36,629 nt of DNA, taken from assembly GCA_039804025.1 (NCBI GenBank), contig JBDRZP010000020.1, forward strand, positions 1-36,629, read 5' to 3'. Below the pieces are notes generated by a model, which saw only the letters and a program-made list of their open reading frames with translations, was not told the origin of the DNA and ran no database searches. Below are positions 1 to 36,629 of the stretch, one piece after another. Position numbers and translations under genes: made by a program. This stretch comes from a candidate division WOR-3 bacterium. GTDB lineage: Bacteria > Hydrothermota > Hydrothermia > Hydrothermales > JAJRUZ01. Positions within the stretch are counted from its first letter, which is position 1; the number at the start of each line of letters is the position of its first letter.

Positions 1-200
1 TTATAACGATTCCAGATAAGCAAAAGGTAGACCTTTCAATTTATGATGTGTCAGGAAGAAAGGTTTTAAATATTATAAATAAAGAGCTTGAGCCAGGAAT
101 TTACAAAATAGATTTTAAAAATAAATTGAATAAGGGGATATATTTTGCAGTTTTAAAAGGGAGGGAGAAAAGGATTAAAAAATTTTCTATTTTAAAATAG
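1..200 (+). CDS. C-terminal fragment of a T9SS (Por) secreted protein
   Basis: Only the last 65 residues lie in the window; the frame begins at base 3 and stops with TAG at 198-200. The fragment has the pattern of a type A type IX secretion sorting domain: a short beta strand, then SIYDVSGRKV, a run toward LEPGIYKIDF, then KGIYFAVLKG and a basic end (KKFSILK). In that family this domain directs export across the outer membrane and is removed or anchored at the cell surface. The nature of the upstream cargo cannot be seen. The same domain type ends the protein at 12525-13934, which supports a functional T9SS in this organism. Confidence 0.8.
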   Translation, partial: ITIPDKQKVDLSIYDVSGRKVLNIINKELEPGIYKIDFKNKLNKGIYFAVLKGREKRIKKFSILK

Positions 201-511
201 TGTCTGAAAAATTTTAAAGAGATATTAGATAATTTGAAAAGTAGATTAAAAATACTTTAGGATTAAAATATGAAAGGATTAAAAAAGTGTAAAAAATAAT
301 GATAAAAAGGAAAAATTAAGGGAGATTAACTATCAAATTTTTTGAAAAATAGGCGACAAGGCAACGAAAGATAGTTTTGGAGTTAAGAAGGGCTACGGTA
401 TATTTATGGAAAAAGAAATTCAGGAAACGCAAGGTAAAATAGAATCCCTTATTCCTAAATCAAGAGCGTAAATTAAAGTAAAAAGAGATTAGAGAGCAAT
501 AATAAAAAATG
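201..511. other. Intergenic region with a short unrecognised open frame
   Basis: This gap separates the T9SS cargo tail from the convergent barrel gene. No convincing terminator hairpin is visible. Bases 346-471 form an open frame of 41 codons after a TGA and ending in TAA, with an internal ATG at 406; its translation contains FGVKKGYGIFMEKEIQET and looks more protein-like and more G+C-rich than its surroundings. It may be a gene remnant or part of a structured RNA. I do not recognise a family, and no good ribosome binding site precedes it. Confidence 0.3.
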
Positions 512-2155
512 TTACCAGCTCCTACTCAGGATAAATCTCACAAGAAACTCATTATAATTTTTACTTTTATCAATATCCCTGTAAATATTTCGTTCAAGCC
601 TGATACTTGTATTTCCAATAATACGAACCGGAAAACTGGAAGTTAAATATAAACCCTTTTTGCTCCTTTTATCTTCACTTGCTATATTGAAACCCAAAGT
701 ATTTGCCCAAGACTTAAAAAATGTATAAGACGCACTTAAATCAAGGGTAAAAAGATTTGAGGTTTCTTCTGGACGAATAGTTTTAGTTATACCAGCCCCA
801 ATTGATGTGGAAAGTGGAATTTTAAATGCGGTGCTGTATGTTAAAGATAAACCTGTGGATTTATAGTTATTTTTGTTATTTTCCCCTTTATAATCTTGAT
901 AAGAAGAATTGATACTTAAAGAATGTCCAACTCCTAAATAACTGAAACTATAACCGGAAGATAAGGAAAATGTGCTGGATTTATTTTCTGTGTTAAGGGT
1001 ATTATTTTTCTGTATATAAGGGTTATATGAGATTTGAAAATACGGAAGTTTTGTCGGAGTTAAACTCATACTGATATTATAAGATGTAAGAGAAGTGGTT
1101 GATTTTTTAAAGTTAAGAAGGTTATTCTCTTCTTTCAAAAAAGAAGTTGAAAAGGAAAAGAAACCAAATTTCCTGCTCCCTCCAAGTTCAAAGACCAAAT
1201 TGTCATTTCTTAAATATGGGTTCCCGTGAGTTTTAAAACCAGGACCTATCATCTTTACACCGCCATAGATATTTGCCCCTAAGATATTTAAACTTGGCTT
1301 TATAGAATAAGCATAGTCATAACTACTTGATATTCTCGGATGAAGGATTTTATTTACAAAATTAGGAAAGTCTTTTAAGGTAACTTCACTTGTTCTTACA
1401 TCTTTTGTGAATTGGGAACCAACAAGTTCAGATTCAAGACTAAACTTATCCTTAAAGAGTGAAATTTTTAATTCTATTCCAATAAGAAAATTTTCCTCTG
1501 GAGTTTTAACCTCTACTGTATCCTGACCGGAAGTATCCCGTGGAACAGGAATGGTATATGGAGAAATAGAATTGGGGTTATCCCTTGATTTGAGAATAGT
1601 AAAGTATAAATGGTTTTTATCCTTCTTACCAAATCCGAATTTTCCTGCATAGAGCATTCTTTGATATGCAAAATCTGTAGGGTCCGAACCTTTACCCCCT
1701 CTCTGAATTTCACCAGAAGTAAAAGCAAAATAAAATATTCCTGGATTCAATTCCAGAGCAAAACCATTTACTGGAATACCTGAAAGTGTTAAATAAGAAT
1801 AATCCGGATGGGAAGCCCCGATTTGAATTCCGGAGATAGAGTATAAAAATCCTGGTAAATGAACCCTTTCACGCGAGAGCTTATTTGGTTCTAAAGAAAT
1901 TCTAAATTTATTTACCCTCTGGAGTAAATTGGATTCTAAGTTTGTAAGAAAAAGATTAAAAGACAGAGGCATATCAAAAACAGTAATATTAGGATTAAAT
2001 TTCCACCGCAGATCTCTTGAGGGACGGTCCTGTTTTACACCATAAAGAGTATCAAATTCTGCATATATTTCAAGGGAACCCGAAAATTTTATTGGTTCCG
2101 AAATAAGAGAAATAAAGGAAAAGAAAATTAATATTATTAACCTTCTCCTAATCAT
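512..2155 (-). CDS. Outer-membrane beta-barrel protein, unknown function
   Basis: This is a 547-residue protein counted from the ATG at 2155, where a typical signal peptide begins (MIRRRLIILIFFSFISL). The frame stays open upstream to 2209, but that would overlap the previous gene and add no plausible leader. After the signal, the chain alternates polar and hydrophobic residues in many short strands rich in Ser, Asn, Tyr and Phe, and it ends in an aromatic residue (SRSW), all typical of a transmembrane barrel. The N-terminal third (LTLSGIPVNGFALELNPG region) looks like a conserved extracellular or periplasmic part. No TonB box or plug is evident. The start lies 4 bases after the stop of the giant RTX/LamG gene, so the two are almost certainly co-transcribed; a role as anchor or export partner is inference. 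Function is unknown. Confidence 0.65.
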   Translation of the reverse strand: MIRRRLIILIFFSFISLISEPIKFSGSLEIYAEFDTLYGVKQDRPSRDLRWKFNPNITVFDMPLSFNLFLTNLESNLLQRVNKFRISLEPNKLSRERVHLPGFLYSISGIQIGASHPDYSYLTLSGIPVNGFALELNPGIFYFAFTSGEIQRGGKGSDPTDFAYQRMLYAGKFGFGKKDKNHLYFTILKSRDNPNSISPYTIPVPRDTSGQDTVEVKTPEENFLIGIELKISLFKDKFSLESELVGSQFTKDVRTSEVTLKDFPNFVNKILHPRISSSYDYAYSIKPSLNILGANIYGGVKMIGPGFKTHGNPYLRNDNLVFELGGSRKFGFFSFSTSFLKEENNLLNFKKSTTSLTSYNISMSLTPTKLPYFQISYNPYIQKNNTLNTENKSSTFSLSSGYSFSYLGVGHSLSINSSYQDYKGENNKNNYKSTGLSLTYSTAFKIPLSTSIGAGITKTIRPEETSNLFTLDLSASYTFFKSWANTLGFNIASEDKRSKKGLYLTSSFPVRIIGNTSIRLERNIYRDIDKSKNYNEFLVRFILSRSW

Positions 2156-2159
2156 AATA

Positions 2160-5100
2160 TTACTTGCATTTACCATATTTATCAGCATTGTAAATACTTT
2201 TGATCTCATTGTCAGTTAAAGCACGTTTGAAAAGTTCAACCTCGTCAATATATCCTGTAAACTGATCTCGCTTATCATATATACCAAAACCGTTAGGGAA
2301 GTATACTGGGTCCTCATTATTAAGATTCTTTCCTAACATATCTGAACTGCCCTGATAAACCATATTACCGTCCACAAAAATTTTAATTTTTTTATTAGAT
2401 ACAACACATACTACTGCAATGTGATGCCAATTACCATCAGAAATATCTGGAGAGTTAAAAGCAGTATGGTTTTCCACAGATAAAGATGAACCAGCTTTTT
2501 GGGCAATTTGAAAGTTAGGAACTACTTTGATAGGTTGAGCAGCGGATATTGTAGTAGCGTATAGTGAAAGAGAATAAAGGGTATAACCCACATATGGGTT
2601 CAAAATATTTTGAGGTTCAGATTTGGAGTAAAGAACTGCGTGATACTGGTAATTCTTCCATGTAGTTTTTACCCATAAATCAATAGTGAAATCACCTGTT
2701 CCCACATTAATTTCTGGATGATTAGGCACTCTAATTGATCCGGGTCCTTGCCCACTAACCATTAATGCTCCTGCTACTTTACCTCCTGATGGAGAAAATT
2801 GAGCTCCAGCACCTAAAGAACCTTTATTTGCAGCTCCTGCAATGTCATTTGCAAAAGTATTGCCAGGTGTTTCATCCAGTGGCCACCAGCCAACAAGACC
2901 TGAGGGAGGCGGAATACAACCTTTCTCCTCTTTTTTATTTCCGAATGTTACAGTAACTGTCTGTCCTGGCTGAACTGTAACAGTTTGAGGATTTGGTGTT
3001 GTTGGTGTAAAGCCCGATTGGGTAACTTCAGTAATAGTATAAGTTCCTGCCTTCACATTCACACAAGCTTTACCCTCTTTATTAGTTGTTACTGAACCAA
3101 CTCCAGAAATATTGAATGTCCAGCCTGAAAGAGGAGTTTCATTAAATGGTGGATAGGATTCAAACTGACCATTACCATTAAGGTCATTAAACTTAATTAT
3201 ACAGATTTTTCCCTCTTCTTCTTTCTTTTTATTACCAAAATAAATAGTAAGTTGTTGTCCTGGATTGATTGTTACATTCTGAGAATGTGGGGTTGTAGGT
3301 GTCCAGTTTGGATGAACACCTTCGGTGATTGTATATTTTCCTGCATTAATCTTAAAACAGATTTTACCATCGGCTCCTGTAATTTTCTGACCAATCCCAG
3401 AAATATCAAAATCCCAGCCTTCAATTCCTGGTTCACCCGAGTCCTTTTTACCGTTTCCATTAAGGTCATGGAATTTAATAATACAGAGTTCAGCCTCAAC
3501 ATTTTCTCTTGAGTAGTTACCAAAATCAACCTGTGTAAATAGTTCAGGACAATTTTCCTCTGGAAGCAAGAGTAATTTTCCATTAGGCAAAAGTCTAACT
3601 TTAACTGGATTCGGAGTCGTAGAAACCCATCCTGACTGAACAATCTCCTTTACTATATAGTCCCCGGGAGAAACAGAAACATAATAATATCCGTAATTAT
3701 CAGTAATTCCACTCCCTTTTGGATTATTATTTAGATCTGTTATTTCAATTTTCCAGCCCTGGAGTCCCGGTTCATAAGGATCCTGTATGCCATTTTTATT
3801 TTCATCCTTGAAAACTACTCCCATGATACCGGGTAATGGCTTATTGACAAAATTAATTTCATGGAGTTCATATCCTTTATTGATATATATACTTATTGGG
3901 CTTGAGGACGGCAAAACTTGCTGAAACCCTGAAGGTACTGTCTGAGAAATACTATAAGTTCCATTACTAAAAGCGTTAGACCTGAAAAAGCCGTCTTCAT
4001 CAGTCCAGGTGGAACCAGTCCCTACATTTACTTTTATATTTGCATGACCCACATCACCGATTCCATCACCGTTAAGGTCTAACATTACCCGTCCGTAAAT
4101 CTCACCTCTTGAAGGAAGCCCGAGAGATACATTAGCGGAATTTATATACTTATTATCATTGCCACGTCCACCAAATGCTTTATCACCAGGGTGCTGTTTC
4201 TTATATAGATTATCATTGCCGCGGTTACCAAAAAGAAAGTCGTTGCCATTATCATCTTCAGAATATATATTATCATTGCCTCTGTTTCCAAAAATAATAT
4301 CCCCTTCGTTTCCGCTTCCAATCACATCATCGCCTTTGTTACCAAAAATTAAATCTCCACCAGCTCCCCCAGTTATATAATCATCATCATCATTACCAAG
4401 AATAAGATCATTATTACTACCACCTCGGATCACATCATTTTCTCTACCACCAATAAATAGGCTTTCACCATTTCCACCGAAAAACTGGTCTTGACCCTGG
4501 TTACCAAAACCGATATTTAAATTATTACCACCTATGATTACATCTCCTCCATCGTTACCAAATCCAAATAAAATACCTGAACTACCTTCCAGTACATCAC
4601 TTCCATTGTTACCGAAAAGGACACTAAAACCTGACCCAGATCTGAGCCTGTCATCTTCCTGATTTCCAAAAAGGAGATTGGCTCCTGTTCCTGCTTCCAA
4701 AATATCGTGCCCATTACCTCCAAAGGCTAAGCATATACCACTGCTACCAGAAACCTTATCGTTACCATTATTTCCAAAAAGTAATGCAAGCCCTGGACCG
4801 GCTGAAACCTTATCGTTACCTTTATTACCAAAAGCAACTGTTAAACCACTGCCTCCTTTAACATCATCGCTTCCCTTATTACCGAAAAGTAGAGATAGAC
4901 CTGGACCTCCCCAGACTTTATCATCATCTTGATTTCCAAAAGCAACTGTCAGACCCGCTCCACCATTAATATTATCTTTTCCCTTATTACCGAAAAGAAC
5001 ATAAATACCGAATGCATCCTGTCCACCAGAAATGACATCATTTCCTTTGTTACCAAAAGCAACATTAAGACCAAATGATTTGCCTGAACTGTCAACAATA

Positions 5101-8100
5101 GAACCCCCTGTTATAATGCTGTCATCACCACTATTACCAAAAAGTAAATTTATTCCATTTTTTCCGGCAATTTTATCATCATTTTTACCTCCAAAAGCAA
5201 TGTTGAAACCATCTCCTGCGTCAATTACATCATTACATTTATTACCAAAAATCAAATCAATCTCAAGAGGAGGTTGTATAATTGGTGGTAAAATACGTCC
5301 TTCACTTGTAATATTATCCTTATCATCTCCACCAAAAATTAAATTTCCAAATCCCAGAGGAGCAGGAGCTGGAACACCCGGCGGAACTTTAATAGTTATG
5401 ACAATAATTCCACCGTTTTTTGCATTTAGATTATCATCTCCTTTACTTCCAAAAATAAGGTCAATTCCGTCAAAGGCTTGGACATAATCATTATCAGTCC
5501 CAGCAAAAATTAGGTCTGCTGCACCCAGAAAAGCTATAATGCGGTTGAAAATATCTCCAAGCCAATTTTTTAAATTATTCAAATCTTCAACTGATTTTTT
5601 TGTGGTCTTGGAAATCTTTTCACTCTCTTTTTTGGCTTCCTTGCTTTTACTATCCAGACCTTTCAAATATCGCTTTGCCCTTGTAATATATTTCCCTATA
5701 TATTTCTCTGTTTTCTCAGTAATTTTTTTCAGCTTAGCTACATTTTGTTGATATGTTTGATATTTATTATGTAAATCATTAACCAGATCTTTCAATTTAT
5801 TTGCACAGGAAATAATCTCTGCCCCGATATCTCCGAGACCACTTAAAAGCTCACCGGAACCTCCTGTGTTTATTCCAATTCCCACTGTATTCATACACGA
5901 ATTTGCCTTATTAACAGTTCCCTGTATTATTGTTATTAGTTTATTTACACTATCAACAAATTTATTAACTTCCGTTATCAGATTCTGGAGTTTTTGGAAT
6001 TTTGGTTGGACATCGTTAATATCATTAATTTTAATCTTTTTAAAATCTAAAAAAGCCTTCTCTAACTTTTCAAACTGACCAGTGGAAGGATCAAAAAATT
6101 TTTGAATCTTATTCTCTAATACCATGAACTTTTTACCTATGGTATCTATACACTGACTTAAATCATTAACATCTGGCAAAACCTGATCTAAAAGTAATCC
6201 GTTGCCTGCTTTTGCACGATTAGCACCTTCTATCCTGTCATTTCCAGGACCACCAAAGAGTAAATTTCCAAGCGCTAAAAAGACAAGATTACTTTGAATA
6301 TTACCAACAGCAAGGACTCCACCATTACTTCCCTGAATTGTGTCATTATCGGTTCCTCCAAATATTAAATCTAATCCCCCCTCTTTATCTTTTTCATCAT
6401 TTTTCCAGTTTTTATAATCTCCGCGAATGAAATCATTTCCGGGACCACCGAAAAGTAGATTTCCAAAAAGAAAATTAAAATCATCCCCGACTTTTATAGT
6501 TCCACCTGCTCCACCATAGATACGGTCGTTACCTTCTCCTCCGAAAATAAGGTCAATGCCATCTTCTCCCTTACCTGGGTCTTCTTTATCACCGTGCAAT
6601 ATATCATTACCCTTCTGACCGAAAATAAAATCACCTAAATTTAGCGAAAAATCCTTTTGGATCTCAATTATGGAACCTTCACCAGTTTGAATTTTATCAT
6701 TTCCCTCTTCCCCAAAAATCACATCAATACCTGATAATGAAGCTATATCATCATTGCCGTTACCACCAAAAACGAGATTGCCAAGACGAAGCCTGAAAGG
6801 TTGCTGTGAGCCTATTACCATCTCTCCACCACTATAGACCCTGATCACATCGTTCCCATCACCCCCGAAAGCTATATCAATATCATCATTACCTCTCTTA
6901 TTTGGGTCATCAGTATCTATATTATCATTTCCACCTCCACCAAAAACTAAATCACCAAGGGGGAGGCTGAATAACTTATTTCCTTTATTATCCTTAATTT
7001 CCAGATTGTATCCCTTACCACTTTTAATTTTATCATCTCCATCATCACCAAAAATTACATCTATACCATCAAGAGCAGTTATATCATCATTTCCATTTCC
7101 ACCCAGAACAAGATTACCAAGATAAACCTTAAAGGGATTGTTACTACCGATTTCCATCTCATCGCCACCGTAAACATTAATCACATCATTACCATCACCA
7201 CCAAAAACAACATCAATATCATCAAAAGACCTGTCAGAATTGGGATCGTCAGCATCTATATTATCATCACCAATTCCTCCAAAAATAAGATCACCGAGTG
7301 GTAAGGTGAAAACAATATTTCCGTTATTATCCTTGAATTTCAGGCTATACCCTTTACCAGTATTTATTTTGTCATTTCCATTTTCACCAAAGATAATATC
7401 AATACCTTCTTGAGTTAAAATTGTATCCTTATCGTTTCCACCAAAAGCAAGATTACCAAGTTTAAAGTAAGTAACTGTATCATCTCCAAAAAAGCTACCG
7501 TCACCAAGCTGAATTTTATCGTCATTATCTCCACCCCAGGCTAAATCAAGCTCATTTAGTGTATCATTGTCTTTATCTCCACTTATTATTCTATCATTTC
7601 CAGAAGAACCAAAGAAAAGGTCCCCAAGTCGAAATTCTATTCCGAAGATTGTATCTTTCTTTCCACCCTCACCGAACAAACAGTCATTACCAGCATTTCC
7701 AATTAAAATATCAGAAACGGGCCCACCGTGAAGCTGATCTGCTCCACTTCCTCCAAAAATTAAATCCTCATCATCTCCCCCAAGTATTAAGTCATCTCCC
7801 TCCTTACCAACAAGAAGGTCCTTTCCTCCCTCACCAATAAGGGAATCGTTATCCGCTGTCCCAAAAATATAATCATTCCCTTGTCCTCCTTTAAAGGTGT
7901 TTTCCGTGTTAATATTAATATTACAGGGGCCTGATTGATTTTGAAATACATTTTTACCTAAAAGCTGAATCGCCTGTTGCATAATCTGATTAAGTTTATC
8001 TTCTAAATGTTTTGCTTTCAAAAGTAAATTATCAGCCTGTTTCAGGATTAAATTTTCATATTTTCCTTCAAAATTTCCTGCACTGTGGAGAAGTTTCCCG

Positions 8101-10427
8101 CCACAATTATATACATAATTACTAGCAGAATCCAATTCAGCTTCTGTTTTAGAGACCCATTTTTCCCAATCATCATTGAGGGTTTCAAATTTAGAATTAA
8201 GTGCTTCACCTTTATTAACAAGGTTTTCACCCATAAGAATAAGATTACTTACAGTTGAATTTTTGTTTTCATCGTCTCCAAGAGCTTCTCCATTTGTTTC
8301 AAAAGTTATTCCTTTTGACTCAATACTATTAGACTTGTTTAGAGTCTGTGATGCCTTAGAGTTTGGATCAGCATCATCAAAAAATGAATTTAAATAATTC
8401 TCATATTGTTCTATAATTTGCTCAAGCTGGGCACATGGTTGAGGTGTTAAACCAAGAGGGTCTTGAAGGTTCTCATCAAATACAGTCTCAAATGGTTCAG
8501 GATCTTCTGGACACTGGTTATTGATAATCAAATTTTTCAATTGGTTTATATTACCAGTAATCTGTGATTTACACATAAGAAGGTTTTCAAGAAGTTTTTG
8601 GGCAGAAGGGCTCGGAAGCTCTGGTTTTTCTGGAATAGTATCTTTTATCTTTTCACCGAATTGAGTTATTTTTTCCGGCACAGTTTTTTTGTCTCCTGGA
8701 TTATTACTGCCCTCTTTACTTCCTCCTTTTGGACCTTCAGGAACTTCTCTTGGACCTTCAGGTGTAGGTAAAGGCGGCGGAGGGGTTTCTCTCTCACATC
8801 CATATTGAGATATAAACCACAAAAATTCCCAGGATTGAATCAGTAAAGATTCTGCCTTTTGTAATAGCAATTCGGAGGGTCCAACTATAGTTTCAATTTT
8901 TTTTCTCAAACTATCACCATCTACTAAAAACTCTTTAGTATCCTTAGCAAGGTTTTCCTCTACATAAGGTTTCAAGCGTTTATAAGTTTCAAGAACCTTT
9001 TCAGCTGTTGGTGTAACTAACTTACTCTCAATATTTCTCAGACAATATGCTGAAGGCAGTATTAAGCTATCTGCTGTCCCCTTTAAAACATCAGAAACAT
9101 CTTCAACAAGTTCATTAGACATTTTGATAAGTTCATAAGAACTATCAATTAACTCCCTTGCATTATTGAGTGTATTGATTAAATAAACGACATTCTGAAT
9201 CGCAGTATCTGGATCAGAGCCCAAATTTTTAAGATCTACATCTCCAAGAATTATATCATTCCCCTCACCCCCATCAACATAGATATAAAAGTAGTCTGAT
9301 ATTGAACCATTTGAAGCATCAAAGACAACAAAATCATTACCTTCGTAAAGATTGATCTTTATTTTATCAAAATCAAAAACTGAAGTAAGAGGTGTTGTTG
9401 AAGTAGCAGGAACATAAATCTTAACCCCGGTTTTAACTGATACTGTATTAGCTCCTTTCGGACCTCCTTGTGAACTTTGAGGAAAAAGTTCCAGTCTGAT
9501 ACAATCCGATTCTTCTGTTCCATCAATCATAAGTATATTCCCCGTTTTTTGTATATTTACTTGTGAGGGATTACATTCTAACTGCACAGCTTGTATTTTT
9601 GCAAAAGGTGGAGATGGTGGCGCAGGTTTTTCTAATTCTTTTTTTTCTAATTCTGTCTCTATCTTAAACTCCCATACTTCACTTTCTCCGATAGGAAAGC
9701 CGGTTAATCTATCAAAGGCACGAATTTGCCAGACATACTTTCTATTCTCTTCAAGGGATTTTGCCGATACAGGGTAGCGAAAATTTGTTGCTGTTAAGTT
9801 CCTTTCCTCAAACCAGGGAACATTTGACCTAACTGCCTCTTCTTTAGACTGCATTTCCTTAACCTCACATATTCTTAATGTATAGGAAACTGAAGCAGTA
9901 GGAGGTAAAGGTGAGGGAGGAACCCAGGTAAATAAAGGATTTTTTTCTCTTAATACACTTTTATCAGTTGGTGATAAAAGTCTTGGTGGCGAAACCGGTT
10001 GAACTACATGGTGAATACAATCACTTCCAAGTTCTTTCTTTGTCTCCACATCTATAACATAGATGCAAATAGTATAATCTCCAGCTGGAAGCTGTCCTGT
10101 CCTTGAGATTATTTCTTCATACTCTTCAAGATAAAATCGGTCCTTTATTTCAGTAATATCATTAGCTTTTATGCGATTTATACCAGGAGAAAGTATTAAG
10201 TCATTGGAGTTTGCTCTTGCTACAAGACCTTTTTTACTTTCCTTTATTTCTCCGTGAAGATAAATTTTATATGTTCTATCAGTTGGATTAGTGAGGTCAA
10301 CCCACCATAGATCTGTTATTCTTAACTGATTTGGTGGTGGTTGATGGAGTTTTACTCCTATTTGTGCATAGACCCCTAAGGACAAAAGGGTCAGGAAGCC
10401 CCATGATATAAATTTATTTAATCCCAT
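2160..10427 (-). CDS. Giant secreted RTX-repeat / SdrD-like / LamG surface protein
   Basis: The product has 2755 residues. A signal peptide ends near GVYAQ (~22). Residues ~35-255 are an FN3-like region (YVWQIRAFD, ESEVWEFKI) resembling TANFOR-type N-termini. Residues ~275-400 hold one isolated RTX motif (DGGEGNDIIL). Residues ~430-840 are largely helical or coiled coil with a Pro/Gly-rich linker near 555-590. RTX-type calcium repeats (GGxGxDxUx) fill ~845-1400 and ~1635-2096, split by a helical insert (~1403-1630). Four prealbumin/SdrD-B-like modules follow (~2106-2500; DLNGNG and DENKNG calcium-loop motifs), then a LamG/concanavalin-like domain (~2508-2755; GWWPLDE, WHHIAVV, GYIDEVELF). The start is supported by a strong Shine-Dalgarno (GGAAGGTGG) upstream. 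I see neither a T9SS sorting domain nor a type I exporter nearby, so Sec export is inferred and the outer-membrane route is unknown. A role in adhesion, S-layer or glycan binding is likely. Confidence 0.85.
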   Translation of the reverse strand: MGLNKFISWGFLTLLSLGVYAQIGVKLHQPPPNQLRITDLWWVDLTNPTDRTYKIYLHGEIKESKKGLVARANSNDLILSPGINRIKANDITEIKDRFYLEEYEEIISRTGQLPAGDYTICIYVIDVETKKELGSDCIHHVVQPVSPPRLLSPTDKSVLREKNPLFTWVPPSPLPPTASVSYTLRICEVKEMQSKEEAVRSNVPWFEERNLTATNFRYPVSAKSLEENRKYVWQIRAFDRLTGFPIGESEVWEFKIETELEKKELEKPAPPSPPFAKIQAVQLECNPSQVNIQKTGNILMIDGTEESDCIRLELFPQSSQGGPKGANTVSVKTGVKIYVPATSTTPLTSVFDFDKIKINLYEGNDFVVFDASNGSISDYFYIYVDGGEGNDIILGDVDLKNLGSDPDTAIQNVVYLINTLNNARELIDSSYELIKMSNELVEDVSDVLKGTADSLILPSAYCLRNIESKLVTPTAEKVLETYKRLKPYVEENLAKDTKEFLVDGDSLRKKIETIVGPSELLLQKAESLLIQSWEFLWFISQYGCERETPPPPLPTPEGPREVPEGPKGGSKEGSNNPGDKKTVPEKITQFGEKIKDTIPEKPELPSPSAQKLLENLLMCKSQITGNINQLKNLIINNQCPEDPEPFETVFDENLQDPLGLTPQPCAQLEQIIEQYENYLNSFFDDADPNSKASQTLNKSNSIESKGITFETNGEALGDDENKNSTVSNLILMGENLVNKGEALNSKFETLNDDWEKWVSKTEAELDSASNYVYNCGGKLLHSAGNFEGKYENLILKQADNLLLKAKHLEDKLNQIMQQAIQLLGKNVFQNQSGPCNININTENTFKGGQGNDYIFGTADNDSLIGEGGKDLLVGKEGDDLILGGDDEDLIFGGSGADQLHGGPVSDILIGNAGNDCLFGEGGKKDTIFGIEFRLGDLFFGSSGNDRIISGDKDNDTLNELDLAWGGDNDDKIQLGDGSFFGDDTVTYFKLGNLAFGGNDKDTILTQEGIDIIFGENGNDKINTGKGYSLKFKDNNGNIVFTLPLGDLIFGGIGDDNIDADDPNSDRSFDDIDVVFGGDGNDVINVYGGDEMEIGSNNPFKVYLGNLVLGGNGNDDITALDGIDVIFGDDGDDKIKSGKGYNLEIKDNKGNKLFSLPLGDLVFGGGGNDNIDTDDPNKRGNDDIDIAFGGDGNDVIRVYSGGEMVIGSQQPFRLRLGNLVFGGNGNDDIASLSGIDVIFGEEGNDKIQTGEGSIIEIQKDFSLNLGDFIFGQKGNDILHGDKEDPGKGEDGIDLIFGGEGNDRIYGGAGGTIKVGDDFNFLFGNLLFGGPGNDFIRGDYKNWKNDEKDKEGGLDLIFGGTDNDTIQGSNGGVLAVGNIQSNLVFLALGNLLFGGPGNDRIEGANRAKAGNGLLLDQVLPDVNDLSQCIDTIGKKFMVLENKIQKFFDPSTGQFEKLEKAFLDFKKIKINDINDVQPKFQKLQNLITEVNKFVDSVNKLITIIQGTVNKANSCMNTVGIGINTGGSGELLSGLGDIGAEIISCANKLKDLVNDLHNKYQTYQQNVAKLKKITEKTEKYIGKYITRAKRYLKGLDSKSKEAKKESEKISKTTKKSVEDLNNLKNWLGDIFNRIIAFLGAADLIFAGTDNDYVQAFDGIDLIFGSKGDDNLNAKNGGIIVITIKVPPGVPAPAPLGFGNLIFGGDDKDNITSEGRILPPIIQPPLEIDLIFGNKCNDVIDAGDGFNIAFGGKNDDKIAGKNGINLLFGNSGDDSIITGGSIVDSSGKSFGLNVAFGNKGNDVISGGQDAFGIYVLFGNKGKDNINGGAGLTVAFGNQDDDKVWGGPGLSLLFGNKGSDDVKGGSGLTVAFGNKGNDKVSAGPGLALLFGNNGNDKVSGSSGICLAFGGNGHDILEAGTGANLLFGNQEDDRLRSGSGFSVLFGNNGSDVLEGSSGILFGFGNDGGDVIIGGNNLNIGFGNQGQDQFFGGNGESLFIGGRENDVIRGGSNNDLILGNDDDDYITGGAGGDLIFGNKGDDVIGSGNEGDIIFGNRGNDNIYSEDDNGNDFLFGNRGNDNLYKKQHPGDKAFGGRGNDNKYINSANVSLGLPSRGEIYGRVMLDLNGDGIGDVGHANIKVNVGTGSTWTDEDGFFRSNAFSNGTYSISQTVPSGFQQVLPSSSPISIYINKGYELHEINFVNKPLPGIMGVVFKDENKNGIQDPYEPGLQGWKIEITDLNNNPKGSGITDNYGYYYVSVSPGDYIVKEIVQSGWVSTTPNPVKVRLLPNGKLLLLPEENCPELFTQVDFGNYSRENVEAELCIIKFHDLNGNGKKDSGEPGIEGWDFDISGIGQKITGADGKICFKINAGKYTITEGVHPNWTPTTPHSQNVTINPGQQLTIYFGNKKKEEEGKICIIKFNDLNGNGQFESYPPFNETPLSGWTFNISGVGSVTTNKEGKACVNVKAGTYTITEVTQSGFTPTTPNPQTVTVQPGQTVTVTFGNKKEEKGCIPPPSGLVGWWPLDETPGNTFANDIAGAANKGSLGAGAQFSPSGGKVAGALMVSGQGPGSIRVPNHPEINVGTGDFTIDLWVKTTWKNYQYHAVLYSKSEPQNILNPYVGYTLYSLSLYATTISAAQPIKVVPNFQIAQKAGSSLSVENHTAFNSPDISDGNWHHIAVVCVVSNKKIKIFVDGNMVYQGSSDMLGKNLNNEDPVYFPNGFGIYDKRDQFTGYIDEVELFKRALTDNEIKSIYNADKYGKCK
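2930..4110 (-). repeat. Four prealbumin/SdrD-B-like modules in the giant protein
   Basis: Four modules of about 75-110 residues lie head to tail. Each begins with a calcium-binding-loop-like motif (DLNGDGIGD, DENKNGIQD, DLNGNGKKD, DLNGNGQFE), continues through a GWxxxI strand and a Gly-Tyr-type turn, and ends near TTPNPxxV. Modules 3 and 4 are most alike, and they carry the same CIIKF start. Such modules are usually stalks holding a binding domain away from the surface, which fits their position just before the LamG domain. Confidence 0.75.
4140..5525 (-). repeat. RTX block 2: 54-bp (18-residue) repeats
   Basis: This block holds about 25 units of 18 residues with a consensus LLFGNxGNDxVxGGxGLx, visible on the plus strand as a recurring TTACCAAAA-like word every 54 bases. 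The first nonapeptide of each unit keeps the RTX Asp (GNxGxD). In the central stretch the second nonapeptide has a hydrophobic residue or Ser in its place (for example GPGLALLF, GSSGICLAF). Toward the C-terminus (~4157-4450) both halves regain acidic residues. The fold expected is a calcium-stabilised beta-roll. Confidence 0.85.
6240..7895 (-). repeat. RTX block 1 with spaced calcium repeats
   Basis: The block begins with a classical RTX run (GGQGNDYIFG, GEGGKDLLVG, GGSGADQLHG), then becomes a pattern in which single RTX turns (IFGGxGNDxI) alternate with 15-30 residue insertions carrying strands such as LPLGDLIFGG. The acidic residues at the ligand positions are well kept. Its organisation differs from block 2, suggesting separate amplification histories. 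Confidence 0.8.
6732..7406 (-). repeat. Tandem ~113-residue super-repeats inside RTX block 1
   Basis: Two adjacent units begin at GIDIIFGENGND and GIDVIFGDDGDD, 339 and 336 bases long by the spacing of the Gly-Ile-Asp anchor (plus-strand positions 7398, 7059 and 6723). Each unit contains, in order, GKGY, LPLGDL, a DDPN loop, AFGGDGNDVI-like and LGNLVFGGNGNDDI-like segments. More diverged copies flank them on both sides. This is a second-level duplication above the nonapeptide repeat. Confidence 0.7.
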
Positions 10428-10677
10428 AAACGACCACCTTCCTTTATTATATAATAAAATTATATATAATAAAATTATAAAGTAATTAAAATTTATAAAG
10501 TAAATTAAAATTTAAAATAAAATAAAAATAAAATATATATTAATAAAAAAACATTTAAAGTTTTTTATTTGTTTCTTTTTCAGAAGATTTTGTTTTCTTG
10601 AATGTTCAATTAAATTATGCATTTTTTCGCTTTCACATTTACATGAATAGAAACATTTGTTTTTCCCTTATTTCTTC

Positions 10678-10707
10678 TTGAAAAATTAGAAAATTTATTT
10701 TTATTAT
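10678..10707 (+). promoter_or_regulatory. Promoter of the zinc-ribbon/mtaB operon, probably leaderless
   Basis: TTGAAA at 10678-10683 and TATTAT at 10702-10707 are separated by 18 bases. The -10 box ends only 6 bases before the ATG at 10714, so transcription should begin at or next to the start codon. There is no Shine-Dalgarno sequence, in agreement. The rest of the divergent gap 10428-10677 is low-complexity A/T; apart from the ribosome binding site of the giant gene I see no clear promoter for the minus strand. Confidence 0.6.
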
Positions 10708-10713
10708 ATAATT

Positions 10714-10896
10714 ATGGAAAAAGCAAAGTGCCCTTTGTGTGAGGCTATAATTGAGGTGCCCTTAAAAAAAATAGGATATGAATTCTCCTGTCCTGAATGT
10801 AAAGAGAGAATTGTTGTAAAACAAATAAACCCCCTTGTGCTTGACCTTGCCCTTGAAGATGATGAAGAAGAGGATATCAGATTTGAAAAAATGTAA
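10714..10896 (+). CDS. LysW-like zinc-ribbon protein without the EDWGE tail
   Basis: A 60-residue acidic protein. Two Cys pairs (CPLC at 6-9 and CPEC at ~27-30) form a zinc ribbon, followed by NPLVLDLALEDDEEED. The order and spacing match LysW/ArgW, the carrier protein that holds the growing amino acid in lysine or arginine biosynthesis via its C-terminal Glu in an EDWGE motif. Here the chain instead ends in DIRFEKM, so the known attachment residue is absent. The gene is 5 bases upstream of mtaB and surely co-transcribed with it. It could be a diverged carrier, a zinc-ribbon partner of the tRNA enzyme, or a translation-coupled small protein. Family resemblance is good; function is not established. 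Confidence 0.65.
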   Translation: MEKAKCPLCEAIIEVPLKKIGYEFSCPECKERIVVKQINPLVLDLALEDDEEEDIRFEKM

Positions 10897-10901
10897 AAAA
10901 T

Positions 10902-12116
10902 TTGAGAAAGTTTACAATTTTTACCCTCGGTTGCAGAACAAATATTGCTGAAAGTGAAAAATTAAAAGCCCTTCTTATTTCAAAGAAATTTGAATACACC
11001 CCAAATATTTACGAATCTGATTATATTTTCTTAAATACCTGCACGGTAACTCATAAGGCTGACAGAGATTCAAGAAAAATTTTAAATAGAATTAAAAAAA
11101 TAAATGAAAGGGCAAAAATTTTTATAACAGGGTGTGCCACTTATCTTTTTAAGGAAGATGAAAGAATTAGAATATTAAATTTTAATGACCTTTTAAAAGA
11201 ATTTGATGAAAAAGATGGGAACATAAATGTTTTACCCCCTGAAGAATCGGGACATGCAAGATACTTTCTTAAAATACAAGAAGGTTGTGACTATAGATGC
11301 ACTTTCTGCATAGTTCCTATGAGAAGAGGAAAATCAAGATCATACGATATTTCTACACTGTTAAAAGAAGTGCAAATTGCAGTTTCAAAAGGTTATAAAG
11401 AGATTGTTTTAACAGGAACACAGATAGGTGATTATGGAAAAGACATTGACAAAACTATTTCCTTAAGGACCTTACTTGAAAAACTACTTTCCTTAAATTT
11501 TGATTTTAGAATAAGACTATCCTCTTTACACCCTTCTCATATTTATAAAATTTATGATTTGCTTACAGAGGAAAAAATTGTTCCACACTTGCATATTCCC
11601 CTTCAAAGCGGCTCAGAAAAAGTGTTAAGGGATATGAAAAGACCCTATACCATTAAATTTTATGATAATATTTTAAATTCAATTATGAAATTAAAGAGAA
11701 GATTCAGTATTGGAACAGACCTTATTATAGGTTTTCCAACAGAAACAAAGGAAGAGTTTCTCAAAACTATAAGATACATTGAAAACTCTCCCTTTTCCTA
11801 TATTCACATTTTTTCTTATTCAAAAAGGGAAGGAACAGAGGCAGCTAAATTAAAGGAGATTGATAAAAAAGAATTGAAGGAAAGGATGGAAATAATGAAA
11901 GAAATTGATAAGAAAAAGAGGGAAAAATTTTTAAATTCTCTTTTAGGAAATATTTTAGAGCCTGTTTATGAAAAGAAAGAGGGAGATTTTTTAAAGGGTC
12001 TTTCAGAATACGGTTTTAAGGTGAAATTTAGGGGGAACGGAGTAAGAAAAGGTGAATTAGTTAAGGTCTATGTAAAAGAAATTGAAAATTTACTTCTTTC
12101 AGGATTTAAGATATAA
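10902..12116 (+). CDS. mtaB: tRNA threonylcarbamoyladenosine methylthiotransferase MtaB
   Basis: A 404-residue radical-SAM methylthiotransferase that converts t6A37 to ms2t6A37 in tRNAs reading ANN codons. The UPF0004 N-terminal domain supplies three Fe-S cysteines (TLGC ~10, NTC ~46, TGC ~77). The radical-SAM cluster motif is EGCDYRCTFC (~127-136), followed by the family signature PMRRGKSRS. The C-terminal ~60 residues correspond to a TRAM-like domain. It is slightly shorter than typical MtaB proteins (~430). The start is a TTG at 10902, 5 bases after the zinc-ribbon stop; the alternative ATG at 10891 runs directly into a stop. MiaB and RimO are possible relatives, but the RRGKSRS pattern and the length favour MtaB. 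Confidence 0.85.
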   Translation: MRKFTIFTLGCRTNIAESEKLKALLISKKFEYTPNIYESDYIFLNTCTVTHKADRDSRKILNRIKKINERAKIFITGCATYLFKEDERIRILNFNDLLKEFDEKDGNINVLPPEESGHARYFLKIQEGCDYRCTFCIVPMRRGKSRSYDISTLLKEVQIAVSKGYKEIVLTGTQIGDYGKDIDKTISLRTLLEKLLSLNFDFRIRLSSLHPSHIYKIYDLLTEEKIVPHLHIPLQSGSEKVLRDMKRPYTIKFYDNILNSIMKLKRRFSIGTDLIIGFPTETKEEFLKTIRYIENSPFSYIHIFSYSKREGTEAAKLKEIDKKELKERMEIMKEIDKKKREKFLNSLLGNILEPVYEKKEGDFLKGLSEYGFKVKFRGNGVRKGELVKVYVKEIENLLLSGFKI

Positions 12117-12118
12117 TT

Positions 12119-12415
12119 ATGAAAATTATTGAGGAAATTAAAAAAGAACTCATAAAAAGTTCAAAATCCCTTTTAAAAGATGTGATAAATTTACCTGAAA
12201 TAGAAGAAAAAAAAGAAAAAGAAGAATTTCTGATATTTGAGGAAGGAAAATCTTCCTTTACCTTTGAGATAGAAGAGACTGGAGAAAAAAGTGAAGAAAT
12301 TGAAGATATAGTAAATTTGATTAAAACGGGTCAATATGATAAGGCTATTGAAAAAATAAGGGAATTGAAATCAAGGGAAAGTTTTGGAATAGGAAGAGAG
12401 GAAATAGAAATTTAG
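12119..12415 (+). CDS. Small highly charged protein, unknown
   Basis: A 98-residue protein rich in Glu, Lys and Ile, with a predicted amphipathic helix at the N-terminus (MKIIEEIKKELIKSSK), an acidic linker, and a C-terminal helix pair (TGQYDKAIEKIRELK) that resembles half a TPR. It has no signal peptide or Cys. It starts 2 bases after mtaB ends, so it belongs to the same transcript. I do not recognise a family. Confidence 0.6.
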   Translation: MKIIEEIKKELIKSSKSLLKDVINLPEIEEKKEKEEFLIFEEGKSSFTFEIEETGEKSEEIEDIVNLIKTGQYDKAIEKIRELKSRESFGIGREEIEI

Positions 12416-12455
12416 GATCTTTTTCTACCTTTAAAAAAGTTTAATTATAGTAAAT

Positions 12456-12484
12456 TTGAAAATACAATAAAAAAAATGTATTAT
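12456..12484 (+). promoter_or_regulatory. Promoter of the T9SS cargo gene
   Basis: TTGAAA (12456-12461), 17-base spacer, TATTAT (12479-12484). The expected transcription start is near 12491, placing the leader hairpin at 12491-12509 at the very 5' end of the mRNA, followed by an AAGGAG ribosome binding site and the ATG at 12525. Confidence 0.65.
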
Positions 12485-12490
12485 AGGCAG

Positions 12491-12509
12491 ATAAGGTTCT
12501 AAGCCTTTT
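12491..12509 (+). promoter_or_regulatory. Leader hairpin element (AAGGTT-CTA-AGCCTT)
   Basis: A 6-bp stem with one G-U pair and a 3-base loop sits between the promoter and the ribosome binding site. The same element, differing by one loop base over the first 18 positions, lies in front of the TPR lipoprotein gene (27251-27269, minus strand). A weaker relative lies before the lipoprotein at 18205. Confidence 0.45.
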
Positions 12510-12524
12510 AAAAAAGGAGTTAAA

Positions 12525-13934
12525 ATGAAATTTTTTTTATTTTTTTTAACCTCAATAATAATATTGGAAGCACAGATAATAAATGAATTTCCAGTTGAGG
12601 TTTCACCGGATTCAACCTTTGCTACTTCTATTTCTCAGGACAATAATAAATTTCTTGGAATATACAGAAAAGAATTAGGGACAAGTGGTGCTTACATAAA
12701 TGGTCTATTTATATCAAAGTCAAATAATTCTCCTATAGGATCTCCATACAATTTTGGAACAACAGATTTCAATTTTTATGAATTTGATTATGCACTGCCT
12801 CAGGTTGCCTTTGATGGAAAAAACTTTCTCGTTGCATGGACACAGAGCGGTTTTGTAAAAGGTAGATTTATTTCTTCAGTTAATTTTCAGATGGGACCTG
12901 TATTTAACATAGCAAATAACTATACTATAACAGGGTTCAATACACTTCACTTCAATACATTCACCAAGAAATACTTTATGGTTCTTTATAAAATAGGAAC
13001 AAATGGTCTTGATGGGGTTTTTCTTGATACCCTTGGACAGTATTACAGTGCTCTTAATATTACAAGCATGAAGATAAGAAAAGAGTATTCAATGGCGTAT
13101 GGCAATGGCAAATATCTTATTACTTGGATTGATAGCACAGGTTCAGATTATGCAATCTATGGTCAGCTTGTAAATGAAAATGGTTCACTTTATGGCTCTA
13201 ATTTTTTAATTGATGGTTCCCCTGAGCCCAGTGATAACCCACTTTTTGTAACTTTTGATGGAACAAAATTTATAGTTCTTTTTCCAGATCAAGAAATTAG
13301 TGGATGGAAAATTTATGCAAGGTTTGTAGGATTAGATGGAACAGTCTATCCATCAAGAATTCTTGTAACATCAACAGGTCATATTGCACCTTCTGCTGCT
13401 TGTATTTCAAATTATATATTAATAACCTGGACAAGTTTTGATTCCTTGAAAGTTTTTGGAAGGTTATTTGACCTTTCCTTAAATCCTGTAACAAGTGAGT
13501 TTGCCATTTTTTCTCCAGCTGGTACCAAATTTCCTGTTGGTAATTTCACAACATTTACCAATAATAAATTTTATGTTTTTACAACAAGATGTAACTTTAC
13601 TGGTGCTTTTGTTGATGGAGATATTTACGGAGCAGAAATAATAGGTTTAAAGATTGATGAGAAAGGAAATTCCCTTTCCGATAAATTTAGTTTTTTGCCC
13701 TATTATTCAAAGAACAGAATTTCCATCAATTTTAATATTCCTTTTTCTTCAGAAACTTCAATTGAACTTTATGACCTTTCAGGAAAGAAAAATATAACTC
13801 TCTTTAAGGGCTTTTTAAAATCAGGAAACTATAAAAAGGATTTTGAAATAAATAAATTGAATTCTGGAATTTACTTTGTTATTTTTAATGCTTTAAACTC
13901 GCAAAAGAAGAGTAAAGTTTTATTAATTAAGTGA
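12525..13934 (+). CDS. T9SS-secreted protein with beta-propeller-like repeats
   Basis: The 469-residue product starts with a signal peptide (cleavage likely after LEAQ, ~17). The body consists of repeating blades of the type FDGKNFLVAWTQ, GNGKYLITWIDS, FDGTKFIVLFPD and NYILITWTS, each followed by a strand such as VKGRFIS or IYARFVG, which suggests a beta-propeller. The last ~80 residues form a type A Por sorting domain (SIELYDLSGKKNI, LNSGIYFVIF, KVLLIK). The protein should therefore be exported by Sec and then the type IX system to the surface or medium. A strong ribosome binding site (AAGGAG, 6-7 bases before ATG) and a good promoter precede it. It converges with the epimerase gene, with 4 bases between the stops. 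The specific role is unknown. Confidence 0.75.
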   Translation: MKFFLFFLTSIIILEAQIINEFPVEVSPDSTFATSISQDNNKFLGIYRKELGTSGAYINGLFISKSNNSPIGSPYNFGTTDFNFYEFDYALPQVAFDGKNFLVAWTQSGFVKGRFISSVNFQMGPVFNIANNYTITGFNTLHFNTFTKKYFMVLYKIGTNGLDGVFLDTLGQYYSALNITSMKIRKEYSMAYGNGKYLITWIDSTGSDYAIYGQLVNENGSLYGSNFLIDGSPEPSDNPLFVTFDGTKFIVLFPDQEISGWKIYARFVGLDGTVYPSRILVTSTGHIAPSAACISNYILITWTSFDSLKVFGRLFDLSLNPVTSEFAIFSPAGTKFPVGNFTTFTNNKFYVFTTRCNFTGAFVDGDIYGAEIIGLKIDEKGNSLSDKFSFLPYYSKNRISINFNIPFSSETSIELYDLSGKKNITLFKGFLKSGNYKKDFEINKLNSGIYFVIFNALNSQKKSKVLLIK

Positions 13935-13938
13935 AAAT

Positions 13939-14793
13939 TTAAAGGGTAATATTCTCTTCTTTAAAGATTATTTTTATACCCTCTTCAAAATCTGTAAATT
14001 TAATATTTAAAAATTTTTTTATTTTTTCGGAATTAAGAGCATCAGCTCCCTTTCTTTTATCCTTAAAATTTATATTAAAATTTTTCCCTGTTATTTTTTC
14101 AAATATATTTTTTATTTCAAGAACAGATTTTACTATTCCACTTCCACAGTTATAAATTCCTTCTAAACCAAGTTCCATGACTTTTAGAATATATTCTGCT
14201 GCATCATAGGAAAAGATGTATTCATATCTTGAAGAGTAATCATCGTATAACACAACTTCTTTCTTTTTTTCTCTCAAAGCTTTTAAAAAATCTGAGACAG
14301 GATTTCTCTCCATAAATGGTCCGTAAATTCTTGGAAACCTCAAGGATGTGAATTTTATATTTTTTTTAGAACTTAACACTTTTAAAAGTCCCTCAGCAGC
14401 AAATTTCATTGAACCATAAAGGGAATCATGAAAATTTGCTTCTTCCTCCTCTGGAAATAACTTATTTTCATAAACACTGGCTGAGGAAATGTAAATAAAA
14501 TGACCACTTTTTATCCTGTTTAAAATTTTCAAAGGTGTTATCACATTAACTTCAAGAGCATTTATGTAATCCCTTTCTACCTGAAATTCACCTGATACTG
14601 CTGAAAGATAAATGTAAAAATTAGCTTCAAAGTTTTTATTAAAGAAATCTTCAAAAAAATAAAATTCTTCTTTAAACCATTCCTTTTTTCTTAAGGAGAA
14701 TCCTTTTATTATAAAATCTCTTTCTTTTAACTTTTTGTATAAACTTCTTCCAAGGAGTTCTGATAAACCGAATAAAATTACAGTTTTTTTTAT
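13939..14793 (-). CDS. NAD-dependent sugar epimerase/dehydratase with a non-ATG start
   Basis: An extended SDR protein of about 284 residues. The first ATG (14544) would delete the Rossmann fold, but the open frame continues upstream to a TAA at 14803-14805 and encodes KKTVILFGLSELLGRSLY, a proper dinucleotide-binding start. No ATG, GTG or TTG exists there; the candidates are ATA at 14793 or ATT at 14802, so start usage is unusual. The nucleotide loop is G-x5-G and lacks the central Gly of GxxGxxG. Catalytic residues are present: Ser in YISSASVYE and YGSMK (YxxxK). SLRFPRIYGP and YNCGSG are typical of UDP-/dTDP-sugar epimerases. It is the last gene of the sat operon, 1 base after the preceding stop, probably translated by reinitiation. 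The substrate is unknown. Confidence 0.65.
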   Translation of the reverse strand: MKKTVILFGLSELLGRSLYKKLKERDFIIKGFSLRKKEWFKEEFYFFEDFFNKNFEANFYIYLSAVSGEFQVERDYINALEVNVITPLKILNRIKSGHFIYISSASVYENKLFPEEEEANFHDSLYGSMKFAAEGLLKVLSSKKNIKFTSLRFPRIYGPFMERNPVSDFLKALREKKKEVVLYDDYSSRYEYIFSYDAAEYILKVMELGLEGIYNCGSGIVKSVLEIKNIFEKITGKNFNINFKDKRKGADALNSEKIKKFLNIKFTDFEEGIKIIFKEENITL

Positions 14794-14794
14794 C

Positions 14795-15724
14795 TTAAGA
14801 ATTTAAAAGTATTGAACCAAGAAGAGGAAGTAATATTTCTATATTTGCTGTTAAAGAAATTCCCTTCCCACCATCTTTTGTAGGTCTTTCAACTACGTTT
14901 TGAAGGGGTCTATAATGTTGAATCTGGTCGATATTACAGGCAAAAAAGTTATAAACCTTATATCCTAAGTTTCTAACAATTGATAAACTTTTTAAAAAAA
15001 CTTCAGGCATTATAACAGCAGATGCCACATTTATAACAACCCCTCCCCTTTCAAGTTCAGAAAGATAAATGGCAAATCTTTTAAAATCCTTTAAAGTTGT
15101 AAAACCTACTTCATCACCATTTAGAAAGGGAAACATATGGATTATATCTGTTCCAACAGCAACATGGAAACTCATTGGAATATTTTTTTCTTTTAAAAGA
15201 CACATAAGACTTTTATTTTTGTATGGAGGATTTTTTTCAAGAAGAACGAGAGGAATTATTTCTCCCATTCCCTTTTTCTCCTTATAACCTCTTTTTAGTG
15301 CTTCGTTAAAGAATTCATGAGTTTCCTTAGTCATTCCGAATTTGCCCTCTTTTATTGTATCTTCAACAAATTCAGATGTTTCTCCGAACATTGCTATTTC
15401 AAAATCGTGTATGGAAACAGCACCCTGACCTGCAAGCCATGTAATAAAGCCTTTTTCTGCAAGTTTTGAAAATAAAGGAGCAAGCCCGCACTTAATAACA
15501 GCATCACCAATCATCCATATAATTGGTTTTTTTTCATCCCTTGCCCTTTTTAGGTTAATAACAAGTTCTCTAAAATCATTTGCCTTAAAAACTTTTGGAA
15601 GAAAATCAAGGAAAAGGGAAATTTTTTCGGGTATATCTTCTTTTATGAAATCTTCTGTTTTTAGTTTATTTTTTCTTTCCTTTATAGATATGAATTTTAA
15701 ATTTTTTAATTCTTCTTCCTTCAT
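14795..15724 (-). CDS. Deoxyhypusine synthase-like protein
   Basis: A 309-residue soluble protein. The segments WMIGDAVIKCGLAPL, GQGAVSIHDFEIAMFG, TSEFVEDTIKEGKFGM and IDQIQHYRPLQNVV match what I remember of the bacterial deoxyhypusine-synthase-like family, NAD-binding proteins related to DHS/homospermidine synthase but whose substrate is largely unknown. The N-terminal ~45 residues are a charged extension. The start ATG overlaps the stop of the phosphodiesterase gene (ATGA, bases 15721-15724), and the epimerase follows directly. Since bacteria lack eIF5A, a polyamine or other aminobutyl-transfer or NAD-dependent role is possible; neighbouring ATP sulfurylase gives no direct hint. Family assignment is from motif memory, not a search. 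Confidence 0.55.
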   Translation of the reverse strand: MKEEELKNLKFISIKERKNKLKTEDFIKEDIPEKISLFLDFLPKVFKANDFRELVINLKRARDEKKPIIWMIGDAVIKCGLAPLFSKLAEKGFITWLAGQGAVSIHDFEIAMFGETSEFVEDTIKEGKFGMTKETHEFFNEALKRGYKEKKGMGEIIPLVLLEKNPPYKNKSLMCLLKEKNIPMSFHVAVGTDIIHMFPFLNGDEVGFTTLKDFKRFAIYLSELERGGVVINVASAVIMPEVFLKSLSIVRNLGYKVYNFFACNIDQIQHYRPLQNVVERPTKDGGKGISLTANIEILLPLLGSILLNS

Positions 15725-17013
15725 ACAATTGCCTCTCCATCAAAATTATATTTATTACTTATCCCGAGTATACTTAAAATAGTTGGTGCAACATCAATAA
15801 GTCTTACATTATCCCTTAATATCTTTTTTCCCCTTATATAAAGAAAAGCATCATCAAAGGTATGCGTTCCCTTTAAGGGAGAAGTCATATAAATTTCTTC
15901 ATTTTTAAGGTCTGCCCTGAAATCAAATCCTTTCTCGGGAATTAAAAGAAAATCAGGAGAAATATTAAGAAATTCTCTTCCAAAAATTTCATATTTGTTC
16001 TTAAAATCCTTTATTCCCTCTAAATTTAAAAATTCTTTTAAAATATCCTCAACTTCTTTTGATATTTCTTCTTCCTTATATTTTGCATTTAAAAATCTTT
16101 CCCTTCTATATAAATAAATTCTTCCAGGAGTCATTGTGAATGCTTTTGAATCTTCTGAGATATCTTTTAGTTCCTGCGAATTTCCCTTTTTTAATTTAAA
16201 AATTCCTTTCTCCTTTAAAAGAGGGAAAATATTAATTTCACTTTTAAGTTCAGTAAAACCATGATCTGAAAGCAATATAAGTTCATCCTCATCCTTTACA
16301 TTTCTTTCAACAAATTCTTTTATTTTTTCATCAAGAAAATAAAAGTATTTTTCTAATTTATTTTCTTCTTTAATGAAAAAGTGAAATAATCTGTCGGGTT
16401 CCATAATATGGAGAATAATAATATCAAAATAATTTTTCTTCATAATTTCTTCACAAACTTTAAATCTTTTTTCTGTTGCTAAAAAAAGTTTATTATAGAA
16501 ATTCTCTCTTTTTTTCTCTTCCCTTGCCATCCATGGGTCAAGATCAATTATGTAATCTTCTTTTATTAAAAGTTTCGTTAATTCCTGAGGATAGGTAGCT
16601 TTTTCAATTTTTGGAGCAATAAATCCAGAAATACAATAAGAGTTTTTAATATCAGGGGGTGGGTAAGTTATGGGCAAATTTATATGTAAAACACTTCTTT
16701 GGTTTTCAGAAAATATCTCTATCAGGGTTTTTGTTTTTATATCCTTATAATTTGGAATATAAAGTGATAAGTCATCATGTATATCAATAAATCCAAAAAT
16801 TCCATGGGAGCCTGGTTTTTTACCTGTTAAAAAACTTGTCCAGGCAACGGAGGAGAGGGTAGGGTAGATAGATTCCATTCTTTTGAAATCACCGTTATTA
16901 AACAGGGAGTTTAAAAAAGGTAAATTCTTTTTCTCAGTATAGTTTTTTAAAAAAGAGAAGGGAACACCATCAAGTCCAAGTATGAACATTCGCCTTTTTC
17001 TTTTAAAGAACAT
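15721..17013 (-). CDS. AlkP-superfamily phosphodiesterase / phosphohydrolase
   Basis: A 430-residue type I phosphodiesterase/nucleotide pyrophosphatase-like protein of the alkaline phosphatase superfamily. Metal and nucleophile motifs are in order: LGLDGVP (~13), YPTLSSVAWTSFLTG (~50-64, with the nucleophilic Ser/Thr), HIMEPDRLFHF (~205), LLSDHGF (~253) and KGTHTFDD (~385), which are the usual Asp/His ligands. No signal peptide is apparent (MFFKRKRRMFILG), so it is likely cytoplasmic. It overlaps the sat stop by one base (TAATG) and the next gene by four. The superfamily also includes sulfatases, so nucleotide or sulfo-nucleotide hydrolysis is an attractive but unproven role beside ATP sulfurylase. 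Confidence 0.75.
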   Translation of the reverse strand: MFFKRKRRMFILGLDGVPFSFLKNYTEKKNLPFLNSLFNNGDFKRMESIYPTLSSVAWTSFLTGKKPGSHGIFGFIDIHDDLSLYIPNYKDIKTKTLIEIFSENQRSVLHINLPITYPPPDIKNSYCISGFIAPKIEKATYPQELTKLLIKEDYIIDLDPWMAREEKKRENFYNKLFLATEKRFKVCEEIMKKNYFDIIILHIMEPDRLFHFFIKEENKLEKYFYFLDEKIKEFVERNVKDEDELILLSDHGFTELKSEINIFPLLKEKGIFKLKKGNSQELKDISEDSKAFTMTPGRIYLYRRERFLNAKYKEEEISKEVEDILKEFLNLEGIKDFKNKYEIFGREFLNISPDFLLIPEKGFDFRADLKNEEIYMTSPLKGTHTFDDAFLYIRGKKILRDNVRLIDVAPTILSILGISNKYNFDGEAIV

Positions 17014-18119
17014 TACTTATATTCTCCCTTTAAAATTTCAAATACTTCTTTTCTTAAAATTTTTTCACTTAAATTTTCTTTATTTTTTAGTGCATTCCTT
17101 ATACTTGTCATACTTATATATTCCCTGAATTTTTCATCATGAGGGCATGTATTTTCAGAGGCTATTCCATCACACTTTATACATATAAAAACTGATTTTA
17201 CCTTTATTATCTCAATACCTATGTCAGGGTACTGGTCAAAAATTCTATGGGCTGCGTAGGGGTCATAAAAATTCCCTACTCCAGCATGGTCTCTTCCAAC
17301 AATAAAGTGAGTTGCCCCGTAATTTTTCCTCACTATTGCATGGAAAACTGCCTCCTTTGGTCCTGCGTATCTCATAGGTGTTGTAAGTCCTGATAATAAA
17401 ACTCTTTCCTTAGGAAGATAATTATCAATTAAGGCACGGTAACTTTTTAAAATTAAATCATTTGAAAAATCTCCTTCTTTTTTTCTTCCAAGAATTGGGT
17501 GAATAAAGAGACAGTCAGTTATCTCAAGGGCTATTCTCTGTAAATATTCATGAGCCCTGTGTGGAGCATTTCTTGTTTGAAAGGCGCATATTGTTTTATA
17601 TCCCTTTTTCTTAAAAAATTCCCTTGTCTCCTTTGGTGTGAGTTCATATTCAGAAAAGGGATGAGGTGGTCTTTTAAAAAGCCATATTTTTCCACCTATG
17701 GCAAAATCACCTTTTGATTTTAAAAGAAAAACACCTGGATGATCCAGTGAAAGAGTGCCAAAAACCTTTCTTGATACATATTCAATATCAAAACTGTAAA
17801 CTTCTTCAATTTCAATCATTCCAAATGTTTCCCCCCTGTATGATAAAAGAAGTTCTCCCTTATGAGGAATTTCCTTTACTTTTTCTTTTTTTATCTGTAA
17901 GAGTATAGGAATTGTAAAGGGGTAATCATTTGGCAATCTACCTTTTTCACAAACACTTTCCAGTTCTTCTTTTGTCATAAAACCTTCAAGGGGAGAAAAA
18001 CTTCCAATTGCTATTTTTTCAAGGTCAAAAAGAGTATCTTCATCTATTTCAATTTTTTTTAAATTTCCCTCAAAGGGTAAGGGTTTTTCTTTCGGAAAAA
18101 TTCTTTCAACAAGTTTCAT
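17013..18119 (-). CDS. sat: Sulfate adenylyltransferase (ATP sulfurylase)
   Basis: The 368-residue protein catalyses ATP + sulfate to APS + PPi. Landmarks are the PUA-like N-terminal domain (~1-150; FSPLEGFM), QTRNAPHRAHE (~180; QxRN plus HxxH), TTPMRYAGPKEA, GRDHAGVG (~273) and a zinc-type Cys cluster CIKCDGI...CPH (~310-323) typical of prokaryotic Sat. No APS kinase domain is fused. I start it at the ATG 18119: an in-frame TTG at 18179 would lengthen it by 20 residues, but that TTG is the -35 box of the gene's own promoter. It leads an operon with an AlkP-superfamily hydrolase, a DHS-like protein and an epimerase; no APS reductase or kinase is in the window. Confidence 0.9.
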   Translation of the reverse strand: MKLVERIFPKEKPLPFEGNLKKIEIDEDTLFDLEKIAIGSFSPLEGFMTKEELESVCEKGRLPNDYPFTIPILLQIKKEKVKEIPHKGELLLSYRGETFGMIEIEEVYSFDIEYVSRKVFGTLSLDHPGVFLLKSKGDFAIGGKIWLFKRPPHPFSEYELTPKETREFFKKKGYKTICAFQTRNAPHRAHEYLQRIALEITDCLFIHPILGRKKEGDFSNDLILKSYRALIDNYLPKERVLLSGLTTPMRYAGPKEAVFHAIVRKNYGATHFIVGRDHAGVGNFYDPYAAHRIFDQYPDIGIEIIKVKSVFICIKCDGIASENTCPHDEKFREYISMTSIRNALKNKENLSEKILRKEVFEILKGEYK

Positions 18120-18124
18120 TTTAT

Positions 18125-18154
18125 TTGAAAAACAAGTTTTAAAAGATTTATTAT
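18125..18154 (+). promoter_or_regulatory. Promoter of the lipoprotein/LysM genes
   Basis: TTGAAA (18125-18130), 18-base spacer, TATTAT (18149-18154), reading right. Its -10 box occupies the same bases as the -10 of the divergent sat promoter, so the two promoters should exclude each other. A leader of about 44 bases would include a GGGTTC-AAG-CCCC hairpin (18172-18184). A weaker alternative (TTGGGT/TATTTT, 18170-18198) would give a leaderless mRNA. Confidence 0.45.
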
Positions 18155-18179
18155 ATAAAATAAAAGTATTTGGGTTCAA
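18150..18179 (-). promoter_or_regulatory. Promoter of the sat operon
   Basis: On the minus strand TTGAAC (18174-18179), an 18-base spacer and a perfect TATAAT (18150-18155) precede sat, giving a leader of roughly 24 bases to the ATG at 18119. This settles the start-codon choice for sat, because the only upstream in-frame start is the TTG within this -35 box. Confidence 0.65.
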
Positions 18180-18204
18180 GCCCCTTTAATAATATTTTTA
18201 AAAT

Positions 18205-18474
18205 ATGGATAGAAGATTAAAAGTTCTTATTGGGGCAATGATATTTGCCCTGAGTGTCGCATGTGGACCGAAAATGGCTTCAAAAGAAACCATGCAGAGA
18301 ATCCAGGAACTTCAGGCTCAGATAGAAAAACTTCAATCAGAAATTGCTAAATGTGAAGAAGAAATGAGAAATATTGATGCTCAGAAAACTGAGAAATCTC
18401 AATTGATAGAAAAACTTAGGGCAGAAAGGGATTCTTTAAAAACATTACTTGAACTTATAAAACAGGGTTATTAA
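18205..18474 (+). CDS. Small coiled-coil lipoprotein
   Basis: The 89-residue protein has a lipoprotein signal (MDRRLKVLIGAMIFALSVAC, lipobox LSVAC with Cys20), then an uninterrupted heptad-rich helix (ETMQRIQELQAQIEKLQSEI onward) to the end. It resembles Lpp/YbgF-like trimeric or dimeric coiled-coil envelope lipoproteins. It is followed 16 bases later by a LysM protein with a similar coiled coil (EKLQ/ELQSKIEEL), suggesting the pair interact or arose by duplication. Likely located on the periplasmic face of the outer or inner membrane; exact role unknown. Confidence 0.7.
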   Translation: MDRRLKVLIGAMIFALSVACGPKMASKETMQRIQELQAQIEKLQSEIAKCEEEMRNIDAQKTEKSQLIEKLRAERDSLKTLLELIKQGY

Positions 18475-18490
18475 AAGGGAGGTTAAGGAA

Positions 18491-19072
18491 ATGAAAAAAT
18501 TAATTCTATTTTCTTTTTTTGTTTTTTCTCTTTTTGCTCAGGAAAAATTAACTGAAAAGGATGCACAGGCTCGTATTAAGGAACTTCAGAGTAAAATTGA
18601 AGAGCTTACTAAAAATTTAAGTACTTGCCAGAGCGAAATTGAAGCAAGAAAAAATGAACTTACCCCTCTTGATAATGAGATTTCTTCTCTACAAAATGAA
18701 ATAGATGCGTTAAAGGCAGAGCTTAGTAAGTATCCATCAGAATATGAAGTTAAAAAAGGTGATTTTCTCGCAAAAATAGCTGAATATCCTTTTATTTATG
18801 GAACATATAAAGCATGGCCAAGAATATGGAGAGCAAACAGAGATCTTATTAAGGATCCAGATCTTATTTATCCCGGATGGAAATTAAAGATTCCCCATGG
18901 TCTTGATAAAAGTTATACAGTTATAAAGGGAGACTATTTATGGAAAATAGCCAATTTCTGGTGGATTTATAGAGATGGAAAGAAGTGGAAAGTTATTTAT
19001 GAAGCAAATAAAGACAAGATTAAAAATCCTGACCTTATATACCCTGGACAGGAACTTATTATACCGAGATAA
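18491..19072 (+). CDS. Exported coiled-coil protein with two LysM domains
   Basis: This 193-residue protein has a signal peptide (MKKLILFSFFVFSLFAQ), a coiled coil at ~25-80 and two LysM modules: residues ~86-134 (YEVKKGDFLAKIAEYPFIYG, ending LIYPGWKLKIP) and ~140-192 (YTVIKGDYLWKIANFWWIYR, ending LIYPGQELIIP). The aromatic insertion (IYGTYKAWPRIW and IYRDGKKWKVIY) is characteristic of the LysM type that binds peptidoglycan in diderm envelope proteins. The ribosome binding site is strong (GGGAGG upstream). It is co-transcribed with the lipoprotein upstream, and transcription ends at the terminator just downstream. It likely tethers the envelope to murein. Confidence 0.8.
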   Translation: MKKLILFSFFVFSLFAQEKLTEKDAQARIKELQSKIEELTKNLSTCQSEIEARKNELTPLDNEISSLQNEIDALKAELSKYPSEYEVKKGDFLAKIAEYPFIYGTYKAWPRIWRANRDLIKDPDLIYPGWKLKIPHGLDKSYTVIKGDYLWKIANFWWIYRDGKKWKVIYEANKDKIKNPDLIYPGQELIIPR

Positions 19073-19102
19073 TAGATTAAAAAGGATAAGGAAAAAAGTG
19101 AG

Positions 19103-19126
19103 CCCCCTCCGAGTGAGGGGGTTTTT
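19103..19126 (+). terminator. Rho-independent terminator after the LysM gene
   Basis: A perfect 7-bp stem (CCCCCTC / GAGGGGG) with a 5-base loop is followed by five T. It is the strongest hairpin in the window. The U-tract ends only 16 bases before the GTG of the next gene (phoH), leaving almost no room for a separate promoter downstream. Confidence 0.9.
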
Positions 19127-19142
19127 ACTTTTAATTTAAGGT

Positions 19143-20099
19143 GTGGAAATAAAAACCTTTAGTGTAAGACCTAAAAAATTAAGAGAAATACTTGGGGTTT
19201 TAAATCAAAACCTCAAGGTATTACAGGAATATTTTTCAGGGAAAATAACCGTGAGAGGTGAAGAAATTAAATTTGAAGGTGATAAAAAAGAATTCAAAAA
19301 ATTAAAGGAGATTTTAGCCAAACTTGATGAAAGGGCTGAAGAAGGAGAGTTTTTTGAACCTGAGCAAATTATTGATATTCTGAATAATAGGAGTAATTTT
19401 AAAAATATAGAAAAATATAAAGATTCAATTATAACACCTAAAAAAATAGTTACTCCTAAAACAGATAATCAGAAACAATATGTTGATGCTTTAAGAAAAT
19501 ATCCTCTTGTTTTTTCAATAGGACCAGCTGGAACAGGTAAGACATACCTTGCAGTTGCCTGTGCTCTTGAGCATTTAAGGGAAGAAAAAGTAGAAAGAAT
19601 TATTCTTACAAGACCTGCAGTAGAAGCTGGAGAATCACTCGGTTTTTTACCTGGTAGTTTCCAGGAAAAGGTTGATCCCTATTTAAGGCCCCTTTACGAT
19701 GCCTTATTTGATATGATGCCTTATGATAGAATAAAAAAACTAATGAATACAGGAGTAATAGAAATTGCTCCTCTTGCTTACATGAGAGGAAGAACCCTTT
19801 CAAATGCTTTTGTTATCTTAGATGAGGCTCAGAATACAAATTACCTGCAGATGAAAATGTTTTTAACGAGAATAGGTTTAAAGACAAAAGTTGCTGTAAC
19901 AGGTGACATAACACAGATAGATTTGAAAGATAAGGAGGAATCAGGACTTGTAATTGCAGAAAAAATTTTAAAAGGAGTAGAGGGAATAAAATTTATTTAT
20001 TTTGGCTCAGAGGATATCATAAGGCATCCTATTGTTAAATCCATTATAATTGCCTTTGAAAAGTATGAGGGAAAGAAGAAGGAAGGAAAGACTTCTTAA
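19143..20099 (+). CDS. ybeZ: PhoH family ATPase (YbeZ-like)
   Basis: A 318-residue P-loop ATPase. The N-terminal ~75 residues form a KH-like RNA-binding domain (FSGKITVRGEEIKFEGD). The ATPase core has GPAGTGKTYLA (Walker A, ~127), RPAVEAGESLGFLPG (~158), VILDEAQNT (Walker B, ~222) and the sensor-like VAVTGDITQIDL. It is linked with YbeY two genes later, as in most bacteria, and is thought to act with it in rRNA maturation and ribosome quality control. The start is GTG at 19143; the AAGG before it is very close (4 bases), so initiation may be weak. Its 3' end overlaps the 7TM-HD gene by 35 bases. Confidence 0.9.
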   Translation: MEIKTFSVRPKKLREILGVLNQNLKVLQEYFSGKITVRGEEIKFEGDKKEFKKLKEILAKLDERAEEGEFFEPEQIIDILNNRSNFKNIEKYKDSIITPKKIVTPKTDNQKQYVDALRKYPLVFSIGPAGTGKTYLAVACALEHLREEKVERIILTRPAVEAGESLGFLPGSFQEKVDPYLRPLYDALFDMMPYDRIKKLMNTGVIEIAPLAYMRGRTLSNAFVILDEAQNTNYLQMKMFLTRIGLKTKVAVTGDITQIDLKDKEESGLVIAEKILKGVEGIKFIYFGSEDIIRHPIVKSIIIAFEKYEGKKKEGKTS

Positions 20100-22098
20100 A
20101 ATTTTTTCCATATTTATATTTTCAGTTTTGATAACATACTTTTTACCTTTTTCAGAGGAAAAGATTTATACCTTAAGAATAGGTGAAGTCCCACAGAGGG
20201 ATATAATAGCTCCCTTTACTTTTAAAATTCCTAAATCAAAAGAAGAGATAAAAAAGGAAAGGGAAGAAATTTTAAAGAAACTTACTCTTGTACTTTCTCC
20301 CATCTTAAGACCAAGTCTTGATCAGAATCTTATAGAAAGTCAGCTTGAAAATCTGGATATAAAAACAAGAAAAAAATTTATAGAGGAAATAAATAAAACC
20401 TATGAAGAAATAAAAGATTATGTTATTCTTGGAGATATTGATACAATAAGGAAATTAAATAGTGAATTTGTAATTCTTCTTACCCCAGAAGGAGATAAAT
20501 TTTTTCCAGTAAACAAGATATATTCTTTAATAGAAGTAAAAGAAATCATAAAAAAAAGAGCAGTAAAAGTTTTTCCCTTTAACGAGCAGCTTTCCTTTTT
20601 ATTTGAGGAATTAATTTCTCCTTTTATAGTTCCGAATTACAAAATTGATTTTGAGGAAACTGAAATTAGAAAGCAGAAATTACTTGAAAGGATTGAGGAA
20701 TTCAAGGGAGTTGTATATAAGGGCGAAGTTATTGCCAAAAAGGGTGAACCACTTTCAAAAATAGAAATAGAAAAACTTGAGGCAATGGAAATTGCAAAAA
20801 GAAAATCCTTTATATCAAAGATTTTGATACTTTCCTTAAGGTACATATTCTTTCTCATAATTCTGCTGTTTTCCTATTATTCTATAAGATTTCTTTTCCC
20901 AGAAATTTACGGTGATACAAAAATGCTTTTACTTATAATTTTCAATTCACTTTTTTTCATGATTTTATCAAGTTTAATAATAAAAATAACAAAAACTTCC
21001 CTTTATATACCTTTTGCTTTTATACCATTTTTTTTCTATTTTGTAACAGGAAGAAAATTTGCTTTATTTTTAACGGTCGTACTCTCAATTCTATGTGCAG
21101 TTTATTCGGGTTTTAGTTTATTTTTTTTAATATATTTTCTTGCCATAGGAATTTCAGGTATTCTTATTTCAAAATTTTTAAGAAACAGATTAGATTTGAT
21201 CTTTGGATTCTTTATACTCCTTTTTCTATCAATAATTCTTTCATTCTTTTTCAAAATCTATGCCAGTTTCCAGATAACTAATGGTGAAATCTTTATAAGT
21301 TCTCTTTTTTCATCAAGTTTATCAATTCTTGGAACAATTACATTACTTCCCCTTCATGAAAAATTTTTGGGAATTACCACCGATTTTTTCCTTCTTGAAC
21401 TTTCAAATCCTGAGCACCCACTTTTAAAAGAACTGGAAATAAAAGCACCTGGAACTTTTGAACATTCCATACAGATGTCAGAACTGGCGAGAATTGCCGC
21501 AGAAAAAATAGGGGCAAATTCTCTCCTTGCGAAAGTTGGTGCTTTATACCACGATATAGGTAAAATTGAAACTCCTAAATTTTTTGTTGAAAATCTTAAA
21601 GACCCTCAAGAAAATCCGCATAACAAAATATCACCAACTGTAAGTGTAACTATATTGCAAAATCATGTTAAAAAAGGTGTAGAGCTTGCTAAGAAATATA
21701 GGTTGCCCGAGAGTATAATAAGAATAATAGAAAGACATCATGGAACTCTTTTAATGTTTTCTTTCTATGAAAAGGCAAAAAAAATAAATAGTGATGTAAG
21801 GGAAGAAGATTATAGATACAAGTGTCCAAAACCAGAAAAGAAAGAGGAAGCAATAATAATGCTTTTAGATGGAATTGAGGCAAAGGTAAGAAGTCTTGAA
21901 AAACACGAATTTCAAAGTATTAGGGATGCTATTGATGATGTTATAAATCATAGGTTTTCTGATGGTCAGTTTGATGAGTGTGAAATTACACGGAAAGATA
22001 TGGAAAAAATAAAGGATGCTATTTTACCGAAACTTATTCACAGATTTCATGTGAGGGTGACTTATCCACCTCTTAAGGCAAAAGAAAAAATTGTTTAA
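20065..22098 (+). CDS. pgpH: 7TM-HD family (PgpH-like) cyclic-di-AMP phosphodiesterase
   Basis: The 677-residue membrane protein has an N-terminal anchor (~15-35), a 7TMR-HDED extracytoplasmic domain (~40-245), a block of about seven membrane helices (~250-440) and a cytoplasmic HD domain (~460-640). HD residues are HSIQMSELA (~466), LYHDIGK (~495), NPHNKIS (~518) and IIERHHGT (~560). In Listeria the PgpH homologue hydrolyses c-di-AMP; that activity is likely here but not tested. The usual position between phoH and ybeY agrees. I chose the ATG at 20065 instead of an in-frame TTG at 20050, since only ATG precedes the basic cytoplasmic start RERRRKERLL; it lies inside the end of phoH. Confidence 0.85.
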   Translation: MRERRRKERLLKIFSIFIFSVLITYFLPFSEEKIYTLRIGEVPQRDIIAPFTFKIPKSKEEIKKEREEILKKLTLVLSPILRPSLDQNLIESQLENLDIKTRKKFIEEINKTYEEIKDYVILGDIDTIRKLNSEFVILLTPEGDKFFPVNKIYSLIEVKEIIKKRAVKVFPFNEQLSFLFEELISPFIVPNYKIDFEETEIRKQKLLERIEEFKGVVYKGEVIAKKGEPLSKIEIEKLEAMEIAKRKSFISKILILSLRYIFFLIILLFSYYSIRFLFPEIYGDTKMLLLIIFNSLFFMILSSLIIKITKTSLYIPFAFIPFFFYFVTGRKFALFLTVVLSILCAVYSGFSLFFLIYFLAIGISGILISKFLRNRLDLIFGFFILLFLSIILSFFFKIYASFQITNGEIFISSLFSSSLSILGTITLLPLHEKFLGITTDFFLLELSNPEHPLLKELEIKAPGTFEHSIQMSELARIAAEKIGANSLLAKVGALYHDIGKIETPKFFVENLKDPQENPHNKISPTVSVTILQNHVKKGVELAKKYRLPESIIRIIERHHGTLLMFSFYEKAKKINSDVREEDYRYKCPKPEKKEEAIIMLLDGIEAKVRSLEKHEFQSIRDAIDDVINHRFSDGQFDECEITRKDMEKIKDAILPKLIHRFHVRVTYPPLKAKEKIV

Positions 22099-22480
22099 TC
22101 TTAATTTTTTTAAAACAACAAAAAGGAAGATACCTCTTAAGAAAAAGGATAAATTAAATTTAGAAAAAATTTTAAAAAGGGAAATAAAAAAAGAAAATTC
22201 AGATATTAAAGAAATTAACATAGTGATGGTTGGAAGAGAAAGAATAAAAAGAATTAATAAAAATTTTTTAGGGAAAAATAAAAAAACAGATTGTATTTCC
22301 TTTAACCTTGGAGAAATCGGCGAAATCTATATATGCTCTGATTTTGTAAAAAATAAAAAAGATTTTCTTAAACTAATAATTCATAGTTTTTATCATATAA
22401 TGGGATATGATCATAAAAATAACCATGAGAGAATAAAAATGGAAGAAAGAGAAAAAAGGCTTTTAAATAAGTTAATATGA
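22091..22480 (+). CDS. ybeY: Endoribonuclease YbeY
   Basis: The 129-residue metal-dependent RNase acts in 16S rRNA 3' maturation. The zinc motif H-x3-H-x5-H is present as HSFYHIMGYDH (~111-121); the usual Gly after the first His is Ser. The TDCISF segment is also characteristic (TDVLSF in most homologues). It starts with TTG at 22091, overlapping the end of the preceding gene by 8 bases, and its own stop overlaps the next start (ATGA). The first ~30 residues are unusually Lys-rich. Order phoH-pgpH-ybeY-CNNM is the common bacterial arrangement. Confidence 0.88.
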   Translation: MFNLNFFKTTKRKIPLKKKDKLNLEKILKREIKKENSDIKEINIVMVGRERIKRINKNFLGKNKKTDCISFNLGEIGEIYICSDFVKNKKDFLKLIIHSFYHIMGYDHKNNHERIKMEEREKRLLNKLI

Positions 22481-23247
22481 TAATACTTATTAATTTAATT
22501 CTTCTGATCTTATCCCTTTTTCTTTCCTTTCTTGCATCAGGAACAGAGACAGCATTTTTCACTTTATCAGAGGAAAAAGCTTTAAGATATCCTTTTAAAA
22601 AGGAAAAGAAGAAGATAATTGAAAAAATTCTTCTTTATCCAGGAGTTATTATAATTACTATTGTTGGAACTAATACATTAAGCAATACTCTTTCTTCATC
22701 AATCTTTTCGAGTATAACCTTTGAAGTTTTAAAATTAAATAAAGATATGCTTATAATAATAGATACAATACTCTTTGGTTTTATTATTTTTATCTTTTTT
22801 GAAACTCTTCCAAAGAATATTGCTTTAAAATATCCTTTTAAATTTTTAATATACGGATATCCCTTTTACAGAATAGTGATTTATCCTTTTACTTTTGTTG
22901 CAGAGAGAATAAAAATAAGAGATAAGAAAATTAAAGTAAAAAATTTTCATTTTTTACATGAACTTGAGCTTATTCTTTTTACAGGTGATGTAAAGGAAAT
23001 TTTAAGTGAATCGGAAAAAAGCCTTTTTATAAAGATTATAGAGATGATAGAATTGAAGGCAAAGGATTTTAAAAAAATTGAAAATGTTAAAGAAGATTAT
23101 TTAAAAATAGACGAAAATGATACACTTTTTTATGTCTTAAAAAAATTGCTGAAGGAAAAAAAGGAATTTGCCCTTATTGATTCAGAGGGAAAAAAGGAGT
23201 TTATATCAAAAAAGGATTTAATTTCTTATGTTTTTGAAGATATATAA
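22477..23247 (+). CDS. CNNM/HlyC-type membrane protein, shortened CBS region
   Basis: A 256-residue protein with a DUF21 (CNNM) membrane domain at ~1-150: three or four helices with the marker ASGTETAFFTLSEEKAL and FFETLPKNIALKYP. The C-terminal part (ILSESEKSLFIKIIEMIELKAK, then VKEDYLKIDENDTLFYVLKKL) represents the linker and a single CBS-like half. Typical family members (~400 residues) carry two CBS motifs and a CorC/HlyC domain, all absent here, so the protein is a minimal form. The family is linked to magnesium or sodium transport. Overlaps ybeY by 4 bases and the next gene by 20. Confidence 0.75.
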   Translation: MIILINLILLILSLFLSFLASGTETAFFTLSEEKALRYPFKKEKKKIIEKILLYPGVIIITIVGTNTLSNTLSSSIFSSITFEVLKLNKDMLIIIDTILFGFIIFIFFETLPKNIALKYPFKFLIYGYPFYRIVIYPFTFVAERIKIRDKKIKVKNFHFLHELELILFTGDVKEILSESEKSLFIKIIEMIELKAKDFKKIENVKEDYLKIDENDTLFYVLKKLLKEKKEFALIDSEGKKEFISKKDLISYVFEDI

Positions 23248-23986
23248 TAAATTTAGTTTAAATTTTTTAACACTTTTAACTTTTTTATTTTTTGTAAGTG
23301 TTATACCCTTAAATACAGGCTCAACCTTTAAAAGAATTGATATATTTTATCACTTTTTATTTTTTTTTCTTTTTTCAATTTTTTGTGATAAAAGAGAGGA
23401 AAAAATTTTTATTCTCTTTGTTCCCCTTTCAGTTGAAATTTTACAATTTTTTTTACCTTACAGAGATGCAAGCTTAGATGATATTATATCTGATTACCTT
23501 GGCATAATATCAGGTTTTTTAACTTTTAAATTTTTTTTAAAGAATTCTTTTAATAGATTTGTATTTTTAGGTTCTTTTTTTTATCTTGGGAAAGTTTTAC
23601 CTACGATGAAGGGAACTATTTCAAGTTTAATTGCCCTGATTTTTCTCTATTTTTTGAAACCTTCTTATATTTTTGTATCTTTTTTAATAATCTTTTTTTA
23701 TCTTTTACATTTTATTTTGAGAGATTATTTAAGGGATAAGGATCCTGATTTTTTTACGATTGACGAGGTTGCTGGAGTTTTACCTGTTTTTTATTTAAAG
23801 AGGGATATTTTTTTGTATTTAATTTATTTTTTAATTTTTAGATTTTTTGATATCAAAAAGATTCTATTTATAAGAAAAGTTGAGAGAATAAAAAATTTTA
23901 ATGGAGTTTTTCTTGATGATTTTATAAGCGCCTTTTATGCTTTGATTTTAACCCTGTTGATTTCTCCTTTAATAAGATTGAAATAG
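23228..23986 (+). CDS. VanZ-like domain fused to phosphatidylglycerophosphatase A
   Basis: A 252-residue, very hydrophobic protein. Residues ~1-110 look like a VanZ domain: a Asp-x-x-x-HF helix (IDIFYHFLFFFLFS), then SVEILQFFLPYRDASLDDIISDYLG. Residues ~115-252 carry PgpA motifs in order: LGKVLPTMKGTISSLIAL, LRDKDPDFFTIDEVAGVL, FRFFDIKKI and NGVFLDDFISAFYAL. PgpA dephosphorylates phosphatidylglycerophosphate to make phosphatidylglycerol at the inner membrane. The acidic residues expected for metal binding (KDP, DEV, DD) are present. It overlaps the CNNM gene by 20 bases. The fusion in one frame is visible directly; its combined function is inference. Confidence 0.72.
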   Translation: MFLKIYNKFSLNFLTLLTFLFFVSVIPLNTGSTFKRIDIFYHFLFFFLFSIFCDKREEKIFILFVPLSVEILQFFLPYRDASLDDIISDYLGIISGFLTFKFFLKNSFNRFVFLGSFFYLGKVLPTMKGTISSLIALIFLYFLKPSYIFVSFLIIFFYLLHFILRDYLRDKDPDFFTIDEVAGVLPVFYLKRDIFLYLIYFLIFRFFDIKKILFIRKVERIKNFNGVFLDDFISAFYALILTLLISPLIRLK

Positions 23987-24005
23987 TTTAATTTATGAAT
24001 ATAAA
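23978..24005 (+). promoter_or_regulatory. Promoter of the small membrane protein and mltG
   Basis: TTGAAA at 23978-23983 (inside the end of the preceding gene), 16-base spacer, TATAAA at 24000-24005. The ATG at 24014 follows after 8 bases, so the mRNA would be leaderless or have a leader of one or two bases. Confidence 0.45.
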
Positions 24006-24013
24006 ATTTATAA

Positions 24014-24337
24014 ATGAATGAAAAACACAATGAAATAGATAAAAGGTATATTGCTTTACTCTCATATTTATGGATTCTTTTTTTAATTCCTCTTCTTATT
24101 GAACCAAAGGATGAATTTGTGAAATTTCATGTTAAGCAGGGAATAGTTTTATTTTTGTTTTTTGTGATAATTTTTATAGTTGGAGGAGTTATTCCGCTTA
24201 TAGGATGGTTTGTTATTTTACCTCTTGGTCTTATGTATTGGTTTTCTTTATTTGTTTTATGTATTTTCAATACTCTTTCTGGTAAAAAGGAGAAATTGCC
24301 CTTTATTGGAAAATACGCAGATAGAATAAATATATAA
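24014..24337 (+). CDS. DUF4870/Tic20-like small membrane protein
   Basis: The 107-residue protein has three hydrophobic helices (~14-27, ~42-60, ~64-88) and the family pattern: KRYIALLSYLWIL, then FVKFHVKQGIVLFL, a Gly-rich turn VGGVIPLIGW and the end LSGKKEKLPFIGKYAD. Such proteins are common, conserved and of unknown function in bacteria; the chloroplast relative Tic20 acts in protein import. A 4-base gap separates it from mltG. Confidence 0.7.
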   Translation: MNEKHNEIDKRYIALLSYLWILFLIPLLIEPKDEFVKFHVKQGIVLFLFFVIIFIVGGVIPLIGWFVILPLGLMYWFSLFVLCIFNTLSGKKEKLPFIGKYADRINI

Positions 24338-24341
24338 AGCA

Positions 24342-25346
24342 TTGAGATTTTTATTTTTAGTATCTTCTTTTTTTATCTTTTTTTTACAAATGTTGCTCTA
24401 TTCACCTCTTTTCAATCTTAAAGGTAAAGAGGAGAAAGTATTTGTCAGGTACAGGGAAAGTATTAGTGAATTTTCAAAAAAACTTAAAGAAAAATGGATA
24501 ATAAGCAATGAGAAATTTATTTATTTTATGAAAATTTATAATCCGAAATTTAAGCTTTATGCAGGGGAGTGGAAAATTATAAATTCGGGAAATTCTTTTT
24601 TAAACTTAAAAAATATTGATAATGCAGAAAAAAATTTTGAACTTATAATTACAATTCCAGAGGGATATGAACTTAGAAAAATACTGAAATTGCTTTCAGA
24701 AAAAGGTGGCTATGATTATGATGAGTTAAATAGATTAGCCCAGAATCCCGAGAATTTTAAGGAATTATTTGAGTATGGTGTTCCTCAAAATCTTGAAGGT
24801 TACCTTTTCCCTGATACTTATATTTTATCCTATTCTCTTTCAGAAAAAGAAGTGCTTGAAATTTTTATAAAACGTTTTTTTGAAGTTATTAAGGAACTTG
24901 GTTATGATACAATTAAGGACAGGTTAGAGTTAAGTCTTGAGGAAATTCTGACACTTGCTTCTATAATTGAGAAAGAGGCAGTTTTTGATTATGAGAAAAA
25001 AATAATTTCTTCTGTTTATTACAATAGACTTAAAAAGGGGATACCCTTACAGGCTGACCCTACAATCCAGTATCTTCTTCCAAAGCCTATTTTCCCTTTA
25101 CCCTTAAGATTTTTGAAAATGGATTCCCCTTACAATACATATAAAAATAAGGGACTGCCCCCAACACCTATATGTTCTCCAGGCAAAAAAAGTATTGAGG
25201 CAGCTTTATATCCTGAAAAAACTGAGTATCTTTATTTTGTAGCAAGAGGAGATGGAACTCATATATTTTCAAAAACTTACGAGGAACATTTAAAAAATAA
25301 AAGAAGTGCAAAAAAAGAGTGGATTAGAAGGGGTTTACTTAAATAA
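24342..25346 (+). CDS. mltG: Endolytic murein transglycosylase MltG
   Basis: This 334-residue inner-membrane enzyme cleaves nascent glycan strands. It has an N-terminal anchor (~3-20), a LysM-like region (~30-110) and the YceG catalytic domain. Motifs in order: LEGYLFPDTY (~152), LASIIEKEA (~205, with the presumed catalytic Glu), GIPLQADPTIQY (~230), SPYNTYKNKGLPPTPI (~265) and YLYFVARGDGTHIFS (~300). The start is TTG at 24342, 4 bases after the preceding stop, without a Shine-Dalgarno. The final 12 bases overlap convergently with argF. Confidence 0.9.
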   Translation: MRFLFLVSSFFIFFLQMLLYSPLFNLKGKEEKVFVRYRESISEFSKKLKEKWIISNEKFIYFMKIYNPKFKLYAGEWKIINSGNSFLNLKNIDNAEKNFELIITIPEGYELRKILKLLSEKGGYDYDELNRLAQNPENFKELFEYGVPQNLEGYLFPDTYILSYSLSEKEVLEIFIKRFFEVIKELGYDTIKDRLELSLEEILTLASIIEKEAVFDYEKKIISSVYYNRLKKGIPLQADPTIQYLLPKPIFPLPLRFLKMDSPYNTYKNKGLPPTPICSPGKKSIEAALYPEKTEYLYFVARGDGTHIFSKTYEEHLKNKRSAKKEWIRRGLLK

Positions 25347-26240
25347 AAATTTAAAAAGTCCCATCTGAGCCCACATTCTGTTTTCTGCCTGTTCGTATAC
25401 AATAGAATACTCGGAATCAAGAACATCCTCAGTGACTTCCTCTCCCCTGTGAGCAGGTAAACAGTGCATAAATTTAACATCTTTATCAGCCTTTTCAATT
25501 AGTTTTGAATTTACCTGATAGTTTATAAAAATTTTCTTTCTTATTTCAGCTTCAGATTCCTGTCCCATTGAAGCCCATACATCTGTATATACAAACTTTG
25601 CTCCTTTAACAGCTTCATAGGGATCATAGGTATATATTATTTTTGCACCAGTTTTTTTTGCTATTTCAATTGCTTTATCCATTATTTCTTTTTTTGGCTC
25701 ATAACCTTTTGGTGTTGCAACCCTTATTTCACCTCCTGTTAAAGAAAATCCGAGGATCAGGGAGTGACACACATTGTTTCCGTCACCAACAAAAGCAAGG
25801 GGTCCTTTTAAATTACCTGAAATTTCTTTTACTGTCATAAGGTCGGCTAAAATCTGACACGGATGTTCAAGATCAGATAAAGCATTTATAACAGGTATTT
25901 TACTTTCTTTTGCAAGAATGAGAAGTGTTTCATGGGAGAAAACTCTTGAAATAATTCCATCAGTCCATCTTTCAAGATTTTTTGCAATATCTTTTACACT
26001 TTCCCTTTTACCCATTCCTACATCCTGCTGGGAAAGGTAAATTGAATCTCCACCGAGTTTTTTTATCCCTGTTTCAAAGCTTACTCTTGTTCTTAATGAG
26101 GGTTTTTCAAAAATTAAAGCAAAAATTTTATTTTTAAGAATTTTTTCTATTTTCCCCTTTTTAAACTTTTCTGCAAATTCAAGAATCTTTAAAAGTTCTT
26201 CTGAATTAATATCAAGCATTGATAAAAAATCTTTTTTCAT
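25335..26240 (-). CDS. argF: Ornithine carbamoyltransferase
   Basis: A 301-residue enzyme forming citrulline from ornithine and carbamoyl phosphate in arginine biosynthesis. Carbamoyl-phosphate motif SLRTRVSFE (~48-56), HPCQILADL (~127), DGNNVCHS (~150) and the ornithine-binding HCLPAHRGEE (~258) are all present. The usual STRTR has Leu at the second position, a variant found in other family members. Its ATG overlaps the stop of the TPR gene (ATGA), so it is translationally coupled; no other arg genes are here. The 3' end overlaps mltG by 12 bases on the other strand. Confidence 0.9.
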   Translation of the reverse strand: MKKDFLSMLDINSEELLKILEFAEKFKKGKIEKILKNKIFALIFEKPSLRTRVSFETGIKKLGGDSIYLSQQDVGMGKRESVKDIAKNLERWTDGIISRVFSHETLLILAKESKIPVINALSDLEHPCQILADLMTVKEISGNLKGPLAFVGDGNNVCHSLILGFSLTGGEIRVATPKGYEPKKEIMDKAIEIAKKTGAKIIYTYDPYEAVKGAKFVYTDVWASMGQESEAEIRKKIFINYQVNSKLIEKADKDVKFMHCLPAHRGEEVTEDVLDSEYSIVYEQAENRMWAQMGLFKFLFK

Positions 26241-27229
26241 TTTCCCTCCTTTTCCAGTGCTTCTGCCTTTTTGAAGGCTTCAAGGGCTTCATTTTTTTTG
26301 TCAATTCTTGAAAGGCAATCTGCCATTAATCTGTATACATTTGAACTTTCCCTGAGGGAAAGGGATTTTTTATAGAATTCGATAGCCTTTGTATAATTTT
26401 TTGATAGATGATATGATCTTCCAATATACTCATAAGCATAAGCATCTTCAGGATTTTTCTTTGCATATCTTTCAAAATATTTAATTGATTCATCATATTT
26501 TTTTAAAAAGAAATTGGAAAGGGCGATATTAAAGAGATAATTGATGTTTGAGGAATCGGATTTGTAAGCTTCTTTAAAATATTTCTCTGCTTCTTCATAA
26601 TTTTCTTTATTTGTGTAAATTTCACCGAGCAATTCGTAGTATTTTGCTTTTAAGTCAGGGGTAAGTTCTTTATTTATGTTATTTCTTACTATTTCCTCTG
26701 CTTTTGCTATATTCTCCTCTAAATAAAATCTCGCAAGATAATAGGACATTTGGGGATCTCCTTGGTTTTTATTGTATCCCTCCTCCAGAATTTCCTTTGC
26801 TTTTTGAGTTTCCCCTTTCCCTTGATAAAAAGCAGCAAGATTCATATAGACTTTTGGGTTTTGAGGTTCAATTTCCTTTAGTTTATTGAAGCATTTTATT
26901 GCAAAGTCATAATCTTTTTCTTGACCCGATATAATTCCTGCGTTAAAAAGGGTTGTTTTATCAACTTCCTCAAGTGGTTTTTTCAATCCCATATCAAGGG
27001 ATTTAAAAAGGTAATTTGCTCCCTCTTTATATTTATTCATATAAGTGTAGCCTCTTGAAATCCATAGGTAAGGTTCAGGGTTATTTGGTTCTTCTTTTGC
27101 CCATTTTTCAGCTTCTTCTATCATTTTTGTAAAATTTTCTTGTTGCATATATATTTTTACAGATGTGGAATGGGGATTTGATACACAGGAAAAAAATAAT
27201 AATGAGATTGTTATAAATAATTTTTTCAT
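26237..27229 (-). CDS. TPR-repeat protein, probable lipoprotein
   Basis: A 330-residue exported protein. The signal peptide MKKLFITISLLFFSC could serve as a lipoprotein signal with Cys15, although its FFSC box is not ideal. About seven to eight TPR units fill the rest (PEPYLWISRGYTYMNKYKEG, AKYYELLGEIYTNKENYEEA, AYAYEYIGRSYHLSKNYTKA). It probably serves as a periplasmic or outer-membrane scaffold. It overlaps argF by 4 bases, an odd partner. Leader contains the hairpin element at 27251-27269. Confidence 0.75.
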   Translation of the reverse strand: MKKLFITISLLFFSCVSNPHSTSVKIYMQQENFTKMIEEAEKWAKEEPNNPEPYLWISRGYTYMNKYKEGANYLFKSLDMGLKKPLEEVDKTTLFNAGIISGQEKDYDFAIKCFNKLKEIEPQNPKVYMNLAAFYQGKGETQKAKEILEEGYNKNQGDPQMSYYLARFYLEENIAKAEEIVRNNINKELTPDLKAKYYELLGEIYTNKENYEEAEKYFKEAYKSDSSNINYLFNIALSNFFLKKYDESIKYFERYAKKNPEDAYAYEYIGRSYHLSKNYTKAIEFYKKSLSLRESSNVYRLMADCLSRIDKKNEALEAFKKAEALEKEGK

Positions 27230-27250
27230 TTTTTTATTTTTTATTTTTTT

Positions 27251-27269
27251 GAAAGGCTTTGAACCTTAT
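27251..27269 (-). promoter_or_regulatory. Leader hairpin element, second copy
   Basis: On the minus strand the bases ATAAGGTTCAAAGCCTTTC match the element at 12491-12509 except for one loop base and the last base, and are followed by the same A-rich run. A six-pair stem (AAGGTT/AGCCTT with one G-U) forms. It is 21 bases upstream of the TPR gene start. A TATAAT lies 10 bases further upstream, but the -35 is poor. Confidence 0.4.
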
Positions 27270-27280
27270 AGAAAAATTAA

Positions 27281-28390
27281 TTATAAATAAAATTCTTTAA
27301 TTTTTTCACAAATAAAATTCACTTCCTCATCTTTTAAATGTGGATGTGAGGGTAGTGAGAGAACTTCTTTAGATATTTTTTCAGTTATTTTTAAATCACC
27401 TTCTTTAAAACCATAAAATTTAGCAGCAGGTTGTAAGTGACAGGGGACTGGATAATGAATACCTGTTTCAATACCTTCTTTTTTTAGATACTCTTTTAAT
27501 TTATCTCTTTCTTTTGTTCTTATGACGAATAGATGATAAACTGAATTTTTTTCTTTATTTTCCTTTATAAGTTTTATTTCCTTTAAACTTTTAAGGTTTT
27601 CGTAATAAATTTTTGCTATTTCTCTTCTCCTTGAATTCCATTTATCAAGATGTTTGAGTTTTAAAAGTAATATAGCAGCTTGAATTTCATCCATTCTAAA
27701 ATTGAAGCCCATAATTTCACTAAAGTAGCTTTTATTCTGCCCGTGATTTCTTAAAAGTTTTATTTTTTCATAAATTTTTTTGTTATTTGTTGAAACCCCC
27801 CCAGCTTCTCCAAGAGCACCGAGATTTTTTGTATAGTAAAAACTGAAAGCGGAAACATCACCTAAATTACCGACTTTTTTATCTCTGTAAATAGCTCCAT
27901 GGGCTTGTGCTGCATCTTCAATTAAAATAATATCTGGGTAATTTTCTTTGATTTTCCAGAATTCATCCATATCACAGGGAGTTCCAAAGATATGTACTAA
28001 AATTATTGCTTTTGTTTTTTTAGTTATTTTTTTCCTTACATCTTCAGGATCAATTGTAAAATCATCTTCTTTTATTTCAGCAAAGATAGGTTTTGCTCCA
28101 ACCATCCAGACAGCTTCAAGAGTTGCAAAAAAGGTAAAGGAAGGTAAAATTACTTCATCATCCTTTTCTACCCCTGCTCCCCTTAAGGCAAGATGTAATG
28201 CATCTGTTCCAGAAGATAAGGAAACAAAATACTTTGTTCCACAATACTCAGCAAATTTTTTTTCAAACTCCTCTTGGTATGGCCCCAGGTATAAATTCAT
28301 TTCAGAAAAAATCTTTTCAAGGAGTGGAAAAAGTTCTTCCTTTATTTCAGTATAAGGTGTATAAAGGTCCTGTAATTTTATTTTTTTCAT
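27281..28390 (-). CDS. DegT/DnrJ/EryC1/StrS family aminotransferase
   Basis: A 369-residue PLP enzyme that aminates nucleotide-linked keto sugars. Landmarks: FVSLSSGTDALHLAL (~57), VILPSFTFFAT (~84), LIEDAAQAHGA (~158, the PLP-binding Asp) and SFYYTKNLGALGEAGG (~185, with the Schiff-base Lys), plus LRNHGQNKSY and MDEIQAAILLLKL. The C-terminal IHYPVPCHLQPA is typical of sugar aminotransferases. The ATG overlaps the stop of the FMN reductase gene by 4 bases. Likely works in surface polysaccharide or glycoprotein sugar synthesis; the exact sugar is unknown. Confidence 0.85.
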   Translation of the reverse strand: MKKIKLQDLYTPYTEIKEELFPLLEKIFSEMNLYLGPYQEEFEKKFAEYCGTKYFVSLSSGTDALHLALRGAGVEKDDEVILPSFTFFATLEAVWMVGAKPIFAEIKEDDFTIDPEDVRKKITKKTKAIILVHIFGTPCDMDEFWKIKENYPDIILIEDAAQAHGAIYRDKKVGNLGDVSAFSFYYTKNLGALGEAGGVSTNNKKIYEKIKLLRNHGQNKSYFSEIMGFNFRMDEIQAAILLLKLKHLDKWNSRRREIAKIYYENLKSLKEIKLIKENKEKNSVYHLFVIRTKERDKLKEYLKKEGIETGIHYPVPCHLQPAAKFYGFKEGDLKITEKISKEVLSLPSHPHLKDEEVNFICEKIKEFYL

Positions 28391-28956
28391 ATTTCATAAT
28401 GATAAGAAAATTTTCTGAGAAAATCTAAAAAATTATTAAAAAATTTTTTTATTTTTTCTTGTGTTTTTCTATCTTTTAATTTAAGATTTTTGTCAAATTT
28501 TTCATCAGCATTAGATATCATGAGGGTTTCAGGGTATATAAAAGCTTTAAGAGAAAAAAGGATATCAATAAGATGTTTCTGTGCTCTTGCTGTTCCAAAA
28601 TTTCCAGTTGTTACTCCGCCTATTGCACATAGTTTACCTTTAAGTGGATTTTCTCCTCTTGAAATCCAGTCTATAACATTTTTTAAAACACCAGAAACTG
28701 AATGATTATATTCTGGTGTTATGAATATCATCCCATCACAATTTTTTATTTTTTTCTTTAATTTGATAACACTTTCGGGTGTTCCACTTTCTTCAATATC
28801 TTGATTAAAAAGAGGTATATTTCCTATTTCAATAATTTCAAATTTTACATCACTGGGACAGTTTTTTTTAATTTCCCTTAATATTCTTCTGTTGAAAGAT
28901 TTCTCTCTTAAACTTCCTGCTATTCCAATAAGTTTAATTCTCCTCTTTTGCTTCAT
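28387..28956 (-). CDS. NADPH-dependent FMN reductase family protein
   Basis: A 189-residue flavodoxin-fold protein: GIAGSLREKSFNRRIL (phosphate loop), IGNIPLFNQDIEE, ITPEYNHSVSGVLKNVIDW and GGVTTGNFGTARAQKHL are the family signatures of FMN-dependent NAD(P)H oxidoreductases (chromate/azo reductase type). It should be soluble and dimeric. It is translationally coupled to the DegT aminotransferase, without an obvious functional connection. Upstream sits the DtxR-like gene on the same strand with 34 bases between. Confidence 0.85.
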   Translation of the reverse strand: MKQKRRIKLIGIAGSLREKSFNRRILREIKKNCPSDVKFEIIEIGNIPLFNQDIEESGTPESVIKLKKKIKNCDGMIFITPEYNHSVSGVLKNVIDWISRGENPLKGKLCAIGGVTTGNFGTARAQKHLIDILFSLKAFIYPETLMISNADEKFDKNLKLKDRKTQEKIKKFFNNFLDFLRKFSYHYEI

Positions 28957-28990
28957 TTGTTTAAGTATAAAATAAAAATTTAAATTTCTA

Positions 28991-29392
28991 CTATTTCAAA
29001 AGAACCTTCTGTTTTTTTATTCTTTCAATAAAGTTTTTAAATTTTTCGATAGTTATACTGTTAAAGATATTTATCATTTTACACGCATCTTCTTCTGCAA
29101 TTTCTTCGGGTATATTTAGAAATTGAGTAAAGAAATTTATAAAGAATTGAGCCTTTTCATAAAAATCCCGAGCGATTTTCTCTCCCTTTTCTGTTAATTC
29201 TACAAATCCATAGTGTTCGTGTAAAATAAGTCCTCTTTTAGCTAATTCCTTTATAGCCTGGGTAGCAGCAGAGGTGGTAACATTAATTCTTAAAGCTATT
29301 TCCTTAACCCTCACAACCTTTCTTTTCTGACTCAGAACATATATACACCTCAGATATCTTATTAGGGATTTAGGTAAATCATTTTTTTTCAT
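28991..29392 (-). CDS. DtxR/MntR-like regulator with degenerate metal site
   Basis: The 133-residue protein has a winged helix (residues ~8-70: LIRYLRCIYVLSQ, VRVKEIALRINVTTSAATQAIKELAKRGLI, HYGFVELTEKGEKIA) that is typical of DtxR/MntR, followed by the dimerisation region (FLNIPEEIAEEDACKMIN). In DtxR the segment would read DAC-x-x-EH with Cys/Glu/His metal ligands, and a His-x3-Glu precedes FL; here EH is IN and the upstream ligands are also hydrophobic or Thr. So it may have lost metal sensing. It has no SH3-like third domain. Strong ribosome binding site (AAGGAGGGG). It follows the FAD/Fe-S gene by 69 bases on the same strand. Confidence 0.75.
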   Translation of the reverse strand: MKKNDLPKSLIRYLRCIYVLSQKRKVVRVKEIALRINVTTSAATQAIKELAKRGLILHEHYGFVELTEKGEKIARDFYEKAQFFINFFTQFLNIPEEIAEEDACKMINIFNSITIEKFKNFIERIKKQKVLLK

Positions 29393-29405
29393 TATATTCC
29401 CCTCC

Positions 29406-29422
29406 TTAATTATTATAATTAA
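29406..29422 (-). promoter_or_regulatory. AT-only palindrome before the DtxR-like gene
   Basis: TTAATTAT-T-ATAATTAA is a perfect 8-bp-arm palindrome just upstream of the Shine-Dalgarno of the DtxR-like gene. It could be an autoregulatory operator, but an all-A/T palindrome can arise by chance here. Confidence 0.25.
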
Positions 29423-29461
29423 AAATTTTAAAATATCAATATTAAAAAATTCAAATAATTT

Positions 29462-32400
29462 TTAATTCTTTAAATATTCAATAAGTGGATCAGAAACAAG
29501 TGGTATAACATCTTTTAGCATATGGGGCATTAAATTATCTACAATTTTAGGCATAAGCTCGGGCATCTGTTCTTCCATGTAATCTGGCATATCTATTTTT
29601 TCTTTAACAAGTTCAAGCATTCTTGGCATAACCTTAGGCATAATAACTGGCATAAGAATAGGAAAGAGAATAGGAAACATAGGTTTCATAGCATAAAGAG
29701 AAAGTGGAATTTTTCCCATAAATTTCATTATCTTTCCCATTCCTAAGGGCATAGCATTTATGATATCAGGAAACATTTCTTCCATTAAAGTAGCAAAACC
29801 CTCTGGTGTCATTAGTTTTATCATCTTTTCAAAAACTGCCCATCCTCTTTTAACTTCTGGATTGGGATCAGGTAATTCATAACCAAGACTTTCAGCTGTA
29901 AATCTTGCAAGGTCAACAATTTCAAGAGGTAAATTTTTTTTCTCTTTAGTTACTCTTAACTGAAATTCACAGCAAGGACAAAGGGCAAGAACTTTTTGTG
30001 CACCTACTTCAATTGCTTCTTTTAATCTTATTTCACCAGTTTCTGCTGCAACATCTGGTTCTTTTATAAGAGTGAGAACTGAACCGCAGCAAAGGGAGTT
30101 TTCCCTATTATGTTTCATCTCAACAAATTCCACATTTGGATTTGCCTTTATTAACTCTCTTGGTTCTTCATAAATTCCTGATGCTCTTCCTATATGACAG
30201 GAATCATGGAAAGTCACTTTAATTTTTTTATCTTTAGAGTTTTCAAATTTAAACTCCCCTTTTTTAATTTTTTCAGTTATTACTTCACTATAATGTTTTA
30301 CTTTGATGTCGTATTCAATTCCGAGTTTTTTAGCCCATTCTGGATAAACTTTTCTCCACATCATATCACAGGCGGGGCAAGAGGTTATGACAAATTTTGC
30401 CTCTCTATCTTTTACAGCTTTAATATTTTTTTTCATTGTTTCTTTAAAAAGATCCCATTTACCAGCTACAAGCATTGGTGTTGCACAGCAATTCTCTTCG
30501 TCTCCCAAATATGTAAAGTCAATTCCAGCTGAATCAAGAAGCCTTACAGTTCCTATTCCTATGTCCTGTTCCACATAACTTGCAGTGCAACCTGCAAAAT
30601 AAACATAAGGTGCTTTTTCCTTTTTGTAATACTTTTCTTTGAGATCTTGAGGGAACCATTCTGCTCTATTTTTTCTATAACCAGCCCATATATTTCCTTC
30701 TTTTGATAGAGCTTGAGCCATCATTTCAAAGGGAGGAAAAGTCATTTTCTTTTCTTCATCTACAAGTTTTCCCCTTAATTCCATCCAGGATTCTTCAATT
30801 GGAAGATTAGCTGAACATCTTAAATTACATCTCTCACAGGTAGTGCAGGCAAGAAAGGAGTCAACCATTTTTTGGTTAAAATTTTCTCTGCCTTCCATAA
30901 ATTCTCTTAAAAAGAACCATTTTCCCCTTGGACTCTGGCTTTCCCATCCTCTTCCATAAAATTGTGTGCAGTCTTCAACACAGTATCCGCATTGAGAACA
31001 CACATATGAGAAAAAAGCAATATCAGCTGGTATTCCCCTTATGTCTCTGTCAGGTTTTTCCCCAATTCTTAAAGTTACATAATTTCCAAAAGGTCTTATA
31101 AAGGGTTCAAATATTTCGGAAAGTGTTAAAATTTTGCTCATAAATCCATCAGTTATTACTTTTCCTGGATTGAAGAGATTTTTAGGATCTTTTTCAATTT
31201 TAAATTTTCTGAGTTTCTTAACTTTATCTTCACCTAAAATTTTTTTAGCCTTTTTTGAGAAATAAAGTCCTGTTGAATAGGGTCTCCCTCCATATTTTTC
31301 TGCAATTTTTAAAATTGTTAAAACAAGTCCGAAAACAAAGTTATAACTGAATTTTCTTTCATCACTTGGAATAAAGCCAAGCACAACCACTTCAGGTTTT
31401 CCGTATTTTCCAGTTTTAATAATTACAGCTTCTTTTACAACTGGTTTATTAATTTTATTTTCTATTTCTTTTAGACATTTATCTAAATTTTCAAGAGGTA
31501 TTATAAATTCAGAGGGCACAAGGGATGGTCCCAGCCTTTTGATAACCATTATTTTAAATCTATTTTCCCATTCATGCCTTGCTATTTCTTCACTTAAAAT
31601 TTTTATTTCATACTTGTTTGCTAAACTTTTAAGATTATTTAGAACTTCTTCTTTGTCCTTTTTTCTGTAGGCTATTGTAAGAATATATGCAGCAGGTAAG
31701 AGAATTTTTTCTTCCTTTTTATTTTCATTTAAAGGTGCTTTATTTTTAAGTTCAGCCATCCTTGGATTTATAAAACTTAATGACCAGATTTTTAAATCCA
31801 TTTTTATAATTTCTTCAATAAAGCTTTTAAGTTTTTCTATATCAGGTGTTGCAAAGGTATTTACTTCAATTTTTTCGTAAGGTTTTACTTTTAAAGTAAT
31901 CTCAGTTATTATTCCAGTTATTCCTTCTGCTTCATAGAATAAATCAAGTTCATCCTCTTCAATTTTTTTGACGGTTCCGTCTGGTAATATTGCTTTAATG
32001 GCTTTAACATTTTCTCCAAAATATCCGTATTCATAACTACCAATTCCAGCACCTCCTTGAGCAAACCATCCACCAACTGTTGAAGAAGGGTAACTTGTTG
32101 GATAAAGTCTTAAGGTTAATCCATGTTTTAAAAGTTCTTTATCAAGCTGTTCCCAGGTAATTCCTGGCTGGCAGGTTACAAGTTCCTTTTCTGGGTCTAT
32201 ATTAATAATTTTTTTCATTCTGTAAAAATCAATTACAATTCCTCTTTTGATTGGAATTACTCCTCCATACCCTGAGGTTGCTTTTCCTCTTGGAACAACT
32301 GGAATATTATTTTCCTTAGCCCATTTTACAAGGAAGACTATTTCTTCTTCATTTTCAGGTTGAACCACAAGGTCAGCAATTGGATTTTTGAATATTTTTT

Positions 32401-32521
32401 TAATAAGTGATGGTATAGAAGCAATATCATGGGAATAAAGCTTCCTTTCAATTTTATCAAGGGAAGCCCTATTTTTAAATTTTTCTATTATTGGTAAATA
32501 TTTTTTTTGTAAGGTTTTCAT
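29462..32521 (-). CDS. FAD-linked oxidase/Fe-S (CCG-domain) oxidoreductase fusion
   Basis: A 1019-residue fused enzyme of the GlcD/D-lactate dehydrogenase type. Residues ~1-465 hold the FAD_binding_4 and FAD-oxidase C domains (VVPRGKATSGYGG, PSSTVGGWFAQGGAGIGS, and a C-terminal NPGKVI). Residues ~500-575 hold two 4Fe-4S motifs (CSQCGYCVEDC and CTTCERCNLRC). Residues ~637-865 contain two CCG domains (GCTASY...ENCCATP...SCPACD and DSCHIGR...SLCCGS...CPCCEF), as in GlpC/HdrB. A Met/Pro-rich tail follows (~900-1019). Substrate is probably a 2-hydroxyacid such as lactate or glycolate, with electrons passed through the Fe-S centres to quinone or heterodisulfide-like acceptors. The ribosome binding site is AAGGAGGGG. 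A clear promoter and two operator-like repeats precede it. Confidence 0.82.
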   Translation of the reverse strand: MKTLQKKYLPIIEKFKNRASLDKIERKLYSHDIASIPSLIKKIFKNPIADLVVQPENEEEIVFLVKWAKENNIPVVPRGKATSGYGGVIPIKRGIVIDFYRMKKIINIDPEKELVTCQPGITWEQLDKELLKHGLTLRLYPTSYPSSTVGGWFAQGGAGIGSYEYGYFGENVKAIKAILPDGTVKKIEEDELDLFYEAEGITGIITEITLKVKPYEKIEVNTFATPDIEKLKSFIEEIIKMDLKIWSLSFINPRMAELKNKAPLNENKKEEKILLPAAYILTIAYRKKDKEEVLNNLKSLANKYEIKILSEEIARHEWENRFKIMVIKRLGPSLVPSEFIIPLENLDKCLKEIENKINKPVVKEAVIIKTGKYGKPEVVVLGFIPSDERKFSYNFVFGLVLTILKIAEKYGGRPYSTGLYFSKKAKKILGEDKVKKLRKFKIEKDPKNLFNPGKVITDGFMSKILTLSEIFEPFIRPFGNYVTLRIGEKPDRDIRGIPADIAFFSYVCSQCGYCVEDCTQFYGRGWESQSPRGKWFFLREFMEGRENFNQKMVDSFLACTTCERCNLRCSANLPIEESWMELRGKLVDEEKKMTFPPFEMMAQALSKEGNIWAGYRKNRAEWFPQDLKEKYYKKEKAPYVYFAGCTASYVEQDIGIGTVRLLDSAGIDFTYLGDEENCCATPMLVAGKWDLFKETMKKNIKAVKDREAKFVITSCPACDMMWRKVYPEWAKKLGIEYDIKVKHYSEVITEKIKKGEFKFENSKDKKIKVTFHDSCHIGRASGIYEEPRELIKANPNVEFVEMKHNRENSLCCGSVLTLIKEPDVAAETGEIRLKEAIEVGAQKVLALCPCCEFQLRVTKEKKNLPLEIVDLARFTAESLGYELPDPNPEVKRGWAVFEKMIKLMTPEGFATLMEEMFPDIINAMPLGMGKIMKFMGKIPLSLYAMKPMFPILFPILMPVIMPKVMPRMLELVKEKIDMPDYMEEQMPELMPKIVDNLMPHMLKDVIPLVSDPLIEYLKN

Positions 32522-32530
32522 TTCCCCTCC

Positions 32531-32548
32531 TTTTAAGTTTACTTAAAA
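32531..32548 (-). promoter_or_regulatory. Operator-like inverted repeat, proximal
   Basis: TTTTAAGT-TT-ACTTAAAA is a perfect palindrome with 8-bp arms between the promoter and the ribosome binding site of the FAD/Fe-S gene. It has the architecture of MntR/SloR-type sites (AGGT-NN-ACCT) with A/T in place of one G/C per arm. A related copy lies 19 bases upstream. Confidence 0.55.
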
Positions 32549-32551
32549 AAG

Positions 32552-32565
32552 TTAAATTTACTTAA
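32552..32565 (-). promoter_or_regulatory. Operator-like inverted repeat, distal
   Basis: TTAAAT-TT-ACTTAA matches the proximal site at 13 of 14 bases and sits at the expected transcription start of the FAD/Fe-S gene, where a bound repressor would block initiation. Confidence 0.45.
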
Positions 32566-32568
32566 TAT

Positions 32569-32597
32569 ATTATAAAATTAATTTTATAAAATTTCAA
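32569..32597 (-). promoter_or_regulatory. Promoter of the FAD/Fe-S oxidoreductase gene
   Basis: On the minus strand TTGAAA (32592-32597), 17-base spacer, TATAAT (32569-32574). Transcription should start near 32562, inside the distal operator-like repeat. Confidence 0.7.
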
Positions 32598-32662
32598 GAA
32601 GAATTTATTTTGGAAATTTTAATAAATCTCGGTTATTTGGAGGAATTAGGGAATTCATATAA

Positions 32663-32737
32663 TCGGGGCGCGCGGATTTGAACCGCGGACCTCCTGGTCC
32701 CAAGCCAGGCGCGCTATCCGGACTGCGCTACGCCCCG
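32663..32737 (-). tRNA. tRNA-Pro (anticodon TGG)
   Basis: A 75-base cloverleaf on the minus strand: acceptor CGGGGCG/CGCCCCG with discriminator A, D stem GCGC/GCGC, anticodon arm CCTGG-CTTGGGA-CCAGG with anticodon TGG, and T arm CGCGG-TTCAAAT-CCGCG. C1-G72 is the expected proline identity pair. CCA is not encoded. Stems are almost wholly G:C, against a very AT-rich background. Confidence 0.97.
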
Positions 32738-32756
32738 TAGAATTACTATAAAATTA

Positions 32757-32785
32757 ATTATAAACTTTTAACCTTAAAAATACAA
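32757..32785 (-). promoter_or_regulatory. Promoter of tRNA-Pro
   Basis: On the minus strand TTGTAT (32780-32785), 17-base spacer, TATAAT (32757-32762), 19 bases upstream of the mature tRNA 5' end. Confidence 0.5.
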
Positions 32786-32804
32786 ATTTTTATAAGTTTC
32801 AAAG

Positions 32805-32833
32805 TTGAAAAAAATTCTTCGAAAGAATATTAT
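32805..32833 (+). promoter_or_regulatory. msrAB promoter with palindrome in the spacer
   Basis: TTGAAA (32805-32810), 17-base spacer, TATTAT (32828-32833). The spacer contains ATTCTT-CGA-AAGAAT (32814-32828), an inverted repeat with 6-bp arms that a repressor could use. The TTG at 32805 is in frame with msrAB but is the -35 box, not a start codon. Confidence 0.6.
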
Positions 32834-32930
32834 ATTAAATATAAAAATGGAATTTTTTTATTTTTTGCTTTTGTTAATTTTTTTTAAAGATAAAGAAATA
32901 AAAGGAAATTTTCTAAAAGGAGGAGATCCT

Positions 32931-33941
32931 GTGGAAAAAAAATTTAAATTAGCCACCTTTGCAGGTGGATGTTTCTGGTGTATGGAAGAAGCCTTCCATA
33001 AAATTGAAGGTGTTATTGATGTTATTTCAGGTTATACAGGTGGTCAAAAGGAAAATCCCACCTATGAGGAGGTTTCATCTGGTAAAACAGGTCATTATGA
33101 AGCGGTTCAGGTTATCTATGATCCAGAGAAAATTTCATATCAGGATTTATTAGAAGTTTTTTGGTCTCATATAGACCCCACTGACCCTGAAGGGCAGTTT
33201 GCAGATAAAGGAGAGCAGTATAAAACAGCAATTTTTTATCATGATGAGGAACAGAAATTCCTTGCTGAAAAATCAAAGGAATTACTTGAAAAATCCGGTA
33301 TTTTTAAAGATCCAATTGTTACTGAAATAAAAAAATTTGAAAAATTTTATAAGGCAGAGGATTATCATCAGGATTTTTATAAGAAAGAACCGATTAGATA
33401 CTGTTTTTACAAATACTTTTCAGGTAGAGAGAAATTTATATGGAATGTTTGGAGAGAAAAATTGAAAAACTTGAAATACAAAAAAGACCCGAGATACAAA
33501 AAACCTTCAAAGGAAGAATTAAAGAAAAAATTAACAGAACTTCAGTATAAGGTAACACAGGAAAACTATACTGAAAAACCCTTTGAAAATGAATATTATA
33601 AAAATGATAGACCCGGTATTTATGTTGATGTTGTTTCAGGCGAAGTTTTGTTTTCAACTCTTGATCAATTTGATTCTGGATGTGGATGGCCTTCCTTTAC
33701 AAAACCTCTTGAGGAGGATAATTTAGTTTATAAAATTGATACATCCCATAATATGGTCAGGGTTGAAGTAAGGTCCAAACACGGGGATTCCCATCTTGGA
33801 CACTTATTTGATGATGGTCCTCCACCAACTGGATTAAGATATTGTATAAATTCAGCATCTTTAAGGTTTATTCCCCTTGAAGATTTAGAAAAAGAAGGCT
33901 ACGGTGAGTATAAAAAACTTTTTGAAAAGACTAAAAAATAG
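32931..33941 (+). CDS. msrAB: Peptide methionine sulfoxide reductase MsrA/MsrB fusion
   Basis: A 336-residue bifunctional repair enzyme reducing both Met-S- and Met-R-sulfoxide. MsrA (~1-180) has [12 protein letters not shown] with catalytic Cys14, GYTGG and GHYEAVQV. MsrB (~195-336) has the resolving Cys in SGCGWPSF (~250), [10 protein letters not shown] and the catalytic Cys in [11 protein letters not shown] (~303); the zinc CxxC pairs are absent, as in PilB-type fusions. I start at GTG 32931 because a very strong ribosome binding site (AAGGAGGAG) lies just before it. The alternative ATG at 32847 adds 28 residues with a hydrophobic stretch ([10 protein letters not shown]) and could yield an exported form from a nearly leaderless mRNA. 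The 3' end overlaps the MarR gene convergently by 11 bases. Confidence 0.9.
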
Positions 33942-34530
33942 GTTTACTGTAATCACACTTAACTTTTATATCATAGTCAGAAAGTTTTTTGCCTGTAAGT
34001 TTACATAAATGTTTTTTAACAGGGTCAGGAAAGGCATTTTTTACAAAATTTACACAGTTAATACACATCCTTGAAATTCTTATAACGTTTTTATCTTGAA
34101 ATTCTGAAATTATTTTTAGTAAAAGAGTATAGAGTTCTCTTTTATCCCTTAATTTTAATGCTTTTAATCCCTTTGATATTTCGCCTCTGTAACCTGAGAG
34201 AATTTTATTTAAAACTTTTTCACCCCTTTCTGTAAGTTTTAAAAATTTGTATCTCTTATCCTTTTTACTTTTCTCCTCTTTTATCAATCCCTTTTTAACC
34301 AATGTTTTTAGAGCTTCAGAAAGTGTAGCTCTTGTTATCCCCAGTTCCTCGGATATAAAAGATGGTAAGGCTCTTTCTGCTGGATTTTCAGCAAGAAATA
34401 ATATTACCTGAATTCCAAGAGGTGATATACCTGTTTCCTTTGATATATCCCAGAATAAAACCTTTGATAGGTTCGTTATCTTTTCAAATATATATATGAT
34501 TTTTGTATCAAGCTCATTTAAATTTGTCAT
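33931..34530 (-). CDS. MarR-family regulator with C-terminal cysteine cluster
   Basis: A 199-residue protein with a MarR winged helix at ~1-145 ([56 protein letters not shown]). The extra C-terminal ~45 residues contain four Cys (CINC, HLC and KCDYS), forming a zinc- or Fe-S-type cluster found in a subset of MarR proteins. This suggests redox or metal sensing. It is preceded by the small membrane gene on the same strand (40-base gap) and has a TGAGG ribosome binding site. Plausible targets are its own operon, msrAB and the divergent cas3 promoter, but no shared operator was proved. Confidence 0.8.
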
Positions 34531-34570
34531 ATTTATACCTCATTTTTAGGATTTCTAATTATAAGATAAA

Positions 34571-35011
34571 TTATTTACCGGGTTCTCTTATTCTTGGAAA
34601 AATTAAAAGAAAAAAGTAAAATATGGATAAAACCTGAAGTATTACACCTGAAAGAGCAAGGTAATAAAAATTTTTATTTTGGATGAATCCTTCAAAAATA
34701 CTTCTCAATACTGTTCCAGAATTGAAAAGAAAGTAGAGAGAAAGCCCCTGTTTTTCTTCCTTTCTGTATAATTTGACTCTCTCTTCTGGTTCCTGTGGTG
34801 TTTTTCTTGGAAACATCCATAAGCCAACCCCCATTATCATCTGGATAACAAATCCAAGAAAAAGTAGATGTGCGTGGACTTCTCTGAATTTAAAAAAGAA
34901 AGAAAAATTTTCAAAATTGTAACCAAGGAACATAAAAAAACCAATCAATGTTCCTGCAAGAAAGTAGAATATACTTGTTTTTATCATTAGTCTCTGATAT
35001 AAAAACTTCAT
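34571..35011 (-). CDS. Small haem-copper-oxidase-like membrane protein
   Basis: A 146-residue protein with four hydrophobic helices. The second helix carries REVHAHLLFLGFVIQMIMGVGLWMFPR, here quoted as the H-x-H start and the GLWMFPR end, a pattern resembling short subunit-I-like or NnrS-like proteins that bind haem or copper. Too short (usual subunit I is ~450 or more residues) to be a complete oxidase. No redox partners are nearby. A TATAAT ends 6 bases before the ATG (35018-35023, minus strand), suggesting a leaderless transcript, but the -35 is poor. It probably forms an operon with the MarR regulator. Confidence 0.5.
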   Translation of the reverse strand: MKFLYQRLMIKTSIFYFLAGTLIGFFMFLGYNFENFSFFFKFREVHAHLLFLGFVIQMIMGVGLWMFPRKTPQEPEERVKLYRKEEKQGLSLYFLFNSGTVLRSIFEGFIQNKNFYYLALSGVILQVLSIFYFFLLIFPRIREPGK

Positions 35012-35064
35012 AATTTTATTATAAAGGTTTTGAAAACATAAATTTTTAAATCACTTATAAAATA

Positions 35065-35094
35065 TTGACTCATTAGTTATTAATTACTTATAAT
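35065..35094 (+). promoter_or_regulatory. cas3 promoter with internal palindrome
   Basis: TTGACT (35065-35070), 18-base spacer, TATAAT (35089-35094), giving a leader of about 17 bases. The spacer contains AGTTATTAATTACT (35075-35088), palindromic at 12 of 14 positions, which may be an operator. There is no good Shine-Dalgarno before the ATG at 35118. Confidence 0.6.
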
Positions 35095-35117
35095 AAAAAT
35101 ATAGAATAAAGATACTA

Positions 35118-36629
35118 ATGGAAGAAGTAAATAATTTTTATATTAATTTTTTTAATTTTAAATGCCGTTATTTTCAAAAAGAATTATGGGAGAAAATCAT
35201 TAAAAATGAATTTCCACTCTTAATCAGGGCTTCCACTGGTTCAGGTAAAACAGAAGCTGTTCTTGCTCCATTTTTATCTCAATTTATTGATAAAAACTTT
35301 TTCATTGCTCCAAGGTTGATTTATGTCCTACCCATGAGGGTGCTTGTAAATAGTATTGCTCAGAGGATCAAAAAGTATACAGAGAAAATTTCGCCCCACA
35401 TCACTATTGAAGTTCAGCATGGAGACCTCCCCAACTCACCTTTTTTCATAGCAGACATAGTTGTAACAACCCTTGACCAGTTTCTTTATGGTTTTGCAAG
35501 GTCAAGCCATCAGGTAGGCAGACACATTGATGTGCCTGCTGGTGCCATTGCCTCATCTTTGGTAGTCTTTGATGAAGCTCATATGTATAGAGATGAGTTT
35601 ACCTTTGCCATAATGCGAGCCCTGATGGAGATACTCCATAAAAGTAATATTCCCTTCATAGTTATGACTGCTACCATGCCTAAAAGCTTAGAGGATAGCC
35701 TTTTTGAAAATATTGACATAGATGAAGGCAGGAAGATTATCGGGAAGATAGATTTAAACTCAACTCTAAAGATAACCCTATGCGAAGAGCCTCTTGTCAG
35801 AGGCAATGAGGTGAATATTTCAGATAAACTCTTACAAAAGATAAGATCCAAAAAGACACTGATAATTTTAAATCAGGTAAAGAGGGCTCAAAGGGTTTAT
35901 GAAGAAATTAAAAAGAGGCTTGATTTAAAGGAGAATGAGATAGTCTTGCTTCATTCGCAGTTTACAAGAAAAGATCGAGAAAAACATGAAAGAAAGGCAC
36001 TTTCTCTTGTGCCCCATAAAGAAGAGGAAAGAGTGGTAAGACCTGAAGGAACTGGCATAGTAGTCTCAACTCAGGTGCTTGAAGCAGGCATAGATTTTTC
36101 AGCAGAGCTTTTGCTTACAGAATTAGCGCCAGCAGATTCACTTGTTCAGAGGGCTGGAAGATGCGCAAGATATGAAGGAGAAAAGGGAGAGATGATTATC
36201 TTCCCTGTTGAAAATGATAAAGGGCATTTGCCATACAAAAAAGAGCATTTAGATAAAGCATATGATTGGCTATTAAATTATAGTAATTTTAATATAAAGA
36301 ATTTTGGTGAAGTTTGCTCCTTTGTGGATGCTACCCTTGATTATAGGGCAAACGATTATGAGGCAAGGGATACCCTGATTGATTTGTATGAGTGTGTTCT
36401 ATATGCTGATTCTAAACCTTCAAATATACAGGTTAGAGAGGGAAAACCCATTACCCTTGTAGTTGTTGACCTTTCAATAGGTGAAGGGCGAAAAAAAGAA
36501 GAAAGGATTAAGGATGCGATTAATAAAACAAATATCAGGGATAATTCCATAAGTGTAGATTTCGGAGTTGGAAGAAGACTATTAGAGAAGGGAATTTTAA
36601 AATATAAGCTTAATTTTGACCCAGAGCAG
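35118..36629 (+). CDS. cas3: CRISPR-associated helicase Cas3 (helicase part), incomplete
   Basis: The open frame of 504 codons runs off the right edge without a stop. It is an SF2 helicase: Walker A ASTGSGKTEA (~38-47), QHGD, TTLDQFLYGF, Walker B VVFDEAHMY (~150), MTATMP (~183), then STQVLEAGIDF (~315) and LVQRAGRCAR (~340). The Asp-Glu-Ala-His box, the DQFLYG segment and AGIDFSAELLLTE are typical of type I CRISPR Cas3. It starts directly with the helicase: no HD nuclease domain precedes it, so it is a Cas3' form, with the HD part elsewhere (Cas3'' gene) or, less likely, at the C-terminus beyond the edge. Codon choice here is less A/T-extreme than in neighbours, which fits horizontal transfer. 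No CRISPR array is in the window. Confidence 0.88.
   Translation, partial: MEEVNNFYINFFNFKCRYFQKELWEKIIKNEFPLLIRASTGSGKTEAVLAPFLSQFIDKNFFIAPRLIYVLPMRVLVNSIAQRIKKYTEKISPHITIEVQHGDLPNSPFFIADIVVTTLDQFLYGFARSSHQVGRHIDVPAGAIASSLVVFDEAHMYRDEFTFAIMRALMEILHKSNIPFIVMTATMPKSLEDSLFENIDIDEGRKIIGKIDLNSTLKITLCEEPLVRGNEVNISDKLLQKIRSKKTLIILNQVKRAQRVYEEIKKRLDLKENEIVLLHSQFTRKDREKHERKALSLVPHKEEERVVRPEGTGIVVSTQVLEAGIDFSAELLLTELAPADSLVQRAGRCARYEGEKGEMIIFPVENDKGHLPYKKEHLDKAYDWLLNYSNFNIKNFGEVCSFVDATLDYRANDYEARDTLIDLYECVLYADSKPSNIQVREGKPITLVVVDLSIGEGRKKEERIKDAINKTNIRDNSISVDFGVGRRLLEKGILKYKLNFDPEQ

Follow-up and report, generated by a model that had tools for sequence, protein, structure and literature searches.

The window, i.e. 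the whole stretch of 36,629 nucleotides that was analysed, contains an apparent operon in which an oxidoreductase gene (P0002) is followed by a candidate repressor gene (P0001), an FMN reductase-like gene (P0003) and an aminotransferase-like gene, the last being named by eye (Table 1). The initial annotation had placed a DtxR-like gene next downstream of the oxidoreductase. P0001 indeed lies there, and the gap between the two genes is 69 bp. In a comparison of P0002 with NCBIfam models, no cut-off was reached. In the following, the genome of the window is called G000, its sister genome G002 and the third genome of the genus G001. P0002 is 97% identical in G002, and the gene order of the operon is identical there, while G001 is without P0001 and P0002 in their present form. 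Elsewhere in the window, an ORF of 2755 codons encodes many glycine/aspartate-rich repeats which, judged by eye, resemble hemolysin-type calcium-binding repeats, as in a giant surface or secreted protein.

Table 1. Features of the window, with positions counted from its first letter.
Feature	Position	Strand	Remarks
ORF with glycine/aspartate-rich repeats, 2755 aa	2160-10427	-	
P0003, NADPH-dependent FMN reductase-like, third gene of apparent operon	28387-28956	-	PF03358, 141 bits
P0001, DtxR/MntR-fold regulator, 133 aa, candidate repressor	28991-29392	-	PF01325 (HTH) 48.1 bits, cut-off 26; PF02742 (dimerisation domain) 38.8 bits, cut-off 27
Possible separate promoter of P0001, TTGATA-16-TATAAT	29439-29412	-	11/12 consensus positions
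P0002, oxidoreductase, 1019 aa	29462-32521	-	Pfam: FAD_binding_4, FAD-oxidase_C, 4Fe-4S dicluster, double CCG; ATG at 32521
Shine-Dalgarno sequence AAGGAGG	32532-32526	-	
Putative proximal operator TTTTAAGTTTACTTAAAA	32531-32548		perfect 8-bp arms; abuts Shine-Dalgarno; core TTAAGTTTACTTAA at 32533-32546, + strand
Putative distal operator, 18-bp site	32550-32567		core TTAAATTTACTTAA at 32552-32565, + strand; fits TTARN6YTAA
Sigma-70-type promoter of oxidoreductase operon, TTGAAA-17-TATAAT	32597-32569	-	11/12 consensus positions
Further palindrome TATAAAATTAATTTTATA	32571-32588		perfect 8+2+8; within promoter spacer; 7/8 pairs in G002
msrA-msrB-like fusion	32805-33941		
P0004, MarR-like	33931-34530	-	end overlaps msrA-msrB-like fusion
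Near-palindrome TTAGGATTTCTAA	34546-34558		13 bp, core-like, 5-base spacer; leader of P0004

Two palindromes lie between the -10 box and the Shine-Dalgarno sequence of the FAD/4Fe-4S oxidoreductase gene. The distance from the start of TTAAGTTTACTTAA to that of TTAAATTTACTTAA is 19 bp, and the two 18-bp sites are separated by a gap of 1 bp. The proximal copy is built as TTTTAAGT-TT-ACTTAAAA (8+2+8), and the distal copy pairs at 5 of 9 positions over 18 bp. In the sense of the transcript, the order is TTAAGTAAATTTAA (32565-32552), five bases, TTAAGTAAACTTAA (32546-32533), AAGGAGG and ATG. The distal copy begins 3 bp downstream of the -10 box and is expected to span the transcription start. Two palindromes 19 bp apart, a proximal copy with perfect 8-bp arms and a near-consensus promoter directly upstream had all been described from the letters in the initial annotation, and our analysis recovered each of them. 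The further palindrome within the promoter spacer consists of A/T throughout and is probably due to chance.

To estimate the chance expectation, 60,000 leaders were simulated with a Markov model from the locus's own 141-nt intergenic sequence. A single 8+2+8 palindrome was present in 3,313 of these leaders, and the window has three; the tandem TTARN6YTAA-N5-TTARN6YTAA, with its 19-bp period, was found in 18. A lone palindrome is unremarkable in AT-rich DNA, whereas the exact tandem is not. In G000 (2.12 Mb), there were 10 occurrences of TTAARTNNAYTTAA versus 14 for the reversed-pattern control, and thus no genome-wide site family or regulon can be recognised. In addition, TTAARTTTACTTAA had 3 exact matches in G000, one of them within a hemD-looking coding sequence. 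With so few exact matches, and with the looser TTAARTNNAYTTAA sites at control level, a genome-wide motif regulon was rejected. Among the best 30 near-matches, 24 were inside ORFs. Similarly, TTAGN6CTAA was not enriched in G000 (26 versus 44 in the control) or in G002 (24 versus 38), and the scan of locus L204 gave no operator site near feoB of G000. Many random matches had been named beforehand as an outcome that would speak against local control; with 10 loose copies and one exact TTAAGTTTACTTAA, the scan did not refute the idea. Furthermore, the two palindromes described here are the sole close pair among the 10 genomic sites, and the tandem looks like a single-target operator.

Comparison of G000 with G002 showed that the promoter is conserved except for one spacer base. 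Within the 33 bp of the operator, 4 positions are changed, compared with 6 of about 98 columns around it, and in G002 the distal site deviates from the core at one base. Between these two genomes only, the operator is no better conserved than its flanks. Its conservation was therefore dropped as evidence, the comparison being uninformative.

P0001 is the only protein above the PF01325 cut-off in G000 as well as in G002. Its AF2 model (pLDDT 85.3) had its best PDB match in apo-MntR (2hyg; Z 15.9, rmsd 2.7, 126 residues aligned). However, the MntR ligands D8, E11, H77, E99, E102 and H103 correspond to R12, R15, A81, C104, I107 and N108 of P0001. Five of the six metal-ligand positions are thus lost, and the same residues (R, R, A, C, I, N) are found in both G000 and G002. 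Meanwhile, 30 homologues from the phylum read D-E-H-C-E-H at these positions, with single deviations in L151 and L184 and a double deviation in L177. To judge by these residues, P0001 probably has no classical metal site and takes an input other than metal. Its only cysteines, Cys16 (MntR position 12, beside a lost ligand) and Cys104 (MntR position 99), lie in the former metal-pocket region. The HTH of P0001 is identical in G000 and G002, and the five differences are at positions 76, 112, 115, 124 and 132; the gene is therefore no obvious pseudogene. Selection could not be judged by dN/dS, since 3 synonymous and 5 non-synonymous changes are too few.

In MntR, the residues that approach the bases are His35, Pro36, Ser37 and Lys41, according to the part of the report available (PMC11275975), and P0001 has T39, T40, S41 and Q45 there. 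These residues would fit a half-site shift from TTAG to TTAA, but are no proof of it. The TTS of the recognition helix is common to P0001 and the homologues L167 and L168, the latter two having no core upstream. Among the titles and abstract openings that searches of open-access PubMed Central papers listed, we recognised no metal-blind DtxR protein, a scope that leaves its absence from print unproven. In addition, the feo operon of G000:C3 (L204 3000-3653; L035 1222-1875, - strand) includes a DtxR-C/FeoA fusion behind feoB, in which an HTH is not detectable. This fusion is the other G000 protein with the DtxR metal-binding domain, and it is the mirror image of P0001, in which the HTH is kept and the metal ligands are gone.

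The search for P0001 homologues in 147 genomes of the phylum (E 1e-12) yielded 47 matches, the own genome included. Leaders were analysed at 30 homologue loci, with 200 nt upstream scanned. We found the core TTAR-N6-YTAA upstream in 25 of the 30, with 0.03 per 206 nt expected from the flanks. Among the five leaders without a core, the upstream regions of L176 and L178 resemble by eye the 3′ end of a gene for a membrane protein, and may be without a promoter. P0001's own leader, unlike the homologues' promoters, gave no match in the TTARN6YTAA scan. When the leaders were anchored on the first core, 16 of 23 had a second core (at least 6 of 8 fixed positions) at an offset of exactly +19 bp, while the other offsets among the twelve best listed had at most 3 leaders each. 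None of 500 shuffles reached 16 at any offset, and their maximum was 5. Furthermore, a strict search for the tandem in the 147 genomes returned 16 places in 15 genomes, namely the window, 10 places directly before a P0001 homologue (in G068, G069, G070, G072, G073, G074, G075, G120, G124 and G125) and five at other loci. As the reversed control was matched at 25 places, it is the placement of the pattern, and not its number, that is special. It should be noted that the homologues are related, with seven of the ten tandem genomes coming from a single family, and the counts are therefore not independent. Tandem 19-bp cores elsewhere were seen at L189, L190, L199 and L203 (G060, G065, G107 and G132), that of L203 before a large ORF; they are possible further DtxR targets in the phylum.

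Reading of the loci showed that several tandem-bearing homologues head dtxR-feoA-feoB or dtxR-feoB operons. FeoA- and/or FeoB-like ORFs, Pfam-checked for L210 and assigned by eye for the rest, follow the homologue in most loci with enough sequence, the exceptions being L206 and L213. By their gene content, these loci appear to be operons for ferrous-iron uptake that a DtxR-type repressor controls. Two TTAR-N6-YTAA cores at a 19-bp period could thus serve as a rule for spotting dtxR-feo promoters in the phylum. The present tandem has the same cores and period, and it lies in the promoter/leader of an operon that holds the regulator as its second gene. Local control by P0001 is more than a guess, because its homologues in the phylum have both this core and its 19-bp tandem arrangement before their own genes. 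Of the regulator reading in the initial annotation, the type of operator and the neighbouring gene as candidate therefore stand on firmer ground, whereas the metal response that it implied does not agree with the lost ligands.

The oxidoreductase itself has relatives in other lineages, and 80 such loci (L068-L147, 58-65% identical) were collected. No P0001-like gene was present beside the oxidoreductase at any of the 80. The TTARN6YTAA core occurred in one of the 74 leaders with enough sequence, which ruled out that the operator was inherited together with the oxidoreductase. Meanwhile, a cluster of ArsR-like ORFs was found at 19 of the 80 loci. For 52 small ORFs next upstream of the relatives, matches were to the ArsR model in 13, to MarR in 5 and to PocR/HTH_17 in 3, counts which may overlap. 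The oxidoreductase is frequently paired with a small regulator, whose family varies; in the present genus the partner is DtxR-like. With ArsR-, MarR- or PocR-type genes often standing before the relatives in other phyla, it looks as if lineages had recruited their own repressors.

We propose, at a probability of roughly 0.68, that the tandem is a cooperative double operator of the DtxR/MntR type for P0001, a feo-type repressor that came to serve a redox operon and lost its coupling to metal. Binding, repression, cooperativity and the evolutionary route are what we infer here. Two P0001 dimers would occupy neighbouring sites at a distance of 19 bp, covering the transcription start and the Shine-Dalgarno sequence, and would block initiation from the TTGAAA/TATAAT promoter. 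P0001 would in this way act in a local negative loop, repressing the oxidoreductase operon in which it is itself encoded. In evolution, P0001 would descend from repressors which act at the feoAB operons of the phylum through the same tandem operator. In the present genus, recruitment to the redox operon would have gone along with a drift of the half-site from TTAG to TTAA and the loss of the metal-sensing site, and release or activation of P0001 would now depend on a signal other than Fe/Mn. However, several observations count against the double operator: in G002 it is no better conserved than its flanks and has lost a base of the distal core, the possible promoter of P0001 and the TTS homologues L167 and L168 are without a core, and the reversed control outnumbers the strict tandem in the phylum.

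What P0001 senses is less clear. Since the classical pocket can scarcely serve for metal sensing, P0001 may respond to a thiol state, a metabolite or no input at all. A thiol-redox switch, in which Cys16 and Cys104 let P0001 control the flavin/Fe-S redox operon, is one tentative and rather doubtful suggestion; in its bolder form, the DtxR-C/FeoA protein of G000:C3 would be a partner that lends the metal. It is unlikely, although conceivable, that P0001 has no signal at all and is a constitutive or concentration-set repressor, with the arginines at MntR positions 8 and 11 replacing the metals and holding the dimer in its binding form. Both helix 1 carboxylates have indeed become arginines, which are fixed in G000 and G002, and the fold is intact. 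However, helix 6 has lost its partner ligands as well (C104, I107, N108), which leaves little for the arginines to pair with.

Other explanations do without P0001. Chance is an improbable one, by which AT-rich leaders simply yield TTAA palindromes and nothing is bound. The commonness of 8+2+8 palindromes in the window and in the simulated leaders, the lack of genome-wide enrichment and the imperfect conservation in G002 would agree with it, but a tandem at the exact period of the family was rare in the simulation, and it lies on the transcription start of an operon that encodes a member of this very family. We consider it quite improbable that another local regulator binds the palindromes. The foremost candidate would be P0004, a MarR-family member 1.4 kb away, and genes of the MarR or ArsR type stand before homologues of the oxidoreductase elsewhere. 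However, it is the P0001 family that is marked by the 19-bp tandem of TTARN6YTAA in the phylum, and P0004 is a separate gene beyond the msrAB-like gene and a tRNA. The C-terminal tail of P0004 contains cysteines in the arrangement C-x2-C ... C ... C, so that the protein is a possible thiol or metal sensor. Finally, the inverted repeat might form a hairpin in the leader RNA and mask the Shine-Dalgarno sequence, which the proximal repeat abuts. This explanation was rejected as very improbable, since the folding energy (-6.8) equals that of shuffles (mean -6.65, z -0.07) and the leader has no Rfam match.

If the double-operator reading is right, the locus would be a clean natural case of a metalloregulator that has kept its fold, its HTH and its double operator but has lost its metal site and moved to a new operon. 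How DtxR-type repressors acquire new inputs could then be tested on a single small protein and a DNA of 50 bp.

The tandem can be compared with known systems of this family, as far as they are covered by the available parts of the reports cited here. TroR uses an 18-bp dyad at a promoter, and its metal sites are retained (PMC2628430). The IdeR/DtxR boxes have TTAGG..CCTAA half-sites that overlap the -10 box or the start (PMC10317159). However, the IdeR box is one 19-bp palindrome, whereas two 14-bp palindromes at a 19-bp period are present here. In Streptococcus mutans, SloR binds SRE1 at mntH, TTTTAAGCATACTTAACA, which is identical to the proximal copy at 15 of 18 positions, and the sites of SloR are multiple and cooperative, as is proposed for the tandem here (PMC12096823). 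However, SloR is metal-dependent and has an FeoA domain, and SRE1 overlaps the -35 box. The same source describes that SloR failed to bind a look-alike palindrome near the -10 box of mntH (PMC12096823); resemblance is therefore no proof of binding.

The spacing agrees with that of Bacillus subtilis MntR on mneP, where dimers bind cooperatively to 18-bp sites 1 bp apart, i.e. at a 19-bp period (PMC11275975). Together with the likeness to SRE1, this bears out the MntR/SloR-type form that the initial annotation had noticed. P0001 resembles MntR in its fold, its similar length, the lack of an SH3/FeoA domain and the spacing of adjacent sites. However, MntR is Mn-dependent, uses all six ligands and is an activator at mneP. 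The closest likeness is to the dtxR-feo tandems of the phylum (e.g. G068, G069, G070, G074, G075, G120 and G125), which share the 14-bp core, the two copies, the 19-bp period and a homologous regulator with the present locus. In those loci, the sites lie just before the regulator, which comes first in the operon and retains its metal ligands, whereas the present operon has an FAD/Fe-S oxidoreductase as the target, TTAA half-sites and a regulator whose ligands are lost.
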